Position numbers and translations under genes: made by a program. Under the pieces are notes generated by a model, which saw only the letters and a list, made by a program, of their open reading frames with translations, ran no database searches and was not told the DNA's origin. Source: Eggerthella sp. YY7918 (GTDB lineage Bacteria > Actinomycetota > Coriobacteriia > Coriobacteriales > Eggerthellaceae). From it: a stretch of DNA of 64,000 bases. Location: the NCBI RefSeq assembly GCF_000270285.1, contig NC_015738.1, positions 186,001 through 250,000 of the forward strand, read 5' to 3'. Each line of letters opens with the position of its first letter. Position 1 is the stretch's first letter. Shown one piece after another: positions 1 through 64,000 of the stretch.

Positions 1-1
1 G

Positions 2-1249
2 ATCGCCATTTTCTACGGCCACAGCCCGTCGTTTTTCTGGCTGGGCGCCGCTGCCGTCGTGCTTGTCATTCTGATACTGATGAATCGCAATCACATCTAT
101 TCGCTCATTCCATATCTGCTGGTGGGTGTGGTGCTGTGGTACTGCGTATTCATGTCGGGCGTTCACTCTACCATCGCCGGCGTACTTTTGGCGTTCACTA
201 TTCCTTCGGGATCGCGTGTGAACCTGAAGAGCTTTATTGCCTGGTCGGGCGGCAAGGTGCGTGAGGCGCGCGATGCGTTTCAGCCCGAGACGCCTGTCAT
301 TGCGCAGGGCGAGTACATTGAAACCGTGCAGGACTTGAGCCGCGTGGCGCGTCAGGTGGTGCCGCCGGCGACGCGGTTGGAACATCGACTGTATCCGTGG
401 GTGTACTTCGGCATTCTGCCGCTGTTTGCCCTGACCAATGCCGACGTGAGTTTTGCAGGCATGGATTTTGGCGCCATGCTGACCGATCCGGTGCTCTATG
501 GCGTGTTGCTGGGTCTGTTAGTGGGCAAGCCGCTCGGCATTATGGCGATGAGCTTTCTGGTGGTGAAAACAAAGCTGGCTTCGCTGCCTGAAAACGTGAA
601 CTGGCTCCATATGCTCGGTGCAAGCATTTTGGGTGGCGTCGGCTTCACGATGGCCATCTTTGTGGCAAATCTGGCTTTCGATAACGAAGCAATGATTGCC
701 ACGGCCAAGTTGGGCATTTTGGCGGCGTCGCTTCTGGCGGGTGTGCTCGGCTTTGTGTTCCTGCTTCTGCAGGCAAAGGCCGCCCAGAAGCGCGGTGTCG
801 CGTATCTGGCAACGTCGTCGGAGGATGAGAATCTGCAGACGGCCGACCTCGATGCGGTTCACGATCGCGAAGAGTTTCTGCGTGACCTTAACAGTCCCGA
901 ATTGCAGGACGAACTGGAGGCGGCACGGAAGCGTCCCGGAGTGTTCGAGATTGTGGTTGATTTGGGACCGACGGGCCTGTTGGGCGGGGGCTCTATCGGA
1001 GACGTGCGTTCTGCCTTGCGCGACGAAGTGGTTCGCGTGTTGCGCGAGGAGGGCGAAGAAGATCTGTTGGAGAAGGTACAGGAGGAATTCCGCGAGAATA
1101 CCGATGTGCCTCCATTGGCGGGTGTGGTGGAAACTCTGCGTCGCGAAGGAGACGAGGAGCGCGTAGCCGACGCGCTTGGTCGCGAAGCGCAGGATGCCAC
1201 GGGCATGTCCGGACGTGATGCGGAGTCGGAAAAGGACGAACGCCATTAG
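2..1249 (+). CDS. nhaA: Na+/H+ antiporter NhaA, C-terminal part, with long acidic tail (5' truncated by window edge)
   Basis: The reading frame is open from base 2, so the start lies outside the window; 415 residues are visible. NhaA exchanges Na+ or Li+ for protons across the cytoplasmic membrane. Family landmarks are FALTNADV, GKPLGIM (the lysine matches the conserved TM X lysine) and GGVGFTMAIF (TM XI). The membrane domain ends near base 795. About 150 further hydrophilic, Glu/Asp/Arg-rich residues follow, whereas ordinary NhaA stops soon after its last helix. The tail has no Cys and looks helical; its role is unknown. An intergenic gap of about 110 bases separates it from glmU. Confidence 0.93.
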   Translation: MAIFYGHSPSFFWLGAAAVVLVILILMNRNHIYSLIPYLLVGVVLWYCVFMSGVHSTIAGVLLAFTIPSGSRVNLKSFIAWSGGKVREARDAFQPETPVIAQGEYIETVQDLSRVARQVVPPATRLEHRLYPWVYFGILPLFALTNADVSFAGMDFGAMLTDPVLYGVLLGLLVGKPLGIMAMSFLVVKTKLASLPENVNWLHMLGASILGGVGFTMAIFVANLAFDNEAMIATAKLGILAASLLAGVLGFVFLLLQAKAAQKRGVAYLATSSEDENLQTADLDAVHDREEFLRDLNSPELQDELEAARKRPGVFEIVVDLGPTGLLGGGSIGDVRSALRDEVVRVLREEGEEDLLEKVQEEFRENTDVPPLAGVVETLRREGDEERVADALGREAQDATGMSGRDAESEKDERH

Positions 1250-1280
1250 CCGCTGAAGGCGTTCCGCGTGCGAGCGCTGC

Positions 1281-1289
1281 TGGTATACT
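1281..1289 (+). promoter_or_regulatory. Putative extended -10 promoter of glmU
   Basis: TGG followed by TATACT at 1284-1289 is an extended -10 element about 70 bases before the glmU start. No good -35 hexamer is visible at 17-bp spacing (GTTCCG at 1261). It is the only promoter-like sequence in this short gap. Confidence 0.4.
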
Positions 1290-1358
1290 TGAGGCGCAGC
1301 TGTTGGTGTGACCGACGGTTGCGCTTTGAGGTTGAGAGAATTCGTTCGAAGGAAGACC

Positions 1359-2735
1359 ATGGAAGCTGCTGCTATCGTTTTAGCTGCCGGTGCTGGCACC
1401 CGCATGAAGTCCAAAAAGCCGAAGGTCGCTCACGAAGTGCTCGGTAAGCCGCTTGTTCGCTGGGTGGTTGATGCCGCGCGCGAAGCGGGGGTAGACCGCG
1501 TGGTGTCGGTGGTTGGACATGCGCGCGAACAGGTGGAACCCCTGGTTCAGGACACTCAGACGGTGGTGCAGCACGAGCAGAACGGCACGGCTGGAGCGGT
1601 GGCTGTGTGTGCCGATGCGCTTGCCGACTTCGATGGTTCGCTCGTGGTACTTTCGGGTGATTGCCCGCTCATCACGTCCGATACGATCACGCAGCTCATT
1701 CGCGCCCGTGAAGAGGCTGATGCCGCCGTGGTGGTGCTGACGATGCAGATGGACGACCCCTTCGGCTACGGGCGCATCGTGCGCGACGAGAACGGTGCGG
1801 TCGCGCGCATTGTCGAGCAGAAGGATGCTTCCCCTGAAGAGGCCGCGCTTTGCGAGTGCAATTCCGGTTTCTACTGCTTCGATGCGCGTGCGTTGTTCGA
1901 TGCGCTCAAACAGGTGAGCAACGACAACGCCCAGGGCGAGTTCTACCTGACCGACGTGCTTGAGATTTGTCGCAATGCAGGACGACCCGTATTGGGGCTG
2001 GTGTGCGAGGATACGGCTGAGTGCTTGGGCGTAAACTCGCGCATTCAGCTGGCCGAGGCTACCAAGCATCTGCAGCGGCGCATCAATCGTGCGCATATGG
2101 CTGCGGGCGTGACTATGGTGGACCCGGAGCTTGTGTGGATTGGTCCTGACGTGCGCATCGCCCAAGATGTGGAGATCCTTCCGAATGTGACGCTTATGGG
2201 TTCTACACGTATCGGCGAAGACAGTGTTATCGGCCCCGACTCGCGCTTGACCGATACGGTGGTGGGATGCGGATGCACGGTGGACGAAACGGTGGCCATC
2301 GAAGCCCAAATCGACGATAGAGCCACGTGCGGTCCGCGCGCCTACCTGCGCCCGGCGGCTCACTTGTGCGAGGGCGCAAAAGCAGGCACCCACGTGGAGA
2401 TCAAGAAGTCCACGGTGGGCAAGGGCAGCAAGGTGCCGCACTTGTCCTACATTGGGGACGCAACGCTCGGCGAGGGTGTCAACATCGGCGCGGGGTCCAT
2501 CACCTGCAACTATGACGGCAAGAAAAAGTGGCCGACCATTATTGGCGACGGCGCTTTTGTGGGCAGCGACACCATGATGGTGGCCCCAGTGACTATCGGA
2601 GCGGGTGCGATTATCGGCGCGGGTTCGACCATCACAAAAGATGTGGCGGACGATGCGCTGGGTCTCACACGTCCCGAGCAGCGTGAGATTCCCGGTTGGG
2701 CCGCCAAGAAGCGTGCGCAGCAGGCCGAAGAATAA
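1359..2735 (+). CDS. glmU: Bifunctional N-acetylglucosamine-1-phosphate uridyltransferase / glucosamine-1-phosphate acetyltransferase GlmU
   Basis: GlmU makes UDP-GlcNAc for peptidoglycan: it acetylates GlcN-1-P, then transfers UMP from UTP. The N-terminal nucleotidyltransferase domain carries LAAGAGTRMKS near residue 8 and the EQNGTAGAV loop. The C-terminal half is a left-handed beta helix with hexapeptide repeats and the acetyltransferase motif HLSYIGDATLGEGVNIGAG. The 458 residues match the usual 450-460. I chose ATG 1359 because GAAGGA lies just upstream; an earlier in-frame start at 1308 adds a non-homologous leader. In many bacteria glmU is followed by prs and pth; here an 8-kb opposite-strand module lies between glmU and prs. 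Confidence 0.98.
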   Translation: MEAAAIVLAAGAGTRMKSKKPKVAHEVLGKPLVRWVVDAAREAGVDRVVSVVGHAREQVEPLVQDTQTVVQHEQNGTAGAVAVCADALADFDGSLVVLSGDCPLITSDTITQLIRAREEADAAVVVLTMQMDDPFGYGRIVRDENGAVARIVEQKDASPEEAALCECNSGFYCFDARALFDALKQVSNDNAQGEFYLTDVLEICRNAGRPVLGLVCEDTAECLGVNSRIQLAEATKHLQRRINRAHMAAGVTMVDPELVWIGPDVRIAQDVEILPNVTLMGSTRIGEDSVIGPDSRLTDTVVGCGCTVDETVAIEAQIDDRATCGPRAYLRPAAHLCEGAKAGTHVEIKKSTVGKGSKVPHLSYIGDATLGEGVNIGAGSITCNYDGKKKWPTIIGDGAFVGSDTMMVAPVTIGAGAIIGAGSTITKDVADDALGLTRPEQREIPGWAAKKRAQQAEE

Positions 2736-2792
2736 ACTTCATATCGCAATGCTGGAGTCTCCTCGACTCTTCTCATCATGCGTCTCATATAG

Positions 2793-2826
2793 TTGACCCC
2801 GCTGCTTGTGCACGCAGCGGGGTCAA
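2793..2826. terminator. Strong hairpin between convergent glmU and torD-like genes
   Basis: A perfect 13-bp stem (2793-2805 with 2814-2826) encloses an 8-base loop. The position between convergent genes suggests a shared terminator, but no clear T-tract follows on either strand. Confidence 0.6.
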
Positions 2827-2864
2827 ATCGAAAAAGGTACTTTTTCAAAAACGTGAAATTCGCT

Positions 2865-3518
2865 CTAATCTTTGGCGGTTTTTTCTTGTGTGGACGCATT
2901 GTTTTTAGGCAGCATTTCGCGCAAACAGCGTGCAAAGCTTTTGAAGAAGGGGGTTAGAGCTCTAGCTTCCATTTCATAAGAGTATGCCCAGACAAACGGT
3001 CCAAACTCACAGTTTATAAAATCCTCCGCCTCCTGGCAAAACTCCTGAGCGCTTTTGCCTTCGCCGGCTTCGGTAAGTTCAGCCGCTCGGCGATATAATG
3101 CCGCGGTATACAGCAGTTCGACACCTAGCTGATCGAAAGGTTCGTGGACTTGTTCATCTAAATGAAATCCTGAGCGCTCGTAGCGAGCTTTTAGCCGTGA
3201 ATGAATCTCGGAAGGAGGCTGTCCGCAAAACAACGTTTGTAACGGTGGTTTGGGACCTTCTGGATTGTATCCTCGAATTAGACGTGCACGATCGATCAAA
3301 ACCGACTGCCATGCTTTCTCAAGTTCGGAACCAGCGATGTTGGTCGGGATAGGGTCGATAGGGTGTCCTGCTGACGCTAAGGCGCGGGCTATGCCAGCTA
3401 AGTAATCTGCGTCCGGCACTGTTACGAACATTCGCGCGAACACTTCGTACATTTCTGCACTTTCTCGCATCTCGTCGAGGGAGGGAGTGCTGGTGCCAGA
3501 TGCGTATTTGGCAGGCAT
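2865..3518 (-). CDS. TorD/DmsD-family molybdoenzyme assembly chaperone
   Basis: The 217-residue soluble protein has the size and all-helical character of TorD-like chaperones, which hold the apo-molybdoenzyme, protect its Tat signal and help insert the bis-MGD cofactor before export. The conserved helical core covers roughly residues 15-170, with EPFDQLGVELLYTAALYRRAAEL in the position where the family has its H-x3-E/F-P-x-D-H region; the exact E-x2-D-H signature is not clear. The start is supported by GGAGG. It is the last gene of the molybdoenzyme operon and starts 5 bases after the membrane-subunit stop, so it almost certainly serves the 897-aa catalytic subunit. Confidence 0.8.
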   Translation of the reverse strand: MPAKYASGTSTPSLDEMRESAEMYEVFARMFVTVPDADYLAGIARALASAGHPIDPIPTNIAGSELEKAWQSVLIDRARLIRGYNPEGPKPPLQTLFCGQPPSEIHSRLKARYERSGFHLDEQVHEPFDQLGVELLYTAALYRRAAELTEAGEGKSAQEFCQEAEDFINCEFGPFVWAYSYEMEARALTPFFKSFARCLREMLPKNNASTQEKTAKD

Positions 3519-3522
3519 GGTT

Positions 3523-4638
3523 CTATGCCTCCATCGTGCAGTCGGAATCGGCGGCAGGAACCGCTGCTTGGTTCTTCTTGTCTGCCACTAAAATGAGCAG
3601 AGTTGTTAGCAGTACAGCGAGGGCGATGGATCCAATAAACATACCCCATTCAGCAATGCCAGGAATGTATATCGGGGCGATCGTTTGCCCGTTGGTGGTG
3701 GTAGTCATCGATGGTACTGTCATTCCGATTCCTTGAGCCGTATAGGCGAACAAGCTTCCCTTGATGATGAAAACATACTTGCCTAATATCATTCCTGCAA
3801 TGGTTAGGCCGGCGACGAGCTTCTGGCTGCGTCTCAGCACCAACAGAACCAGCGGCAGCAGAATACCGCCGATGAGCCAGATCCAGAACATCCAGGCGTA
3901 TGAACCTGTCATAAGTTCAAGTACGTTCGAGAAGCTGAATCCGGTCGTGTAGGCGCTCTGTACAATCTCGGCAACAATAAGGAACGCATAAGATCCAAGC
4001 AGTAGCGTTAGAAGTTGGTGACGCCTTTTCTCGGTATCATCTTTTGAAAAGAAAGCGAGTAGGCATACGCCTGTGACCAGGGCGCACAACTCAAATATTG
4101 CCACCTCAAGCGGGGAAGACCATCCCACACGTCCAACGACGGTGGTGAACAGGATGGACGTTCCAAGCGGCATAAGTACGGCAACGATCAAGGATATCTT
4201 AGAAAATACTGCGATCATCCGGTCTTTATTTTTCGCTAATGCAAATAGATACAGTGCTCCTAGTATGATGGCCAAACTAAAGAACCATACGTCAAGTGCC
4301 ATGGGGGCTTGGAAATGAGGAGCGAAGAATAGTCTCCAGAAGGGGCCGAGTGTACCAAGGTCATATACGATGGCAACAACGCAAGCGACGGTTGAGGCAA
4401 GGCTGATCGATACAAGCTTTTTGCGTAAGCTTCTATCCTTCCCGAAACATGCGAAGAACAATGCCCCAGCGGCTACCGCTTCAAGCGCAAGGAATCCAGC
4501 GATGACCAGACCCCACGATACATAATCAGTCATGCCTAAGTTTCGAGAACTGCTGAGCGAAAGCGCCCAAGAAGCAACGCCGACGATCGTAAGTATGCCA
4601 GAAATTGCGAAGATGCCTTTCATTGTTTTGCTTTGCAT
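3523..4638 (-). CDS. NrfD/PsrC-family integral membrane subunit
   Basis: NrfD-type subunits anchor exported molybdoenzymes and exchange electrons between the quinone pool and the FeS subunit; they carry no haem. The 371 residues form about nine or ten hydrophobic helices, starting FAISGILTIVGVASWAL and including LVIAGFLALEAVAAGALFF. RBS AAGGGGG precedes the start. The gene lies between the FeS subunit and the TorD chaperone, as in Psr/Phs/Dms-type complexes. It probably oxidises menaquinol and passes electrons outward, though the reverse direction cannot be excluded. Confidence 0.87.
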   Translation of the reverse strand: MQSKTMKGIFAISGILTIVGVASWALSLSSSRNLGMTDYVSWGLVIAGFLALEAVAAGALFFACFGKDRSLRKKLVSISLASTVACVVAIVYDLGTLGPFWRLFFAPHFQAPMALDVWFFSLAIILGALYLFALAKNKDRMIAVFSKISLIVAVLMPLGTSILFTTVVGRVGWSSPLEVAIFELCALVTGVCLLAFFSKDDTEKRRHQLLTLLLGSYAFLIVAEIVQSAYTTGFSFSNVLELMTGSYAWMFWIWLIGGILLPLVLLVLRRSQKLVAGLTIAGMILGKYVFIIKGSLFAYTAQGIGMTVPSMTTTTNGQTIAPIYIPGIAEWGMFIGSIALAVLLTTLLILVADKKNQAAVPAADSDCTMEA

Positions 4639-4656
4639 GATTGAACCCCCTTTCTC

Positions 4657-5277
4657 TTAGATAGTTCCAGCGTAAAATACGCTTGGGTTGGTGTGTAAAT
4701 TTTCGGCCATGGGCTTAGCATTCTTCTTCTTGATTGCCTGCGATATCTCGCTTGTTGGATCGTCGAGATCCCCGAAGATGCGGGCCTTCGAGATGCACGT
4801 GGTCGCGCATGCGGGCTTCTTGCCCTCCGCGATGCGCTCGTGGCATAGCACGCATTTGCCCACAGTGCCCTTCTTGTGTTTGTCCGCTTTTGCCAGCTCG
4901 AATGGTGTCGGCTCATAGTCAGATCCGAATGCTGGGGTTTCTTCTACCGTCGTATGGTACAAATGACGGGCGTTGTAGGGGCATGCGTTCATACACGCGC
5001 GACAGCCCAGACACTTGGACGCATCAACTAAGACAATGCCATTTTCATCATGGTAGCTTGCGCCAGTGGGACATACGTTCACGCACGGTGCATCTTGGCA
5101 GTGCATACAGCCCGATGGCACCGGTGTCCATTTTGCGCTGGGGTATGTGCCGCTCTCCTTGAAGAACACGTTGGCCCAATAAATGCCATGTGGCGTGCCC
5201 TGCTCCACTTTGCAGGCCATCACGCACGCGCCGCATCCGACGCATCGTTCGATATCTAACAACATTCCATATCGCAC
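4657..5277 (-). CDS. Four-cluster ferredoxin-type electron-transfer subunit (DmsB/PsrB/NrfC-like)
   Basis: The 206-residue protein has sixteen-odd cysteines in the DmsB pattern: CVGCGACVMAC near residue 12, CMHCQDAPCVNVC near 57, CLGCRACMNAC near 89, and CVLC with a later CATTC near 140-160. These bind four [4Fe-4S] clusters wiring the membrane subunit to the Mo site. There is no Tat signal, so it is expected to be co-exported with the catalytic subunit. I kept the GTG at 5277, which sits 11 bases after GGAG; ATG at 5265 would be too far. It starts 5 bases after the catalytic subunit ends, so translation may be coupled. Confidence 0.9.
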   Translation of the reverse strand: MRYGMLLDIERCVGCGACVMACKVEQGTPHGIYWANVFFKESGTYPSAKWTPVPSGCMHCQDAPCVNVCPTGASYHDENGIVLVDASKCLGCRACMNACPYNARHLYHTTVEETPAFGSDYEPTPFELAKADKHKKGTVGKCVLCHERIAEGKKPACATTCISKARIFGDLDDPTSEISQAIKKKNAKPMAENLHTNPSVFYAGTI

Positions 5278-5282
5278 AGTTA

Positions 5283-7976
5283 TCAGCGCTCCTCTGCCTT
5301 ATAAACCTTGACACGTACCGTGTTCTCAACTGCGCCCGTGACCGGGCTCATGCTGCCTGGCAAGCCCTCTGTGAGGCAGTTCCAATGAACGCGTTCAGCA
5401 AGATGGGCTCCCAGCGTTTTAACCTTACGACCCGTCGCCCCGGGAATTCCGATGGCCTGCGGATGCAGGAGTTCGGTCACGTGGAGTTTGCCTTTTGTCT
5501 CGCCGTATGCCGACTCCACCACTACAATGTCACCTTCCTTGAGGCCGCGCTTTTCGGCGGCTGATGTGTGCATAGTGATGGAGTTGTAGAATGGGTTGAA
5601 CCGTTCGTTCCAATCTCCGACCCACGGATTCTGGTCGAGAAAACCAATGCGTAAAATACCTTGAGGAATTTTGTAGTTAAATGCGAACAGATCGTATTCA
5701 TCGTTAGATTTGAAAACGTTCGTTTCGCACCAAAATAGGGTCCCCTGGTAGTAGCGTTCCAGATCTTCCATCGATATGTTCATAAAGTCGTGAGGCACTG
5801 CCTTGATCTTTGGCAACAGCGAAGCGCCACTTTCTTTCTGTGTGTGGAAGTAGAACTGATAGCGTACCTTGCCATGCCAGAAGTAGTCTGCATAGGCCTC
5901 GCATTCGGGTGTGTTTTCGCTCAGATCGATAAAACCATGTTCTTTGAAGTAGTCGAGCCCCATAGATTGACCATGGGCGGTCTTCATCGTTCGATCGTAA
6001 ATGTCGCCAATTGTGTATAGCGTGTTCCGATCGAGTGCGTACTCGTCTGCTAGCGGCTGACCGGTAATTGGAGCTTTTTTGTTCAAATCGTCGTTGATTT
6101 TGCTTGTCATGCCCATGCGGTCGAACAATTCTAGGAAAACGTCGTTCGCGTTACGCGTATTGTAAAGACGTGGCATGGGGTTGCGATATTGATGCATGTT
6201 TACAATCATGTTGTCAAAACCGATGTTTTCGATGTTGCCCTTGTAAGCGTGCATACTTTCCATTTCTAGCATGCAGTCCTCAGGGATGATTATGTCTGAA
6301 AACATCGCCACTTCATCCATGTGGTAGGCGAATGAGAAAACGAAAGGCACTGCCTTAAAAGCCGCCGCCACCGTGTCAGGCATACTCACATCATTGATCG
6401 GGTTTCCGCCACAGCAGAAGAAAGCCTTTGGCGTTATTTCCATACCGTATTTATCTGTCCCCTCCGAAATGACTTTGAAGGCTGTGGTGGCCGTGCTGTG
6501 CCGGTGAGGGTAAAACTCCTTCATGTCGAAGTGGTCAGGGGGATACACGAACGGTTTGCCAAGCGCTGCCTCGAAGAACGGTTCCACCACTCCGTCGGCA
6601 GAAACAGTGATGCTGCGCTTTCCGCGACTTGCGCCCACCGATCCACCCGGGACATCCATATTGCCCAAAAGTTCATTAACAATCTTTACGGCTAAGTCTA
6701 TCTGTGATCCGTTTTCGTGGTTGAGTACGCCGCGGTTAGGTATGAGTGCAGCGGGGCGATAGGCAAACTCGTGACCGTCGATACTGATAGTAGATCCTAT
6801 GCTTGCGTACGATATGAGGTCGTTGGCAATTTCTCGAATCTTATCAGCTGGTATGCTGCACAGCTCCTCGGCCCACTCAGGAGTGTATTCTTTCATAGAG
6901 TCGCGTACCCATTCAAAGCTGGGACGGACGGTCTTGCCCTCCACCGTGAATTCACCTTCGATTGCTGGGTCAATCAAACCGGCATCGTCGAATGTCTTAG
7001 CCGTGTTGTCAGACACGTCCCAGATCATAGGCTTGCCTTCACCGTTACGCAGATAGAATCCATCTTCCATAAGCAGGTAGGGGGCGTTTGTTTGCTGCTT
7101 AAGAAAAGCGACATCGTAGCCGCCATTTTCAAACAACATGACGTTGATAAGACCAAAAAGGAATGGTAGATCTTGGCCGGGAAGGATAGGTACCCATTCA
7201 CCTTGGCTGGCTTCCATCGAGCAGCGTGGATCCACTACGATGTGACGAAATGCGTTCTGCTCTACCGCATCGGCGATGTTGCGGCATGATCCGTTCGCGC
7301 TACCCAAGTTGGCTCCAGCGCTACGTCCAATAGACACAACGTACTTTGCATATTTTTGGTCGGAGATGGTCACGGGCATGTCTGATGTGACCATGCAGGT
7401 GGCGTAGTGCACTGCACACAGGGAGCCATTCGATTCAATTTCATTGGGTGTGCCAAACACTTTTGAGAATCGGCCACCGATGTTGTCTGCGTTGATGGTG
7501 TCGTAGATAGCAAATCCGCGGATAAAAACAAGTTCACGAGGGTCTTTGTCGTGAATTTCCTTAAATTTCTCTGCAGCCGTAGAAAGTGCTTCATCCCAGG
7601 TGATTTCAACCCATCCAGGATCAACATCGAAGCCTTTTTCGGGGTTCGTTCGCTTCATGGGCGTTTTAATACGATAGGGGTTGTAGTAGTGCATAATAGC
7701 GCCCTTGCCGCGCCCACACATGGTTCCGCGATTGCCTTCGGCATCGGGATTGCCCTCGATGCTAGTAACCACGCCATTTTCCATGGTTGCGATGTAGTTA
7801 CACCCATCGCGCATGCACATGCGGCAATAGCCCTTGATCTCTTGTCGGCTTGCGGCTGCGCCTTCGTCATTCTCTGCGAATGCCGAGGATGCCCCATGTA
7901 AACATGTTGCTCCCGACACCGCTCCTAAGGCCGCTGTTGCCCCCACAGCCTTAAGGAATCCTCGTCTGTCGATCAT
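5283..7976 (-). CDS. Tat-exported molybdopterin oxidoreductase catalytic subunit, Cys-ligated (PsrA/PhsA/ArrA-like)
   Basis: This 897-residue protein belongs to the DMSO-reductase superfamily. DRRGFLK at residues 3-9 is a twin-arginine export motif. Cys51, Cys54, Cys59 and Cys87 (C-x2-C-x4-C-x27-C) would bind the proximal [4Fe-4S] cluster. SNGSLC places Cys187 where the family has its Mo ligand, which points to the polysulfide/thiosulfate/arsenate-reductase side of the family rather than Ser-ligated DmsA/TorA. The C-terminal dinucleotide-binding region contains HPQAIGIPGATGRKVKTLG. FeS, NrfD and TorD genes follow, and an HK/RR pair precedes. The substrate cannot be read from sequence; S-oxyanions, polysulfide, arsenate or an organic acceptor are all possible. 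Confidence 0.9.
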   Translation of the reverse strand: MIDRRGFLKAVGATAALGAVSGATCLHGASSAFAENDEGAAASRQEIKGYCRMCMRDGCNYIATMENGVVTSIEGNPDAEGNRGTMCGRGKGAIMHYYNPYRIKTPMKRTNPEKGFDVDPGWVEITWDEALSTAAEKFKEIHDKDPRELVFIRGFAIYDTINADNIGGRFSKVFGTPNEIESNGSLCAVHYATCMVTSDMPVTISDQKYAKYVVSIGRSAGANLGSANGSCRNIADAVEQNAFRHIVVDPRCSMEASQGEWVPILPGQDLPFLFGLINVMLFENGGYDVAFLKQQTNAPYLLMEDGFYLRNGEGKPMIWDVSDNTAKTFDDAGLIDPAIEGEFTVEGKTVRPSFEWVRDSMKEYTPEWAEELCSIPADKIREIANDLISYASIGSTISIDGHEFAYRPAALIPNRGVLNHENGSQIDLAVKIVNELLGNMDVPGGSVGASRGKRSITVSADGVVEPFFEAALGKPFVYPPDHFDMKEFYPHRHSTATTAFKVISEGTDKYGMEITPKAFFCCGGNPINDVSMPDTVAAAFKAVPFVFSFAYHMDEVAMFSDIIIPEDCMLEMESMHAYKGNIENIGFDNMIVNMHQYRNPMPRLYNTRNANDVFLELFDRMGMTSKINDDLNKKAPITGQPLADEYALDRNTLYTIGDIYDRTMKTAHGQSMGLDYFKEHGFIDLSENTPECEAYADYFWHGKVRYQFYFHTQKESGASLLPKIKAVPHDFMNISMEDLERYYQGTLFWCETNVFKSNDEYDLFAFNYKIPQGILRIGFLDQNPWVGDWNERFNPFYNSITMHTSAAEKRGLKEGDIVVVESAYGETKGKLHVTELLHPQAIGIPGATGRKVKTLGAHLAERVHWNCLTEGLPGSMSPVTGAVENTVRVKVYKAEER

Positions 7977-8008
7977 TTAGATCCTCCTTCCAAGTTACAG
8001 TAAGAAGG

Positions 8009-8043
8009 ATCTTAAAGTGGCTTGCGTAAACGATCCGTAAACG
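8009..8043 (-). promoter_or_regulatory. Direct-repeat operator and promoter candidate for the molybdoenzyme operon
   Basis: On the minus strand two identical 8-mers CGTTTACG (8036-8043 and 8025-8032) start exactly 11 bases apart. Ten bases further downstream is TAAGAT (8014-8009), a plausible -10. SARP-type activators are known to bind direct repeats with an 11-bp period close to the -10 element. The adjacent response regulator has a SARP-like output domain, so this is its most likely target. Confidence 0.55.
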
Positions 8044-8056
8044 CGCGATGTGGAAT

Positions 8057-8857
8057 CTACCCCGCCTCGTTTAGGATGCGCGAAAGAGTTTCCTCTCCCC
8101 AGGAGTACTGCTCCATATACGCGCCATGAAACAGATCATGTTTGCCTTGCAGATATGCATGGTAATCGCATTCCACAGCGCTCATATCGAGTGATGCCGA
8201 GCCGCGAGCTCGGACAAGAGCTCTGTCTGCCCCGCATTCGTGCAGCGTTGTTCGAAGGTCGCACAGTGCTCGTCGGTACAGTGCCTTGACGCTTTCGTCG
8301 TAAATGTGGTTCTCCCAAAGAAGGTCGACGGCGCGTTCCATCGACACTTGACCGCCATCAGCATCAGCAAGCAAGGCGAGCAGTTCTTTGGCCTTTGCGT
8401 TTGAGAAAATCAAAGTTCGTTCATCCAAAAAAGCATCGAATCGTCCAAATGTTTTCAAGACGAGTTTTCGTTCCTGTCGTCGTGTTCGTAGGGCTCGCGC
8501 CTGGTCGAGATGATGGCGTACGTCTTCGATATCGCACGGCTTAAGTAAGTAGCCAAGAGCATAGTGTTTAAACGCTTCAAGTGAGTAGTGTTCGTAGCCA
8601 GTAGTGAACACTACTTCCGTAAGTGGGTCGATTTTCTTGATACGTTCTGCCAGCGTAAGACCATCTATATCAGGCATCTCAATATCAAGAAACGCAAGAT
8701 CGATCGATCGCTCCTCAACCAAATCCAACGCAGGCTGAGATGTACGGAACACCCCGGCAACTTCAACATCGTCACATTGACCGAGGAGCGAGGATAGGTA
8801 TGTTCCTGCCCAGGGCTCATCATCCACTACAAGCACTGTCGCTGGTCGGTTATTCAT
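8057..8857 (-). CDS. Response regulator with SARP/BTAD-like output domain
   Basis: Residues 1-120 form a receiver domain: VVDDEPW gives the acidic pocket and FLDIEMPD the phospho-acceptor Asp. From about residue 133 a winged-helix of the SARP/OmpR type begins (LKTFGRFDAFLDER, then AKELLALLADADGGQVSMERAVDLLW). A helical stretch with CDYHAYLQG and GAYMEQYSWGEE follows, typical of receiver-SARP-BTAD regulators. The 266 residues fit that architecture. The start overlaps the end of the kinase gene by 8 bases, so they form one cistronic pair. It probably activates the molybdoenzyme operon directly downstream, through the 11-bp repeats at 8025-8043. Confidence 0.88.
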   Translation of the reverse strand: MNNRPATVLVVDDEPWAGTYLSSLLGQCDDVEVAGVFRTSQPALDLVEERSIDLAFLDIEMPDIDGLTLAERIKKIDPLTEVVFTTGYEHYSLEAFKHYALGYLLKPCDIEDVRHHLDQARALRTRRQERKLVLKTFGRFDAFLDERTLIFSNAKAKELLALLADADGGQVSMERAVDLLWENHIYDESVKALYRRALCDLRTTLHECGADRALVRARGSASLDMSAVECDYHAYLQGKHDLFHGAYMEQYSWGEETLSRILNEAG

Positions 8858-10757
8858 GTGCTTTCTCCTTTGGCAGCTCTACTGTCACTGTGCATCCTTT
8901 TCCTGGGGCGCTTTTGAATCGCACTGTCGCATTGCATTCTTCTTCCAGCCGATATATGACGTTACGGATACCTGCCGAATTGCTATCCTTTGAATACAGA
9001 ATAGATGTATCGAAGCCCGCGCCGTTATCAATCACCTGTACATATATAGATTCATCTTGTGACCAGGTTCGCAGAACTATGAAGCCCCCTTCTAGTTTCT
9101 TGCAGACACCGTGCTTTACGGCATTTTCCACAAGGGGCTGAATGGAGAGTTGCGGTACCAAGAACTCAGTTTCGTGCACATCGTATATCACGTGCAAGCG
9201 GTCATCAAATCGCAGTTTTTCGATATCCAGATAGGTTTTTATATGGTCAAGTTCCTGTACGAACGGGATCATACGAACATTTGTGATCGCATCAATATTC
9301 GTGCGTAGGTATTGAGAGAATTTCATGAGTGTCTGTTGCGCAAGCTGAGGATTGGCGGGGATAAGCGCCATTACAGCTGTAAGGGTGTTATACAGAAAAT
9401 GAGGTCTGATCTGGCTGAGCATCAGCGATACTTCGGCTTCTTTCAGCTGGTATCGCACATGTTCGAGTTCGAAGGCCTGGCGTTCCTGCGCTACCATTCT
9501 TTTGACGAAGATGGCGAACATGATTGTTGCATAAATAATGGCGCACGTGCCTAGAAGATACGACACGTTAACCACGAACAATCCCGCACTATACAAAGCA
9601 TCCACAATAAGCGATGAAAGCAGGATGACAGAAGTTCCCGAAAACAGTAATGCATCATCGTTGTTGTCTTGCCATGCACGAACCAAGATAGGTGCAATCA
9701 CTCCTAGACTGAGTGCTACGCAAATTACTGCAAATGCTCCCGAGTACCATGGGCGTGGAGATAGGGAGAATACAAGGGCCGCTATAGTCATTATTGCCGT
9801 GGCACCAACAAGTATCCGGATGCCGAGGCGGCTCGCTCGGTATTCAAACAAACGTCGCGAACACAAATAGAGACAGGCGGGCAACATGCAAAACATGAGC
9901 ACTTGCAATATCCATACATACTCGAAATGCGCCCCAATAATCTTTACTACTTTAAGTCTCATGAGTTCAGTGTGTGTCAGCACCGTGACTAGGAGGATGA
10001 TGCATAACACAATGAGATAGTCCGCCCGAAAAGAAGACCCTCGGAAGGCAACAATAATGCTGAATACTACGATATATACAAAAAGGCCGACTACCACACC
10101 CGACTGTAAGTAGGCGATGATATTGGGATGGAGTGTCGCATTGCGAACCTCTTCAAGTTGCGGGGCAATGTAGAGACCTCCCGTGTGGGAACTCGCAACT
10201 TCAATGACGACTTCGCTGGTTGTTGGCTGAATTTCGCCGATAGCCTTGCTGATTACCTCGCTGCGCACTTCGACTTCATCAACGTTTCTGCTCAGGTTTC
10301 CTCCTGTTAGTGCCAACTTTCCGTCGATAAACACCCGATACGCTGTCTGTGAATCGGGCACGCGAACAAGGTATCCCAGGTTGGACGGGCAATTTGTCAC
10401 AGTAAGTCGGTAACTAGCGATACCTCCAGCCGGTAGTTTTTCTCCGTCGATAACCATATTCTCCCACGAATGGGGAAGCTCGAGTTCAGCATCGGATTGG
10501 ACATCCTGCACATCATCAGTAACGAGCCACGTATCCCAATAAAATTCCCAGACACCGTCAAGCGGAACAACGGCATCGCGGTTATTAAAATCCGCCAAGT
10601 CGATCGTTGCATTTTTAACGCGCGGAAGGCCGCTATCTCGGAATGCCATATCCCATGTAAAAATTACGAGCGGCAAAAGAAGCCCTGCCATCACCAAAAG
10701 ACAGACGATTGCTTTGCAAAGCAAGCTTGCTCTTTCGGAATCCCCAACTTGAGGCAT
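8850..10757 (-). CDS. 7TM-receptor-type sensor histidine kinase (LytS/YehU-like kinase core)
   Basis: The 635-residue protein has an N-terminal signal-anchor, an extracytoplasmic beta-rich domain at residues 45-210 (GVWEFYWDTW, then ASYRLTVTN and TAYRVFIDGKLALTGG) resembling 7TMR-DISM sensor domains, about seven membrane helices at 215-415, and a short linker. The kinase core has the His-kinase box IRPHFLYNTL with the phospho-acceptor His, an N box VENAVKHG, and a G box DNGAGFD. RBS AAGGAGGG precedes the ATG. It pairs with the overlapping response regulator and probably senses an extracytoplasmic ligand related to the molybdoenzyme substrate, since the three genes run in one direction. Confidence 0.88.
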   Translation of the reverse strand: MPQVGDSERASLLCKAIVCLLVMAGLLLPLVIFTWDMAFRDSGLPRVKNATIDLADFNNRDAVVPLDGVWEFYWDTWLVTDDVQDVQSDAELELPHSWENMVIDGEKLPAGGIASYRLTVTNCPSNLGYLVRVPDSQTAYRVFIDGKLALTGGNLSRNVDEVEVRSEVISKAIGEIQPTTSEVVIEVASSHTGGLYIAPQLEEVRNATLHPNIIAYLQSGVVVGLFVYIVVFSIIVAFRGSSFRADYLIVLCIILLVTVLTHTELMRLKVVKIIGAHFEYVWILQVLMFCMLPACLYLCSRRLFEYRASRLGIRILVGATAIMTIAALVFSLSPRPWYSGAFAVICVALSLGVIAPILVRAWQDNNDDALLFSGTSVILLSSLIVDALYSAGLFVVNVSYLLGTCAIIYATIMFAIFVKRMVAQERQAFELEHVRYQLKEAEVSLMLSQIRPHFLYNTLTAVMALIPANPQLAQQTLMKFSQYLRTNIDAITNVRMIPFVQELDHIKTYLDIEKLRFDDRLHVIYDVHETEFLVPQLSIQPLVENAVKHGVCKKLEGGFIVLRTWSQDESIYVQVIDNGAGFDTSILYSKDSNSAGIRNVIYRLEEECNATVRFKSAPGKGCTVTVELPKEKAHE

Positions 10758-10900
10758 GCACCGACCCTCCTTCGCGCTGGTGCGCCATTCGCGCCGATTA
10801 TAGCATCCCTCTTTTCATGTCTCTGACATTTCGTCCTTGCTCCCGATCGTCGTGACCATCTGCGCTCAATATGCGAAAAACGCGCATTTCTCCTGTGCGG

Positions 10901-10922
10901 GCAGGTTACCTGCGGATACAAT
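10901..10922 (+). promoter_or_regulatory. Palindrome and -10 element upstream of prs
   Basis: GCAGGT-T-ACCTGC (10901-10913) is a perfect palindrome ending four bases before TACAAT (10917-10922), a good -10 hexamer. The site would overlap the polymerase spacer region, so it may be an operator. No regulator is assigned. Confidence 0.4.
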
Positions 10923-10983
10923 AGCCACAACAGCGAAATATCCGCAGCCGCAGCGGAAACCGGGGAAGCGAAGGAGCGCGCAC

Positions 10984-11949
10984 ATGACGGAAGTGCAGAA
11001 AAGCATGGCCCTGTTCTCGGGATCGGTGAATCCCGAACTCGCCGACGAGATTGCTAAGGAACTGAACGTATCGCTTGGCAATGTCAAACTTGAAAAATTT
11101 GCCAACGGCGAGATATATGCGCGCTATCAGGAAAGCGTGCGCGGTGCCGATGTGTTCCTTATTCAGTCGGTGTGCGGAGCCGACGGCTACGACGTCAACG
11201 ATGCGCTCATGGAGCTGCTTATCATGACCGATGCCGCAAAGCGCGCTTCGGCGCGTACGGTGTCGGCGGTTATCGCTCACTACGGCTACGCGCGCCAGGA
11301 CCGCAAGGCTGCGCCGCGCGAACCCATCACCGCCAAACTGGTGGCCGACTTGTTGGCAGCAGCAGGCGTGGATAACGTCATTACGATCGATCTGCACCAG
11401 GATGCTATTCAGGGCTTCTTCGATCTGCCGGTGAATCATATGACTGCCATGCCTATCTTCGTTGACTACTTCACCAGCATGGGCTTGGATAAGGAAAGGC
11501 TGTGCGTGGTGTCTCCCGATGTGGGTCGCGCAAAGGCTGCGAAGAAGTTCTCCACGATGATGGATTGCGATATTGCTATCATGCACAAGGATCGCCCGAA
11601 GCACAATGCAGCGGAAATTACTGCGCTTATCGGCGATGTTAACGATAAGATCTGCATCCTGAACGACGACATGATCGACACGGCGGGCTCGCTTGTGGCG
11701 GCGGCAACCACGCTCAAGGCGAAGGGCGCCGCGCAGGTGTACGCGTGTGCGACGCATGGTCTGTTCAGCGGACCTGCATACGAGCGTATTGCGAATTCCT
11801 GCATTGAAGAAGTGGTGGTCACCAACGCAGTGCCCGTACCGCTTGAGCGTCAAACCGGCAAGGTGAAGGTGCTGTCGGTGGGTCCGCTGTTCGCGCAGAC
11901 CATCAACAACGTATACAACAACGGCTCCGTGGCGAGCCTGTTTGAGTAA
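10984..11949 (+). CDS. prs: Ribose-phosphate pyrophosphokinase (PRPP synthetase, class I)
   Basis: The enzyme makes PRPP from ribose-5-phosphate and ATP for purine, pyrimidine, NAD, His and Trp synthesis. Two phosphoribosyltransferase-like halves are seen. FANGEIYARYQESVRG and YGYARQDRKAAPREPITAK are the ATP-site and flexible-loop motifs, and the PRPP-binding loop is NDDMIDTAGS, close to the family DDxIDTAGT. I chose ATG 10984 over the longer frame from 10837 because AAGGAG lies just before it and the extra 49 residues do not resemble Prs. The product is then 321 residues, a normal length. Confidence 0.97.
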   Translation: MTEVQKSMALFSGSVNPELADEIAKELNVSLGNVKLEKFANGEIYARYQESVRGADVFLIQSVCGADGYDVNDALMELLIMTDAAKRASARTVSAVIAHYGYARQDRKAAPREPITAKLVADLLAAAGVDNVITIDLHQDAIQGFFDLPVNHMTAMPIFVDYFTSMGLDKERLCVVSPDVGRAKAAKKFSTMMDCDIAIMHKDRPKHNAAEITALIGDVNDKICILNDDMIDTAGSLVAAATTLKAKGAAQVYACATHGLFSGPAYERIANSCIEEVVVTNAVPVPLERQTGKVKVLSVGPLFAQTINNVYNNGSVASLFE

Positions 11950-11953
11950 GAAG

Positions 11954-12128
11954 GTTTCGCCGGCCTGCCGACCGGCGAAACGCGCCGACTGCTGCGCCGC
12001 GAAGCAAGTCCCCGAAGGGGGCGAGGAGCCGTGGTGCCCAATCTTCGCGCGATGACGAAGACTCACGTACCGAAGTACACTTCGCCTTCTCCATACCTGC
12101 GAATCTCGGGCACCACGCTCCCTCTCGC
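11954..12128 (+). ncRNA. Candidate structured RNA or palindromic element between prs and pth
   Basis: The 216-base gap has layered pairing. First comes a simple hairpin, 11954-11963 with 11972-11981 (10 bp). Then a closing stem pairs 12021-12039 with 12108-12128 (GCGAG, GAGC and GTGGTGCCC blocks, with one bulged C and a 3-base bulge). Inside it are hairpins 12042-12047/12056-12061 and 12071-12075/12080-12084. Short T runs are absent, so it is not an ordinary terminator. It may be a structured leader, an attenuator for pth, or an inserted repeat. No known riboswitch signature was recognised. Confidence 0.45.
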
Positions 12129-12165
12129 TGACATACGTTCGACTCGTGGGTAGAAAGCTGGTTTC

Positions 12166-12723
12166 ATGTTTTTGATCGTGGGCCTGGGGAATCCGGGCGA
12201 GGAATATGAGCATACGCGGCACAATGCCGGGTTTGACACCGTGGATGCTATAGCGGCTGAGGTGGGTGCTCGCTACTGGAAGACAGAGTGCGGCGCGCTG
12301 ACGGCAAAAGGCGTTTTCCGCGACCACGATCTGGTGCTTGCGAAACCGCAAAGTTTCATGAATACATCCGGCGGCCCGGTGAAGCAGCTTATGAACGCGT
12401 ACGGCATCGATGCCGATCATCTGATTATCATTCACGACGAGTTGGATATCGATCCCGGCACCATTCGAGTTAAATTCGGAGGCGGGCACGCGGGGCACAA
12501 TGGGTTGCGCTCCATCTGCGACAAGCTGGGAACGCGCGACTGGTTTCGTGTGCGCATTGGCATCGGACGTCCCCCGGGACGTATGCCGGTAGTGGACTGG
12601 GTGCTGTCGCGTCCCCGAAAAGAGGCGGCCGATGACTTTACCTTTGCGGTCGATCGCGGCGCGCAGGCGGCGCTTTCGCTGGTGAATGAAGGCCTCGAGA
12701 AAACACAGCAGGCGTTTAACTGA
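12166..12723 (+). CDS. pth: Peptidyl-tRNA hydrolase
   Basis: Pth releases tRNA from peptidyl-tRNAs that drop off the ribosome. The catalytic His sits in EHTRHNAGFD near residue 20. KPQSFMNTSG supplies the conserved Asn/Met strand, and HDELDIDPGTIRVKFGGGHAGHNGLRSI contains the conserved Asp and the GGGxxGHNGLxS motif. The 185 residues are a standard length. No strong RBS precedes the ATG. The stop codon overlaps the start of the next gene by one base, so translation of the MFS gene is probably coupled. Confidence 0.97.
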   Translation: MFLIVGLGNPGEEYEHTRHNAGFDTVDAIAAEVGARYWKTECGALTAKGVFRDHDLVLAKPQSFMNTSGGPVKQLMNAYGIDADHLIIIHDELDIDPGTIRVKFGGGHAGHNGLRSICDKLGTRDWFRVRIGIGRPPGRMPVVDWVLSRPRKEAADDFTFAVDRGAQAALSLVNEGLEKTQQAFN

Positions 12724-14105
12724 TGAAATCGGTCGCTTTCAATGGTGGGCGGGCAGCGATATATGGTCTTTTTGCCATTGTCGTACTGGCCTCAGCATCG
12801 GGTAACCTTTCGCAGACGGCGGTCAATGCCATGCTCGCCGAAATCATGGGCGAATTTGGCATGGCGGTGGATTTGGGGCAATGGTTTACCACCAGCTACA
12901 TGCTGGTGCTGGGCGTTACCGTGCCGGTGGCGACGTATCTTTCTCGGCGTTTTTCGGTGCGCCAGCACGTGTTTATCGCGCTTGCGTTCTTTTTAGTGGG
13001 TGCGCTTGCCGATCTGTTTGCTCCCAACTTTGCGGTCATGCTGGTCGGCCGTATCCTGCAGGCAATTTCAACCGGCATGCTCATGCCGCTGATGCAAACG
13101 ATTGCGATGACCTGTTTTCCTGAGGGTCGTCAAGCTACCGCGATGGGTATTGCGGGTATCGCCATGGGCTTTGCGCCAAACATTGGACCTACCATCGGCG
13201 GTGCTATGAGCTTTGCCTGGGGGTGGCGCAGCTTTTTTGTGCTGATCGTAGTGCTGTTGGTGGCTCTTGCCGTGGCGTCGGCGCTTATCATCAGGCGCTC
13301 CGATCCGTTCGATCGCACGGCGCGCCTCGATGTTGTGTCGCTTGCGCTTTCCACACTGGGGTTCGGTGGTTTGCTGTTGGCCTTTTCCGACGCGAGCAGT
13401 TTCTTTATCACGAGTCCTTTTGTCTGGATGCCGCTTGCGCTCGGCGCTTTGTTTTTGGTGCTGTTCGTACGCCGTCAGAATCGCGTTGAGCAGCCGCTCA
13501 TCAGCATGAAGATATTCAAATCGCGCCAGTACGTGACAGGGTTTATCGCACAGAACTTCTTGAACGCTTCGTTTATGGGGGTCACGCTCATCGTTCCGCT
13601 CTATATCGAAGAACTGTGCGGCGGTACCGCGCTTGATGCGGGCGTTGTTCTTTTGCCCGGCACCGTGGCGGCACTCGTTCTCAACCCGTTGGCGGGGGTG
13701 TTGACCGATCGCGTGGGCGTGCGTCCGGTTGCGCTTGTGTCCGGAGCATTCCTGGCCACCGGTGCAATCCTTATGATGTTTCTTGAGGCCGATACGCCGC
13801 TGTACGTGACGACGATGTGCCAAGCCGTGCGCGCTGTAGGGGTGTCAGGCCTGGTTGGACCGCTCACGTCGTGGAGCCTTGCGAAGCTTCCGCGACCTAT
13901 TGTGACCGACGGATCGTCGTTTTGTATCGCGGCGCGTCAAGCGTGTGCGTCGCTGGGGACTTCGGCCATGGTGTTTACCATCACCGTAGTGGGGGCATCG
14001 TCGATTGGCATGGCCGATCCTGCACTTGCGTACCAAATGGCGTTCGGCTTTTCAGCCGTCATGGCCGTTGCGACCTTCGCCTTTATCGTGGCGAAGGTGC
14101 GCTGA
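12723..14105 (+). CDS. MFS drug exporter, DHA2 (EmrB/QacA) type
   Basis: The 460-residue membrane protein has about 14 hydrophobic helices. It shows DHA2 traits: an early membrane segment followed by QWFTTSYMLVLGVTVPVATYLSRRF, the motif GRILQAISTGMLMPLMQTIAM, and an N-half motif near GIAGIAMGFAPNIGPTIGGAM. Such carriers expel lipophilic drugs or metabolites with protons. The ATG overlaps the pth stop by one base. Substrate cannot be predicted. In Firmicutes mfd commonly follows pth; here that place is taken by this transporter. Confidence 0.88.
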   Translation: MKSVAFNGGRAAIYGLFAIVVLASASGNLSQTAVNAMLAEIMGEFGMAVDLGQWFTTSYMLVLGVTVPVATYLSRRFSVRQHVFIALAFFLVGALADLFAPNFAVMLVGRILQAISTGMLMPLMQTIAMTCFPEGRQATAMGIAGIAMGFAPNIGPTIGGAMSFAWGWRSFFVLIVVLLVALAVASALIIRRSDPFDRTARLDVVSLALSTLGFGGLLLAFSDASSFFITSPFVWMPLALGALFLVLFVRRQNRVEQPLISMKIFKSRQYVTGFIAQNFLNASFMGVTLIVPLYIEELCGGTALDAGVVLLPGTVAALVLNPLAGVLTDRVGVRPVALVSGAFLATGAILMMFLEADTPLYVTTMCQAVRAVGVSGLVGPLTSWSLAKLPRPIVTDGSSFCIAARQACASLGTSAMVFTITVVGASSIGMADPALAYQMAFGFSAVMAVATFAFIVAKVR

Positions 14106-14135
14106 GAGGCGTAAGGGGCAGGGCGGAAGCTGGCG

Positions 14136-14289
14136 TGGCCCCAAATCGGGGGCTGTGGCAATTTCTGGTGGAGCTTGCGTAGATAAAAAGCTTCTCACGA
14201 TTCCAAACTCCCTGATCACAGCTCCTCCGCTTTTGCAGTAAAGACTAATCGGGGAGAAGAAAATTGCCACAGCTCCCGATTTGGGGCCA
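14136..14289. repeat. MITE-like element with 29-bp terminal inverted repeats
   Basis: Bases 14136-14164 and 14261-14289 are inverted copies matching at 28 of 29 positions, beginning TGGCCCCAAATCGGG. They flank a 96-base non-coding core, so the whole element is 154 bp. No target-site duplication is obvious. A related short string, GATTTGGGGCC, recurs at about 23330. The size, long perfect ends and lack of an ORF fit a non-autonomous mobile palindrome; a long hairpin terminator between the convergent genes is the alternative. Confidence 0.65.
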
Positions 14290-14310
14290 GTCGCATTGCT
14301 GGCGGCGTTC

Positions 14311-15306
14311 TCAGGTCGTGGGCGTTTCGGTTTTGCTTGCAGTTTCCGTCTGGTCGTTCTTCGTCATGCTGTCAGGCAGTCCGGCTTGCGGCATGTGAAG
14401 GGTACCGGCTTTCTCGCGGCGGTGGAGATCCCAAAGCATGAAGGCCGCTACTAGGATGAACGCACTGCCGCCGACGATGCCCACGGGCAGAGGACCTACG
14501 AAGGGGTTGCCGCCCGTGGCCGAGAAAATGAGCGCTGCGCTTACAAATCCGTTTATGGCGCCGTGACCGATGGCGGCGGCCAAACAGCTACCGGTGCGCT
14601 CGGTGACGTACGTGAGGAAGATGCCCATCACGATGCAGAACACGCACATAGCGGCGATGCCTGCGAACGGCCAGCCGGGGTAGCCCATGCCGTAGTTGTG
14701 TCCGATCGCGGTGAGCGGTGCGTGCCACAAGCCCCATATTACGCCCGTGACCAGCAATGTCGGAACGATGCGCAGGCGCGTAGCCATCTTCGGCACCAAG
14801 TAGCCGCGCCAACCCCATTCCTCGCCGAACGTGGTGACGATGTTGAGCGCAGGGGCGGCCAGTACGGCGAAAGGCAGTTGCATAAGCAGCATCGAGCGCA
14901 AGGCTTCTGCCGACATTTCGGGGCTGCCTGCTGCAGCCAACTGCTGTTGTGCGGTACCGACCATCATCGACATACTGGGATCGAAGTCCTGCGGAAATAC
15001 GAGGAAGTAGACAGCTGCGCCCGCGACGGTCAGGATTGCCGGACCGAACCAGGCTACAAGAAACCATGGCGCTGACTGCTTGAAGCGTCGCGGCTTGATG
15101 ACGCTGTTTTTGAAGCCTTCACGCGTGACGAGCCGTGTGATGAGCACGCCCAGCGCGGGGAAGAACATGGCCGCGCCTGTGGCCAGCTGTGTCGCCATCG
15201 GGGGGATGCCTTCGATCGCTCCCGATGCCACCGGGTACACCACTCCGAACTCGTACGCCCATGTCAACACAAACGTAACTGCCAGAAATATCGCAACTCG
15301 TTTCAT
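14311..15306 (-). CDS. CPBP-family intramembrane metalloprotease (CAAX protease/bacteriocin-processing type)
   Basis: The 331-residue protein has about eight membrane helices. The family motifs are EEWGWRGYLVPKM (Glu-Glu-x3-Arg) near residue 170, LWHAPL with the conserved His, and a later motif around HGAINGF. Members cleave membrane-embedded peptides or act in bacteriocin self-immunity. I chose the ATG at 15306, preceded by GGAAG, instead of a far longer upstream frame that covers the parS palindrome and has no homology. The gene is divergent from the ABC transporter operon, with parS 70 bases upstream. A Thr/Glu-rich tail of about 25 residues ends the protein. Confidence 0.85.
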   Translation of the reverse strand: MKRVAIFLAVTFVLTWAYEFGVVYPVASGAIEGIPPMATQLATGAAMFFPALGVLITRLVTREGFKNSVIKPRRFKQSAPWFLVAWFGPAILTVAGAAVYFLVFPQDFDPSMSMMVGTAQQQLAAAGSPEMSAEALRSMLLMQLPFAVLAAPALNIVTTFGEEWGWRGYLVPKMATRLRIVPTLLVTGVIWGLWHAPLTAIGHNYGMGYPGWPFAGIAAMCVFCIVMGIFLTYVTERTGSCLAAAIGHGAINGFVSAALIFSATGGNPFVGPLPVGIVGGSAFILVAAFMLWDLHRREKAGTLHMPQAGLPDSMTKNDQTETASKTETPTT

Positions 15307-15371
15307 GCGTGCTTCCTTTCCCCTGCACCGCTTCTTATTGGGCCTCTCTGCCGCTCTCTTTTTGCGAGAGC

Positions 15372-15395
15372 AGAATGTTTCACGTGAAACATTCT
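15372..15395. promoter_or_regulatory. parS centromere site 1
   Basis: TGTTTCACGTGAAACA at 15376-15391 is the exact 16-bp bacterial parS consensus bound by ParB. Flanking AGAA/TTCT extends the perfect palindrome to 24 bp. It lies between divergent genes, 70 bases before the CPBP start. A second exact copy is at 32144. ParB loads here, spreads and recruits SMC, which places the window in the origin-proximal domain. Confidence 0.93.
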
Positions 15396-15469
15396 TACTG
15401 TACTGCGCTTGTATTCTTGTTCCATCTGTTATAGCATAAATATAACAAACAGTGAAGAAGGGATCAAGT

Positions 15470-16261
15470 GTGGATGTAACGAAACGGACAGCGCCCCAGG
15501 CGGAGAATCGATCGGCGGCGTGTGACGTGGCTCCGGTGCTTGCGGTGCGGGATGTGGTGAAAACGTTCGGTGAGAAGCGGGCGGTGGACGGCGTGACGCT
15601 GGATGTGATGCCGGGTGACATCTTCGGTTTCGTGGGCCACAACGGTGCCGGTAAAACCACGCTCATCCGCGCCATCGTGGGCGTGACCGGGTTCGACGAG
15701 GGTGACATCCGCATTGCGGGCCAGTCGGTGAAGACGGATGCGCTCGCGTGTAAACGCATGTGCGCCTACGTGCCCGACAACCCCGACATCTACGAGTTCC
15801 TCACCGGCATCCAGTACCTCAACTACATTGCCGACATCTTTGAAGTGCCCGCCGATCTGCGCCGTGAGCGTATCGAAGCCAGCGCCGATCGTCTGGGTCT
15901 CACCTCGGCGCTCGGCGACCTCGTGTCGTCGTACTCGCATGGCATGCGCCAGAAACTCGTGCTCATCGGAGCGCTTGTGCACGAACCGAAGCTGCTTGTG
16001 CTGGATGAGCCCTTTGTGGGCCTCGACCCCGAGGCATCGTTCCACGTGAAGGAAATGCTGCGCGAACTGGCCGATCGCGGCTCGGCCGTGTTTTTCTCGA
16101 GCCACGTGCTGGAAGTGGTGGAGAAGCTGTGCGACAAGGTGGCCATCATCAAGCAAGGGCAGCTGCGTGCGTGCGGGCCGACCGCCGAGGTGGTGGGCGA
16201 CGAGAGCCTGGAGGACGTGTTCCTGGACATGATCGACCGCGACCGCCGTGACCAGGCATAA
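15470..16261 (+). CDS. ABC transporter ATP-binding protein (CcmA/YtrB-like exporter)
   Basis: The ATPase has Walker A GHNGAGKTTL, signature SYSHGMRQKL (a degenerate LSGGQ) and Walker B LLVLDEPFVGLDP, then a switch His in SSHVLE. I prefer the GTG at 15470, which follows GAAGAAGGGA, giving 263 residues; a GTG at 15452 would add six. It heads an operon of ATPase, permease, small membrane protein, GntR regulator and DUF1648 protein, the layout of YtrA-regulated export loci that respond to envelope stress. The substrate is unknown. Confidence 0.92.
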   Translation: MDVTKRTAPQAENRSAACDVAPVLAVRDVVKTFGEKRAVDGVTLDVMPGDIFGFVGHNGAGKTTLIRAIVGVTGFDEGDIRIAGQSVKTDALACKRMCAYVPDNPDIYEFLTGIQYLNYIADIFEVPADLRRERIEASADRLGLTSALGDLVSSYSHGMRQKLVLIGALVHEPKLLVLDEPFVGLDPEASFHVKEMLRELADRGSAVFFSSHVLEVVEKLCDKVAIIKQGQLRACGPTAEVVGDESLEDVFLDMIDRDRRDQA

Positions 16262-16274
16262 GGGGGCGAGCTTC

Positions 16275-17879
16275 ATGCGTGCGTTCATTTTGCTGCTCAA
16301 AGTGCAGCTGCTGGGTTTGTTTGGCATTAACAAAGCATTCCATACAAATCCCGGGCGCGCGAAGCGTACGCTCGGGCTAGTGGCGTTAGCTGTTGTGGGC
16401 ATTGCTGCCATTGTGTTGGTGTATGTGGGAAGTGTGGCCACGTCTCTTGTTGAATTTGGATTGGGCGCGCATATCCCGCTCATTGCTGTGCTTGCCGGTT
16501 CGCTGGTGGGTGCGGTGGCAACGTTTCTTAAGGCAAATGGCGTGTTGTTTGGCTTTAAGGACTACGATCTGGTCATGTCGCTGCCGATACCTACGGCCAC
16601 CGTTGTGTTATCTCGCATTGCGTCGCTGTACGCCATGAGCATGGCGTTCGCTTTGTTGGTAATGGTGCCGATGTTCGGCGTGTATGCAGATAGCGTGGGA
16701 GTGTCGGCCTTTTCTGCGGTGTTTATGGTGTTGTCGGTGGTGGTGGCTCCGCTTGCGCCGCTTGCTATCGCCGTGGTGTTGGCTGCGCTGGTTACGGTGG
16801 TGTCGTCTCGTTTTAGGCATGCGAATTTTGTGGTGGCACTGCTGTCGATGGCGCTGCTGGTGGGTTTCCTCGTACTGTACTACGCGGTGATCGGGGGAAG
16901 CGGCGGCGATATAGCAACGCTTACTGCCATGGGTGCGGAAAAGGTGGAGTTGCTGGGCAGCGTGTACCCGCCGGCCGTATGGGCGGCCAACGCTATCGCG
17001 CAAAGTGATGCTGTTGCGTTCATATTGTTCGTAGGGGTAAATCTGGTGGCGGCGCTTGGGTTGGTGGTAGTACTTGTGCGACTGTTCGTGCCAGTGAATG
17101 CGCTGCTCATGGCATCGCATGCGCGAGGGACGTTCTCTTTTGAGCACGAATACGCGCGTGGTCAGGCGGCGGGCACGAGCATGCGCTCGCCGTTCCGTGC
17201 TCTGCTAGCAAAAGAGGCACGCTTACTTATGGCAACACCTATATACTTCCTCAACGGGTGTATGGGCTACGTGCTCATGGTGGTGGGTGCGGTGGCTCTG
17301 ATGGGCGCCTCGCTTATGGGTGTGCTGCCATTTCAGGAGCTGCCGTCTGAATACGTCGCGATCATAGGGCAGACTATTCCTTGGATATTGGCGTTTCTCG
17401 TCGGCATCATGTCCACGACGGTGGCCTCGGTGTCGCTTGAGGGGTCGGCGCGTTGGCTCATGCTGACAGCGCCGGTGCCTGCTCATACTATCCTTGCGGC
17501 GAAGGCAGCCCTCAACTTGGCGTTCGCGCTTCCGGCCATCACGGTAAGTTGCGTGCTGGTGGCATGTGCGGTTCCTTTCGATGGACTCTCGCTCGTGGCG
17601 CTGTTTATGGTTCCCCTTGCGTTGGCGTTGTTCTCCACCTATGCAGGACTCGCTTTGGATGCGTTGCGACCGCGCTATGATTGGAACTCTCCATATGAGC
17701 CCGTCAAACGCGGAATGCCTGTGTTTGCAGTGGCGTTCGGCGGCATGGTGATTGTGCTCGTCGGCTTCGCGACTGCGGCACTCGGTGGTGCGATAGGTTC
17801 GCTTGTGCTGGCGGCGTTGGTGGCCGGGGCGTCCCTCGCGGCCTATCGCCAAACCGTACACCAAGGATTGATGAACTAA
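16275..17879 (+). CDS. ABC transporter permease (12 or more TM, ABC-2-like)
   Basis: This 534-residue protein is almost wholly hydrophobic with 12 or more helices, including a repeat of two similar six-helix halves. The ATG at 16275 has AAGGGGG just upstream and starts 14 bases after the ATPase stop; a GTG at 16248 would overlap the ATPase gene. Its partner is the preceding ATPase. A short soluble segment near residue 285 (FEHEYARGQAAGTSMRSP) separates the halves. No binding protein gene is present, so an exporter is likely. Confidence 0.85.
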   Translation: MRAFILLLKVQLLGLFGINKAFHTNPGRAKRTLGLVALAVVGIAAIVLVYVGSVATSLVEFGLGAHIPLIAVLAGSLVGAVATFLKANGVLFGFKDYDLVMSLPIPTATVVLSRIASLYAMSMAFALLVMVPMFGVYADSVGVSAFSAVFMVLSVVVAPLAPLAIAVVLAALVTVVSSRFRHANFVVALLSMALLVGFLVLYYAVIGGSGGDIATLTAMGAEKVELLGSVYPPAVWAANAIAQSDAVAFILFVGVNLVAALGLVVVLVRLFVPVNALLMASHARGTFSFEHEYARGQAAGTSMRSPFRALLAKEARLLMATPIYFLNGCMGYVLMVVGAVALMGASLMGVLPFQELPSEYVAIIGQTIPWILAFLVGIMSTTVASVSLEGSARWLMLTAPVPAHTILAAKAALNLAFALPAITVSCVLVACAVPFDGLSLVALFMVPLALALFSTYAGLALDALRPRYDWNSPYEPVKRGMPVFAVAFGGMVIVLVGFATAALGGAIGSLVLAALVAGASLAAYRQTVHQGLMN

Positions 17880-17927
17880 TCACACGCGGCGCACAGCCGT
17901 TCGCGCAGGTGGGAAGGAAGGATTATC

Positions 17928-18269
17928 ATGAGCTTCACGCAAAATTCAGGTGGTACGGTAAGGGATCACAGCAGCGGCCGGGTGCTCGAAGGCCGTGCAG
18001 GCATCGCGGTTGCGTCGGTATTGGCGCTGGCAACCATCGCGCTTGCTGTGGCGGAGTGGATTTTGCTGCCCGACCAGGTGATCGTGCAGTTCGGTATTTC
18101 GGGTGAGCATTACGGTCCGAAACCCGTAATCGTGTTGATTACGGCCGCGCTCGGGCTGGGTGGCGCGGGGTGGCTTGCGGCGGCGCGCGCGAAGACGGGC
18201 TTGCTGCTGGCTGTGATTGGCCTTGCGGTGGCGGTGGTGACACTCGCCATTAACCTCGTGTTATTCTAA
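17928..18269 (+). CDS. Small DUF1648-like membrane protein
   Basis: The 113-residue protein has a polar N-terminus of about 22 residues and three hydrophobic segments. LLPDQVIVQFGISGEHYGPKP resembles the DUF1648 motif (Pro, Gln/His, G-x-x-x-x-x-x-K) of SdpI-like proteins. RBS GGAAGGA precedes the ATG. It sits between the permease and the GntR regulator and shares the DUF1648 signature with the last operon gene, so both may be accessory or immunity-type membrane parts of the exporter. Confidence 0.7.
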   Translation: MSFTQNSGGTVRDHSSGRVLEGRAGIAVASVLALATIALAVAEWILLPDQVIVQFGISGEHYGPKPVIVLITAALGLGGAGWLAAARAKTGLLLAVIGLAVAVVTLAINLVLF

Positions 18270-18293
18270 GCTGTTCGCAAAGGAGGTTTGCCT

Positions 18294-18797
18294 ATGATTT
18301 TGCATATAGATCAGAAGGCTGACGAGCCGCTGTATCTGCAAATACATAACCAGATTATTGCCGCTATTGCGCGCGGTGAGCTGCGGCCAGGTGCCGCGCT
18401 GCCCTCCGTGCGGGCACTCGCAAGCGACCTTGGCATTAACCTGCATACCGTGAACAAGGCCTATGCCGTGCTGCGCGACGAAGGGTATGTGCTCATGCGC
18501 GGCCGCAGCGGCGCGTACATTGCCGATCCGTGCGAGGACGATCGCGCCGACCGTGCGCGCATCGAGTTGGCGAAGATGGAGGACGAGCTGTTCGAGCTGG
18601 CGCTGGCACACCGTGCGCGCGGCGGCAGCTGGGGTGAGTTTCTTGAGTGCGCGCAAACCCAGGTGGCTCGCGCCTACGGGGCGGGTGAGCGTACGGACGT
18701 CGACCCCGCTTCGGATTCGGCATCGGCATCGACTGTCGCGAAAACCCGCCGTGGGGGAACTTCTTCGCGTGAAGCTGCTGTAGGGGGTGTGCATTGA
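18294..18797 (+). CDS. GntR-family transcriptional regulator, YtrA type
   Basis: Residues 10-75 form a GntR winged helix: PLYLQIHNQIIAAIARGELRPGAALPSVRALASDLGINLHTVNKAY is the typical pattern. After it comes only a short helical tail rather than a large ligand domain, which is the YtrA subfamily. RBS AAGGAGG is ideally placed before ATG 18294, so the TTG six bases earlier is not needed. The product is 167 residues, with a low-complexity Ser/Ala end. It probably represses its own ABC exporter operon. Its stop overlaps the next start by one base. Confidence 0.9.
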   Translation: MILHIDQKADEPLYLQIHNQIIAAIARGELRPGAALPSVRALASDLGINLHTVNKAYAVLRDEGYVLMRGRSGAYIADPCEDDRADRARIELAKMEDELFELALAHRARGGSWGEFLECAQTQVARAYGAGERTDVDPASDSASASTVAKTRRGGTSSREAAVGGVH

Positions 18798-19918
18798 TGC
18801 AGAGTTTCGATGCCACGCTCATGATGATGCTTCTGGTTTTGTTGCTCATTCCCACACTTGGCGTGATTATGGCGTTGACACCCTACCTTATGCGTCGCGG
18901 TGAGGTTTTTACCGTTACGGTGCCTACTGCTGCGCAGAACGATTCTTTCATCAGGCAACTTAAACGACGCTATGCGGCTATTGTCGGTTCGATTACGATT
19001 GTGTTCACGCTGATCGGACTCGTGGCAGCCGCTGCGCGCAGCGAACAAGGTCTCATGTTTGCCATGATCGTGGGCACGCTTGTGCTATGTGCGTGCGGTT
19101 ACGGCCTGATGTTGCGCTATCGTTCGCGCATGCGGGCGTACAAGCGGGAGCAAGGCTGGAAAGCCGAAGCCCAGGAATCGGTGGCTGTAGTGAACGAGCA
19201 GCCCGTTCCTCGCGCTATTTCTTTCAAGTGGAATCTGCTGTATATCCCGATTATTCTGGTGACGCTGGCTGTAGGAATTATCGGATACCCGTATATGCCT
19301 GATATGGTTCCCATGCATGCGAGCTTCGATGGTACGGTGAATCGCTGGGAGCCGAAAAGTCCAGGTGTCGTAGCATTTCCGGTAATTATGCAGGTATTTA
19401 TAGCAGCTTGTATCATGTTTAGCCATTGGACCATTTTGCGGTCGAAAAAATGGGCAGAACCGGGTGCACCCGCCACATCTGCGCTTGCGTATGGCCTGTT
19501 TGCTCGCGCGCAGAGTATCTTCCTTGTAGCAACCGGCGTGCTGATAGTGGCCTGTTTGGGTCTTGCGTTCGAACTTTCATCGCTCGGTGTGATAACGCTC
19601 GGGCAGGCAGCGATCATATTGTTAGTAGCGACGATACCCACCGTGGTGGGGTCAGTCATACTTTCGGTGGTGTACGGGCAAGCTGGCTCGCGCGTATTCA
19701 AACGCATGGCTGGTTCCGAGCAGCTGCTCGCTGATGACGACGAGCACTGGAAGCTGGGCGTCTTCTATTACAACCCCGATGATGCGAGTCTCTTTTTGCC
19801 CGAGCGCTTCGGCATCGGCTGGACGTTCAACCTCGCCCGTCCTGCCGTGTGGGCCCTGCTCGTCGCTGGCGTTCTGGTGACCATAGCCTTCATGGTAGCC
19901 GTCATGCTGTTGGTGTAG
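18797..19918 (+). CDS. DUF1648/DUF5808-domain membrane protein
   Basis: The 373-residue protein has about eight membrane helices. The central PDMVPMHASFDGTVNRWEPKS is a clear DUF1648 motif. Near the C-terminus, DDEHWKLGVFYYNPDDASLFLPERFGIGWTFN is the short DUF5808 motif. This domain pair recurs in GntR/YtrA-linked operons. The ATG overlaps the GntR stop by one base. The molecular role is unknown; a membrane accessory or immunity part of the exporter is inferred from the operon. Confidence 0.82.
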   Translation: MQSFDATLMMMLLVLLLIPTLGVIMALTPYLMRRGEVFTVTVPTAAQNDSFIRQLKRRYAAIVGSITIVFTLIGLVAAAARSEQGLMFAMIVGTLVLCACGYGLMLRYRSRMRAYKREQGWKAEAQESVAVVNEQPVPRAISFKWNLLYIPIILVTLAVGIIGYPYMPDMVPMHASFDGTVNRWEPKSPGVVAFPVIMQVFIAACIMFSHWTILRSKKWAEPGAPATSALAYGLFARAQSIFLVATGVLIVACLGLAFELSSLGVITLGQAAIILLVATIPTVVGSVILSVVYGQAGSRVFKRMAGSEQLLADDDEHWKLGVFYYNPDDASLFLPERFGIGWTFNLARPAVWALLVAGVLVTIAFMVAVMLLV

Positions 19919-19933
19919 AGACGCGCTCTCTAA

Positions 19934-19987
19934 TCTGGTAACGTAATTTGCCAGACAGATCGAAACTGGCGAGATAATTTTGCCAGA
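19934..19987. repeat. Tandem inverted-repeat pair upstream of the ABC-F gene
   Basis: Two copies of a motif TCTGG/CTGGC...TAATTTTGCCAGA follow each other: 19934-19955 (TCTGG with CCAGA) and 19966-19987 (CTGGC with GCCAG). They share TAATTT-(T)-GCCAGA and are 32 bases apart. They lie between the operon end and the ABC-F promoter and may be operator sites; no cognate regulator is assigned. Confidence 0.35.
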
Positions 19988-20040
19988 TAGCGAAGTGGTG
20001 GTCACCTTCTGCATCCTCATGTTCTTCTGACCCTATGCGA

Positions 20041-20046
20041 TATAAT
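20041..20046 (+). promoter_or_regulatory. -10 element of the ABC-F gene
   Basis: A perfect TATAAT lies 36 bases before the start codon. The -35 region (CATGTT at 17-bp spacing) is weak. Confidence 0.5.
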
Positions 20047-20081
20047 CGCCTGCGAACAATGGCAATGAAGGGCGGGTGCGC

Positions 20082-21956
20082 ATGGCGTTTTTGTTGGGCT
20101 GCGAGAAGGTGCGGGTGGAATTCCCTACCAAGACGGTGTTCGAGAGCGTGTCGCTGGGCGTGGACGAGGGCGACCGCATTGGCATTGTCGGGCGCAACGG
20201 CGACGGGAAGTCGACGCTGCTTGCGCTGCTGGCAGGCGCGCTTGAGCCCGACGACGGACGCGTGTTGCGCAACGGCGCGGTGCGAGTGGGCATGCTGGGG
20301 CAGACCGATTCGCTTGATCCTGAGGTTACGGTGGGCGAGGCTATTGTCGGTGATATGCCCGAATATGAGTGGGCGGGCGATGCGCGGATTCGCGACATCA
20401 TCGCAGGGCTTGCGCGCGACATTCCGTGGGATGCACGTGTGGGTGCGCTTTCAGGTGGGCAGCGACGGCGCGTTGACTTGGTGCGATTGCTCATTGGCGA
20501 CTGGGACGTGCTTGCGCTTGACGAGCCTACGAACCATTTGGACGTGCGTGCCATCACGTGGTTGGCGGGGCATCTGAAGAGCCGCTGGCGCGCGGGGCAG
20601 GGAGCGCTCTTGGTGGTCACGCACGATCGCTGGTTTCTTGACGAAGTGTGTTTGCGCATGTGGGAGGTGCACGACCGCACGGTGGAGCCGTTCGAAGGCG
20701 GCTTCTCGGCCTACATCATGCAGCGCGTTGAGCGCGACCGTTTGGCGGTGCTTGCCGAGCAGAAGCGTCAAAACGAGCTGCGCCGCGAGCTGGCGTGGCT
20801 GTCGCGCGGGGCGCGGGCGCGTGCGACGAAGCCGAAATTCCATGTGGCCGCTGCCCAAGCGCTCATCGCCGACGTGCCGCCGCTGCGTGACGAGTTGGCC
20901 CTCAAGCGCATGGCCATGGCACGCCTCGGCAAGCAGGTGGTGGACTTGGAACACGTCACCGTGCGCTTTGATGGGCGCGAGGTTCCGGTGCTCGACGACG
21001 TGGACTGGATTATCGGCCCGGGCGATCGCTACGGCATCGTGGGCGAGAACGGCACGGGCAAGACCACACTGTTGCGCGTGATCCAAGGTTTGCAAGCGCC
21101 GACGTCTGGCCGTGTGAAGATCGGTCAGACCGTGCGCTTCGCTGTTCTTTCGCAGCACCTAGACGACCTCACGCGCTTTGGCAACGACCGCGTGCGCCAG
21201 GTTATCGGGCGCTACAGCCGTCGCACCATGCTCGATGGCAAGGAAATGACCCCGGCGCAGCTGCTGGAGAAGTTGGGATTTTCGCGTGCTGACCTCAACG
21301 AGCCAGTGTGCGATCTGTCCGGCGGCCAGAAGCGCCGCCTCGCTTTGATGCTGATTCTGCTGGACGAGCCGAACGTACTCATCCTTGACGAGCCAGGCAA
21401 CGACCTGGATACCGACATGCTAGCCGTGGTGGAGAACTTGCTGGACAGCTGGCCGGGAACATTGCTTTTGGTGACGCACGATCGCTACCTCATGGAGCGC
21501 GTCACGGATCACCAGTTTGCTCTGATGGATGGTAAGTTGCGGCATTTGCCGGGCGGGGTTGACGAGTATTTGAAGCTGGCTGACGAGCGGGAAGCGACCT
21601 GGTCCGGCAAGGGGGCTGGCAGTGCCCAGTCGCTCAAACAGTCCTCGCTGCGCTGCGGAACTCGCTTGGTGGACACCGCCAGCCCCCTTGCCTCGACTTC
21701 CTTAGCTGCTGATTCTACAAGCGCCTCGCTTTCGGGCGGTGAAATCAGGACGCTTCGCAAGCTTATGCAGTCAAACGAGCGGAAAATGGAAACGCTGAAA
21801 GGCAAGATCGACGATGTACGCGCGCAGATGGCCGCCGCCGATCCCACCGACTTCACCGCACTCGGCGACTTCCAGTCCCAGATCAACGATCTGCAATCCC
21901 AAATCGATATCCTCGAAGAAGAGTGGCTCGAAGCCGCCGAACGGCTGGGGGAGTAG
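20082..21956 (+). CDS. ABC-F family ATPase (Uup-like), with an in-frame palindromic insertion
   Basis: Two ABC domains are joined on one 624-residue chain without membrane segments. The first has Walker A GRNGDGKSTL, signature LSGGQRRRV and LALDEPTNHLD. The second has GENGTGKTTL, DLSGGQKRRL and LILDEPGNDLD. A C-terminal coiled coil from about residue 550 is typical of Uup. ABC-F proteins act on ribosomes; Uup is also tied to transposon excision. Between domain 2 and the coiled coil, bases 21606-21692 (29 codons) carry 15-bp perfect inverted repeats and encode a low-complexity linker. I chose ATG 20082 over GTG 20076. Confidence 0.92.
   Translation: MAFLLGCEKVRVEFPTKTVFESVSLGVDEGDRIGIVGRNGDGKSTLLALLAGALEPDDGRVLRNGAVRVGMLGQTDSLDPEVTVGEAIVGDMPEYEWAGDARIRDIIAGLARDIPWDARVGALSGGQRRRVDLVRLLIGDWDVLALDEPTNHLDVRAITWLAGHLKSRWRAGQGALLVVTHDRWFLDEVCLRMWEVHDRTVEPFEGGFSAYIMQRVERDRLAVLAEQKRQNELRRELAWLSRGARARATKPKFHVAAAQALIADVPPLRDELALKRMAMARLGKQVVDLEHVTVRFDGREVPVLDDVDWIIGPGDRYGIVGENGTGKTTLLRVIQGLQAPTSGRVKIGQTVRFAVLSQHLDDLTRFGNDRVRQVIGRYSRRTMLDGKEMTPAQLLEKLGFSRADLNEPVCDLSGGQKRRLALMLILLDEPNVLILDEPGNDLDTDMLAVVENLLDSWPGTLLLVTHDRYLMERVTDHQFALMDGKLRHLPGGVDEYLKLADEREATWSGKGAGSAQSLKQSSLRCGTRLVDTASPLASTSLAADSTSASLSGGEIRTLRKLMQSNERKMETLKGKIDDVRAQMAAADPTDFTALGDFQSQINDLQSQIDILEEEWLEAAERLGE
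21606..21692. repeat. 87-bp palindromic element inside the ABC-F coding sequence
   Basis: GGCAAGGGGGCTGGC (21606-21620) and its exact reverse complement (21678-21692) flank 57 bases. A weaker inner pairing (GTG/CAC) continues the stem. The total of 87 bases is divisible by three, so the element leaves the frame open. It falls in the poorly conserved linker between the second ABC domain and the coiled coil. Confidence 0.65.
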
Positions 21957-22075
21957 GAGCGCTTCCGTATCCGACGACCAAGAGCTGCTGTGCTCGGAGA
22001 GCTTGCTACCTGACGAACGGGCGATTTGCTCTGCCAAATAGAACCTTGAGCATCCTGATTCTAGGATTCCCAGTG

Positions 22076-22441
22076 CTATCCTTCGGCTTCTTCAATGATC
22101 GAAGTGCCAGAAGAACAATCGCCATTGAGCCAATGCCACGACTCATGCATTTGGAGACGTCCGTCTGAAAGAACATGTGGCGTACTTTTGCATTCACCAG
22201 CGCGTACGGTGCCAGAGGTGTTGATATGGTGGTAGCAAAAGTGCAAGTTCCCTTTTTCATCCGCAGTGCCCAAGAGGGATCCCCTGACAATTTCTCCTCC
22301 CTCATATTCAGCCCATACAACAGCGTCTTCTTGGTGGTAAACGAAGTGCGTCCTTCCATCAACTTCCCCGTTGCTGGTGTTCTTTGACGAGACGAATACG
22401 CGATTGTCGTAATTAAAGAAGGTAGAGTCATTCTTTTTCAT
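22076..22441 (-). CDS. Conserved hypothetical protein of the family often labelled N-acetylglutamate synthase-like
   Basis: The 121-residue soluble protein has the pattern FVYHQEDAVVWAEYEGGEIVRGSLLGT, then NLHFCYHHIN and LQMHESWHWLNGD with a final GTSIIEE. I recognise this from a small beta-rich family widespread in Bacteroidetes and Firmicutes that is sometimes annotated as N-acetylglutamate synthase without firm evidence. I chose ATG 22441 because GGAGG lies 6 bases upstream. It is convergent with the ABC-F gene and has lower GC than its neighbours, suggesting transfer. Confidence 0.75.
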   Translation of the reverse strand: MKKNDSTFFNYDNRVFVSSKNTSNGEVDGRTHFVYHQEDAVVWAEYEGGEIVRGSLLGTADEKGNLHFCYHHINTSGTVRAGECKSTPHVLSDGRLQMHESWHWLNGDCSSGTSIIEEAEG

Positions 22442-22532
22442 GCAGATTCCTCCGAATTTATTGGGCGATTCGAAGTATATCAAGTGGCCGCGTCACGAGA
22501 TGCCGACAGGGGGGTGACGGATTGAGGCGGTG

Positions 22533-22581
22533 TTGTATGTTCGGTGAATCGGTCCCTACGATAGTAGTCAAGAGTTACTTG
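22533..22581 (+). promoter_or_regulatory. Weak promoter and palindrome before the 121-aa membrane protein
   Basis: TTGTAT (22533-22538) and TACGAT (22557-22562) are 18 bases apart. Just downstream TCAAG-AGTTA-CTTGA (22567-22581) is a palindrome directly before the RBS. Confidence 0.3.
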
Positions 22582-22595
22582 ATAAGGAGTCTGCG

Positions 22596-22961
22596 ATGGA
22601 ACTGGGATCGTTGCCGGAGTGGTTTACCGCCTCCGCTGAGTTGTTGGCCGTAGTCGTTGCACTGTTTTTGCCGCAATACAATGCTTATCGTGATCGCAAA
22701 GCCAGTTTTGCGCGCATGAAGCGGGTGACGAAGGGGATGCTGCAAACGCTTGCCGACGATCGCGAACAATGCGGTGAGAGTTGTGATGCGGCGAAGTTGC
22801 AAAGTGCCGAGGACTTAGATCTCTACCTGCGTGTAGCGTTCTTCGCGCTCAGCGATGCCCGCGAAATCGCTCTCCGCGACGAGGTGTCGAACCTCTACCG
22901 GCAACTCATTGCCTCCAAAGCCAACCTCCCAATCCTCCGTCAAAAAATCGCCGCCTTGTAA
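22596..22961 (+). CDS. Small hypothetical protein with one N-terminal membrane helix
   Basis: The 121-residue product is not recognised. Residues 11-26 (SAELLAVVVALFLPQY) form one hydrophobic helix. The rest is a charged, probably helical cytoplasmic domain with two Cys (CGESC near residue 60). AAGGAG is well placed before the ATG, and codon use resembles neighbouring real genes. It stands alone between a convergent-side hypothetical gene and tRNA-Ala. The layout resembles small membrane-tethered proteins seen near defence or transport genes, but nothing assigns a role. Confidence 0.65.
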   Translation: MELGSLPEWFTASAELLAVVVALFLPQYNAYRDRKASFARMKRVTKGMLQTLADDREQCGESCDAAKLQSAEDLDLYLRVAFFALSDAREIALRDEVSNLYRQLIASKANLPILRQKIAAL

Positions 22962-23011
22962 CGGACTCCGCATTAAATTATGTACTCAGGCTGGTATTCG
23001 CAGTCCTCTGC

Positions 23012-23069
23012 TATGGGGAGCGTTTGCATACGTACCGGGTACCCTATATGTACACAAACGCTCCCCATA
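23012..23069. repeat. Perfect 15-bp inverted repeat with 28-base loop
   Basis: TATGGGGAGCGTTTG (23012-23026) and its exact reverse complement (23055-23069) flank a loop that contains GTACCGGGTAC. It lies between the 121-aa gene and tRNA-Ala and lacks a T-tract. It could be a terminator-like hairpin or a small mobile palindrome. Confidence 0.5.
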
Positions 23070-23093
23070 TTGAGCTGACGGGAGCGGTAAAAC

Positions 23094-23126
23094 GAAAATC
23101 GGGCCGGAAGTTGCTTCCGGCCCGAT
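23094..23126 (-). terminator. Rho-independent terminator of tRNA-Ala
   Basis: A 13-bp GC-rich stem (23098-23110 with 23114-23126) has a 3-base loop and is followed on the minus strand by TTTT (23097-23094). Confidence 0.9.
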
Positions 23127-23135
23127 TGAGTTTCG

Positions 23136-23211
23136 TGGTGGAGATGATGGGATTCGAACCCACGACCCCCACGTTGCGAACGTGATGCTCTCCCAGCTGA
23201 GCTACATCCCC
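23136..23211 (-). tRNA. tRNA-Ala(CGC)
   Basis: The minus strand folds into a 76-base cloverleaf. The acceptor stem GGGGATG/CATCTCC has the G3-U70 wobble that identifies tRNA-Ala. The anticodon loop is TTCGCAA, giving CGC, which reads GCG. The T arm carries GGTTCGAATCC and the 3' CCA is encoded. Confidence 0.97.
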
Positions 23212-23757
23212 ACGAATAGGTGCGCGTTTCGCGCGAAAACGTATTTTGCCCGTATTGAGCGCCTTTGTCAAATGTGCGAAACCGAGAGCTAGGGTTAGAG
23301 CGCAACGACCACACCAATTTGCTCTATTCGGATTTGGGGCCGAACCGAAGTCGGTAAAGCGTTATTACTACTACTTGCACCGCATTATCACTAACACTGC
23401 ATTAGCGCGGAAGCATGCATGAAGGCCCTGAGCTCTACGTTAATCCGCCCTTGATGCAACGCATGCACAATTCTGGCAGAGATTAACGGGTATGGCACAG
23501 AAAAGGGAGGTCTTCGGGCCTCGTAATCAAGCTAGTCGCGCTGCTTACCGACCTGATATACTGCCCGCTCGCTCGCATGTGACTGCCAGCCAAAACCAAT
23601 CCACCTCGGAAGGAGAAACCCCTACATTCTTATGCGGGGTTTTCCCTATACTTTTCAAAAAATCCCCCGATACTTCAAAATTCCTCCACATGTTGTCCCT
23701 AATCCTTCTACAATTTAGGCAACGGAGAGATCGTCAGTTCGAAGGGAGGAGCTTTAG
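23212..23757. other. 546-base gap between tRNA-Ala and nrfA
   Basis: No convincing gene is seen. It holds GATTTGGGGCC near 23330 (shared with the MITE-like ends at 14136), an inverted repeat CGTTAATC/GATTAACG (23438-23445/23481-23488), and a hairpin AAACCCC/GGGGTTT with T-tract (23616-23643) that may terminate or attenuate transcription ahead of nrfA. A 28-codon ORF at 23632-23718 has no usable RBS and was not called. Confidence 0.6.
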
Positions 23758-25077
23758 ATGACAAAAGTTAAAAGAAACAAGGCGGCTCTCTGGACCGCAT
23801 CGCTGTGCGCCTTTGGGTTGGTTATGGGCCTAGTTGCCTGTGCACCCCAAAACTCCAGCGAATCGACGGATCAGAAAGCAGACGAGAAAGCACAGGTGGA
23901 AACACCTGCCACTGATGAATACGGTGTGGTCAAGGCAGCGTCTTGGGCAACCATCTACCCTGAAGAGTGCGAAACGTACATGATGAATGCGTCCAACTCG
24001 CCCGATTCGGGAAAGCACAACTACTTGGAGCTTTATCCGGCTCTGAACACCATGTACAAGGGATATGCGTTCGCGCTGGGTTACGACGAGGCATCGAGCC
24101 ACCTGTACACGCTCCAGAGCGTGAAGGAAACGCCGCGTACCACGCAGAAAGAGCAGTTGGCGAACTGCATTACGTGCAAGACGCCGCAGTTCACCCGTCT
24201 GGTTGAAACCGAGGGCGACGGCGTGTATGCGCAGAAGTTCAACGACACGATCGGCCAGTTCGACGAGAACATCAGCTGCTACAACTGCCACGAGAACGAT
24301 CCCGAAACGCTCAACGTAACGGGTCAGTACTTCGTGAAGTCGCTCGGCAATGCTGCCAATGACGACGCGGCTGTTCCGATGGCGGCGCAAGTGTGCGGCC
24401 AGTGCCACAACGAGTACTACTTCGATCCGGAGACGAAGGTCACTTCTAACCCCTATGTTGGGCTGGAAGCCATGACTCCGGATGCCATCCTCGCATACTA
24501 CGACGAGATGGGCTTCTCTGACTGGAACCACAAGGACACGTTTGCGCCGATGATCAAGGTGCAGCATCCTGAGTTCGAGACCATGTATGGCGGCGATAAG
24601 GGTCCGATGGCCAAGAATGGCTACAGCTGCGCCGACTGCCACATGGGCAAAGTCAACGAAGGAACCGAGAACGAGTACACGTCGCACAACTGGATCAGCC
24701 CGCTCGAGAACGATCAACTTCTCGAGAACGACTGCAGCCAGTGCCACAACGATCTGAAGGCCGAAGTTGCCAAGACCCAGGCCAAGGAAGAAGAGCGTGT
24801 GACGGCCATCAGCGAGAAGATCGCCGATATGACAAACAAGATCGCTGCGAAGTACGCTGACGAGATTGCAACGCTCAAGGCCGCCAAAGAAGCTGGCGAA
24901 AAGCCGACTCCTTCGGCCGAGCTCGCCGCTCTGCAGAAGCTGCAGCGCAACGCTCAGTTCTATTGGGATTTCGTGATGGTTGAAAACAGTGAGGGCGCAC
25001 ACAACCCCACGCTGACCTTTGAGACCCTCGACAAAGCCGAAGCGGCAGCGGACGAAGCGCTCGCCATGCTTGCATAA
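23758..25077 (+). CDS. nrfA: Ammonia-forming cytochrome c nitrite reductase NrfA
   Basis: NrfA reduces nitrite to ammonium with six electrons at a Lys-ligated haem. CITCK near residue 140 is the catalytic haem site. Four CxxCH motifs follow (CYNCH, CGQCH, CADCH, CSQCH), completing the pentahaem set. The N-terminus ends LVACAPQ, a lipobox, so the enzyme should be a lipoprotein on the outer face of the membrane. RBS GGGAGG precedes the ATG. The 439 residues are normal. The order nrfA, terminator, nrfH-like gene differs from the usual nrfHA. Confidence 0.96.
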   Translation: MTKVKRNKAALWTASLCAFGLVMGLVACAPQNSSESTDQKADEKAQVETPATDEYGVVKAASWATIYPEECETYMMNASNSPDSGKHNYLELYPALNTMYKGYAFALGYDEASSHLYTLQSVKETPRTTQKEQLANCITCKTPQFTRLVETEGDGVYAQKFNDTIGQFDENISCYNCHENDPETLNVTGQYFVKSLGNAANDDAAVPMAAQVCGQCHNEYYFDPETKVTSNPYVGLEAMTPDAILAYYDEMGFSDWNHKDTFAPMIKVQHPEFETMYGGDKGPMAKNGYSCADCHMGKVNEGTENEYTSHNWISPLENDQLLENDCSQCHNDLKAEVAKTQAKEEERVTAISEKIADMTNKIAAKYADEIATLKAAKEAGEKPTPSAELAALQKLQRNAQFYWDFVMVENSEGAHNPTLTFETLDKAEAAADEALAMLA

Positions 25078-25109
25078 TCGGCTCGACGTTCTCTCCAAAC
25101 GTCCCGACC

Positions 25110-25158
25110 CGGAGGCGTCGGAGGAGGCATGTGCTTCCTCCGCGCCTCTGAGGTTTTT
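25110..25158 (+). terminator. nrfA terminator
   Basis: Two stem blocks, GAGGCG/CGCCTC (25112-25117/25143-25148) and GGAGGA/TCCTCC (25120-25125/25136-25141), are followed by TTTTT at 25154. Confidence 0.85.
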
Positions 25159-25180
25159 GGCTCTCATGTAAAAAATTCTC

Positions 25181-25259
25181 GCGGTAGCGCCCCTATCACA
25201 CGAAAAACGACGGGAATCCGGGCTAATTCCCCCCAAATGGGTGATAGGTTTTTTACCGC
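25181..25259. repeat. Three-tier stem-loop between nrfA and the nrfH-like gene
   Basis: GCGGTA/TACCGC (25181-25186/25254-25259) and CCTATCAC/GTGATAGG (25192-25199/25241-25248) are separated by a symmetric 5x5 internal loop. An inner GGGAA/TTCCC hairpin caps the structure. The element ends at the base that begins the predicted -35, so it may be regulatory or a small palindromic repeat. Confidence 0.5.
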
Positions 25260-25287
25260 TTGAAGGTTAGTATGCATGTGGTACAGT
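25260..25287 (+). promoter_or_regulatory. Putative promoter of the nrfH-like gene
   Basis: TTGAAG (25260-25265) and TACAGT (25282-25287) are 16 bases apart, downstream of the nrfA terminator, which suggests independent expression of this gene. Confidence 0.45.
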
Positions 25288-25382
25288 GCTTGTGTTTCCG
25301 TTTGAACACCGTTCGAGAGACGATAACAACGGAGACGGATGGAAATGCAAGACGAGAGTGAACTGAAAGGAGGTAAGAGAGC

Positions 25383-26123
25383 ATGAGCGAAGAGGAAGTC
25401 AAAGTGGAAGCCGCCACCGAGGCAGCTGCTTCCGACGAACCTATTACCGAAGAGGCCGCTCCCAAGAAAAAGGGAAAGAAAAAGTGGCCGATTATCGTGG
25501 GCGTCGTAGCGGTTGTTGTGATTGCAGCCGGTGCCGGCTTCTGGGTTTGGCATGAGCAGCCGAGCTTCTGTAACGCTATTTGCCACACGCCGATGGATCC
25601 CTATCTGCCTACCTATGAGGCAGAGCCGGGCCAGCCAGCCGTGGACAAGTGGGGTAACGAGGTTGAGAATGCAAGCTCTATGATGGCCGCGCTCCACCGT
25701 GTTTCGAAGGACCAGGGCGGTGCGGATGCCACCTGCCTGAGCTGCCACGTTCCTGACATCGGTGAGCAGATGACCGAAGGTATGAACTGGATCAGCGGCA
25801 ACTACGTCAACCCGCTTGAGGAACGCGATCTCGAGCAGCTGGTTGAGGCCCGCGGCGTTGAAAAGGACGAGTTCTGCCTGAACGAGGCTTGCCACGTGAA
25901 GGACGACGGTTCTGTGATGACCCGCGACGATCTGATTGCCGCGACGGAAGACATGGGCGAGTACAATCCGCATGTTGCCCAGCATGGCAAGATCGATTGC
26001 AGTGAGTGCCACAAGGGACATCGCGCTTCTGTTGTGTACTGCACGCAGTGCCACAGCGAGGCTGAGGTGCCCGAGGGTTGGCTGACGGTTCAGGAAGCCA
26101 ACAAGCTTGCTTCGGCAGCGTAA
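25383..26123 (+). CDS. nrfH: NapC/NirT/NrfH-family membrane-anchored multihaem cytochrome (five haem motifs, three spacings)
   Basis: The 246-residue protein has an acidic then Lys-rich cytoplasmic N-terminus, one membrane helix (residues 38-57) and an outward haem domain. Haem motifs in order are CNAICH (CX3CH) followed by TPM, with a possible Met ligand as in NrfH haem 1; CLSCH; CLNEACH (CX4CH); CSECH; CTQCH. NrfH-type proteins oxidise menaquinol and feed NrfA. Adjacency to nrfA supports that role. Five motifs instead of four, and the CX3CH and CX4CH spacings, are unusual. RBS AAAGGAGG precedes the ATG. Confidence 0.85.
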   Translation: MSEEEVKVEAATEAAASDEPITEEAAPKKKGKKKWPIIVGVVAVVVIAAGAGFWVWHEQPSFCNAICHTPMDPYLPTYEAEPGQPAVDKWGNEVENASSMMAALHRVSKDQGGADATCLSCHVPDIGEQMTEGMNWISGNYVNPLEERDLEQLVEARGVEKDEFCLNEACHVKDDGSVMTRDDLIAATEDMGEYNPHVAQHGKIDCSECHKGHRASVVYCTQCHSEAEVPEGWLTVQEANKLASAA

Positions 26124-26167
26124 ATCGCACATTCGTGTGTGAACGCGAATCGAATAGTGTGAGGGAG

Positions 26168-26204
26168 CCCGCCTCAAGCGCAATCGCTGAGGCGGGTTCT
26201 TTTT
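26168..26204 (+). terminator. Terminator after the nrfH-like gene
   Basis: CCCGCCTC/GAGGCGGG plus inner AGCG/CGCT form a stem (26168-26180 with 26185-26196) with one bulged A, followed by TTCTTTTT. Confidence 0.9.
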
Positions 26205-26333
26205 CAAAGGTCTGGAGAACGAAACGTCCGAGGGGCATGCAACTTCGCAAGAGTGCAATTCGAGCGGCGCTTCGCGTGTCGCCCGCATGGTGAATCTTTG
26301 AATTCAGCGCCATGGCGCTCTCCAGAACTTTGA
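26204..26333. repeat. 130-bp element with 15-bp terminal inverted repeats
   Basis: Bases 26204-26218 (TCAAAGGTCTGGAGA) and 26319-26333 are inverted copies matching at 14 of 15. The interior is non-coding and ends with a 14-bp palindrome AGCGCCATGGCGCT (26306-26319). It fills the nrfH-ccmE gap and could be a small non-autonomous element. Confidence 0.45.
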
Positions 26334-26379
26334 GGTGCGTGAAAATTAACCGAGAGAGAATGCCCCGAAGGAGGCGAAT

Positions 26380-27045
26380 GTGAACACGAAAACGAAGCGC
26401 CGCATGGTTGTGGTGACGGGTATTATCGTCATCGTGCTGGTCGTTATTCTGGCCGTTGTGGGTGGCAGCAGTTCGGCGAAGAGCGTTTCCATTGCGGATG
26501 CAGCAAGCGGAAACATGGCCGATCAAAAAATACAGGTGACAGGCAATGTCGTTGAGAACTCGTTTGAAACAAAAGACAACGTGCTGACATTCGCCATCTT
26601 CGATCCTAACGGCGATCCGTCTCAGCATTTGAACGTGCGCTATGACGGAGGGGTATCGGCAACGTTTGGAAATGACGTGACGGCTATCTGCACGGGCAAA
26701 ATTGGCGACGACGGAGTGCTCCACGCTTCCGAACTGGTGACCAAGTGCCCCTCTAAGTACGAGAACGCCACCGACGCTTTAGGAGTTACTCAGCTGCTGA
26801 GCTATGGCGAAGAGGTAGTCGACAAACCCGTGAAGGTGACGGGTGTTGTGAAGGCGGGTACGCTCACCGCAGCTGGCGGTGGGGACCGCTTTGTGTTGGT
26901 CGATGCCGAAGGCGGCGAGGAGCTTGCCGTGCTGTTCGAAGATGCTCTTTCTGATGAGATCAAGGACGGTTCGGCGCTTGTTCTTACCGGGTCGCTCAAT
27001 GCCGAAGGTAAGTTTACTGCGACCAACGTGGCTCTCGAAGGCTAA
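26380..27045 (+). CDS. ccmE: Cytochrome c maturation haem chaperone CcmE, Cys (CxxxY) variant with extra OB-like domain
   Basis: CcmE takes haem from CcmC, holds it covalently and passes it to CcmF. Residues 10-28 form the membrane anchor. The OB fold spans about 35-128 and ends TKCPSKYEN, so Cys123 and Tyr127 form CxxxY where classical CcmE has HxxxY. Cys variants define the System I* type known from archaea and sulphate reducers. From about residue 130 a second OB-like segment (DKPVKVTGVVKAG, then ALVLTGSLNAEGKFTATNV) follows, giving 221 residues against the usual 140-160. GTG start with GAAGGAGG. Confidence 0.9.
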   Translation: MNTKTKRRMVVVTGIIVIVLVVILAVVGGSSSAKSVSIADAASGNMADQKIQVTGNVVENSFETKDNVLTFAIFDPNGDPSQHLNVRYDGGVSATFGNDVTAICTGKIGDDGVLHASELVTKCPSKYENATDALGVTQLLSYGEEVVDKPVKVTGVVKAGTLTAAGGGDRFVLVDAEGGEELAVLFEDALSDEIKDGSALVLTGSLNAEGKFTATNVALEG

Positions 27046-27112
27046 AGAAGGTTTGTCCATTCTGCGATGGATGGCGAAGCGTCGAAGCATCGCCATCTCG
27101 GGAGGATAGTAC

Positions 27113-29458
27113 ATGTCAACATTCGGATTGATTGGGCTGCTCGTCGCGTTTGCTGGCGTTGCGGTATCCATCGTGTGTCTTGTTGCAGGATCGGTTTTGC
27201 GCAAGCGCGGCATTGGCGAGACGCTCACCTGGGCGGGTCACATAGCCGTCATATTGTCACTGGTTGGGCTGACGGTGTGCTGCGGCATCATCGTGTATTG
27301 CTTTATGACCGGCGATATGACTATCGAATACGTGCTCAATTACCACAGCGATGCTTCGGGTGATCTCGCATGGCTCTACAAGCTGTCAGGCTTGTGGGCA
27401 GGACGCCAGGGTTCACTTTTGTTCTGGGCATGGCTCATCGCCGCATTCAACACGGTGGTGGCGGTGCGCAACCTCAAGAAGACGGCGCAGCTTGATTCCA
27501 TGGCGCTGTTCGTCTCGCAAATTGTGTTGGCGGCGTTTGTGTGCGTGCTGCTGTTCTCTGAAAGCAATATGCCGTTTACTGCCACCGACCCGCGCTATTT
27601 CAATGCCGATGGCAGCTTGACGAATGCAGCCTCGGTCTTTGGGATGAATACGCTGTTGGAGCACTGGGCGATGGCCATCCATCCGCCCACCCTGTTCGTG
27701 GGCTATGCCGGTCTTACCATCCCGTTTGCCTACGCTATTGCGGCGCTCATTGTGAACGACTCGTCGAAAGAATGGGTTATCCGTGCGCAGCGCTACACGC
27801 TGTTCTCGTGGTTGTTCTTGGGTATTGGTATCGGATTGGGTGCGGTGTGGGCCTACGTGGTACTCGGCTGGGGTGGCTATTGGGGCTGGGACCCGGTGGA
27901 GAATGCGAGCTTGCTGTCGTGGCTTGTGGGCGTGGCGCTCATTCATAGCTTCACCGTCTATCGTCAGCGTGGCGCCTTCAAACGCTGGAGCGTGATGTGC
28001 GCGTGCTTGACGTTTGCTTTCGTCATCGTGGGCACATTCATTTCGCGTTCGGGCCTGGTGCAGTCGGTGCACGCCTTTGAGGGCGACCCGGTCTCGCTCG
28101 TGCTGTTCGGGGCACTTATTGTGGTGTCGGTGCTTGCAGGCCTTGTGGGGCTTGTCGTGCGGTGGAAAAGCTTCGGTCCTGCGGCGGCGGGTGCCGACGA
28201 CGTGGAAAGTATGCTGTCGAAGGATGCCGCTTACTACTTCAACAACGTCATCATGGTGGTGTTCACGCTGCTGCTGACGTATCTGACGGTGGCTTCGGCG
28301 CTTCCTGCATGGATGCCGTTGGGCGGTCAGAGCGTGTCGACGGGCACCTATGACGCCATCGCGCGTCCGCTTGGCATCATTTACCTGGCTATTCTTGCTG
28401 TGTGCCCGCTGCTTTCATGGGGCCGCACGGAAGGCAAGCAGTTTTGGAAGCGCGTGCGTATCCCGGGCGCGTTGGCATTGGTTCTGTTTGCCGTGCTCAT
28501 GGTTTACTTTGTGACGTATTTGCTGCCCAGTTACAACGCCAACGTGGAATACTACACGGCGTTGGCCGCAGGCGGCGATCAGTCGGCGGCTGAGATGCTG
28601 ACCACCCTCAATCCGGCGTGGTATTACAACGGTCTGGCCATTGTGGGCTTCTTCGTGGCCAGCCTGCTGTTCTTCAACTCGCTGTTCATGCTGGGTCGTG
28701 CCATTCGCGGCTACCAGAAGGGTCATGGCGGCAACGTGTTTTTGGCCGCGTGGGGCATGCTCGTGAATCGTGCGTCCACGTTCGGTGGGTTTGTCGCACA
28801 CTTTGGCATGGCGGTAATCCTCATCGGCCTTATCGGTTCGTCAATGTATGTAACCGAGCGGGTGGGCTATGTCGACTACAATGCGGAAACCGACACAGCG
28901 AATGAACCCTTCACCATTCAGGACTTCACGCTTACCTATACCGGCAATACCGTGGAGCCGCAGGACAACAACGATGATATTTTGTACACCGTCTACTACG
29001 ATGTGGACAAGAATGGCGAGGCGCTTGGCTCGGTGAATCCGACCGTGCAGTTTGTGCAGTCCACACAGCAGCAGAAGCTGGTGGCCAGCGTGATCTCGTT
29101 CCCGACGGAAGACCTGTTTGTGGTATACCGCGGCGTGAATGAAGAGGGCGACTTCTCCATGGACGTGCGCGTGAATCCGCTCATCTCGTTTGTGTGGGTT
29201 GGCTTCTTCCTGCTCATGGCCGGTATTGTGGTGTCCACGTTTGGCCGTCGCGGCGCGAGCCGCAAGCTTGCTGGCATCGAGGATGACGAGGCGCGTTTAG
29301 AGGCCGCGACGAAGAAGAGTGCAGGCGATGGGGTTGTCGTAGCTGCTGCCTACGAAGCCGTAGCCGTCAGCGACGGCAAGAAGGTGGTTGTTGAGGAAAA
29401 GGCCGTGGTCGTGGAGGCTGCGCCTGCAGATGCTTCAGACGACGAGAAGAAGGACTAA
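27113..29458 (+). CDS. ccmF: Haem lyase CcmF
   Basis: CcmF attaches haem to apocytochrome cysteines outside the membrane. The 781 residues form about 14-15 helices. The haem-handling WWD-type motif is WGGYWGWDPVENASLLSWL near residue 250. Conserved His-containing loops are seen at HPPTLFVGYAG and in HSFTVYRQRGAF. A periplasmic domain of about 130 residues precedes the last helix, and a charged tail of about 75 residues follows it, longer than in most CcmF. It is followed almost immediately by ccmA. With no nrfE paralogue present, this single lyase may serve the CxxCK and odd-spaced sites too. Confidence 0.96.
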   Translation: MSTFGLIGLLVAFAGVAVSIVCLVAGSVLRKRGIGETLTWAGHIAVILSLVGLTVCCGIIVYCFMTGDMTIEYVLNYHSDASGDLAWLYKLSGLWAGRQGSLLFWAWLIAAFNTVVAVRNLKKTAQLDSMALFVSQIVLAAFVCVLLFSESNMPFTATDPRYFNADGSLTNAASVFGMNTLLEHWAMAIHPPTLFVGYAGLTIPFAYAIAALIVNDSSKEWVIRAQRYTLFSWLFLGIGIGLGAVWAYVVLGWGGYWGWDPVENASLLSWLVGVALIHSFTVYRQRGAFKRWSVMCACLTFAFVIVGTFISRSGLVQSVHAFEGDPVSLVLFGALIVVSVLAGLVGLVVRWKSFGPAAAGADDVESMLSKDAAYYFNNVIMVVFTLLLTYLTVASALPAWMPLGGQSVSTGTYDAIARPLGIIYLAILAVCPLLSWGRTEGKQFWKRVRIPGALALVLFAVLMVYFVTYLLPSYNANVEYYTALAAGGDQSAAEMLTTLNPAWYYNGLAIVGFFVASLLFFNSLFMLGRAIRGYQKGHGGNVFLAAWGMLVNRASTFGGFVAHFGMAVILIGLIGSSMYVTERVGYVDYNAETDTANEPFTIQDFTLTYTGNTVEPQDNNDDILYTVYYDVDKNGEALGSVNPTVQFVQSTQQQKLVASVISFPTEDLFVVYRGVNEEGDFSMDVRVNPLISFVWVGFFLLMAGIVVSTFGRRGASRKLAGIEDDEARLEAATKKSAGDGVVVAAAYEAVAVSDGKKVVVEEKAVVVEAAPADASDDEKKD

Positions 29459-29459
29459 C

Positions 29460-30188
29460 GTGGACGTGGGCAGCACAGACGCCGCGATCAAGACCAAGAA
29501 GCTTTCGAAGGTGTTCGGCAATCGCCGCGCCGTCGACAACGTGTCGATCGAGGTGCCGCAAGGGGCGTTCCTGTCTATCTTCGGCCCGAACGGGGCGGGG
29601 AAGACGACGCTTTTGCGTGTGCTGTCCACGCTGTCCCGCGCCACCTCCGGCGAGGCCACGCTCATGGGTGTGGACCTGAAGGAGGATCCCGACAAGGCAC
29701 GCGACCACATTGGGCTTATCTCGCACAACTCGATGCTCTACCCGGACCTCACGGCAGAGCAAAACCTGATGATTTACGCGCGCCTTTACGGGGTGGAAGA
29801 CCCCGAGGCGTGCGTCATGGAGCTGCTGGAGGCGGTGGAGCTGAAGCATCGCCGCCTGGATGTGGTGCGTACATTTTCGCGCGGCATGACGCAGCGCCTC
29901 TCCATCGCTCGCGCGCTCATACATGACCCCGGCGTGGTGTTTCTGGATGAGCCATACTCGGGCCTCGACCCGCACGCGGTGGAGATCTTCGACGAGCTTA
30001 TCGACCAGCAGCGTGAAGGCCGCACCTTTGTCATGGTGAGCCATGATTTGCAGAAGGGCTTCGCCATGTGCACGCATGCGCTCGTGCTGGCGAAGGGCAA
30101 GGTGGTCGCGTTCGACCAAAAGGACGCGTTCGATTTCGACGAGTTCGCGGCCCTGTATCACTCGACCGTTGGCATGGGGGTGGCGTAA
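29460..30188 (+). CDS. ccmA: Haem exporter ATPase CcmA
   Basis: CcmA with CcmB drives release of holo-CcmE from CcmC. Walker A is GPNGAGKTTL, the signature FSRGMTQRLSIARAL, and Walker B VVFLDEPYSGLDP; a switch-region His is in VSHDLQ. The GTG at 29460 follows GAGAAGAAGG one base after the ccmF stop; the upstream frame inside ccmF would add an unrelated leader. The product is 242 residues, slightly longer than proteobacterial CcmA. The stop abuts the ccmB start. Confidence 0.93.
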   Translation: MDVGSTDAAIKTKKLSKVFGNRRAVDNVSIEVPQGAFLSIFGPNGAGKTTLLRVLSTLSRATSGEATLMGVDLKEDPDKARDHIGLISHNSMLYPDLTAEQNLMIYARLYGVEDPEACVMELLEAVELKHRRLDVVRTFSRGMTQRLSIARALIHDPGVVFLDEPYSGLDPHAVEIFDELIDQQREGRTFVMVSHDLQKGFAMCTHALVLAKGKVVAFDQKDAFDFDEFAALYHSTVGMGVA

Positions 30189-30950
30189 ATGGCGCGCGCA
30201 AAGAAAGAGCAGGTAACTGCCGCGCGTCCGGCGGGCAGCGTGGCGCTGAAAAAGCCCTCGACGTTCCAGCAGTACAAGACGCTGCTGCGTAAGGACTTGG
30301 AGCAGGAGTTCCGCACGAAGGAAATGCTCACGTCCATGGGCATCTACGCGCTGCTCGTGCTTATTGTGTACGGCGCGGCGCTCGCGCAGACCTCGCAGAC
30401 CACCGATATCCTGCAGATGAGCGGCGGCCTGCTGTGGGCGCTCATCGTGTTCACATCGCTGTTGGGCCTCAACCGCTCGTTTGCGCACGAGAAAGAGCAG
30501 GGCTGCCTTGAAGGTATTCTGCTGGTGCCGATGGACCGCTCAGTGGTGTTTTTGGCGAAGTCCACGTCCAACCTGCTGTTCTTGCTGGTAGTGGAAGTGA
30601 TTTCGGTGCCGCTGTTCTACTTCTTCTTCCTGACTACCACCACGCCGTCCGAGAGTTTCTGGCTGCTGATTATTCCGTTGCTCGTGGGCACGGTGGGCGT
30701 GGCGGGCATCGGCACGCTGCTGTCCACCATCACGGTGAACACGCGCGGCAAAGATGTCATGCTGGCGGTGCTGTTCATCCCGCTGATCTTCCCGCTGCTC
30801 TACGCCTGCGTGTCGGCCACCACGGCCGCCATCGTGGGCGCGGAAGGCTACGCGGATGTGATGCTGACGTCGCTCGCGCTCGCAGGCGGCTACGACATCA
30901 TCATGATTCTCGCCAGCTGGGTTTTGTATGACTTTGTGATAAGCGCTTAA
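30189..30950 (+). CDS. ccmB: Haem exporter membrane subunit CcmB
   Basis: The 253-residue protein has about six helices after a 35-residue charged start. Family features are LLRKDLEQEFRTKEMLTSMGIYALLV near residues 34-60 and FAHEKEQGCLEGILLVPMDRSVVFLAK in the first cytoplasmic loop. It starts at the base after the ccmA stop, so it is translationally coupled, and precedes ccmC as in other ccm operons. Confidence 0.93.
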   Translation: MARAKKEQVTAARPAGSVALKKPSTFQQYKTLLRKDLEQEFRTKEMLTSMGIYALLVLIVYGAALAQTSQTTDILQMSGGLLWALIVFTSLLGLNRSFAHEKEQGCLEGILLVPMDRSVVFLAKSTSNLLFLLVVEVISVPLFYFFFLTTTTPSESFWLLIIPLLVGTVGVAGIGTLLSTITVNTRGKDVMLAVLFIPLIFPLLYACVSATTAAIVGAEGYADVMLTSLALAGGYDIIMILASWVLYDFVISA

Positions 30951-30966
30951 AGAGAGAAGGGGTTGT

Positions 30967-31737
30967 ATGACCGGAGAAACGAAAAAGGCGCTCAAGTTGC
31001 CGGAGGCGGGGCAGTGGCCTGACCGGATTGCGCCGGCGATGCTCGTGGCGGGCATCGTGCTGTCGACGATCGGCTTTCTGCTGGCGTTTTTGTGGGCCTC
31101 GCCCGTCAACGGCGCAGCGGTGGACGGTGTCGAGATGATTGGCGGCCAGATGGTCACCCATGTGCTGTTGCTGTCGCAGAAAATCTTCTACTTCCACATG
31201 CCGGTGGCCATCACGTCGTTTGTGGCGCTTGCTTTCGCGGGCTACTACGCGGTGCGTTTCCTCATGACGAAGAACCGCCGCTTCGACACGTGCTCGAAGA
31301 TCGCTATGGAAATCGCGCTGCTGTTCGTGGCGTGCACCATGATTACGGGCGACCTCTGGACGCGCTTCGAGTGGGGCGTGTGGTGGACGTGGGATCCGCG
31401 CCTGACCACCTACCTTATCCTCATGCTCATCATCATCGCGTATTTCATCCTGCGCAACGCCATTGACGAACCCGAGCGTCGCGCCACCTACGGGGCTGTG
31501 CTCAGCATTATCGCCCTCATTGATGTGCCTATCTGCTTTATGGTGACGCGCCTCATTCCCTCAAGCATCCATCCCGTAGTGGTGCGCGAGGGCGGCATGT
31601 CGGGCGATATGGGCATCACGCTGATGTTCTGCCTGCTGGGCATTTTGATGGTAGGCTTCGCGCTGTACCGCATGCGCTTCCGTCAGGTTCGCTTGACCGA
31701 GCGCGTCGAAGCGCTGAAGGAGCAATTGGAAGACTGA
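30967..31737 (+). CDS. ccmC: Haem-handling protein CcmC
   Basis: CcmC presents haem to CcmE. The 256 residues make six helices with the WWD signature WWTWDPRLTTYL near residue 140, flanked by conserved His in QKIFYFHMP and later PSSIHPVV. The gene follows ccmB by 16 bases. Together with ccmE (Cys type), F, A, B and D this is a compact System I* set. No ccmG or ccmH is visible in the window. Confidence 0.95.
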   Translation: MTGETKKALKLPEAGQWPDRIAPAMLVAGIVLSTIGFLLAFLWASPVNGAAVDGVEMIGGQMVTHVLLLSQKIFYFHMPVAITSFVALAFAGYYAVRFLMTKNRRFDTCSKIAMEIALLFVACTMITGDLWTRFEWGVWWTWDPRLTTYLILMLIIIAYFILRNAIDEPERRATYGAVLSIIALIDVPICFMVTRLIPSSIHPVVVREGGMSGDMGITLMFCLLGILMVGFALYRMRFRQVRLTERVEALKEQLED

Positions 31738-31742
31738 GGGTT

Positions 31743-31796
31743 TGGCCGTTCTGCCAAGCGACAGAATGGGCCGGTGCTGCGACGCTTCGCAGCACC
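31743..31796 (+). terminator. Two hairpins between ccmC and ccmD
   Basis: GGCC-G-TTCTG pairs with CAGAA-T-GGGCC (31743-31772), then GGTGCTGCGA with TCGCAGCACC (31773-31782/31787-31796). No T-tract follows, so these may set mRNA stability or ratio rather than end transcription. Confidence 0.4.
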
Positions 31797-31841
31797 CCGC
31801 TGACTTTACCAACGACTACGAGCTAAGAAGGAGATCAAACC

Positions 31842-32027
31842 ATGAATCCGATTCTTGTTGAGATCTACAGCACGGTTGCCCCGTCGATGCCGTTCATTAT
31901 CGGCGCCTATGCGCTTATGTGGGTGGCTCTTCTGGTGTATGTGCTCATCATCATGCTGGGCTACAAGAAGGCCGAGGCCCAGATGGCCGTGCTGGAAGAG
32001 GCCATCGAGGAGAAGAACGAACGGTAG
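31842..32027 (+). CDS. ccmD: CcmD-like small membrane protein
   Basis: The 61-residue protein has one hydrophobic helix (residues 17-41, ending VLIIMLGYKKAEAQ) and a charged helical tail with AVLEEAIEEKNER. CcmD is a short single-helix partner that helps release CcmE from CcmABC, and its position directly after ccmC fits. RBS AAGGAG precedes the ATG. Sequence conservation is weak in this family, so position and topology carry the call. Confidence 0.8.
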   Translation: MNPILVEIYSTVAPSMPFIIGAYALMWVALLVYVLIIMLGYKKAEAQMAVLEEAIEEKNER

Positions 32028-32065
32028 CGACTGATTGACGGGCCTGCGTGAGTGCGCGACCGTCA

Positions 32066-32074
32066 TGCTACAAT
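32066..32074 (+). promoter_or_regulatory. Extended -10 promoter of galU
   Basis: TGC-TACAAT forms an extended -10. A GCGAAGCG/CGCTTCGC hairpin (32091-32118) and a parS site lie between it and the start codon. Confidence 0.45.
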
Positions 32075-32141
32075 AGCGTATCGAATTGATGCGAAGCGTC
32101 GCTCGTGCGGCGCTTCGCTCATGCGGGCCCTTTGCGAGAAC

Positions 32142-32161
32142 AATGTTTCACGTGAAACATT
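32142..32161. promoter_or_regulatory. parS centromere site 2
   Basis: TGTTTCACGTGAAACA at 32144-32159 is identical to the copy at 15376, and AA/TT extends it to a 20-bp palindrome. It lies in the galU leader, 57 bases before the start codon. Two exact sites 16.8 kb apart are not expected by chance and mark a ParB loading region. Confidence 0.93.
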
Positions 32162-32215
32162 CGATTCTCTTTGATAGGGACCGCATGCGAATCGTACAAG
32201 AAAGGTGTTTCGCCC

Positions 32216-33028
32216 ATGAAGGCTCTCATCCCTGCGGCCGGTCTCGGCACACGCTTTTTGCCCGCCACGAAGGCGCAGCCGAAGGAAATGCTGCTCGTTG
32301 TGGATCGTCCTGCCATTCAGTACGTGGTGGAGGAGGGTCTGGCATCGGCGGCCGACGAAGTGGTTATCATCAACAGCCGTGAGAAGAAGGCGATCGAAGA
32401 TCATTTCTCGCCGAATCCCGAGCTGGTGGAGTTGCTGCGGGCGCGCGGCAAGGACAAGTACGCCGACCTGGTGGAGCAGGTGGGTGCGTACAACGTGAGC
32501 TATGTGTATCAGGATGAGGCGCTGGGCCTCGGTCACGCCGTGCGTTGTGCCGCGGAGAAAACGGGTGACGAGCCGTTCTACGTACTGTTGGGCGACGTGC
32601 TGGTGCCCGACAACCAGATGCTGCCCCGTATGCAGGAAGTGTCCGACGCGCACGGTGGCGCAAGCGTGATCGCCGTGATGCCCGTGCCGGACGAGGAAGT
32701 GAGCCGCTTCGGTGTCATCGCTGGTGCCGCGGTGTCCGACGACGTGTGGAAGGTGGATGCGCTGGTGGAAAAGCCCGCGCTTGAAGACGCGCCGTCGAAT
32801 CTGGCCGTGTTTGGTCGCTATCTGCTGTCGCCGCGCGTGATGGAGCTGCTGGCTGACGTGCAGCCCGGTGTGGGGGGCGAAATACAGCTGACCGACGCGC
32901 TCGATGCCGTTCTGCAAGAGGAAGAGATGTATGCCCTCGTCATCGATCCCACCGACGGTTTCGACACCGGCACCGTCGAAAGCTGGCTGGAAACCAATAA
33001 CATCCTCTACGCCCGCAAGAACGGGTAG
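32216..33028 (+). CDS. galU: UTP-glucose-1-phosphate uridylyltransferase
   Basis: GalU makes UDP-glucose for surface glycans. The N-terminal motif PAAGLGTRFLPATKAQPKEML is diagnostic. LGLGHAVRCA and YVLLGDVLVPDN give the nucleotide and metal sites, and GGEIQLTDAL is conserved near residue 220. The product is 270 residues, slightly short of the usual 280-300. I chose ATG 32216; earlier in-frame codons run into the parS leader. Confidence 0.96.
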   Translation: MKALIPAAGLGTRFLPATKAQPKEMLLVVDRPAIQYVVEEGLASAADEVVIINSREKKAIEDHFSPNPELVELLRARGKDKYADLVEQVGAYNVSYVYQDEALGLGHAVRCAAEKTGDEPFYVLLGDVLVPDNQMLPRMQEVSDAHGGASVIAVMPVPDEEVSRFGVIAGAAVSDDVWKVDALVEKPALEDAPSNLAVFGRYLLSPRVMELLADVQPGVGGEIQLTDALDAVLQEEEMYALVIDPTDGFDTGTVESWLETNNILYARKNG

Positions 33029-33121
33029 GATGGCGACGACACCGCGTTTTGCATTCATATGGCGGATTGCTAGAATAGGCGGCGGCGCCCGCGTGTCCGG
33101 GTGGTGCGGTTACTTAGTTAG

Positions 33122-33160
33122 GCCGGGTTGCTTGTCGAGGGCAGCCCGGCTTTTCCTTTT
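33122..33160 (+). terminator. galU terminator
   Basis: GCCGGGTTGC (33122-33131) pairs with GCAGCCCGGC (33141-33150), followed by TTTTCCTTTT. Confidence 0.9.
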
Positions 33161-33223
33161 CCCGCGCATGTGTTACGACGGAAAGGCGTCGATGGTTCGT
33201 TTGATGCAGGTGTGGGCGTAGTT

Positions 33224-33828
33224 TCAGTACGGATCGAGCGCCTTCTGCATGATGTCCTTGCGCGTGTGGCCGAAGTGCCACTGCAGTGGTCCGAAGATGC
33301 CCATGACGTGGTATTCCGCCAGGAAGTTGAGCACGTCGGGAGGCAGGGTCTTACCGTCCAGCATGTAGACGATGTCGTCCCTGATGGGGGGCGTATACAG
33401 CCTGATCAGGTACTCGAGCAGGTTGCTGTATGTCCTCACGTCGTCGCGGAACATGTTCGCGTAGTACGTGCGATTGTCCACCTAATGGTAGGTGGTGGCT
33501 TTGAAGTAGGCCCTTGCGCCAGGAAGCGGCCTTCCGTCTCCAACCGCACGTAGAAGGGCCAGTCGGCGTACGGGTCCTGCAGGTCGGGATGGGGTTTCGC
33601 CATCGGGTATCCGGCGAACTGGGTTTCGAGGGTCTTCTTGAGCGAGGCCCGGAATATCCAGATGATCAGGTCGCCGATGTTCTCGAAATAGTAGTAGAAC
33701 GTCTTGTGCTCGCATCCCATTGCGTTCGTGATATCGACCACGCTCACCCGGCGGTTGAACGGGGCTTCCGCGACTAGGCGCATGAACGTGGCGGCGAACT
33801 CGTACTTCTTGGCATCTTTTGCACCCAC
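33224..33828 (-). pseudogene. TetR-family regulator, disrupted by a frameshift and a stop
   Basis: From a GTG at 33828 a TetR helix-turn-helix reads well (FAATFMRLVAEAPFNRRVSVVDITNAMGCEHKTFYYYFENIGDLIIWIF). Near base 33510 the frame shifts: FLAQG continues in another frame as AYFKATTYH, then a TAG at about 33482 interrupts before VDNRTYYANMFRDDVRTY and the rest of the ligand domain down to 33224. Two separate lesions argue against a sequencing slip alone. It is divergent from the flavin oxidoreductase gene, which it probably once regulated. Confidence 0.82.
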
Positions 33829-34053
33829 GGTTTCTTCACCTCTTCGAAAGACGGAAATTTTTCTGGAGGAGATAGGGATTCGGATGATAAAACACGTAAC
33901 GCCCCAGTATAGGAGTGCGCGCAAAAAACGAGCGGGACAAGCGTAACCCACTTTGAAGAATGTGGGTCTAGATTTATTCGAATTCAACCCAGAAAACGTA
34001 AACTGGTTATAGTTGCACCCGATCAGAACCCACTTTTGCAACAGTGGTTATAT

Positions 34054-34080
34054 TTGTGCATGCGCACAATTTCTTATACT
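34054..34080 (+). promoter_or_regulatory. Promoter with palindromic operator before the flavin oxidoreductase
   Basis: TATACT (34075-34080) is a good -10. TTGTGC-ATGC-GCACAA (34054-34069) is a palindrome over the -35 region. Upstream, two TGGTTATA-TTTG-like direct repeats occur near 34003 and 34044. The broken TetR gene is the obvious former regulator. Confidence 0.45.
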
Positions 34081-34127
34081 CCAGTCACCTCGAGGGAACA
34101 GCATCATCATCGAAATGAGGAGGAGTC

Positions 34128-35705
34128 ATGGCTGGAGGAACGTATGATTTCGTCGTCCTCGGCGGAGGGCACAACGGATTGCTGGCTACTGCGTACCTGG
34201 CGAAGGCCGGGTTCAAGGTGTGCTGCCTGGAAGCCAACGCCGAGTTCGGCGGCGGCACCCGTTCGCAGGAGATCGCGCCTGGTTACGTGGCCGACACCGG
34301 CGGCATGGTGCACAACATGATCTCGAAGACACCCATCGTTCGCGACGACGAGCTGGGTTTGTTCTCGAAGTACGGCTTAGAGTACGTGTACCTGGATTCG
34401 CTGTTCTGCTCGATCTTCCCCGACAACACGAACCTTATCATGACGAAGGATCTGGACCAGTCGTGTCAGAATATCGCCAAGTTCTCCGAGAAGGACGCCG
34501 AAACGTACCGCAAGTTCAGCAAGTACATGGGCGACATGCTGGCCGTTGCCGGCGTGGGCTCCCAGGCCCCGCCGCCGACGTACGGCGCCATGATGAACGT
34601 GATGTACATGAGCCCCGAGGGCCGCGAGTTCCAGCGCGTGCTGAACTCGTCCGCCCAGCAGATCGTGGAGGAGTGGTTCGAGTCCGAGGAGACGCGTGTC
34701 ACCTTCACCCGCTGGTGTACCGAGATGATGATCGACCCGCGCGCCATCGGCACGGCAACGCTGCTGTACTTCACGTCGGCCCTGCACGATCCGGCGAACC
34801 CCGGCGCGCCCTTCCCGAAGGGCGGCTGCATCAACTTCGTGAACGCCCTCAAGGCGTGCTGCGAGGATAACGGCGCCGACCTGTTCGAGAACGCGTACGT
34901 CGACGAGATCACGGTGGCCGGCGGCGAGGTGAAGAGCGTCCGCACGAAGAACGGCGACGAGTACGTGGCCAACAACGCGGTGGTCAGCACCATCAACATC
35001 AAGACCGTGTTCGACATGCTGGGCGACGACGCTCCCGCTGAGGACGCCCACTACGTCAAAATCCTCAAGCACAACGACTTCATGGCGCTGAACCAGTCGT
35101 TCGCGCTGACCAAGGTGCCCGAGTTCAAGACGGGCGACGAGGTGAAGGAGACGTTCTGCATCGAGGCTGCGCCGCGCGAGCAGGAGTACCTCGAGACGTT
35201 CAGCAAGTACACCCTCGGCGGCTTCAATCCCAAGCTGCCGCTCATCACCATCCCGTCGCTGCACGATCCGACCCGCTGCCCCGAGGGCCACAGCGTAGTG
35301 AACATCTACAGCTACGCCCCGTGGAACCTCTACGGCGACTGGCGCAACTGGGAGAAGCACGGCGACGACCTGAAGAACCAGGTATGGGACTTCTTCAAGG
35401 GCATGACCACGAACATCACCGATGACGACGTGGTGGCGCGCTGGGGCCTCACGCCGCTCGAGTACCAGGAGTGGAACCCCGCCTTCCTGCACGGCGACAT
35501 CGGGCATATCGGCATGCAGCCGAGCCAGATGTACGACCTGCGCCCGATTCTCGGCAAGGGCCACGAGTACCACGGCGACATCGAGAACCTGTATTTCCTC
35601 GGTTGCTGCAGCCATCCCGGCGGCGGTATCGCGGCAAGTGCACGCGCCGGCGTGCAGAAGGTCCTCGAGGACTACGGCGTCGATTTCCGCGACGTTGTGA
35701 AGTAA
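34128..35705 (+). CDS. FAD-dependent oxidoreductase of the phytoene desaturase/PYROXD2-like family
   Basis: Residues 6-35 form the dinucleotide-binding fold: DFVVLGGGHNGLLATAYLAKAG and the acidic LEANAEFGGGTRS. The C-terminal FAD motif is LYFLGCCSHPGGGIAASARAG near residue 495. The 525 residues fit CrtI/PYROXD2-type enzymes, which oxidise or isomerise hydrophobic substrates. No carotenoid genes are nearby. It is followed by a 95-aa protein and an MFS carrier, suggesting uptake and flavin-dependent conversion of a small molecule. AGGAGG lies before the ATG. Confidence 0.88.
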   Translation: MAGGTYDFVVLGGGHNGLLATAYLAKAGFKVCCLEANAEFGGGTRSQEIAPGYVADTGGMVHNMISKTPIVRDDELGLFSKYGLEYVYLDSLFCSIFPDNTNLIMTKDLDQSCQNIAKFSEKDAETYRKFSKYMGDMLAVAGVGSQAPPPTYGAMMNVMYMSPEGREFQRVLNSSAQQIVEEWFESEETRVTFTRWCTEMMIDPRAIGTATLLYFTSALHDPANPGAPFPKGGCINFVNALKACCEDNGADLFENAYVDEITVAGGEVKSVRTKNGDEYVANNAVVSTINIKTVFDMLGDDAPAEDAHYVKILKHNDFMALNQSFALTKVPEFKTGDEVKETFCIEAAPREQEYLETFSKYTLGGFNPKLPLITIPSLHDPTRCPEGHSVVNIYSYAPWNLYGDWRNWEKHGDDLKNQVWDFFKGMTTNITDDDVVARWGLTPLEYQEWNPAFLHGDIGHIGMQPSQMYDLRPILGKGHEYHGDIENLYFLGCCSHPGGGIAASARAGVQKVLEDYGVDFRDVVK

Positions 35706-35717
35706 ACCGCAGACGAG

Positions 35718-35745
35718 CAGGGGAGTCCGGCGTTCGGGCTCCCTT
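35718..35745 (+). terminator. Hairpin after the oxidoreductase gene
   Basis: GGGAG-T-CCGG pairs with CCGG-like CGGG-CTCCC around a CGTT loop. No T-tract; partial termination or mRNA-end protection is possible. Confidence 0.4.
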
Positions 35746-35774
35746 GGTCCGGCACGTATCAAAGGAAGTGGACT

Positions 35775-36062
35775 ATGGCTGGAAAACCGAAGAAGAAGCC
35801 CTCGATCGTCGCACGGACCGAGGACGGCAGCCCGGTCGTCGAGGTGTTCGGCATGGCGTTCGATGGCGAGAAGCTGGTCATGGATTGCAAGGCCCTGGGC
35901 AGCATGCGCATGGACGTGGTCGTCGGTCCCGAGGACATCGCGGCGGGTTGGCCGGTCATCAAGGAGAGCAAGTCGGCCGTCATGGCCTTCGGCAAGCGGG
36001 TGCCCAAGGCCATCAGGAAGTGGAAGAAAGAGCAGAAGAAAGCAGCCTCGTCCGAGGGATGA
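35775..36062 (+). CDS. Small hypothetical protein (95 aa), linked to the oxidoreductase
   Basis: I do not recognise this family. The protein is soluble, with Lys-rich ends (MAGKPKKKPS, then KAIRKWKKEQKKA) and a central beta-like part (VVEVFGMAFDGEKLVMDCKALGSMRMDVVV). It has no signal or membrane helix. AAAGGAAG lies before the ATG and codon use matches the neighbouring oxidoreductase. The position between oxidoreductase and transporter suggests a partner protein of the enzyme. Confidence 0.7.
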   Translation: MAGKPKKKPSIVARTEDGSPVVEVFGMAFDGEKLVMDCKALGSMRMDVVVGPEDIAAGWPVIKESKSAVMAFGKRVPKAIRKWKKEQKKAASSEG

Positions 36063-36203
36063 CGCCGGTTTTTCCTGCTTCGCTTTCATCCGAGTGCGTC
36101 GGGGCCGGACTCGGGCCGCCGTGGGCGGAGCGCCGCCGAAGCGGGCGCACTGCGTTGCGCGGCGAGCGCCGGGGCCTCCCCCGACCGTTCATAGGAGGGT
36201 GTA

Positions 36204-37466
36204 ATGAGTTCAACGCAAGGAAAAAAGAGCTTCTTTCCGTACCTCGTGGTGGCAACGGGTATTGTTGGCTGTTTTGCGCCGTGCGCTTTGGCGCTCAGCT
36301 GTGCGGGGATTTTCTTCACGCCGGTCAGCGAGGCGTTGGGTGTGGGTAAGGGTGTGTATGCACTCTACCTCACCATCATGCTGATTGCGACGACTATTGC
36401 TCTGCCATTTGAAGGTAGACTGATGGAGTCAAAAGACTTGCGTGTGGTGCTTTCAGCGGCCGTGGTTCTGATCGGCGTGCCACTCATCTGTATGTCATTC
36501 TTGAACCAAGTATGGCAGTTCTACATTGCCGGCGCTTTTATGGGGGTAGGTCTTGCGGCATTGCTTGTTTTGGCGGTGCCAACGCTCATCAATAGGTGGT
36601 TCAGGAAGAATGTCGGCTTCTACATTGGCCTTTGCATGGCGTTTACCGGTATCGGCGGCGTGGTGTTCAACCTGGTGGGCGGCGCGCTGATTGCAAGCGG
36701 TCCCGACGGTTGGCGCATGGGCTATCTTGTATTTGGCATTATTACGCTCGTGCTCGCGCTGCCGTTTACGCTGTTTTGCGTGCGGAGCTACCCAAGCGAC
36801 ATCGGCCTTGAGCCGGTTGGTGCGGAAGAGGGTGCCGAAGGACCGACAGGTCCCGTGGTCGTCGAAGGCGTGACTGCGGCGGTAGCTATGCGCACGGCAG
36901 CGTTTTTCATGGTCGCGATCTTTGCCGGAATCATCAACCTGGCAATCAACTTCTATCAGTACATGCCTTCGTACGCGTCTTCGCTTACGCAATATCCTGA
37001 CATCGTGGCCATTTCTGCCACGCTTGCATCGGCGGCGATGCTGGGACAGGCTGTGGGCAAGGTGGTGCTCGGCATCATCAACGACAAGGTGAATATCTAC
37101 GCGGGCTTGTTCGTTTCGACAGGATGCGGCGTGCTCGGTATGGTGGTCATGTGGCTGGTTCCCGGTTCGGTTCCTGCGATGCTGGCGGGTGGCTTCGCCT
37201 TCGGCGTGTTCTATGCAAGCTCGACGGTGCTCGCGCCGCTCATGGTGCGGACCATCTTCGGAACGCGCGAGTATTCCACCATCTACTCGCGTATCGCGAT
37301 GGTGGGGTCGCTGGCGGGCGCGTTCGCAGCGAGCGTCTGGGGCTTCATCGTCGATGCCGCCGGATTCACCGCACCGGTATTCTTGATCGGTATAGGAGGC
37401 GCCGTTCTCGTGGCGGTATTCGGCCTGCTTGCACTCAGCGCACGCAAACGTATCCCTGCTGAATAG
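36204..37466 (+). CDS. MFS transporter (OFA/monocarboxylate-like)
   Basis: The 420-residue protein has 12 helices. The pattern SEALGVGKGVYALYLTIMLIATTIALPFEGRLM and the later GxxxDKVN-type loop (GIINDKVNIYAG) resemble the oxalate/formate or monocarboxylate porter group. AGGAGG precedes the ATG. The gene follows the flavin oxidoreductase and the 95-aa gene on the same strand, so it may import or export the substrate or product of that pathway. It resembles the MFS gene at 43527. Confidence 0.88.
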   Translation: MSSTQGKKSFFPYLVVATGIVGCFAPCALALSCAGIFFTPVSEALGVGKGVYALYLTIMLIATTIALPFEGRLMESKDLRVVLSAAVVLIGVPLICMSFLNQVWQFYIAGAFMGVGLAALLVLAVPTLINRWFRKNVGFYIGLCMAFTGIGGVVFNLVGGALIASGPDGWRMGYLVFGIITLVLALPFTLFCVRSYPSDIGLEPVGAEEGAEGPTGPVVVEGVTAAVAMRTAAFFMVAIFAGIINLAINFYQYMPSYASSLTQYPDIVAISATLASAAMLGQAVGKVVLGIINDKVNIYAGLFVSTGCGVLGMVVMWLVPGSVPAMLAGGFAFGVFYASSTVLAPLMVRTIFGTREYSTIYSRIAMVGSLAGAFAASVWGFIVDAAGFTAPVFLIGIGGAVLVAVFGLLALSARKRIPAE

Positions 37467-37550
37467 GAACGAGTGAGATTGTCCCGCAAGAATAGATTGT
37501 AGGTCGTACTACGCTTAGGGGAGGACGGACGAGGCCGCCCGCGCTCGTGG

Positions 37551-38513
37551 TTAATTTACCACGTTCTGCGGGTGGCCTTCGGCATATGCTCCCACATTGG
37601 CGGCGACCACATTCAGCAAGCGCTCGCGCGCCTCGTGGGTGGCCCAGGCGATATGGGGCGTCACTACGATGTTGGCGTCCTTTGCTTGCAGAAGGGGGTT
37701 GTCGGAACGCATGGGCTCGACAGACACCACGTCAGCGGCAAATCCGCCCAGCTTGCCGGAGTGCAGCGCATCCACCACGGCCTGTTCGTCTACGAGTGAG
37801 CCGCGCGCCGTGTTTATTAACATCGCACCGTCTTTCATGTGGGAGATGGATTCGGCATTCATCATGTTGTTGGTTTCAGGTGTCGCGGGTACGTGCAGCG
37901 ATATGAAGTCTGCTGTGGACAACAGCTCATTAAATTCCACTTGACGAATGCCGTCGCCTTCGGCTTCAGGCTTGGGGCGGTGGTTTGCGAACACCACGGG
38001 CATGCCGAAGGCGCGCGCGATGCGTGCGACCGCCTGTCCGATGCTGCCCATGCCCACGATCCCGAGCGTCTTGTCCTGCAGCTCTACGAGCGGTGTTTTC
38101 CAAAACGAGAAATCGGCCGCCTTTGTCCAAGCGCCGTCCATGACCAGTTCGGAGTGGTAGCCCACATGCAGACACAATTCCAAGATGAGAGCAAACGTCA
38201 TCTGTGCCACATCGGGGGTGGAGTAGGCTGGCACGTTGGATACCGTAACGCCGCGTTCGCGGGCTGCGGCGAGGTCAACCACGTTGTAGCCGGTGGAGGT
38301 GAGCGCGATCAGCTTGAGGTTCGGGGCCCACGAGAGCGCTTCGGCATCCCAATGCACTTTGCTTGATACGGCCACGTCGGCGTCTGCCACGCGCACAGCC
38401 AGCTCGTCACGCGACGTGCGGTCATATACCGTCACCGTGCCGTATTGTTTCAAGGCGTCCCAACTGAGATCGCCCGGGTTGTTCACATATCCCTCCAGAA
38501 CGACGATGTTCAT
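37551..38513 (-). CDS. D-isomer-specific 2-hydroxyacid dehydrogenase (glycerate/hydroxypyruvate reductase-like)
   Basis: NAD(P)H-dependent reduction of 2-oxo acids is predicted. The Rossmann fold is GIVGMGSIGQAVARIARAFG near residue 150. Catalytic Arg lies in INTARGSLVDEQAV, Glu in VSVEPM, and His in VTPHIAWAT. I chose ATG 38513, preceded by GGAAGGAG; the product is 320 residues. Its substrate could be hydroxypyruvate, or a 2-oxo acid feeding the 2-hydroxyacyl-CoA dehydratase operon at 59-64 kb, but that link is inference. A 534-base hairpin-rich region precedes it. Confidence 0.92.
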   Translation of the reverse strand: MNIVVLEGYVNNPGDLSWDALKQYGTVTVYDRTSRDELAVRVADADVAVSSKVHWDAEALSWAPNLKLIALTSTGYNVVDLAAARERGVTVSNVPAYSTPDVAQMTFALILELCLHVGYHSELVMDGAWTKAADFSFWKTPLVELQDKTLGIVGMGSIGQAVARIARAFGMPVVFANHRPKPEAEGDGIRQVEFNELLSTADFISLHVPATPETNNMMNAESISHMKDGAMLINTARGSLVDEQAVVDALHSGKLGGFAADVVSVEPMRSDNPLLQAKDANIVVTPHIAWATHEARERLLNVVAANVGAYAEGHPQNVVN

Positions 38514-39047
38514 AACGCTCCTTCCGAAAGCAGAATGTAGTGCGCCTGATTGTAGCAGCCAATTCATGAGCTTCCTGTCTTCGTTCGTTCACCGCTACAA
38601 CAAGGTAACCGGAAGGAAGGATGAAGCCGCTCTTCGGTTGGAGAAACCAGGTTGACGTAGAAGGTGCTTCGCAGCGTCGACATCTTTCGCTGATCGGCGG
38701 CCAACAGAAGAAACAGATCGGCCCGGGGAGAGGGGAGCTCCACCGGGCCACAAGGAGGGGATGACGCGGTGTCTGAGCACCGCTACTGCTTTAAGGGGTA
38801 AGCAGTGACAAATCGAAAGGAGGGGAGTCTTTCGTTTGTTGGCGCTAGTATATGATATGCCATTGCAGAAGCTATGATTGACCCGTGCGCGTTTTGTGAA
38901 TTGGGGGCCTTTTAGGTAACAAATAGGTAACTTTGCACGGGTTTTCCCCTTGTTTCGCACGGCTTTCACGCACGCACCTGTCATTTACAGTGCGCCGCAC
39001 GCTATCTTCGCAACAGCTCGCCTCGCAATCGCGGCTGCAGTTTGCCG
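38514..39047. other. Hairpin-rich gap upstream of the 2-hydroxyacid dehydrogenase; candidate structured RNA
   Basis: No gene is convincing here. Four adjacent hairpins are seen: GGCCCGG-GGAG with CTCC-A-CCGGGCC (38720-38749), GCGGTG/CACCGC (38766-38783), ACTGCTT/AAGCAGT (38785-38806), and an 11-bp stem with one bulged T (38808-38839). On the minus strand they would lie in the leader of the dehydrogenase gene; on the plus strand they could be an independent RNA. No known riboswitch core was recognised. Confidence 0.5.
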
Positions 39048-40178
39048 TCACTTTTTCGATGCTGCTTCTTCGCTGCAGTCAAGATCGCACGCAATGCCCG
39101 CAGCAACAGGAACAAACGCCTCCGCATCGGCAGTGTCTTCAATGTCGCGTGAACCACGTTTAAGATAGGTGCGCAGCGCGCGCAAGGCAGCCAAATTCTC
39201 GGGAGCAAGCGTCCCATTCGTCCGATCGCGTTGCACACTTGCGGCAAGCAATCCTAAGAAGCGCGCGGCCACCACGGCAATGATGGTGGTGGTCAGCAAA
39301 AGCTGTACGCCAGCAAGCTGTTCGGCCGCCCAAGCAACCTCTGTGAAGCCCGCCGCCGCAAACGAGGAGGCGAACAGGCTCGTTGCCAACAGCCCTACGG
39401 ACAGGGGAAACGTCATGCCTGCATAGCCAGCGTGAAAAGCGACCGAGAAGAACTTCGGCAGTTTCCCTATGACATAAACGAGCGATATCACAACGCACGC
39501 AAACAATAGGGAAAGCACCACAAGATTTGGTTCGGGAACAGCATTTACGTAGGAAACAAGGCACATGCTGCACGGTCCCAGCATGATGGCTTGCGAGTGC
39601 ATTGTGGCTTCGGCTACCTCGCAGCGTTTCATGCGCCACAGCATAAAGGGCGTGAGCACAACATAAATGGCAATGCCCCAGACGACGATGCCGATAGCAA
39701 AAGGCTCGGGCATAAACTGCATGCCAGCCACCGTGGTCACCATAACGCCGTTGGTGGTGACGTACCAGCTCGGCATGAAGGTTTTCCACTCGAAGCGACG
39801 CAAAAAGAAGCGAACAAAGAAAACGACAATATGTATGAACATCAGGGCGAGCATGATAAAAAATACGACTTCGGCGCCCGTCCAGATGGCCGGGAAAAGC
39901 TGTGCGTAAAACACGCACAACACCATGATGAGCATGGGAAGCGTAGGGTAGAGCGCTGCGAGCATAGGGTTGGCATACTCGGCAGCCACGACGCTTTTCA
40001 GGTGAAAGCCAATCTTGAGACAGTAGGCAAGGGCAACGAAAGTGGCCACACAAACGGCAAACCAGTGAATAAAGGGGAAGCCGAGTCCGTCGTAATAGCC
40101 GCTCAACACGAGGAAGCCAAGCGTCGTTGGTACCACTGGCAAAGGAAGCCGCGAAACCTTGTCTTTCAAATACGACAT
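39048..40178 (-). CDS. TDT-family transporter (TehA/SLAC1-like)
   Basis: The 376-residue protein has ten helices, the hallmark of tellurite-resistance/dicarboxylate transporters and SLAC1 anion channels. Typical features are the helix starts PTTLGFLVLSGYYDGLGF, the central LGPCSMCLVSYVNAV and FPLSVGLLATSLFA. I chose ATG 40178, preceded by AAGGG. A soluble C-terminal tail of about 55 residues ends with DLDCSEEAASKK. Substrate is probably a small anion such as a dicarboxylate, formate-like acid or sulphite. Confidence 0.85.
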   Translation of the reverse strand: MSYLKDKVSRLPLPVVPTTLGFLVLSGYYDGLGFPFIHWFAVCVATFVALAYCLKIGFHLKSVVAAEYANPMLAALYPTLPMLIMVLCVFYAQLFPAIWTGAEVVFFIMLALMFIHIVVFFVRFFLRRFEWKTFMPSWYVTTNGVMVTTVAGMQFMPEPFAIGIVVWGIAIYVVLTPFMLWRMKRCEVAEATMHSQAIMLGPCSMCLVSYVNAVPEPNLVVLSLLFACVVISLVYVIGKLPKFFSVAFHAGYAGMTFPLSVGLLATSLFASSFAAAGFTEVAWAAEQLAGVQLLLTTTIIAVVAARFLGLLAASVQRDRTNGTLAPENLAALRALRTYLKRGSRDIEDTADAEAFVPVAAGIACDLDCSEEAASKK

Positions 40179-40436
40179 ATAACCCTTCCCTTCGCTCAAG
40201 AGTGTTGCGGCACCATGATACACCTGTTCACCTTGCTGCGAACATAGGTAAGCTTTTCGGTCCTATAAAGCGTGTTCGGCAGCCCCTGTTCTCCTTTTCG
40301 ACGCTTTTGAATTAATGCTCGTTCCTGCAAATTGGTGCAGAAGCCGTGTCCTAGTTGCGTCGCCTCAGGTCAGCATCAGGGCGTTTGGGGGCGTCAGCGG
40401 ATTTCCGATAGGGAGCTAGGTGATGCGAAGAAACAA

Positions 40437-40459
40437 AAAACTCCCCAGAGGGGAGTTTT
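40437..40459. terminator. Terminator of tRNA-Arg
   Basis: AAAACTCCCC (40437-40446) pairs with GGGGAGTTTT (40450-40459) around an AGA loop; T-tracts exist on both strands. Confidence 0.9.
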
Positions 40460-40470
40460 AAAAAGCAAAA

Positions 40471-40547
40471 TGGTGCGCCGTGAGGGATTCGAACCCCCGA
40501 CGTACTGATTCGTAGTCAGTCCCTCTATCCAGCTGAGGTAACGGCGC
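40471..40547 (-). tRNA. tRNA-Arg(ACG)
   Basis: The minus strand forms a 77-base cloverleaf: acceptor GCGCCGT/ACGGCGC, anticodon loop CTACGAA giving ACG (read as ICG, decoding CGU/CGC/CGA), T arm GGTTCGAATCC, and encoded CCA. Confidence 0.97.
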
Positions 40548-40725
40548 ACGTCGAAACAGCAGAAGCTATTCTGCCAGCAAACGCGTACGCTGTCAACGAC
40601 AATTTTTCCGATATGGGGAAAATGCGGAACTTTGCCCAAAGAAGACAGCGTATAGCCTCGAAATTGGTTTTCAAAGGAGCCTTTTCCGGGGTTCTCTAAG
40701 TTTTCTGTGAGCACCCGCTTCATAA

Positions 40726-40764
40726 ACTAGCAATTACTAGTATACTTACTAGCAAGTGCTAGTA
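40726..40764 (+). promoter_or_regulatory. Operator/promoter of the TetR gene
   Basis: ACTAG-N6-CTAGT (40726-40741) and the perfect palindrome TACTAGCA-AG-TGCTAGTA (40747-40764) flank TATACT (40741-40746), a good -10. The repeated ACTAGCA half-site next to a TetR gene fits autorepression. Confidence 0.7.
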
Positions 40765-40777
40765 AAGGAGTAGAGGT

Positions 40778-41443
40778 ATGAGGGGCAGGGACACAAAAGA
40801 TCGCATCGTGACAGAATCATTCACGCTCTTTGCCGAGCGTGGCTACCACGCCGTTTCGGTGCGTGACATTGCAGCGGCAGTGGGCATTAAAGATGCATCG
40901 CTGTATAACCACTTTCCCAGCAAGCAAGCCATCTTCACGGCTGTGCTGGAAGGTCAGCTTGAACGGATGCGTACCGTATTTGAGCAGCACGGCGTTATGT
41001 ATGCGCCAACAGACGACCCGCAGGGATATGCAGGGGTGTTCGAGGCAACGGAGCAGCGCGTACTGGCAGGGTATCGCTTTTTCTTCGAAGATGACGACAT
41101 GATACGGCTGCGGCGTTTGTTAACCGTAAGTCAGTTTCATGATGAAGGGGCCGCCGAGGCTTTCCGTACCATTTTTATTGAACGACCCTGCGCCATCCAG
41201 CGCTCAATCTTTGAACATCTTATGGCGCTAGGAGATTTTAATCGAGACGATGCGGCCGCCCTTGCGCGAGAGTTTCACGGGCCGGTTCTGCTTTTGCTTT
41301 TGGAAGGAAAAGCGTGGAGCGAGGCAGAACCGCTGATTGGTAATCATCTGCGACGCTTTGCCGCAATGCATCGCGTGCGTCCGGTTGAGGCGGACGCCTC
41401 AAGAGGGGGGAGTCGGACGGTAAAAGAGGAAGGACGCTCGTGA
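40778..41443 (+). CDS. TetR-family transcriptional regulator
   Basis: The helix-turn-helix lies at residues 9-55 (KDRIVTESFTLFAERGYHAVSVRDIAAAVGIKDASLYNHFPSKQAIF). The C-terminal 160 residues are helical and form the ligand/dimer domain, with no recognised ligand. GGAG precedes the ATG. Its GTGA overlap with the flavodoxin-like gene makes a two-gene operon, and ACTAGCA repeats directly upstream suggest autorepression. The ligand is probably linked to redox or drug stress, judging only by the partner gene. Confidence 0.92.
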   Translation: MRGRDTKDRIVTESFTLFAERGYHAVSVRDIAAAVGIKDASLYNHFPSKQAIFTAVLEGQLERMRTVFEQHGVMYAPTDDPQGYAGVFEATEQRVLAGYRFFFEDDDMIRLRRLLTVSQFHDEGAAEAFRTIFIERPCAIQRSIFEHLMALGDFNRDDAAALAREFHGPVLLLLLEGKAWSEAEPLIGNHLRRFAAMHRVRPVEADASRGGSRTVKEEGRS

Positions 41444-41979
41444 AAACAATCGTGGTCTATCGTTCGCAGACTGGCTTCACGCAACGCTATGCGGAATGGA
41501 TCGCTGAGGATCTTGGCTGTGAGGCCGTCTCGCTCGACAAAAATCGCAGCTTCGACGTAGGGGGCTACGACATGGTCGTAGTGGGAGGATGGTTCCACGC
41601 CGGTGGTTTTATGGGGAAGAAGTGGCTTACCCGCGCTCGGGACGCGCATCCGCAGACGCACTTCGTTGTGTTTGCAGTGGGTGCAACTCCCGCTGAGTGG
41701 AGCGATATGGTGGACGAAGCCCTCGCGTGCGAGTTCCCCTCGCCGGAATTCGACGACGTGATGCGCTTCTACCTGCAGGGTGGATTTGCCTACGAACGCC
41801 TTAGTAAGCCGAATAAACTTGCCATGAGACTCTTTTTCAGAGTACAGGAGAAGAACGCAGCCACCGATCCTCGCGCTGCCGAGGCGCTCGCAGGCATGCG
41901 CGAGGGATTTGATGCCACCGATCGCGCGGCCGTCGCTCCCCTTGTCGCTCACGTTTGTAAATGGGATGAGAAAGAATGA
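41440..41979 (+). CDS. Flavodoxin-domain protein
   Basis: The 179-residue protein starts with the FMN phosphate loop pattern VVYRSQTGFTQRYAEWIAEDL, then YDMVVVGGWFHAGGFMGKKWL and HFVVFAVGATP in the ring-binding loops, matching protoporphyrinogen-oxidase/flavodoxin-like folds (Flavodoxin_5 type). The GTG start overlaps the TetR stop by 4 bases. It may be a quinone or flavin electron carrier induced by the TetR ligand. The exact function is open. Confidence 0.82.
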   Translation: MKTIVVYRSQTGFTQRYAEWIAEDLGCEAVSLDKNRSFDVGGYDMVVVGGWFHAGGFMGKKWLTRARDAHPQTHFVVFAVGATPAEWSDMVDEALACEFPSPEFDDVMRFYLQGGFAYERLSKPNKLAMRLFFRVQEKNAATDPRAAEALAGMREGFDATDRAAVAPLVAHVCKWDEKE

Positions 41980-42302
41980 CAGCCTTACTTTGCTGGTAGG
42001 TCTTCCCGGGGAGATGCGTCGGTCGAATCAAGAACTCAATCCTGAAAAGTATCGCTGTAGACAAGTGGTTCGTATGAAATATTAGCATCCAGCTATTCCA
42101 ATCCCAAGAAAGGAATCTGAAAAGCTTGCTCGATGGATATGCTGAAGGTGCCAATAAATAGTGCAGTAGCGAGCTATCAGGGTGTAAACCCATAATTCTC
42201 GGGACATATCGCTGCGTTTGTATGACTCCGAAAACTAACATTAAGCTAATGCGCACTCAATGAGACAACCGTATTATCGATAGATCAGTTCTCCCTCAAA
42301 AC
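41980..42302. other. AT-rich gap at the left edge of the island
   Basis: No gene is seen in about 320 bases. Composition drops visibly in GC from here. It may mark the left junction of an acquired island. Confidence 0.5.
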
Positions 42303-42376
42303 TTGACATTGCGGTCCCGGCGTTGTATAACATAACCAACCGACCGGCCGGTAGATATAAAAATGAGTCTCATTTT
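42303..42376 (+). promoter_or_regulatory. Promoter and operators of the carbamoyltransferase/deiminase cassette
   Basis: TTGACA (42303-42308) and TATAAC (42326-42331) are 17 bases apart, a near-consensus housekeeping promoter. Just downstream ACCGGCCGGT (42343-42352) inside ACCGACCGGCCGGTAG resembles TetR operators. AAAATGAG-T-CTCATTTT (42360-42376) is a second perfect palindrome. The TetR at 46217 is the likely regulator. Confidence 0.75.
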
Positions 42377-42421
42377 GAACTGCGTAGAAGCCTATGAGCA
42401 ATGCAATGAGAGGAGACGACA

Positions 42422-43483
42422 ATGAATAACGGTCTTAAGGGAAAAGATTTCATCAGTATTGCCGATTTTAGTCCTGAGCAGCTGCGATACATCCTTGACC
42501 TTGCAGCGGAGCTCAAGTCGCAGAAAAAATCGGGGGTAGATCTGAGACGCTTCAACGGAAAAAATGCTGTGGCAATTTTTGAGTGGGGTTCAACGCGTAC
42601 GCGTTGTGCTTTTGAAACCTCTTGCAACGACCTTGGTATTTGCTTTACGTACCTTACGAACTCTCATATGGGCGAAAAGGAAACTGTAAAAGACTCTGTA
42701 CGTGTTCTGTCCGCAATGTATGACATGATTATCTATCGCACTTTGAACTCTACAGATTACTTGCGTGATATTGCAAAAATAGTCGACGTGCCTGTTATTG
42801 ATGCGCTTTCGGGAGAAGATCACCCGACTCAAATGCTGGCAGATGCGCTCACCATGGAAGAAGAATGGGGAGGACCAGGTTCATGTAGGGGCAAGAAGTT
42901 TGCTTTTGTAGGCAACTGCGCAGTTGATCCTCTCTGGTATGGTCGTATATGTGCGCTTCTTGGAATGGATTTTTATGCAATTGGCCCTGATATCAAGATG
43001 CTTAAACTTTGCGATGAATGGCGGCAAGAAATTAAGGATTTTTACGCAAAGTGGGCTCCGAATAATAAATTTGTTGAAACCGATGATCTTGATGCTCTTA
43101 AAGGTGTGGATGCAATTGCTACCGAATGGTGGCAGAACAGCATCGTCGATGATAACGGTAAGCCCATAGTTGTTGATAGCTATGAAGCCTTTATGGGCAA
43201 GAAAAACGAGCTTTTTCCTTATCGTGTCTCAAATGACCTTGTTGCACGCACCGACAAAGAAACAGTTGTTCTTCATATGCTTCCTGCGTGCCATAACGCT
43301 GAACACAATATGGCCAAAATGCTTCTTTCAGAAGCGCCTGACGAAGAGTCACGCGAAATCATTCGTGAGGGTTTAGAGATAACCGACGAATGCTTTGAAA
43401 CGCACGCTCACCATATTTTTCGGGAGGCCGAGAATCGACAGCACACAATCAGAGCCGTTGTTGCTGCGGTGATGGGGTTGTAG
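42422..43483 (+). CDS. Ornithine/putrescine-carbamoyltransferase-family enzyme
   Basis: The carbamoyl-phosphate site is GSTRTR near residue 56 and DHPTQ near 139. The second-substrate loop is HMLPACHNAEH, whereas ornithine carbamoyltransferases have HCLP, so the acceptor may differ. The 353 residues are near the normal length. Next to a guanidine deiminase, the reverse reaction is likely: phosphorolysis of an N-carbamoyl product to amine and carbamoyl phosphate, as putrescine carbamoyltransferase does after agmatine deiminase. No carbamate kinase gene is present in the cassette. GGAG-type RBS; AT-rich codon use. Confidence 0.85.
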   Translation: MNNGLKGKDFISIADFSPEQLRYILDLAAELKSQKKSGVDLRRFNGKNAVAIFEWGSTRTRCAFETSCNDLGICFTYLTNSHMGEKETVKDSVRVLSAMYDMIIYRTLNSTDYLRDIAKIVDVPVIDALSGEDHPTQMLADALTMEEEWGGPGSCRGKKFAFVGNCAVDPLWYGRICALLGMDFYAIGPDIKMLKLCDEWRQEIKDFYAKWAPNNKFVETDDLDALKGVDAIATEWWQNSIVDDNGKPIVVDSYEAFMGKKNELFPYRVSNDLVARTDKETVVLHMLPACHNAEHNMAKMLLSEAPDEESREIIREGLEITDECFETHAHHIFREAENRQHTIRAVVAAVMGL

Positions 43484-43526
43484 AGAGATTGCTTTGTCGT
43501 GCGGGCTGTCTTTAGAGGAGGATCAT

Positions 43527-44792
43527 ATGAAGCAGACAGCAGCGTCAGTCAAAAAGTTACACTATGCTTGGATAGTAATGATAGGTTGCGGAATTATGTT
43601 GGTGGGAACGCAAGGTCTCTTTGCGATCCTAGCTGGTAATTTTTTTGTACCAGTAACCGATGATCTCGGTTTTAGTATTTCAAGTCTTGCAGCATATATG
43701 ACGTTTTTGTCCATCGCCTTAGCACTTACTCTTTTTTTGGTTGGAAATATTCTTTCCAAAGTGAATACTCGTATTCTTTTGCCCGGAATGGCCGCAGCTG
43801 AAATTCTAGCATTTGGTCTTATGTCTGTTTATACCGAGCCGTGGATGTGGTACGTATCAGGGATCGTTATTGGCATCGGTATGGCCTTTACTTCGTCGGT
43901 TACTCTTTCAACGATTCTTACGAATTGGTTTAATAAGAAAAGCGGAATGGCTATTGGTTGTGCCTGGGGTATTTCGTCAGTTGTTCTCGCCTGTCTAAGC
44001 CCCGTTGTCCCAATTGTTATTGAGATGATCGGTTGGCGAGGAGCTTATGTGGCCATGGCGATTATAGCTGCTTGCTTTGCCCTTCCGTCGACAGTCTTTC
44101 TTATCCGTTTTAAACCTGCTGATATGGGCTTAGAGCCTTATGGGTATGATCCAAACGAAAGCGACAAAGAAAGTGCTTCAAATGAAAACGGTTCTGGCGT
44201 TGCTGCCCGAAATGTACTTCGCTCATCGTCGTTTGTTCTCGTTATTATGGCTGGAGGTATATTCACCCTCACAACGTTCTTAAATGGATTACTACCTACC
44301 TACGCTAATAGCGTTGGCCTAAGTGCAACAGTAGGTTCTTTAATGATTTCTGCCGCCATGATTGCCGATGTCGTTTTGAATCCTCTTGTTGGATTTACGT
44401 GCGATAAAGTTGGGGCAATTAAAGCTGTATTTGTATGGACACTTGTCAGTATGGCCTCATATGTAATGTTGGAATGTACCGCCCAGAGTGCTGGTCTATC
44501 CATCCTTGCCGCCGCCGTTAACGACGTGCCCTATGCTCTTCTTGGCGTTGGTATGGCGTCTATTGTTAGGGAGATGTATGGGGCAAAAGACTTCGGAAAG
44601 ATATTTGCATTTATTATAGGAATTTCAAGCTTGATCGGATGCTTTGGAACATGGTTGTTAAGCACTATTTTTGAAATTTCTGGAGGGTTCACGGCAGTAT
44701 TTGTCTACTGTATTGCTTCCGACATAGTCTTTTTAATTCTTCTTATATTTGCTCGTCGGTCAAGTAAAAAACTCCCTGTCGAGACCGCTTGA
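43527..44792 (+). CDS. MFS transporter of the guanidine/ureido cassette
   Basis: The 421-residue protein has 12 helices and resembles the OFA/monocarboxylate-like MFS at 36204 (GIGMAFTSSVTLSTILTNWFNKKSGMAIG; GFTCDKVGAIKAV). I chose ATG 43527, preceded by AGAGGAGG. It lies between carbamoyltransferase and deiminase and shares their AT-rich composition, so it most likely imports the guanidino substrate or exchanges it for product. Typical agmatine/putrescine antiporters are APC-type, so an MFS here is a difference. Confidence 0.85.
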   Translation: MKQTAASVKKLHYAWIVMIGCGIMLVGTQGLFAILAGNFFVPVTDDLGFSISSLAAYMTFLSIALALTLFLVGNILSKVNTRILLPGMAAAEILAFGLMSVYTEPWMWYVSGIVIGIGMAFTSSVTLSTILTNWFNKKSGMAIGCAWGISSVVLACLSPVVPIVIEMIGWRGAYVAMAIIAACFALPSTVFLIRFKPADMGLEPYGYDPNESDKESASNENGSGVAARNVLRSSSFVLVIMAGGIFTLTTFLNGLLPTYANSVGLSATVGSLMISAAMIADVVLNPLVGFTCDKVGAIKAVFVWTLVSMASYVMLECTAQSAGLSILAAAVNDVPYALLGVGMASIVREMYGAKDFGKIFAFIIGISSLIGCFGTWLLSTIFEISGGFTAVFVYCIASDIVFLILLIFARRSSKKLPVETA

Positions 44793-44859
44793 TTATTGCG
44801 GTTGGCAAGGTGCTCTATTTACCAACTTTTATAAATACTTTTTCAAAGGGAGACATATC

Positions 44860-46092
44860 ATGAATGAAACATATCGTTTTCCGGGAGAATTCGAACCTCA
44901 GCAAGCCGTATTTGCGTGTTGGGTTCCACCCGAAGAGCCGGTTGCAGGATACGATGCAGAGTCGGTATGCGTTGAAATAGTAAAGAATCTCATCGATGAA
45001 GTTCAGCTTTTCATTAATTGTCCTCCATATGTTAGCGTCGATCATGTTTCCACCCTTTTAGTGAAAAATGGTGTTGAAGTACAAAAAATCAAGTTTCTCC
45101 AGATTGATGACCCCAATCTGTACAACCGAGACAATGGTGCCAATATTATGATCGATGGCAAAGGCCATATGGTGTGCATCAATCAAGGCTTCAATATGTA
45201 CGCGCTACGTGAGTCGACCAATTTGGAATGTATTGCAGCTCGCCGCGCTGGTTTACATCAGGCTATAGAAGTAGGGTGTACCGACTTTATCAATTCGAAT
45301 ATTTGTTCAGAAGGTGGTAACAAAGAATTCAATGGACGTGGTGTCCTTATTGCCGTGGAGTCTACAGAGTGCGCAAGTCGCAATCCGCACTACTCAAAAG
45401 AGGAAATTGAGGCCGAGTATAAGCGAATTTTCAATTTGAAGAAAATCATCTGGCTTCCGTCACCTTTGTTAAGCGACGAGAATTTATATCAAGGCCCACT
45501 CGATGTGGTTCATGGTAAGACGATCTTTGGATCAAGCTGCGCTGGACATACAGACGAAATGTGTCGCTTTATTGGAGTGAACAAGGTGCTGCTTGCTGAA
45601 ATTACCGAAGAAGAGGCATCAGCAAGCCGCTCTTTACAGGTATCAAAAGAACGATTGGATGCTGCTTATGAGATTCTGCGCGAATCGACGGACGCAGACG
45701 GGAACGCCTTTGATATTGTTCGCATGCCTTTTCCTGAACCTATAGAATACACTCTCCGACCGACAGATTCTTTGTACTATATCTTTCGAAACGAACTTGC
45801 CAATGGAGTTTTTTCTGATGGAACCCCTTGGCCAGATGGAGTCGAACTTACATTTCTTGCCGCAGGTGGATACTGCAATTTTCTCATATGCAATGGTGTC
45901 GTTGTTGGCCAAAAATATTGGCGAGAAGGTATGAGCGAAAAGGTTAAAGAAAAGGACATTCGCGCTGAACGCATATTGAAAAAATGCTTTCCCGACCGCC
46001 GAATAGTGATGATTAATACTACTGCACTAAATTTGTGCGGTGGGGGCGTGCATTGTTGGACGAAGAATGTTGCTCGTGCTGATATCAGGTAA
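44860..46092 (+). CDS. Agmatine deiminase / peptidylarginine deiminase-family guanidine hydrolase
   Basis: This 410-residue enzyme shows the catalytic set of the guanidino-group hydrolases: RDNGAN (Asp) near residue 90, SCAGHTDEM (His/Asp) near 228, and CGGGVHCWTKN (nucleophile Cys) near 398. Agmatine deiminases end GGGxIHCITQQ and are shorter, so the WTKN variation and extra length leave the substrate open: agmatine, arginine derivative or another guanidino compound. I chose ATG 44860, preceded by AAAGGGAG; the frame from 44749 overlaps the MFS gene. Confidence 0.85.
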   Translation: MNETYRFPGEFEPQQAVFACWVPPEEPVAGYDAESVCVEIVKNLIDEVQLFINCPPYVSVDHVSTLLVKNGVEVQKIKFLQIDDPNLYNRDNGANIMIDGKGHMVCINQGFNMYALRESTNLECIAARRAGLHQAIEVGCTDFINSNICSEGGNKEFNGRGVLIAVESTECASRNPHYSKEEIEAEYKRIFNLKKIIWLPSPLLSDENLYQGPLDVVHGKTIFGSSCAGHTDEMCRFIGVNKVLLAEITEEEASASRSLQVSKERLDAAYEILRESTDADGNAFDIVRMPFPEPIEYTLRPTDSLYYIFRNELANGVFSDGTPWPDGVELTFLAAGGYCNFLICNGVVVGQKYWREGMSEKVKEKDIRAERILKKCFPDRRIVMINTTALNLCGGGVHCWTKNVARADIR

Positions 46093-46100
46093 AAAGCAAG

Positions 46101-46134
46101 TGCGGGGCTTCGTGGATATAAGCGAGGTCCCGCA
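46101..46134 (+). terminator. Hairpin after the deiminase gene
   Basis: TGCGGG (46101-46106) pairs with CCCGCA (46129-46134), with inner partial pairing. The T-tract is weak. A second repeat GGCATTTT/AAAATGCC (46143-46150/46164-46171) lies before the TetR gene and may be its operator. Confidence 0.6.
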
Positions 46135-46216
46135 ATCAGATAGGCATTTTGCCGAAATACGCTAAAATGCCATTATTAAGGTCATAGTACATTTTTCAGA
46201 TATGAGATATGCGTAG

Positions 46217-46804
46217 ATGATTATGGTAGAACACTCGACAAAAGAAAAGATAGTTCAAGCGATGTATCATCTTGTGGCCGAGAATGGCTACGACAAAACA
46301 TCGATCAGTAGCATAGCTAAGGTTGTCGGCATTTCAAAGGCGACGGTTTACTTTCATTTCGAATCAAAAGAGCAAATACTTGTTGAACTCATGCATTATA
46401 TCGATGAAACTTCCGATCCCTCCCTTGCTAACGGCGTACTTGCTTCCCGATCTGCAAAAGAGTTTAAAGAGCGGCTTATCGAGTTTGGACATACTGTAAT
46501 AGGTTCTTATCGAAATGATGTCGAGCGGCGTATGGTTATTGCAGAAATCGCGCTTGGAATGGCTCGAAACCCTACTTTGGAGCAATATCAAGCTCAAGAT
46601 ATCGTGAGCACTCTAAGTCTTTACGGCAAAATTGCCGAACATGGGCAGAAGCTTGGAGCCATTCCTGCGACAGCCGAATCGAAAAATATTGCTCAAAGAA
46701 TTCAGGTGCTGATGCTGGGGTTAAGCCAAGCGATTCTTTACAACGAGCCCATAGATGCCCTTTCGGTATGGGATTCATCAGTTGAGCAAATGCTTTCTGT
46801 CTGA
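46217..46804 (+). CDS. TetR-family regulator of the cassette
   Basis: The helix-turn-helix is at residues 8-55 (TKEKIVQAMYHLVAENGYDKTSISSIAKVVGISKATVYFHFESKEQIL). The C-terminal domain is helical, 195 residues in total. No strong RBS is visible; ATG 46217 and ATG 46223 are both possible. Its AT-rich composition matches the three preceding genes, so it belongs to the island and probably controls the ACCGGCCGGT promoter at 42303. Confidence 0.9.
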   Translation: MIMVEHSTKEKIVQAMYHLVAENGYDKTSISSIAKVVGISKATVYFHFESKEQILVELMHYIDETSDPSLANGVLASRSAKEFKERLIEFGHTVIGSYRNDVERRMVIAEIALGMARNPTLEQYQAQDIVSTLSLYGKIAEHGQKLGAIPATAESKNIAQRIQVLMLGLSQAILYNEPIDALSVWDSSVEQMLSV

Positions 46805-46817
46805 CAGGGCAGGTAAT

Positions 46818-47414
46818 TTAAAAAGCTTGCCCGATGAGCAGATTGAAAAGAGCGCCGAAGACGGCACCGATGGCAACAGCTACCAATACGAGTACGATGC
46901 CCTTGATTACGCGATGCTTGCGGGCGCGTTGGCTCTTCAGATTGTCCCGGTCGATAGGCTCGCCTTTCATGAAGGCATCGATCTCGCGGTAGGTGACCAG
47001 GTTGTGCTCCTTCTTCATGCGTTCCACTTTTATCAGAAGGTACATGCCGATGCCCCACACCAAAAGACCGATGATGACACTGGGGACGACCCCCCAGCCC
47101 CAGAAGAGAACACCGCACACGCCAGCGACTGCACCCACGATGGCAATCGCCATTCCCACGGTCGCATACACGTTCATTTTCTGCGCATCATTCTTCAGTA
47201 CATTTTTCATGGCTTCCACATCTCCTTTGATCAGTTCGTCTATCGTCGTGTCGAAGAGGATGCTGAGGAGCAGAAGGCTTTCCACATCGGGGTAGGTCTT
47301 GTCGGTTTCCCAGTTCGATACCGTCTGGCGTGATACGTAAATGCGCTCGGCGAGGTCTTCCTGAGACATTCCGCGTTCCATTCGATACTCTTTGATGTGT
47401 GCGCCAAGTTCCAC
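46818..47414 (-). CDS. XRE-family regulator with C-terminal membrane domain
   Basis: Residues 4-60 form a Cro/C1 helix-turn-helix (LGAHIKEYRMERGMSQEDLAERIYVSRQTVSNWETDKTYP). Three hydrophobic segments follow (around residues 85-105, 110-125 and 175-195), making it a membrane-tethered repressor. I chose GTG 47414, preceded by AAGGGA; the product is 198 residues. TCAAA-N4-TTTGA palindromes lie 50-110 bases upstream. It is convergent with the TetR gene. Membrane-bound XRE regulators often respond to envelope signals. Confidence 0.87.
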   Translation of the reverse strand: MELGAHIKEYRMERGMSQEDLAERIYVSRQTVSNWETDKTYPDVESLLLLSILFDTTIDELIKGDVEAMKNVLKNDAQKMNVYATVGMAIAIVGAVAGVCGVLFWGWGVVPSVIIGLLVWGIGMYLLIKVERMKKEHNLVTYREIDAFMKGEPIDRDNLKSQRARKHRVIKGIVLVLVAVAIGAVFGALFNLLIGQAF

Positions 47415-47464
47415 GTTCGTCCCTTCGCTGATCCAAGGTTGCCATGTTGGGCACCACCTTACCA

Positions 47465-47525
47465 TCAAAAGGCTTTGACACGCCTCCTAGGAGGGGAAGT
47501 TTTCTCTGTCAAAAGTCTTTGACAG
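47465..47525 (-). promoter_or_regulatory. Two operator-like palindromes upstream of the XRE gene
   Basis: TCAAA-AGGC-TTTGA (47465-47478) and CTGTCAAA-AGTC-TTTGACAG (47506-47525) share the TCAAA-N4-TTTGA core with centres about 44 bases apart. The distal site contains a TTGACA -35-like hexamer on the minus strand. Autoregulation by the XRE protein is likely. Confidence 0.6.
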
Positions 47526-47682
47526 GGCTTTGAGCAGGGTAAACAAAACGCTTTTCGCCTTTTCAAACGTCAGTGGAAATTGCTTTTCTGGAAATAGAAG
47601 CCTTTTAATGCTTGGGAATATCTTCCAACAACATGCTTGTGTTCGATGAGAGCTGTCCGTGATCAAATCATTGTTGATATGC

Positions 47683-48843
47683 TTATTCGGCTCGCAGGGC
47701 ATCGATAGGGTTTTTGCGGGAGGCGCGGTGGGCGGGGAAGATGCCGAAGGCCAGGCCGATGACGGTGCTGGCGGCCACGGCGGCCCAGACTGCGTTCCAC
47801 GACACGACGAAGGTCATGCCTACCGTGTTCAGCAGCAGGCCAAACGCGATACCCGCGCCGATGCCCACCGCGCCGCCGACGATGCTCATGATGAGCGCTT
47901 CCAGCAAAAATTGCGCGAGAATGTCTGCGCGGCGGGCGCCGAGGGCTTTCTTGATGCCGATTTCGCGCGTGCGCTCCGTCACCGATACCAGCATCACGTT
48001 CATCACGCCGATGCCGGCTACCACTAGCGAGATAGCCGCGATGCCCGCCAGCAGGAGCGTCATGGTGTCGTCGATGTCGTTGCCGGCGCGCAGCATTTCG
48101 TCCTGCGAGGTGACGTCGAACATACCCGGTGCGATACCCGCCGTGCTGCCCAGGTAGGAGCCGATGGCGACCTTTGCCTCGTCGATGCGCTCCTGGCCGC
48201 GGGCCTTCGCGTAGAACGAATCGACGTCGGCGCCCGCCCCCATGCCCACCGCGGTGGAAAAGGGCACCAGCACCACGCTGCCCGTGTTCAGGCCCATGGA
48301 CTCGCCCTGATTCTGGAGCACGCCCACCACAGTGAACTCGTCGCCGTCCAGCTTGACGGTGCGGCCCACGGCATCGGTGCTGCCGAAGAGTTCGGTGGCT
48401 ACATCGGCGCCAAGCACGAGCACCTTGCTTTTGTTTTCGCGGTCGACCGCATTCAGGTTGCGCCCGGCGAGCAGCTTGAGATTGCGCACGTGCAGGTAGT
48501 GCTCGTCGGTGGCCTCGATAAACGCTCGGCCGGACACCGCTTTGCCCGCCGAGACTTTCTTGGAGAGCATCTTGGAGGGGGCCGCGCCGTCGAGGGAATC
48601 CAGCTCACCGATGGCAGCTAGGTCTTCATAGCTAAGCGACCCCTCGTACACGTACGCCGAGAGCGCGTCGCCGCCCAGCTCCTTCATTTTGGCTTGCACC
48701 TGCTGGTTTGAACCGTCGCCGATGCCCACCAAAATGATGACCGATGAGATGCCAATGATGAGCCCCAGCATGGTGAGTGCCGTGCGCAGCCCGTTTTGGA
48801 ACACGGCGCGCACGGCTGTGCGCACGAGGTGACTAACCCGCAT
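47683..48843 (-). CDS. MacB-type ABC transporter permease
   Basis: The 386-residue protein has a MacB/FtsX layout: helix 1 at residues 17-45 (NGLRTALTMLGLIIGISSVIILVGIG), a large extracytoplasmic domain to about 265, and three C-terminal helices with the motif TERTREIGIKKALGARRADILAQFLLEA. Such permeases act by mechanotransmission to expel peptides, antibiotics or lipids. It overlaps the ATPase gene by 11 bases and ends the efflux operon. Confidence 0.93.
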   Translation of the reverse strand: MRVSHLVRTAVRAVFQNGLRTALTMLGLIIGISSVIILVGIGDGSNQQVQAKMKELGGDALSAYVYEGSLSYEDLAAIGELDSLDGAAPSKMLSKKVSAGKAVSGRAFIEATDEHYLHVRNLKLLAGRNLNAVDRENKSKVLVLGADVATELFGSTDAVGRTVKLDGDEFTVVGVLQNQGESMGLNTGSVVLVPFSTAVGMGAGADVDSFYAKARGQERIDEAKVAIGSYLGSTAGIAPGMFDVTSQDEMLRAGNDIDDTMTLLLAGIAAISLVVAGIGVMNVMLVSVTERTREIGIKKALGARRADILAQFLLEALIMSIVGGAVGIGAGIAFGLLLNTVGMTFVVSWNAVWAAVAASTVIGLAFGIFPAHRASRKNPIDALRAE

Positions 48844-49519
48844 GATGCCCCCTTTCCACTTCTTCCACCAGGCCGTCGGCTATGCGAATGACGCGGTCGG
48901 CCTCGTCCGCGAGCTCCGGGTTGTGGGTGATGAGCACCACGGTTTGCCCCTCGGCGTGCAGGCGCTTGAACAGCTCCATGATTTCCACGCCGGTGCGCGA
49001 ATCGAGCGCGCCGGTGGGTTCGTCGGCCAGGATGATCTCGGGTTTGCACACGAGCGCCCGCGCGATAGCCACGCGCTGCTGCTGACCGCCGGAAAGCTGG
49101 TTTGGCAGATGGTGCTCGCGGCCCTCCAGTCCCACCTGCGCCAGCAGTGCGCGCGCCCGAGTGTCGGCCTCCTTCGCGCGCACGCCGGCGTAGGCCAGCG
49201 GCAACTTCACGTTTTCGAGCGCGGTGAGCTTGCCCAGCAGGTTGAAGCTTTGGAATACGAAGCCGATTTTTTCGTTGCGGATGGCGGCCAGGCGGTTGTC
49301 GGGCAGCTGGCCCACGTCCAGGCCGTCAAGCAGGTAGGTGCCCTCGTCGGGCACGTCGAGCAGCCCGATGATGTTCATGAGGGTGGATTTGCCCGAGCCG
49401 GACGGCCCCACGATGGCGATAAAGTCGCCTGTGCGTATGTCGAAGTTGACCCGCGAGAGGGCGTGGATGGTCTCCCCGCCCAGCTCATAGGTCTTGCCGA
49501 CGCGCTTCAAACGGATCAT
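48833..49519 (-). CDS. MacB-type ABC transporter ATPase (LolD-like)
   Basis: The 228-residue ATPase has Walker A GPSGSGKSTLMNIIG, signature LSGGQQQRVAIARAL and Walker B ILADEPTGALD, with switch His in ITHNPE. The near-exact match to the MacB/LolD ATPase class is clear. It lies 18 bases after the adaptor gene and overlaps the permease gene, so adaptor, ATPase and permease form one complex. Confidence 0.96.
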   Translation of the reverse strand: MIRLKRVGKTYELGGETIHALSRVNFDIRTGDFIAIVGPSGSGKSTLMNIIGLLDVPDEGTYLLDGLDVGQLPDNRLAAIRNEKIGFVFQSFNLLGKLTALENVKLPLAYAGVRAKEADTRARALLAQVGLEGREHHLPNQLSGGQQQRVAIARALVCKPEIILADEPTGALDSRTGVEIMELFKRLHAEGQTVVLITHNPELADEADRVIRIADGLVEEVERGHHAG

Positions 49520-49537
49520 GCGTGCGCTCCCGTCTTC

Positions 49538-50452
49538 TTAGGACATCACGATGGATACGGCGGGTGCGGCTCCGGCGCCGGCGGCTCCAGCAGCTTCGCC
49601 ACCTGCCTCGTTGAGCATGACGGCGTCGCCTTCGTGCAGCAGCTCGCCGGACACTTCGACCATGGTGCCGTCGGAAATGCCGGTGGTCACGGGCACCTGG
49701 ACCGTCGCGCCATTCTGGTAGACGGTCACGAACTTGGCGTCGCCCGCGCCGCTGACAGCGCTGACGGGTACCGTGAGCACGTCGGTGGCCTCGGCCACCG
49801 TGATGGAGAGGTTTGCGGACATGCCCAGCTTGATGCTGCCGTCGTTGGGCACCTCCACCGTTACCGTAAACGTGGAGCCCGTTGCGCCGTATGTGCCCAC
49901 TTCGTTGATGTTGGAGATGGCGCCTTCATACTGCTTCGCGTCGTCCGCGCCCAGCGTGACGCGCACGGGCTGGCCTTCCGCCAGGGACGCGAGGTCGGCT
50001 TCGGAGACGGGCAGCACGATGTTGACCGAGTCGATGCGTTTGACCTCGATGAAGTGGTCGTCTTTGGTGACGGCGCCCTTGTTTTTCTCGGGCAGGGTGT
50101 AGGAGGTTACCACCAGGTCGAACGGGGCGGTCCACGTCTCGCCGTTGGCGTAGGTGACCAGCGTAGTGCCCGCAGCTATGCGCTTGTTGAGCGGGACATC
50201 GAACGATTCGAGCCAGTGCCAGCTGTCGGCGGGCTTGAGCTTTTCGGTGGAAAGTGGCTTCACCTCGCCAGCGCCGGTGACCGTTTGTTGGACGGACCCG
50301 CGGGTGACGGGAGCCGTGAGCGGCGGAACTTCTTCGGCGGGGCCGGAGAAGGCTTGCGCGAGATTGTCACCAAAGGCGAGCCAGGCCGCCATGCCGCCTG
50401 CGACGGCCAGCAATGCCACGATGACGAGGGCTTTTCCGAGGGTGCGTTTCAT
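49538..50452 (-). CDS. MacA/HlyD-like membrane-fusion adaptor
   Basis: The 304-residue protein has an N-terminal helix (residues 8-27) and then barrel and lipoyl-like strands: PVTRGSVQQTVTGAGEVKPL, DSVNIVLPVSEADLASLAEGQPVRVTLG and VLTVPVSAVSGAGD. The long alpha-hairpin of Gram-negative MacA is missing, as expected in a monoderm. A Gly/Ala-rich tail ends VSIVMS. RBS AAAGGAGC precedes it. It is the second gene of the operon. Confidence 0.88.
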   Translation of the reverse strand: MKRTLGKALVIVALLAVAGGMAAWLAFGDNLAQAFSGPAEEVPPLTAPVTRGSVQQTVTGAGEVKPLSTEKLKPADSWHWLESFDVPLNKRIAAGTTLVTYANGETWTAPFDLVVTSYTLPEKNKGAVTKDDHFIEVKRIDSVNIVLPVSEADLASLAEGQPVRVTLGADDAKQYEGAISNINEVGTYGATGSTFTVTVEVPNDGSIKLGMSANLSITVAEATDVLTVPVSAVSGAGDAKFVTVYQNGATVQVPVTTGISDGTMVEVSGELLHEGDAVMLNEAGGEAAGAAGAGAAPAVSIVMS

Positions 50453-50485
50453 GGGCGGCGCTCCTTTCAGCGGCGCGGCGGCCGG

Positions 50486-50710
50486 CTAGTTCGCGGCCTC
50501 GTCGCCAGGTTCGAGCACCTCGGTCGCGCCGTCCGGCGGCAGCGGCAACGAGGGATCATCGGCCACCGCACCGGCGGGAACTTCCTTGCCGCTCTGCGTT
50601 GTTACAACGCTCGCGCCCGTGCCGAGGTTCTTGGTCACCAGCAGGCCGCCCAGCACGAGAATCACCACAACCAGCACGCCAACCGCAATCTTGAAGCCCT
50701 TCGATTTCAT
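50486..50710 (-). CDS. Small single-pass protein heading the efflux operon
   Basis: The 74-residue product has one membrane helix (residues 7-27, IAVGVLVVVILVLGGLLV) and an outward acidic Pro-rich tail (DDPSLPLPPDGATEVLEPGD). The ATG at 50710 has AAAGGAGC upstream. Position before the adaptor suggests an accessory of the MacAB-like pump, or a piece of adaptor encoded separately. I do not recognise a family. Confidence 0.72.
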   Translation of the reverse strand: MKSKGFKIAVGVLVVVILVLGGLLVTKNLGTGASVVTTQSGKEVPAGAVADDPSLPLPPDGATEVLEPGDEAAN

Positions 50711-50766
50711 GTTCGCTCCTTTCGTGCGCAGCCTTCCCGCCACGCTGTTTTGCTTTGCCGGCGGCC

Positions 50767-50862
50767 AGTCTAACGAAGGCCACCTTAAAACTTCCTGAAC
50801 TGCAGCGAAGATTGTCAGCCCTCCCCCGTTTCAGGAAGCGTTAAGGTTGGGCGTGCTAGAAT
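50767..50862. promoter_or_regulatory. Symmetric divergent control region between efflux operon and two-component system
   Basis: CCTTAA-N2-CTTCCTGAA occurs at 50783-50799 and, inverted, at 50830-50846 (15 of 17 identical). Each copy is 10 bases from an outward -10: TAGACT on minus (50772-50767) and TGC-TAGAAT on plus (50857-50862). The OmpR-type regulator at 50886 is the likely ligand, activating both directions. Confidence 0.75.
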
Positions 50863-50885
50863 GAGCCGAAAAAAGGACGGAGCTC

Positions 50886-51566
50886 ATGAAACTGCTGATC
50901 GTGGAGGATGATCGCCTCCTGTCAAACGCGCTGGCCCGCACGCTTGCGGATACCTACGACATCAATCAGGCCTTCGACGGCGAAGAGGGCCTGTTCTACG
51001 CCGCGCAGGATGTGTACGACCTCGTGGTGCTTGACGTGATGCTGCCCCAGCGCGACGGCTTCTCCGTGCTTGAAGCGCTGCGGGCGCGCGAGGTGAACAC
51101 ACCCGTGCTCATGCTGACGGCGAAAGGCACCACGGCCGACAAGCTGCGCGGCCTGCGCGCGGGTGCCGACGACTACCTGACCAAGCCGTTTGATCGCGAC
51201 GAGCTGCTTGCGCGCATCGAGGCCATCCTGCGTCGCAGCACCGGCCGCCGCGATGTGACCACCGTGGAGTTCAAAGACCTCGTGCTGCACACGCAAACCA
51301 AACAGGCCACGCTTGCAGGCGAGCCGCTGGCGCTGAAGGGCAAGCAGTACGACGTGCTGGAATACCTGGTCAGCCACCGCGGCAGCCTTATTTCGAAGGA
51401 GCGGTTGTTCGACAAGATTTGGGGATTCATGTCCGACACCTCCTCAAACGTGGTGGAGGTGTACGTAAGCGCGCTGCGCAAGGCGCTCGCTCCTTCGGGC
51501 TACGACCGCTACATCACCACCATCCGTGGCGCGGGCTACCTGTTCAGCGAGGAAGATCATGACTGA
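50886..51566 (+). CDS. OmpR-family response regulator
   Basis: Residues 1-118 are a receiver domain: VEDDRLL (acidic pair), LDVMLPQRDG (phospho-Asp near residue 51), TAKGT and the Lys in DYLTKPFDRDEL. Residues 130-225 are a winged helix ending DRYITTIRGAGYLF. The 226 residues are standard. It overlaps the kinase gene by 8 bases. It is divergent from the MacAB-like operon, with paired repeats between them, so it probably induces that pump on envelope stress. Confidence 0.96.
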   Translation: MKLLIVEDDRLLSNALARTLADTYDINQAFDGEEGLFYAAQDVYDLVVLDVMLPQRDGFSVLEALRAREVNTPVLMLTAKGTTADKLRGLRAGADDYLTKPFDRDELLARIEAILRRSTGRRDVTTVEFKDLVLHTQTKQATLAGEPLALKGKQYDVLEYLVSHRGSLISKERLFDKIWGFMSDTSSNVVEVYVSALRKALAPSGYDRYITTIRGAGYLFSEEDHD

Positions 51567-52890
51567 GCGCGCCCTCATTCGCCGCGAGCTGGCCAAGCAA
51601 ACGGTGCTGCTGTTCCTGGTGTTCACGCTGTTGTTTGCGCTGCTGGGCGTAGGAATTTATTCCATCCTGAGCGCGGGCATTTACCAAAATGCCGACGAAA
51701 CGCTGCGCTCGCTTGAAACGAGCGAAGACCTGCTTACCTTCGAGGCCGACCCAGGCGGAGCCGCTGCCATCACCTTCGACGACACCAGTGGCACGACCCC
51801 CGATGAGACGGAGGTGGACGATCTGTCGTACTCCCTCCAAAAGAGCATCGTGGATGTTGACCCGCAGTTCATCACGCTTGTGCGCAACGCACAGGGCGAC
51901 CTCGTGAACACGGTGGGCCTGTACGCGTCCTACCCCGCTTTCCTGCGCGAGGTGCCGTTTGATGCGCAGGACCTCGACCACATCTACCAAACGTCGGCCG
52001 GCGGGCATGCGTATCGCGGCATCACCTACCGACTTGACGACAACGGCAGCCCGCTGTTCGTGCAAGTACTCGTGAATGTGGATTCTGAGCTGGCTATTTT
52101 GGACAGCTTCGCGCGCACACTCGTGCTGTATCTGGCTGTGGCCGCACTGGTGTCGGCGGCGGCCGGCTACCTGCTGTCGCGGCGCACGCTTAAGCCCATC
52201 GTGGAGAACTGGCGCGCACAAACGGAATTCGTGCAGAACGCCTCGCACGAGCTGCGCACCCCGCTTGCCGTGATGCAGACCACAAGCGAGCTGTTGCTCG
52301 ACCACCCGCAGAGCCGCATCGTCGATAGGTTCGAGGACGTGAACGTGATTACGTCTGAAACGAAGCGGCTTTCTCACCTGGTGGACGACCTCATGGCGCT
52401 GTCGCTTGACGACGCGGGCCGCACATCACTTGCGCGCACGGAGGTGTACGTGGGTACGCTCCTGCGCGAGACGGCTGGAGCGTATGAGGACTTCGCCGCA
52501 CTGCAGGACAAGCGCATCGAGGTGGACGCCAGCGACGAGGTGGTGGTGCGCGCCGATGCCGACAAGCTGCGGCAGCTGCTGAACATCCTGGTTGACAACG
52601 CGCTTAAGTACACCGAGGCCGGCGATATCGTGCGGTTAAGCGCCCAGTTCAAGGGATCGAAATGCGTGCTGCGCGTGGCGGACACAGGCTGCGGCATCGA
52701 TCCGGCCGACCGTGCGCACGTCTTCGAGCGGTTCTACCGCGCCGACAAAGCGCGCTCGCGCGAGACGGGTGGTCACGGTTTAGGGCTTTCCCTTGCAAAG
52801 GGTATCGTGGAGGCCCATAGCGGTACCATCACTCTTGAGGGCAATGAACCACACGGTACGGTCGCTGTTGTCACGTTGCCGATAAACTGA
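51559..52890 (+). CDS. Sensor histidine kinase (HisKA/HATPase type)
   Basis: The 443-residue kinase has TM1 at residues 13-36, an extracytoplasmic domain of about 150 residues, TM2 near 190-210, and a cytoplasmic kinase. The H box is FVQNASHELRTPLAV, the N box LLNILVDNALKYT, G1 DTGCGI and G2 GGHGLGLSLAKG. ATG 51559 overlaps the regulator stop; the frame from 51526 would read inside the regulator gene. It is the partner of the OmpR-type regulator. Confidence 0.95.
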   Translation: MTERALIRRELAKQTVLLFLVFTLLFALLGVGIYSILSAGIYQNADETLRSLETSEDLLTFEADPGGAAAITFDDTSGTTPDETEVDDLSYSLQKSIVDVDPQFITLVRNAQGDLVNTVGLYASYPAFLREVPFDAQDLDHIYQTSAGGHAYRGITYRLDDNGSPLFVQVLVNVDSELAILDSFARTLVLYLAVAALVSAAAGYLLSRRTLKPIVENWRAQTEFVQNASHELRTPLAVMQTTSELLLDHPQSRIVDRFEDVNVITSETKRLSHLVDDLMALSLDDAGRTSLARTEVYVGTLLRETAGAYEDFAALQDKRIEVDASDEVVVRADADKLRQLLNILVDNALKYTEAGDIVRLSAQFKGSKCVLRVADTGCGIDPADRAHVFERFYRADKARSRETGGHGLGLSLAKGIVEAHSGTITLEGNEPHGTVAVVTLPIN

Positions 52891-53098
52891 CCAGCAGCTA
52901 GGAGCGTATGCGAGGTATCGTACCGACTCTGCGTGCCGTGCAACAGGTTTATCGTATACGTAAGGGCTTTATTCTGCTAAAGTGAACAAATCTTTATGGA
53001 CTGTCTTTCGATCTGCTTAGAGGCATCCGAGGCGTGTATCGACAGCGGGGGCTTGTCGGCGAATCATTTGAAAGACGTTGAGAAGGAGAGGGGCGCTA

Positions 53099-54349
53099 AT
53101 GAGCAGCACACTGATCCAAAAGTTTAAAAACATTGGCCCTGGCGCGCTTGTAGCCGCTGGCTTTATAGGGCCAGGCACCGTTACCACCTGTACGGTTTCC
53201 GGTGCCAATTACGGTTACACCATGCTGTGGGCGTTGTTGTTCGCCACGATCGCGACCATTATTTTCCAGGAAATGGCATCGCGTGTGGGCATCGTTTCGG
53301 GCAAGGGCCTGGGTGAAAACATTCGCGATCGCATTCCCAACAAGGCGCTTATGTGGATTGCTATCGTGATTGTTATCATCGCCATCTTTGTGGGCAACAT
53401 CGCGTATGAGACGGGCAATATTACCGGCGGTATTTTGGGTATTCAGGCAGTCATGCCAAGCATTGATATTGTTCCTATCGTTATCGTGCTCGGTATTTTG
53501 GCTTTCATTGCTATGTGGATTGGCTCCTACAAGGTAGTCGAAGTCGTTCTGACGGCCATCGTTGTGTTCATGGGCGTGGTGTTCTTCGTTACCGCAATAG
53601 CTTCAAACCCCGATTGGGGTGCCATCGTCGCCGGTCTGTTTGTTCCGACGCTGCCCGAAGAAGGGTCAAAGGGCATTCTTACTGCCGTCGGCCTTATCGG
53701 AACCACCATCGTGCCGTACAATTTGTTCCTGCATGCTTCCGGTGCGTCCGAGCGTTTCAAGGACCCCGAGCAGGTATCCGATGCACGCTTCGACACCATT
53801 CTGAGCATCGGTTTGGGCGGCATTATCTCCATGGCTATCCTCGTGTGCGCTGCGGCAAACATTTTTGGTACCGGCGTTACGGTTACCAACGGTAAGGATA
53901 TGGCGCTTGCGCTGCAGCCGCTTTTGGGTTCGTGGGCTACGTGGATGATCGGCTTGGGGCTTCTGGCTGCGGGCTTTTCGAGCGCTATTACGGCATCGTT
54001 CTCAGCCGCTTATGCGGTTAATGGCGTGCTGGGTTGGAAGAAGACGACGAAGGATTTGCGCTTCAAGAGCATCTGGGTCGTTGTACTTTTGGCGGGCTGC
54101 ATTATGGCAATCGTGATGGGCAAGAGTCCGACCGAGCTCATCTTGGTGGCGCAGGCTGCCAACGCCATTTTGTTGCCCATCATGGCATTCTTCGTTCTGT
54201 ACTGCGCCAATGGTAAAGATTTGGGCAAATGGCGCAACCATGTCTTTGCGAATTGCGCAGGTGTTGTCATCATCGTTATCACGCTGTTTATGTGCTATCG
54301 CAATATGTCGAGCTTCATTGCGTCGCTGCAGACGCTTATTGGCGGCTAG
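53099..54349 (+). CDS. Nramp-family divalent metal transporter lacking the DPGN motif (NRMT-like, probably Mg2+)
   Basis: The 416-residue protein has about 11 helices. In TM1 the canonical DPGN metal site reads GPGT (GFIGPGTVTTC). In TM6 the canonical MPHN reads VPYN (GTTIVPYNLFLHASG), so the soft Met ligand and the coordinating Asp are both missing. Loss of these residues is the mark of the NRMT branch, for which Mg2+ (and Mn2+) transport was shown with an Eggerthella lenta protein. RBS GAAGGAG precedes ATG 53099. A terminator follows. Confidence 0.88.
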   Translation: MSSTLIQKFKNIGPGALVAAGFIGPGTVTTCTVSGANYGYTMLWALLFATIATIIFQEMASRVGIVSGKGLGENIRDRIPNKALMWIAIVIVIIAIFVGNIAYETGNITGGILGIQAVMPSIDIVPIVIVLGILAFIAMWIGSYKVVEVVLTAIVVFMGVVFFVTAIASNPDWGAIVAGLFVPTLPEEGSKGILTAVGLIGTTIVPYNLFLHASGASERFKDPEQVSDARFDTILSIGLGGIISMAILVCAAANIFGTGVTVTNGKDMALALQPLLGSWATWMIGLGLLAAGFSSAITASFSAAYAVNGVLGWKKTTKDLRFKSIWVVVLLAGCIMAIVMGKSPTELILVAQAANAILLPIMAFFVLYCANGKDLGKWRNHVFANCAGVVIIVITLFMCYRNMSSFIASLQTLIGG

Positions 54350-54381
54350 CGCAAGCAAAGGTTTCACTCTCATAAGATTCA

Positions 54382-54418
54382 CCGTGCGCCCGCCCTTTCG
54401 GTGGGCGCACGGGTTTTG
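54382..54418 (+). terminator. Terminator of the NRMT-like gene
   Basis: CCGTGCGCCCGCC pairs with GGTGGGCGCACGG (54382-54394/54400-54412) with one G-T pair and a short loop, followed by GTTTTG. Confidence 0.88.
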
Positions 54419-54519
54419 GCATGCTATCTGCGAAGTTCTGTGTGTCGAGTATGCCGTATACCGCATTTGAGCTCGATAGCGTTCGCGCACATTCCTGTAT
54501 GTTTCTTTTTCAATAACAG

Positions 54520-54550
54520 TTGACTTGTGACCCTTACCTCGGGGTACGAT
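54520..54550 (+). promoter_or_regulatory. Possible promoter of the CMD-domain gene
   Basis: TTGACT (54520-54525) and TACGAT (54545-54550) are 19 bases apart, slightly long, 39 bases before the start. Confidence 0.35.
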
Positions 54551-54588
54551 GGCCCCAGACACGAGAACGTACGATAAGGAGCACAACT

Positions 54589-55368
54589 ATGACTGACCCT
54601 ATTGCGGAAAAAGCGCATGCATATCGCAATCGTCTTTTTCCTGGATTCGATTCGCCCCTTGCCCTTACTGATCCTGAGTTTATTGAGCGCTTTGACCGGT
54701 TTGCTTTTGGCGAAGTGCCTGCGAGCGACGATTTAGACGATCGCACGCGTTTGCTGGCTATCCTTGCGGCGCTTATTGGTTGCCAGGGGCTTGAGACATT
54801 TCGCGCGATGGCGAAAGGCGCTCTCACCGTGGGTGTTACCCCTGTTGAAGTGAAGGAGCTCGTCTATCAATCGATCGCGTATGTGGGTATGGGCCGTATG
54901 TTGCCGTACCTGTATGCCATTAACGAACTACTGGAGCATCGTCTTGTGTCGATGCCGCTTGAGGGGCAGGCCACCACGACTGTGGAGACGCGTCTTGAAG
55001 CGGGATCACAGAAACAGGTCGATCTCTTCGGCCCGCAGATGACTGACTTTTACAAGTCGGGTCCCCAGGAAACGCAGCACATCAATCGTTGGTTGGCCGA
55101 GAATTGCTTCGGCGACTACTATACGCGTACTGGGCTAGGTGACGCGCAGCGCGAGATGATCACCTTCTGCATTCTGGCTGCGCAGGGCGGATGCGAACCG
55201 CAGCTGGTAAGTCACGCGCAAGCGAATATGAGAATCGGTAACGGTCGAGGTTTTCTGATTAAGGTAGTCTCGCAGCTGGTTCCCTACATTGGATATCCGA
55301 GCTGTCTGAATGCGCTGCGGTGCATAGACGAGGCGGCAGGAAAGATGGAGTCTGGCGAAGCCAAATAA
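54589..55368 (+). CDS. Tandem carboxymuconolactone decarboxylase-like (CMD/AhpD-fold) protein
   Basis: The 259-residue protein holds two AhpD-like all-alpha units. The first (residues 45-120) has RTRLLAILAALIGCQGLETFRAMAKGALTVGVTPVEVKELVYQSIAYVG, and the second (180-255) has REMITFCILAAQGGCEPQLVSHAQANMRIG. The C-x2-C redox pair of AhpD is absent: one Cys (C63, C-Q-G) remains in unit one and one in unit two. Peroxidase-linked or decarboxylase roles are both possible. AAGGAG precedes the ATG. Confidence 0.85.
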   Translation: MTDPIAEKAHAYRNRLFPGFDSPLALTDPEFIERFDRFAFGEVPASDDLDDRTRLLAILAALIGCQGLETFRAMAKGALTVGVTPVEVKELVYQSIAYVGMGRMLPYLYAINELLEHRLVSMPLEGQATTTVETRLEAGSQKQVDLFGPQMTDFYKSGPQETQHINRWLAENCFGDYYTRTGLGDAQREMITFCILAAQGGCEPQLVSHAQANMRIGNGRGFLIKVVSQLVPYIGYPSCLNALRCIDEAAGKMESGEAK

Positions 55369-55429
55369 CCACCGGCCGCGAAGCGCAAAGCCGACGAATA
55401 CCAAAAGGACCCGAGACGCAGCTTCTGAA

Positions 55430-55610
55430 CTGCATTTCGGGTCTTTTTCCTTTGCTGGGGCTGACGCTCCACGAGGTTGATAAGCTCTTGATGCGAATGT
55501 ACGTTGAGCTTCGCGTAGATGTGGCTCACGTGAGTTTTGACCGTGTTGTACGACACGGTCAGCTCGTCCTGGATAAAGCGAAACGTTTCGTCCACAGGGG
55601 CAGATGGTTT
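55430..55610 (-). pseudogene. Remnant of a LuxR-family regulator (C-terminal HTH only)
   Basis: On the minus strand FIQDELTVSYNTVKTHVSHIYAKLNVHSHQELINLVE is the recognition half of a LuxR/FixJ helix-turn-helix. The first HTH helix and whole N-terminal domain are missing, because the pxpA stop lies at 55617. LuxR regulators with long membrane N-termini are abundant in Eggerthellaceae. The fragment ends in a short unrelated tail before the CMD gene. Confidence 0.7.
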
Positions 55611-55616
55611 AGCCTT

Positions 55617-56381
55617 TTACGCGGCTCCCACCGATTTGATGGCGATGTCGTCTTCTTCAAGGGATTGGCGGATGCGGCTGACGAATGCGAGTGCGGAAGG
55701 CGAATCGCCATGTACGCAAAGCGTGTCGGGATGCAGGTCCACCAGCTTTCCCGTCACGGAGAGCACGGCACCATCGCGGATGGCATTCTTCACGCGTTCG
55801 ATAGCCTCTTCTTCGTCGCGGATGAGGGCAGCGGGGTCGTTGCGGCTGACTAGGCGACCTTCATCGGTGTAGTTACGGTCGGCAAAGAATTCTTCGGCGG
55901 TCACCAGACCCAGTTTGCGGCCTTCGTCCACGAGCGCGCCATTCGCCAAACCCACGAGCACAAGGTGGGGGTCTGCGTCGCGCACGGCTTGGGCGAGGGC
56001 GGCGGCGAGTTCGGGGTCGATGGCAGCGTGGTTGTACAGTTGACCGTGCGGTTTCACATGAGCAAGGCGAACGCCCTGCGCCGAGCAGAACGCCTGCAGG
56101 GCACCGATCTGGTACAGCATGTAGGAATAGGCCTCATCCGGCGAGAGATTCATGTCGCGGCGACCGAATCCTTGCAGGTCGGGATAACCGGGGTGCGCTC
56201 CGATGGCGATACCGGCATCGGCGGCCATGCCCACGGTCTTGCGCATAACCATCGGGTCGCCCGCATGCTGACCACATGCGATGTTCGCACTGGAAACGAG
56301 CGGAATAATTTGGTCGTCAAGTCCAAGCGTATAACGTCCAAAGCTCTCGCCCAGGTCACTATTAAGGTCGATTCGATACAT
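55617..56381 (-). CDS. pxpA: 5-oxoprolinase subunit A (LamB/YcsF family)
   Basis: The 254-residue protein opens with DLNSDLGESFG, and continues VSSANIACGQHAGDP, GIAIGAHPGYPDLQGFGRR and HVKPHGQLYN, all hallmarks of the LamB/YcsF family. PxpA with PxpB and PxpC hydrolyses 5-oxoproline to glutamate using ATP. The B and C partners are not in the window, so this copy is isolated; they may lie elsewhere. No clear RBS beyond AAGAAGG. Confidence 0.93.
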   Translation of the reverse strand: MYRIDLNSDLGESFGRYTLGLDDQIIPLVSSANIACGQHAGDPMVMRKTVGMAADAGIAIGAHPGYPDLQGFGRRDMNLSPDEAYSYMLYQIGALQAFCSAQGVRLAHVKPHGQLYNHAAIDPELAAALAQAVRDADPHLVLVGLANGALVDEGRKLGLVTAEEFFADRNYTDEGRLVSRNDPAALIRDEEEAIERVKNAIRDGAVLSVTGKLVDLHPDTLCVHGDSPSALAFVSRIRQSLEEDDIAIKSVGAA

Positions 56382-56502
56382 GAGTAGCCTTCTTTCGTAA
56401 AGCGAGGAACGCTATTGTATATCTTTGGCTGACTTCAAGCTGTGTCCCTTTAACGATTATATTTGGATTCCGTTTTCAAATAAGTGAAAAGTAAAACCAA
56501 GT

Positions 56503-56580
56503 TTGGAATAGATTCCAATTGATCGACTTATCCCACGAATCCCTATGCCCCCTTGACATTACAATATTGCGATATAAAAT
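56503..56580 (+). promoter_or_regulatory. Promoter and palindrome of the higBA operon
   Basis: TTGACA (56553-56558) and TAAAAT (56575-56580) are 16 bases apart. TTGGAAT-AG-ATTCCAA (56503-56518) is a perfect palindrome 35 bases upstream and a candidate HigA operator. Confidence 0.6.
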
Positions 56581-56614
56581 AACCAATAAGGTTAATGAGA
56601 GAGGTAGATACCTT

Positions 56615-56950
56615 TTGGATATCGATTTTGCAAAGAAGAAAGAACGTAGGGTATTTAACAATGTTAAATTGCTCATTCGCACCTATGGACCTGAAAACGC
56701 TCGGCGGATTAGGCTTCGCGTACTTGAATTCAATACTGCGCGCTTTCTTGCGGATATTCCTGAAACACCTCCTCCGAGAAGGCATAAGCTAACAAATAGA
56801 AAAGAGGAGTACGCGGTTGACGTAAAACACCCTTTTCGCTTGGTGTTCACCCCTGATCCTGCTTCGCCAAAAAGTGCTGATGGGGCATATGACATCTCTG
56901 AAGTGACGGGCATCATAATTCTGAGAGTCGAGGACTATCATGGGAATTAG
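56615..56950 (+). CDS. higB: HigB-like toxin (RelE/ParE superfamily)
   Basis: The 111-residue protein follows a HigB-like pattern: KKKERRVFNN, ARRIRLRVLEFN, then RRHKLTNRKEEYAVDVKHPFRLVF and a final IIILRVEDYHG strand. HigB-type toxins cut mRNA on the ribosome. I chose TTG 56615, nine bases after AGAGGT; the longer frame from 56519 overlaps the promoter. Its last 11 bases overlap the antitoxin gene. AT-rich composition suggests acquisition. Confidence 0.85.
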   Translation: MDIDFAKKKERRVFNNVKLLIRTYGPENARRIRLRVLEFNTARFLADIPETPPPRRHKLTNRKEEYAVDVKHPFRLVFTPDPASPKSADGAYDISEVTGIIILRVEDYHGN

Positions 56951-58037
56951 CAATACATTCAATCCTGATTATTCGGTTCATCCGGGAGAATTTCTGGATG
57001 AGTTAATCGATGTTTATGATATTGAACAGGCCGAATTGGCGATGCGACTGGGTATCACTCCGAAGCATCTGAGTAACATCGTTAACGGAAAAGCTAGCAT
57101 CACGGCAAAAACCGCAGTTGCGCTGGAATACATTTTTCCCGATAGACCTGTCCGCTATTGGCTGGGACTGCAGAATGCCTATGACGAATTTGAGGCTCGT
57201 AAAGCGAATCGGGAGCAGTCCTCTTCAGAAGATTCGAAAAAATGGCTAGAGCGTTTCGATTTTGCGACTTTAGAAGAAGCGGAATATATTCCGAAGCTTA
57301 AGGCGGATGCAGGAGTTTGGGACCGCACATGCTCTCTGCTTACCTTTTTTGGATGTTCAAGCATTGCGGCTTGGAAGCAAGTGTATGGAAGCTTGGATAC
57401 GCATGCGTCAGGATATTGGGATGAGCGCGGATCTCTTTCGCTCGCTTGGATGCGAAAAGGGCAAATCAACGCTGCATATCGTGCGTATCTCCTTCCGCGT
57501 TTCGAGCGTCGAGCGTTCGGTCGTTCGCTGCGCAAGATAGAGACGCTGGTGCGAAATTCGGGAGAAGTAACGCCGGATAAGCTCCAAGAACAATGCGAGA
57601 AAGCCGGAGTTTTGCTGACAATAGAAAAACCATTGCCCACTATGAAGGCTCGCAGCGCCTCGTTTTGGATGAGAAATACGCCTGTTGTTCAACTGCGCGC
57701 CGATTTTCTAACAGATGATGAGCCCTTACTTGATTTTGCTCGCGAGGCTGCTGAGATTTTGAAAGGAAAAACGTACAGCATGTCGTTGCACGATGGCGAT
57801 TGGAGCATTGATGGCCCCTGCAAGGATGCGCTTGAGTGGTTGACTCTGTGGGAGCGCAGCTACGCATTCGCCGCAAAGAAAGACTACTCGTCTGATGCGG
57901 TCAGGCGATTTGCGGAAGAGGAGGGGGTTCATCCCGGTATTGTGGTTGGATTGCTGCAGCGCAGAGGGATCATTGCGCCCGATTCCAGTTTAAATTCGCT
58001 CAAATCTTTCGTGTCGTACGGCGTGGTGTCTTTTTAA
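56940..58037 (+). CDS. higA: Long HigA-type antitoxin with IrrE-like C-terminal region
   Basis: The 365-residue protein starts with a HigA helix-turn-helix (VHPGEFLDELIDVYDIEQAELAMRLGITPKHLSNIVNGKASIT, residues 13-57). Classical HigA is about 100 residues; this one adds some 260 residues that resemble long HigA proteins with an ImmA/IrrE-type tail, but no HExxH zinc motif is present. It overlaps the toxin gene by 11 bases. The added domain may sense a signal or another partner. Confidence 0.82.
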   Translation: MGISNTFNPDYSVHPGEFLDELIDVYDIEQAELAMRLGITPKHLSNIVNGKASITAKTAVALEYIFPDRPVRYWLGLQNAYDEFEARKANREQSSSEDSKKWLERFDFATLEEAEYIPKLKADAGVWDRTCSLLTFFGCSSIAAWKQVYGSLDTHASGYWDERGSLSLAWMRKGQINAAYRAYLLPRFERRAFGRSLRKIETLVRNSGEVTPDKLQEQCEKAGVLLTIEKPLPTMKARSASFWMRNTPVVQLRADFLTDDEPLLDFAREAAEILKGKTYSMSLHDGDWSIDGPCKDALEWLTLWERSYAFAAKKDYSSDAVRRFAEEEGVHPGIVVGLLQRRGIIAPDSSLNSLKSFVSYGVVSF

Positions 58038-58047
58038 AATCGTACAT

Positions 58048-58073
58048 TATTTTGGCGCCATCACGCCAAAATA
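58048..58073. terminator. Bidirectional terminator between higA and the LysR gene
   Basis: TATTTTGGCG (58048-58057) pairs with CGCCAAAATA (58064-58073) around CCATCA; both strands have A/T-rich flanks. Confidence 0.8.
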
Positions 58074-58076
58074 CAC

Positions 58077-59078
58077 TCACGCTTGGGCGGTCTTTTCCTG
58101 CTCGGCGGCCTTCAGCTTTTCGGCGCGGTTGCGGTTGATCCGCTCTGCCGTTTCAAGAAAGGCGGTGAGGGCCGGACCGTGATCTTCGTCGCGCACGATC
58201 ATCGTGATGGTTATATAAAGCGTGCGCTCACGACCGAAGGGGCGCACCGGCTTGTACGTGTCGAAAAGATAGTCATCGATGGCCGTGAAATCCTTGTGGT
58301 GCGACAAATCGAAAAAGATAATGCCGTCGCCGTGGTCGCGCGTCCAGAAATCGTGGTAATTCTGGACGGTCTCGTATTCTATTTGGGGCAGGAACCCTTC
58401 TTTCATACAAAGCGCGCGGAAGTCCTCGATAAGACTGTCGTAGTGATTGCTGGCTATGGCGCAGAAACGCTGGTCGGCGAAGTCCTTGAGTGTGAGCGGT
58501 CCTTTGTCGAGCAGCGGGGAATTCTTTGGCACGCCAAGACGGAATTCGCCGGCATAGTCGACAAGCAGCAAAGAGCGATAGCCGGAATGCACGGCAAGCT
58601 CGGGCTGGTCGAAAGGCGTTTCGGCAATGTTAAACATGAATCCCACGTCGATATCGCCGTCGAGCAATGCGGCAAGTGACGACTGGTAGGTCTTGCATTT
58701 GCGCACATCAAAGGTCACGCTGGGGTAGCGCCGCCGCACCGCCTCTTTCACCTTGCGCGCCTCGCCGCTTATAAAATCAAAAAAGGTGAGGTCTTGTATC
58801 TTTACGAGCTCGGGGGCATGCTCCTTGAGCGCGGCAAGTTTCAGCTCCATCGTTTCGGTGCGCGAGAGCGTCTTGCTCGCATAATCCATGAGGATGCGGC
58901 CGGCCTCGGTGAGGATGAGGGGCTGTTCATCGAAAAATAGCTTGTGACCGAGCGATTTCTCCAGGGCTGCAATGTGCTTGGAAAGCGTCGGCTGGGAAAT
59001 GTAGAGCTTCTTCGCAGCGGCCGTGTAGCTGCCGAGTTGGGCGATGGTGATGAATTCCCGAAGCGTTTCGATGTACAA
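58077..59078 (-). CDS. LysR-family regulator of the 2-hydroxyacyl-CoA dehydratase operon
   Basis: The helix-turn-helix is YIETLREFITIAQLGSYTAAAKKLYISQPTLSKHIAALEKSLGHKLF. The co-inducer domain follows to residue 333. I chose a TTG at 59078, preceded by GAGGGGG; an ATG at 59165 would add 29 residues lacking LysR homology. It is divergent from the CoA-transferase gene, the classic LysR layout, so it probably senses a hydroxyacid or acyl-CoA of that pathway. Confidence 0.88.
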   Translation of the reverse strand: MYIETLREFITIAQLGSYTAAAKKLYISQPTLSKHIAALEKSLGHKLFFDEQPLILTEAGRILMDYASKTLSRTETMELKLAALKEHAPELVKIQDLTFFDFISGEARKVKEAVRRRYPSVTFDVRKCKTYQSSLAALLDGDIDVGFMFNIAETPFDQPELAVHSGYRSLLLVDYAGEFRLGVPKNSPLLDKGPLTLKDFADQRFCAIASNHYDSLIEDFRALCMKEGFLPQIEYETVQNYHDFWTRDHGDGIIFFDLSHHKDFTAIDDYLFDTYKPVRPFGRERTLYITITMIVRDEDHGPALTAFLETAERINRNRAEKLKAAEQEKTAQA

Positions 59079-59307
59079 ATCGGCTGCACCCCCTCGATGC
59101 AAAGACCCTATCGTCGTTCTGTTCTCCCGTGTGAAACGACCTATTCCACTATAGAACATACCCATTCCAAATTCATCACGTTTTCTTCCGAATCGCTATT
59201 TTCCCTATGCCGCTCCGATTCCGTACGATGCAAGCGTCGGAGGTGCGACATTGGCGCAACGCTTCGTGGATGCGCCGCATGATGCCACAAGGAAAGGAGC
59301 ATCAAGT

Positions 59308-60480
59308 ATGAAACCATTGGAAGGCGTAACGGTTGTCGAGTTAAGCTCGTACTTCGCAGTGCCGGGGGCTGGACGCATGTTGGCGTCTCAGGGTGCGCGC
59401 GTGATCAAGGTGGAGCCGCCTCGCGGCGACATCCAGCGCTATTTCGCCATGGCGTTCAACGTACCGTGCAAGCCGGACGAGAACCCTCTGTTCGACACCA
59501 TTAATGGTGGCAAGGAGTTTGTGAGCCTGGATCTCAAGGATCCTGCAGAATTGGAGAAGCTGCACAAGCTGATCTCGCAGGCCGACGTGTTCCTGACCAA
59601 CAATCGCACCAAAGCGCTGCAGAAGATGGGGTTGGATTACGATTCTCTCAAAGAGAAGTATCCTCGCCTGATTATGGCTACGCTGTCCGGCTACGGCGAG
59701 AAGGGTGCGCTCAAGGATGCCCCGGGCTTCGATCTGGTTGCTATGTTCCAGGAAACCGGCTTCGCTCGCGACCTGATGGTAGTCACCGATCACACCACGT
59801 ATCCGGCGAACTCCGCTTACGGCTTCGGCGATATCGCCGCAGGCAGCATCTTGGCGGGCGCTATCGGCACGGCGCTATACCGTCGTGAAAAGACCGGCAA
59901 GGGCGATCATGTGACCTCGTCTCTGTACGGCACCGGCGTGTGGCTGACATCAGTCCTCACCCAGCTCAGCCAGTTCGGCTATCCCTATCCGCTCGATCGC
60001 GGCTTCAGCGCTCCCACGGGTATTCCCTATCAGACGCGCGACGGCGAGTGGATTGGCATCACCATCAACGAACCCGAGCGCTACTGGGAGCCGCTGTGCA
60101 AGGCTCTCGGCTCCGAGAAGCTGCTCTCCAACCCGGATTACGGCAACCGCAACAAGTGGGTTACCAGCTATGACCTGTGCAGCGAGACGATCAGTCTTCT
60201 GGAAGAAGCCTTCATGCAGCACGACTGCGACGAAATACTGGAGAAACTTCGCGCAGCCGACATCGTGTGCACCAAGCTTGTGCACTTCAAGGCTAACGTG
60301 ACCAACCCGCAGGCTCTGGAAAACAGCTTCGTTGCCCCCATCACCTACCCCAATGGCGACACCACCGCACTCGGACAGCCGCCCGTCCGCTTCACCGATA
60401 TGGACGATCCGAAGGCCGAGCAGGGCAAGGCTGTCGGCGCCGACAACGACAAGGTATTCGCCGATTTCGGCATCGCGTAG
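59308..60480 (+). CDS. Family III CoA-transferase (CaiB/BaiF; HadA/FldA-like)
   Basis: Family III enzymes move CoA between acids by an Asp-based mechanism. The start LEGVTVVELSSYFAVPGAGRMLASQGARVIKVEPPRGD is typical. GFGDIAAGS near residue 175 holds the likely catalytic Asp. I chose ATG 59308, preceded by AAGGAG; the product is 390 residues, close to HadA/FldA. It is the first gene of an operon with dehydratase and activator genes, so it should load an (R)-2-hydroxyacid with CoA from the enoyl product. Confidence 0.92.
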   Translation: MKPLEGVTVVELSSYFAVPGAGRMLASQGARVIKVEPPRGDIQRYFAMAFNVPCKPDENPLFDTINGGKEFVSLDLKDPAELEKLHKLISQADVFLTNNRTKALQKMGLDYDSLKEKYPRLIMATLSGYGEKGALKDAPGFDLVAMFQETGFARDLMVVTDHTTYPANSAYGFGDIAAGSILAGAIGTALYRREKTGKGDHVTSSLYGTGVWLTSVLTQLSQFGYPYPLDRGFSAPTGIPYQTRDGEWIGITINEPERYWEPLCKALGSEKLLSNPDYGNRNKWVTSYDLCSETISLLEEAFMQHDCDEILEKLRAADIVCTKLVHFKANVTNPQALENSFVAPITYPNGDTTALGQPPVRFTDMDDPKAEQGKAVGADNDKVFADFGIA

Positions 60481-60611
60481 CTACTGGGACGCTCTCTGTG
60501 CCGTTGGTCCCTTCGAAGGGCGCGACGCGGGCGATCCAAAGATGAAAGGCCGCAGTACGACGTGCGTTCATGCGCTGCCGTCTGCTGCGGCCAACCGACA
60601 AGGGGGTTATT

Positions 60612-61865
60612 ATGTCAGAAGAAAAAGCTCCTGCTGCTGCCGAGAACACACCGCCGAAGCACGTTCCTGCGGTGCTCGTCCTTGGTCAGCTTGCGGAGAA
60701 GATGTACCAAGAGGCCTACGAGGCCAAAGAGCGTGGCGAAAAGATAGGCTGGTGCTCGTCCAACTTCCCGCCCGAAATAGCCGAAACGTTGGGGCTGCAT
60801 GTGGTCTATCCCGAAAGCCAGGCGGCCGCTATTTCCGCTAAGGGCGGCAGCCTGCCCTTGCTGGAATACGCCGAGGGCGAGCTGGGATTCTCCAACGATC
60901 TGTGTGCCTACGCGCGCATCAACCTGGCTTACGCCAATGTGGGGAAATGCCCCAACGGCGAGCGCGACATGCCGCTTCCCGACTTCGTGCTGGGCGCCAC
61001 CAGCATCTGCGAGACGATGATGCCGTGGTACGAGGATCTGGCCTACTTCCTGGATATACCGATGGTGTTCATCGACATCCCGTTCAACGATGGTTACGAC
61101 GTTGACGAGAAGCGTATCAAGTACCTGAAGGGCCAGTTTGAGTATGCCATCAAGCAGCTCGAGGAAATCACCGGCAAAACGTGGGACGAAGAGCGCTTCC
61201 AAGAGGTGTGCGACGTCTCCGTGGCTTCGTCCAAGGCGTGGTTGGAAGCCACCTCTTACGTGCAGTACGATCCCTCGCCGATGAACGGCTTCGACCTGTT
61301 CAACCATATGGCCGTTGCCACCACGGCGCGCCCGAAGAAGGAAGCCCTCGCCGCGTTCAATTACCTCATCGACGAGTGCAAGACGTTCGTCAAGATCAAC
61401 AAGTCAACATTCAAGCCCGACGAGAAGTACCGCATCCTCTACGAGGGCATCGCGGTGTGGCCCTACCTCAAAGCCACAGCGGGTCCGCTCATCATGCAGG
61501 GCGTCAACGTGACGGGTTGCGTGTACTGCCCGGCATTCTCTGGCGTCTATGACGATATGGACGGCCTGATGAAGGCGATGACCGACGTGCCGAATTGCCA
61601 GAATCTCGAGCGTGCCACCGAGGCGCGCAAGAAGCTGTGCAAGGACGGCAAGTGCGAAGGCGCGCTCGTCCACATCAACCGCTCTTGCAAGATGTGGTCA
61701 GGCTTCATGCCTGAAATGGGTCGTCGTATCTCGCGCGATCTGGATATTCCGGTCGTGCTGTTCGACGGCGACCAGTCCGACCCGCGCAACTTCAGTGCGG
61801 CGCAGTATCAGACGCGCCTGCAGGGCCTCATTGAGGTCATGGACAACAACAAGAAGGGGGAATAA
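60612..61865 (+). CDS. (R)-2-hydroxyacyl-CoA dehydratase, larger subunit (HadB/FldB-like)
   Basis: The 417-residue protein has the HgdB-like fold with FeS cysteines: GWCSSNFPPE near residue 53, ATSICETMMPWYEDL near 133 and VTGCVYCPAFSG near 300. With its partner it binds a [4Fe-4S] cluster and removes water from (R)-2-hydroxyacyl-CoA by a ketyl radical route. AAGGGGG precedes ATG 60612. The smaller subunit follows 3 bases after the stop. Sizes 417/376 match HadB/HadC and FldB/FldC. Confidence 0.92.
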   Translation: MSEEKAPAAAENTPPKHVPAVLVLGQLAEKMYQEAYEAKERGEKIGWCSSNFPPEIAETLGLHVVYPESQAAAISAKGGSLPLLEYAEGELGFSNDLCAYARINLAYANVGKCPNGERDMPLPDFVLGATSICETMMPWYEDLAYFLDIPMVFIDIPFNDGYDVDEKRIKYLKGQFEYAIKQLEEITGKTWDEERFQEVCDVSVASSKAWLEATSYVQYDPSPMNGFDLFNHMAVATTARPKKEALAAFNYLIDECKTFVKINKSTFKPDEKYRILYEGIAVWPYLKATAGPLIMQGVNVTGCVYCPAFSGVYDDMDGLMKAMTDVPNCQNLERATEARKKLCKDGKCEGALVHINRSCKMWSGFMPEMGRRISRDLDIPVVLFDGDQSDPRNFSAAQYQTRLQGLIEVMDNNKKGE

Positions 61866-61868
61866 GCC

Positions 61869-62999
61869 ATGGCAGACGTCAAGGAGTTGCTGGCGACGTT
61901 CGCCGAGGTCGCCCAGAATCCGTCCGCCCAGGTGGACAAGTACATCGCGGAGGGCCGTCGCATCATCGGCGTAGGTCCCTACTATGTGCCCGAAGAGCTG
62001 GTTGATGCGGGCGGCGGCGTGCCGTTCGGCGTGTGGGGCATGGTGGGCCCGACCGTTGAGGCCAAGAAGTACTTCCCGCCGTTCTATTGCTCCATCTGCC
62101 AGATGACGCTGGAGATGGGTCTGACCGGCAAGCTCGACAAGCTTTCCGGCATGATGATCACCGGCCTGTGCGACAACCTGCGTCCGTTCTCGCAGAACTG
62201 GAGCGCCGGCGTGGGTTCGAAGATCCCGATGATCTTCGTCTCCCAGCCTCAGAATCGCTTCATCCCGGCCGGTCGCGAATATGCGGTGGATTCCTATACG
62301 GAAGTCAAGCGCAAGGTGGAGGAATGCCTCGGCACCATTCTCGATGACGAAGCAATTATGGCTTCCATCAAGCTGTACAACGAATGGCGTGCCGCGATGC
62401 GCGAATTCGTGAAACTTGCCGGCCAGCATCCGGCCGAGGTTTCCGTCATTGATCGCGTGCAGGTGATCAACGCAGGCTACTACCTGCGCAAGGCCGATCA
62501 TCTGCCTCTCATCAAGCAGCTGAACGCTGCGCTGGCTGCGCTGCCATCGAGCCTTGCGGGCTACCACCCGGTCGTGCTCTCCGGCATCTATGAGGACATT
62601 CCCGCTATCAGCGAGATTTTGCAGGAGAACAAGTACGCCATCGTGGCGGACGATTTGGCCAAAGAGTCCCGTGCCTTCGCGATGCAGGTGCCCGAGGAAG
62701 GCGACCCCATCGAAGCGCTGGCCGACGGCTGGTGCGCTCTTCGAAACGATTCGGTGCTCTACGATCCGAACAAGGACCACTGCCGCAGCGTTGCAGCGCT
62801 GGCCAAGGAAAGCGGCGCACAGGGCGTAGTGCTTCTGCTTGCGAAGTTCTGCGATCCCGAGGAGTACGACGAGCCCATCACCAAGCGCGAGTGCAAGGAA
62901 GCCGGCGTGCCTATCGTGGCGATCGAAATCGACCAGTCCACGGAAACCTACGAGCAGGCGCGTACGCAGCTTGAAACGTTCGCTGAGCTTATCGGCTAG
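61869..62999 (+). CDS. (R)-2-hydroxyacyl-CoA dehydratase, smaller subunit (HadC/FldC-like)
   Basis: The 376-residue protein carries the family pattern: VPEELVDAGGGVPFGVWG, CSICQMTLEMGLTGKL, GLCDNLRPFSQNW and a C-terminal FCDPEEYD. RBS AAGAAGGGGG lies at the end of the preceding gene. It forms the heterodimer with the larger subunit. A GC-rich hairpin follows at 63011-63038, and the activator gene begins 164 bases later. Confidence 0.92.
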   Translation: MADVKELLATFAEVAQNPSAQVDKYIAEGRRIIGVGPYYVPEELVDAGGGVPFGVWGMVGPTVEAKKYFPPFYCSICQMTLEMGLTGKLDKLSGMMITGLCDNLRPFSQNWSAGVGSKIPMIFVSQPQNRFIPAGREYAVDSYTEVKRKVEECLGTILDDEAIMASIKLYNEWRAAMREFVKLAGQHPAEVSVIDRVQVINAGYYLRKADHLPLIKQLNAALAALPSSLAGYHPVVLSGIYEDIPAISEILQENKYAIVADDLAKESRAFAMQVPEEGDPIEALADGWCALRNDSVLYDPNKDHCRSVAALAKESGAQGVVLLLAKFCDPEEYDEPITKRECKEAGVPIVAIEIDQSTETYEQARTQLETFAELIG

Positions 63000-63010
63000 A
63001 TTCGAAAACG

Positions 63011-63038
63011 CCCTTCCGTCGCTGCGGCGGCGGAAGGG
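63011..63038 (+). terminator. Hairpin between the dehydratase and activator genes
   Basis: CCCTTCCG (63011-63018) pairs with CGGAAGGG (63031-63038) with extra GC pairs inside and no T-tract. It may lower activator expression, which is needed only catalytically. Confidence 0.5.
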
Positions 63039-63163
63039 TCCAAGAGCGACAGGCAGCTCGTCAATAAAAGGGGAGTTTGCAAGCAGAGGGCGCAAGCGGC
63101 GCGATAGGAGCCGGTCACCCTTGCCATTCGCAATAATCGCACTGTTCCAAAGGAGGATTCGCC

Positions 63164-63952
63164 ATGGCTGAAACGTGGTGCATGGGGGTTGATGCGGGTT
63201 CGACCGCGTCGAAATGCGTGGTCGTCGACGCGAACGGCGACATCGCCGCCACAGGGCTTTACGGCGCGGGGGCAGGCACTGTGGGGCCGCAGCGCGCCAT
63301 GGAATCCGCCTTGTCCGAGCTCGGTCTTGCTGCCGACGACGTCGCGTGCTCGTGCGCGACCGGGTACGGCCGACATTTGATGGAAAGCTTCGATATGCAG
63401 ATGTCCGAGCTTTCTTGCCACGCGAAGGGTGCGGCCAAGCTGTTTCCCGGCGTGCGCACCATCGTGGATATCGGCGGCCAAGATGCCAAGGTGCTCTGCG
63501 TTAGCGAGAGCGGGATGCTCGAAAGCTTTGTGATGAACGACAAATGCGCTGCGGGCACGGGACGGTTCTTGGATGTGATGGCTTCCATTTTCGAATGTAC
63601 GGTGTCCGATCTTTCCACGTACGACGCACAGGCAAACGAGGTGCTTCCCATCTCGTCCACCTGTACGGTGTTCGCCGAGTCGGAGGTCATTTCAAAACTT
63701 TCGCAAGGGTTGCCCATTCCCGACATCGTCGCCGGCATTCATACCTCGGTTGTCGAGCGCACCTACGGACTCATGCGCCGTGCGGGCATTCAGCCCCTCA
63801 TCGCTATGACCGGTGGCGTTGCTCTCAACGAAGGTCTGCGCAATCGCCTTGCTGAACGCGCAGGGCATCAGATACTCACCTCGCCGCTCGCCCAGTTCAA
63901 CGGGGCGTTCGGAGCGGCGCTCTACGCTCGCGAGAAGCTTGCGCGGGCTTGA
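63164..63952 (+). CDS. 2-hydroxyacyl-CoA dehydratase activator ATPase (HadI/FldI/HgdC-like)
   Basis: The 262-residue protein is an ASKHA-fold ATPase: GVDAGSTASKCVVVD at residues 6-20, VDIGGQDAK near 103 and TGGVALNEGLR near 222. Cys in MNDKCAAGTGRF and in SSTCTVFAE are the pair that holds a single [4Fe-4S] cluster at the dimer interface. ATP hydrolysis lets it inject a low-potential electron into the dehydratase. AAAGGAGG precedes the ATG. The gene order A-B-C-I differs from A-I-B-C of hadAIBC. Confidence 0.95.
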   Translation: MAETWCMGVDAGSTASKCVVVDANGDIAATGLYGAGAGTVGPQRAMESALSELGLAADDVACSCATGYGRHLMESFDMQMSELSCHAKGAAKLFPGVRTIVDIGGQDAKVLCVSESGMLESFVMNDKCAAGTGRFLDVMASIFECTVSDLSTYDAQANEVLPISSTCTVFAESEVISKLSQGLPIPDIVAGIHTSVVERTYGLMRRAGIQPLIAMTGGVALNEGLRNRLAERAGHQILTSPLAQFNGAFGAALYAREKLARA

Positions 63953-64000
63953 AAGACGCGGATAGCCTGCGGCGGTCCGTGCCTTGTCCGTCGCCGGTTC

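Follow-up and report, generated by a model that had tools for sequence, protein, structure and literature searches.

A deiminase and carbamoyltransferase cassette in Eggerthella and other Coriobacteriia that probably serves the breakdown of a guanidino compound distinct from agmatine and arginine

The closest described systems to the locus reported here are the agmatine deiminase and ArcABC pathways. In their carbamoyltransferases, the specificity position is reported to hold Lys in the ornithine enzyme (OTC) and Gln in the putrescine enzyme (PTC) (PMC3282769, PMC4581275). PTC is described as carrying this Gln two residues before STRT, together with a (Y/W)(G/W)(V/L/I)x loop, HCLP and a C-terminal extension of about 20 residues (PMC3282769), and in OTC both DxxxSMG and the Lys of FxKxSxRT are described as binding ornithine (PMC4581275). 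In the agmatine deiminase of Medicago, Asp220 is reported to contact the amine of agmatine directly and Asp89 to do so through water (PMC6447857). The present cassette shares with the agmatine pathway a PF04371 deiminase, a carbamoyltransferase, a carrier, a kinase in some loci and the predicted chemistry, but its enzymes fall below the family cut-offs, its recognition residues are changed, an MFS protein replaces the amino acid permease, and its transferase is closer to arcB than to PTC. With ArcABC it shares a transferase that is sister to arcB and the predicted formation of ATP from carbamoyl phosphate through carbamate kinase, whereas its deiminase belongs to PAD_porph in Pfam and the DxxxSMG and Lys of OTC are absent.

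The cassette lies on the plus strand of the Eggerthella sp. YY7918 window (the whole 64-kb stretch of DNA analysed) and comprises genes for a carbamoyltransferase (42422-43483), an MFS carrier (43527-44792), a deiminase (44860-46092) and a TetR-family protein (46217-46804). We consider that it probably encodes a catabolic, energy-yielding deiminase pathway whose guanidino substrate is neither agmatine nor arginine, the catabolic direction being proposed by analogy. The carrier would import the compound, possibly exchanging it for the amine product. By way of a covalent Cys intermediate, hydrolysis by the deiminase would turn the guanidino group into a ureido group and release ammonia, and the N-carbamoyl-amine would then be phosphorolysed by the carbamoyltransferase to amine and carbamoyl phosphate. 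From the latter, with ADP, a carbamate kinase whose gene lies at another place in the genome would form ATP, ammonia and CO2.

The deiminase matches PF04371 (PAD_porph) with 160.7 bits against a cut-off of 25, as expected of a pentein deiminase, and in alignment it retains the catalytic residues D91, E151, H230, D232 and C399, with RD, EGG, HTD and HC all present. It reaches 129.5 bits against the agmatine deiminase (AguA) model NF010070 (cut-off 483) and 119.1 bits against the AguA model TIGR03380 (cut-off 381.8), whereas the genome's own agmatine deiminases pass with 565 and 481 bits. The sequence-only reading had correctly pointed to the motif GGGVHCWTKN and to the unusual length of the protein, which is 410 aa compared with 370 and 386 aa (trimmed) for the two canonical agmatine deiminases of the same genome. 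In alignments with these enzymes, to which it is 22-27% identical, the position of Medicago Asp220 is Ser, and that of Asp89 is Asn or Ser, in all 20 cassette deiminases. Both substrate-binding Asp residues (NRD, HTD) are retained, unlike in the putative citrullinase CtlX as described (PMC9007349), which points to a guanidino rather than a ureido substrate; one possibility is that its tail is shorter than that of agmatine. In the deiminase tree the cassette proteins form a separate clade (100/98, 20 rows).

The transferase matches PF02729 and PF00185 and carries FEWGSTRTR, HPTQ, TEWW and HMLP, so that the superfamily marks SxRT, HPxQ and HxLP are present as STRT, HPTQ and HMLP. It scores 167.9 bits against TIGR04384 (PTC; cut-off 500) and 201.4 bits against TIGR00658 (OTC; cut-off 280.85), whereas the genome's three PTCs (559, 545 and 563 bits) and its arcB (409 bits) pass. 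At the Lys/Gln specificity position, Trp was aligned in 20/20 cassette transferases. In place of the PTC marks the protein has this Trp, TEWWQN and HMLP, and it ends where OTCs end; in place of the OTC marks (Lys in FxKxSxRT, DxxxSMG and HCLP) it has FEWGSTRT, TEWWQNS and HMLP, and neither an SMG nor a YGLY motif was found in the motif alignment. Judged from these comparisons, the recognition signatures for agmatine, ornithine and putrescine have been lost from the cassette enzymes, and the acceptor would be neither ornithine nor putrescine. The cassette transferases form a clade (100/99, 19 rows) that is sister to the genome's arcB, the sole OTC included in the tree, and not to its PTCs; the two enzyme trees conflict on the placement of one locus, L091. 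The acid of the 240s loop is not lost, aligning as Glu, and this residue and the nearness of arcB weigh against our reading, in that the acceptor may yet be ornithine-like or a diamine. HMLP does replace HCLP, as had been observed, but it is a weak argument about the substrate, since HELP stands here in 8 of the 20 cassette rows and, in known structures, substrate is not contacted by the side chain at this place; subclades with HELP and with HMLP may act on different substrates. A YGR near residue 175 that resembles aspartate transcarbamylase was rejected as a clue, its Arg not falling at the aspartate-binding position when residues were counted by hand to the next strand.

It is unlikely that the cassette is a redundant, diverged agmatine pathway leading through carbamoylputrescine to putrescine. 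The enzyme families and the logic are alike, the deiminase relatives of known structure include agmatine deiminases, and the cassette is presumably among the four agmatine deiminase operons that have been counted in E. lenta (PMC10234575). However, elsewhere in the genome there are two separate canonical agmatine clusters, whose enzymes pass the cut-offs that both cassette enzymes miss; the amine-binding acids are replaced in 20/20 cassette deiminases, the PTC signatures are absent, and the carrier comes from a different family.

A deiminase acting on arginine, methylarginine or peptidyl-arginine, with its product passing to an ornithine transferase, is a poor candidate. Its attractions are the position of the transferase clade beside arcB, the Pfam family name, which is that of peptidylarginine deiminase, and the Bacteroidota PAD_porph proteins, the nearest deiminase relatives found outside Coriobacteriia, which by eye begin like lipoproteins. 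The ornithine binders DxxxSMG and Lys of FxKxSxRT are nevertheless absent, and the cassette deiminase starts with MNETYRFPGEFE, in which no leader was seen by eye, and its gene adjoins that of a membrane carrier. The Bacteroidota proteins are 30-36% identical over most of the deiminase, with SEGG in several, but differ in their leaders and in a Trp at D-3, found in all 15 aligned rows. No cassette-type transferase or carrier was matched in their loci, some of which are truncated, and an attempt to read a substrate from the neighbours was abandoned, these appearing scattered in the 11 of 15 loci covered, as judged from the frame starts alone. The nearest relatives of both cassette enzymes are the sister deiminase-transferase pairs of four further Coriobacteriia loci, in which the transferase also has HMLP; these pairs differ in having FEM where the cassette has FEW, a TENW loop, a retained Trp at D-3 of the deiminase, and carriers of the Na+/H+-antiporter family, amino acid permeases or DcuC.

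The cassette carrier matches MFS_1, and the carriers of the genome's agmatine clusters match AA_permease_2, in agreement with the earlier description of an MFS rather than an APC-type protein; the cassette carrier is predicted to import the guanidino substrate or to exchange it. Asp281 and Asn285 are invariant in 24/24 aligned carriers from 20 loci, the window's own included, and align with Asn276 and Arg280 of the lactate carrier SfMCT. The carboxylate-binding Arg in TM8 of SLC16/MCT-type carriers is accordingly replaced by Asn in all 24, and the protein is therefore not a typical monocarboxylate carrier. In the L091 cassette there is a further MFS carrier together with an Abhydrolase_3 protein, a suggestive but single case.

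The sequence-only reading had noted that there is no carbamate kinase; this holds within the cassette and fails for the genome, where three were identified by sequence. In 5/20 loci arcC follows the carrier; 12 others showed no kinase next to the carrier, and in the remaining 3 the contig ends too soon. Given the three kinases of the genome and the operon-borne kinase of some relatives, a missing kinase is no argument about the substrate. The earlier proposal of a substrate other than agmatine or arginine thus stands on the missed cut-offs, which the genome's own agmatine enzymes pass, the replaced amine-binding residues, the absent ornithine and putrescine signatures and the two separate agmatine clusters, and not on the kinase or HMLP. 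A biosynthetic use, as in antibiotic clusters, in which the transferase would carbamoylate an amine and the deiminase would act in another step, is improbable: transferases with HxLP altered to HDLP are described for diaminopropionate and related substrates (PMC4581275), but the conserved unit holds only two degradation-type enzymes, a carrier and a regulator, and carbamate kinase stands behind the carrier in the five loci above.

The cassette belongs to a conserved module. Among 396 Coriobacteriia genomes, with scoring limited to at most 4-5 candidates in each, the deiminase clade was found in 24 (E<=1e-60) and the cassette-type transferase, at a different limit (E<=1e-85), in 22, all within the 24; the E. 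lenta type strain is one of them, with its cassette genes at 528.6-532.4 kb, and Collinsella is also represented. The two genes are adjacent in 21/22 genomes, and in the window only the carrier lies between them. A separate pattern-based scan of the collection missed E. lenta, and absence of the cassette from other phyla is therefore not inferable from that scan.

The TetR-family protein (TetR_N match) is predicted to repress the cassette, and homologues with 27-40% identity lie divergently at the operon start in 10/20 loci, adjoining the deiminase gene in nine and the carrier gene in L090. The near-consensus promoter described earlier is present at 42303-42331 on the plus strand as TTGACA-17-TATAAC (sigma-70 type, 11/12 consensus bases); the 64-kb window holds two sites this good, and shuffles of the 442-base intergenic stretch gave a mean of 0.02. 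A promoter scan missed it because its rule demands T at the last -10 position. In six relatives (L085-L089 and L091), TTGAC[G/T]-17-TAT[T/A][A/G]T was read upstream of the deiminase gene. Both palindromes of the earlier description were also recovered. The first, CGACCGGCCGGTAG (42341-42354), lies within a probable TetR operator, ACCGACCGGCCGGTAG (42339-42354, no strand), and has counterparts at the corresponding place near the -10 in relatives: ACCGACCGGTAGGT in L085 and L086, TTACTTACCGGTAGGTAA in L087-L089 and ACCGAACGGTAGG in the Collinsella loci; L091 has a palindrome of a different sequence. Over both strands of the window ACCGACCGG is found at a single place, and the relatives' half-site CGGTAGGTA has no exact occurrence there. 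The second palindrome, AAAATGAGTCTCATTTT (42360-42376, no strand), is a perfect 8+1+8 without a counterpart found in relatives; an arm with as high a score (at least 9) arose in 6/200 and one of at least 8 in 25/200 single-base shuffles of the 222-base stretch, and it is therefore uncommon but weak evidence. In sequence, the promoter-operator region is similar to that of relatives; TetR would bind just downstream of the -10 and be released by the substrate or product.

The low GC content noted earlier was borne out by per-gene composition: the four genes have GC of 0.433-0.450 and GC3 of 0.37-0.42, compared with 0.535-0.651 and 0.55-0.86 in ten flanking genes and a window mean GC of 0.559. The window's copy looks recently acquired, horizontally, from an AT-richer source. 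The cassette is absent from the one sister species searched, where no empty site was demonstrable because the two flanks fall on different contigs, and a search for plasmid carriage gave no match at E<=1e-30. A direct repeat (42114-42135 and 46815-46836, 86% match) may be chance. That the cassette is a foreign segment in decay without present function, as its atypical GC and its absence from the sister species might suggest, is very improbable, with 4/4 frames open, catalytic residues retained and a promoter-operator element like that of relatives.

The literature searched yielded no assay of enzymes of the cassette clades and no paper on any of six named deiminases for further guanidino compounds. 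Within the accessible parts of the uraemic-toxin literature on Eggerthella, carbamoyltransferase and guanidino compounds, the pathway is not described, nor is an energy-yielding breakdown of such a compound by deiminase and carbamoyltransferase in those of the other literature searched. It is reasonably likely that Coriobacteriia, Collinsella and the type strain of E. lenta among them, possess a further guanidino-fermentation pathway beside those for arginine and agmatine, of a kind that we did not find described. Cassette-type genes are easily mistaken for agmatine deiminase operons, and the transferase clade offers a defined specificity change for study, with Trp at the Lys/Gln position and a new 240s loop. 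E. lenta draws energy from arginine-type chemistry. The species is described as having no sugar metabolism (PMC10234575). An unrecognised source of ATP would therefore matter for its niche. If a guanidino compound of host or dietary origin is the substrate, for which guanidinoacetate, guanidinobutyrate, creatine and methylguanidine are candidates only, the cassette would link these bacteria to uraemic or creatine-related metabolite pools.

The four genes lie where the sequence-only reading had placed them, all on the forward strand: a carbamoyltransferase (42422-43483), an MFS carrier (43527-44792), a deiminase (44860-46092) and a TetR regulator (46217-46804). Their products matched the Pfam families OTCace_N/OTCace, MFS_1, PAD_porph and TetR_N, which bears out the carrier type proposed there. 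Neither enzyme reached any NCBIfam cut-off: the deiminase scored 119.1 bits against the agmatine deiminase model (cut-off 381.8), and the transferase 167.9 bits against the putrescine carbamoyltransferase (PTC) model (cut-off 500) and 201.4 bits against the ornithine carbamoyltransferase (OTC) model (cut-off 280.85). Controls from the same genome passed (agmatine deiminases, 565 and 481 bits; PTCs, 559, 545 and 563; the OTC arcB, 409), and the cassette enzymes of the Eggerthella lenta type strain were likewise below the cut-offs (138.2, 152.0 and 216.4 bits).

In alignments, the cassette deiminases retain the catalytic Asp, Glu, His-x-Asp and Cys, with Arg replacing the His directly before Cys in one locus (L084). 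Because both guanidine-binding Asp residues are present, the alignment speaks for a guanidino rather than a ureido substrate, following reasoning in PMC9007349. In the Medicago agmatine deiminase, the amine of agmatine is bound by Asp220 directly and by Asp89 via water (PMC6447857); the equivalents are Ser in 20 of 20 and Asn or Ser in 20 of 20 cassette deiminases, and the channel residue Trp91 corresponds to Tyr in 18 of them and to Ser in the other 2. In the transferases, the position held by Lys in OTC and Gln in PTC (cf. PMC3282769, PMC4581275) is Trp in all 20, and the aligned rows contain neither the SMG of OTC nor the YGLY of PTC. The earlier observation of HMLP in place of HCLP is correct for the window but not uniform across loci (HMLP 11, HELP 8, one row incomplete). 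Asp281 and Asn285 are invariant in 24 of 24 aligned carriers, whereas the SfMCT residues at these positions are Asn276 and Arg280, the latter binding the carboxylate (PMC6573034); a pocket with an acid and without Arg would suit a cationic substrate.

The source genome, one contig of 3,123,671 bases sharing a family group with the E. lenta type strain, encodes two more PAD_porph proteins (917 and 922 kb), each within a PTC, amino acid permease and agmatine deiminase cluster, with arcC after the second. The genome also yielded six other transcarbamylases: arcB, three PTCs, an odd HVLP enzyme and an ATCase-like one. Three of seven amino-acid-kinase family matches are carbamate kinases by sequence (923.9, 2062.7 and 1917.0 kb), and the one checked, at 923.9 kb, passes the arcC cut-off. 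A missing carbamate kinase can thus no longer be used as an argument for an unusual substrate; one also follows the carrier in 5 of the 20 cassette loci fetched, with contigs ending too close to judge in L083, L087 and L090. Given these clusters and kinases, agmatine is already served and carbamoyl phosphate is usable. The HVLP enzyme stands alone at 926 kb (L042:18188-19294), has an EEWCWGR loop and scores 380.9 bits where the PTC cut-off is 500; a relative (42%) in L085 lies beside amino-acid-permease-like and agmatine-deiminase-like genes. At 1917-1923 kb (L044:5885-12396), a PTC, a carbamate kinase and two carriers of the Na+/H+-antiporter family lie with another membrane protein; no deiminase was seen there, and the group is possibly an operon for the use of carbamoylputrescine.

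Composition sets the window's copy apart, as previously claimed: the four genes have a GC of 0.433-0.450 and a GC3 of 0.37-0.42, versus 0.535-0.651 and 0.55-0.86 in ten flanking genes. The cassette as a whole (0.439 versus 0.569 in its surroundings) compares with differences of at most 0.081 in the other loci (17 of 19 compared). It has no match in the single sister species available (G112), and a plasmid search (E<=1e-30) returned none. The window's copy is likely a recent acquisition from an AT-richer source. An imperfect direct repeat (86%; 42114-42135 and 46815-46836), possibly due to chance, lies close to both ends of the AT-rich segment. Upstream is a TetR and flavodoxin-like pair (40778-41979), whose sister-species homologues (67 and 72%) are adjacent, with no cassette after them.

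The near-consensus promoter was confirmed (TTGACA-17-TATAAC, 42303-42331; sites matching at 11 of 12 positions number two in 64 kb). In six relatives with TetR-type loci (L085-L089, L091), the deiminase promoter pairs TTGAC[G/T] with TAT[T/A][A/G]T over a spacer of 17 bases, and a palindrome comes after it. This palindrome is ACCGACCGGTAGGT in two loci and TTACTTACCGGTAGGTAA in three, L091 having an unlike one; in Collinsella loci it is ACCGAACGGTAGG, placed differently. The window has ACCGACCGGCCGGTAG at the matching position, with its 9-mer ACCGACCGG occurring once in the window and no exact copy of the relatives' half-site CGGTAGGTA there. Since palindromes follow the relatives' promoters at the same place, the first of the two palindromes reported earlier is a probable operator; for the second no such counterpart was found, an equally good one arising in 6 of 200 shuffles, which is uncommon by chance.

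In profile searches scoring at most 4-5 candidates per genome, a profile built from eight cassette deiminases matched 24 of 396 genomes of the class (E<=1e-60) and 4 of 396 in the phylum set, every one of the window's own order; the sister species G112 gave no match, nor did G136, which belongs to the genus group of E. lenta. The transferase profile (E<=1e-85) matched 22 of 396, each among the 24, and the two with a deiminase match only (G221, G306) hold a sister pair. By coordinates, the two enzyme genes adjoin in 21 of the 22 genomes; in the window the carrier lies between them. Among the 20 loci fetched (all but those of G233 and G314), 18 have the order deiminase, transferase, carrier, the exceptions being L090 (carrier first) and the window (transferase, carrier, deiminase). 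A divergent TetR gene stands at the operon start in 10 (beside the deiminase in nine, beside the carrier in L090) and a LuxR-type protein in 9; the window's TetR is the last gene. One TAG was flagged in each of the deiminase matches L066 and L068 (G315, G306); as full-length frames were read in L090 and L092, it is probably a normal stop. L091:11521-13836 alone of the 20 has an added Abhydrolase_3 gene together with a second carrier of the MFS type, which may hint at an ester or amide precursor.

The cassette transferases form a single clade (support 100/99), to which a clade of four is sister, the two together being sister to arcB and away from the PTCs, in a tree with arcB as the sole OTC, a bootstrap that had not settled and a very long outgroup branch. 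The deiminases also form a single clade (100/98), distant from the canonical agmatine pair; the program warned of several long branches, the window's among them. Most subclades agree between the trees, as expected of co-inherited enzymes; L091 is placed differently, and in both trees the copy from the window forms a single deep branch. The sister pairs (L092-L095), whose carriers are Na+/H+-antiporter-family proteins, amino acid permeases or DcuC, perhaps serve yet another substrate. Bacteroidota PAD_porph proteins (L009-L023), 30-36% identical to the window's deiminase, have lipoprotein-like leaders by eye; their loci, some of them truncated, gave no match to a transferase or carrier of the cassette type.

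In our literature searches, no such deiminase-transferase pathway acting on a different guanidino compound came up. One study of E. lenta, whose type strain has a genome of 3,632,260 bp (PMC3035228), counts four agmatine deiminase operons, two of them complete and two partial; one of the complete ones was not induced by agmatine, and for it the authors suggest a related compound (PMC10234575). PAD_porph matches stand at four places in that genome, and by our own matching the cassette, which lies at 528.6 kb, probably corresponds to one of those called 'partial'. Carriers of the cassette include, besides this strain, Collinsella aerofaciens, Parvibacter caecicola, an uncultured Parvibacter, Raoultibacter timonensis, an uncultured Adlercreutzia, Candidatus Aveggerthella and an Eggerthellaceae member. 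The cassette is a testable gene set, patchily distributed among gut Coriobacteriia.
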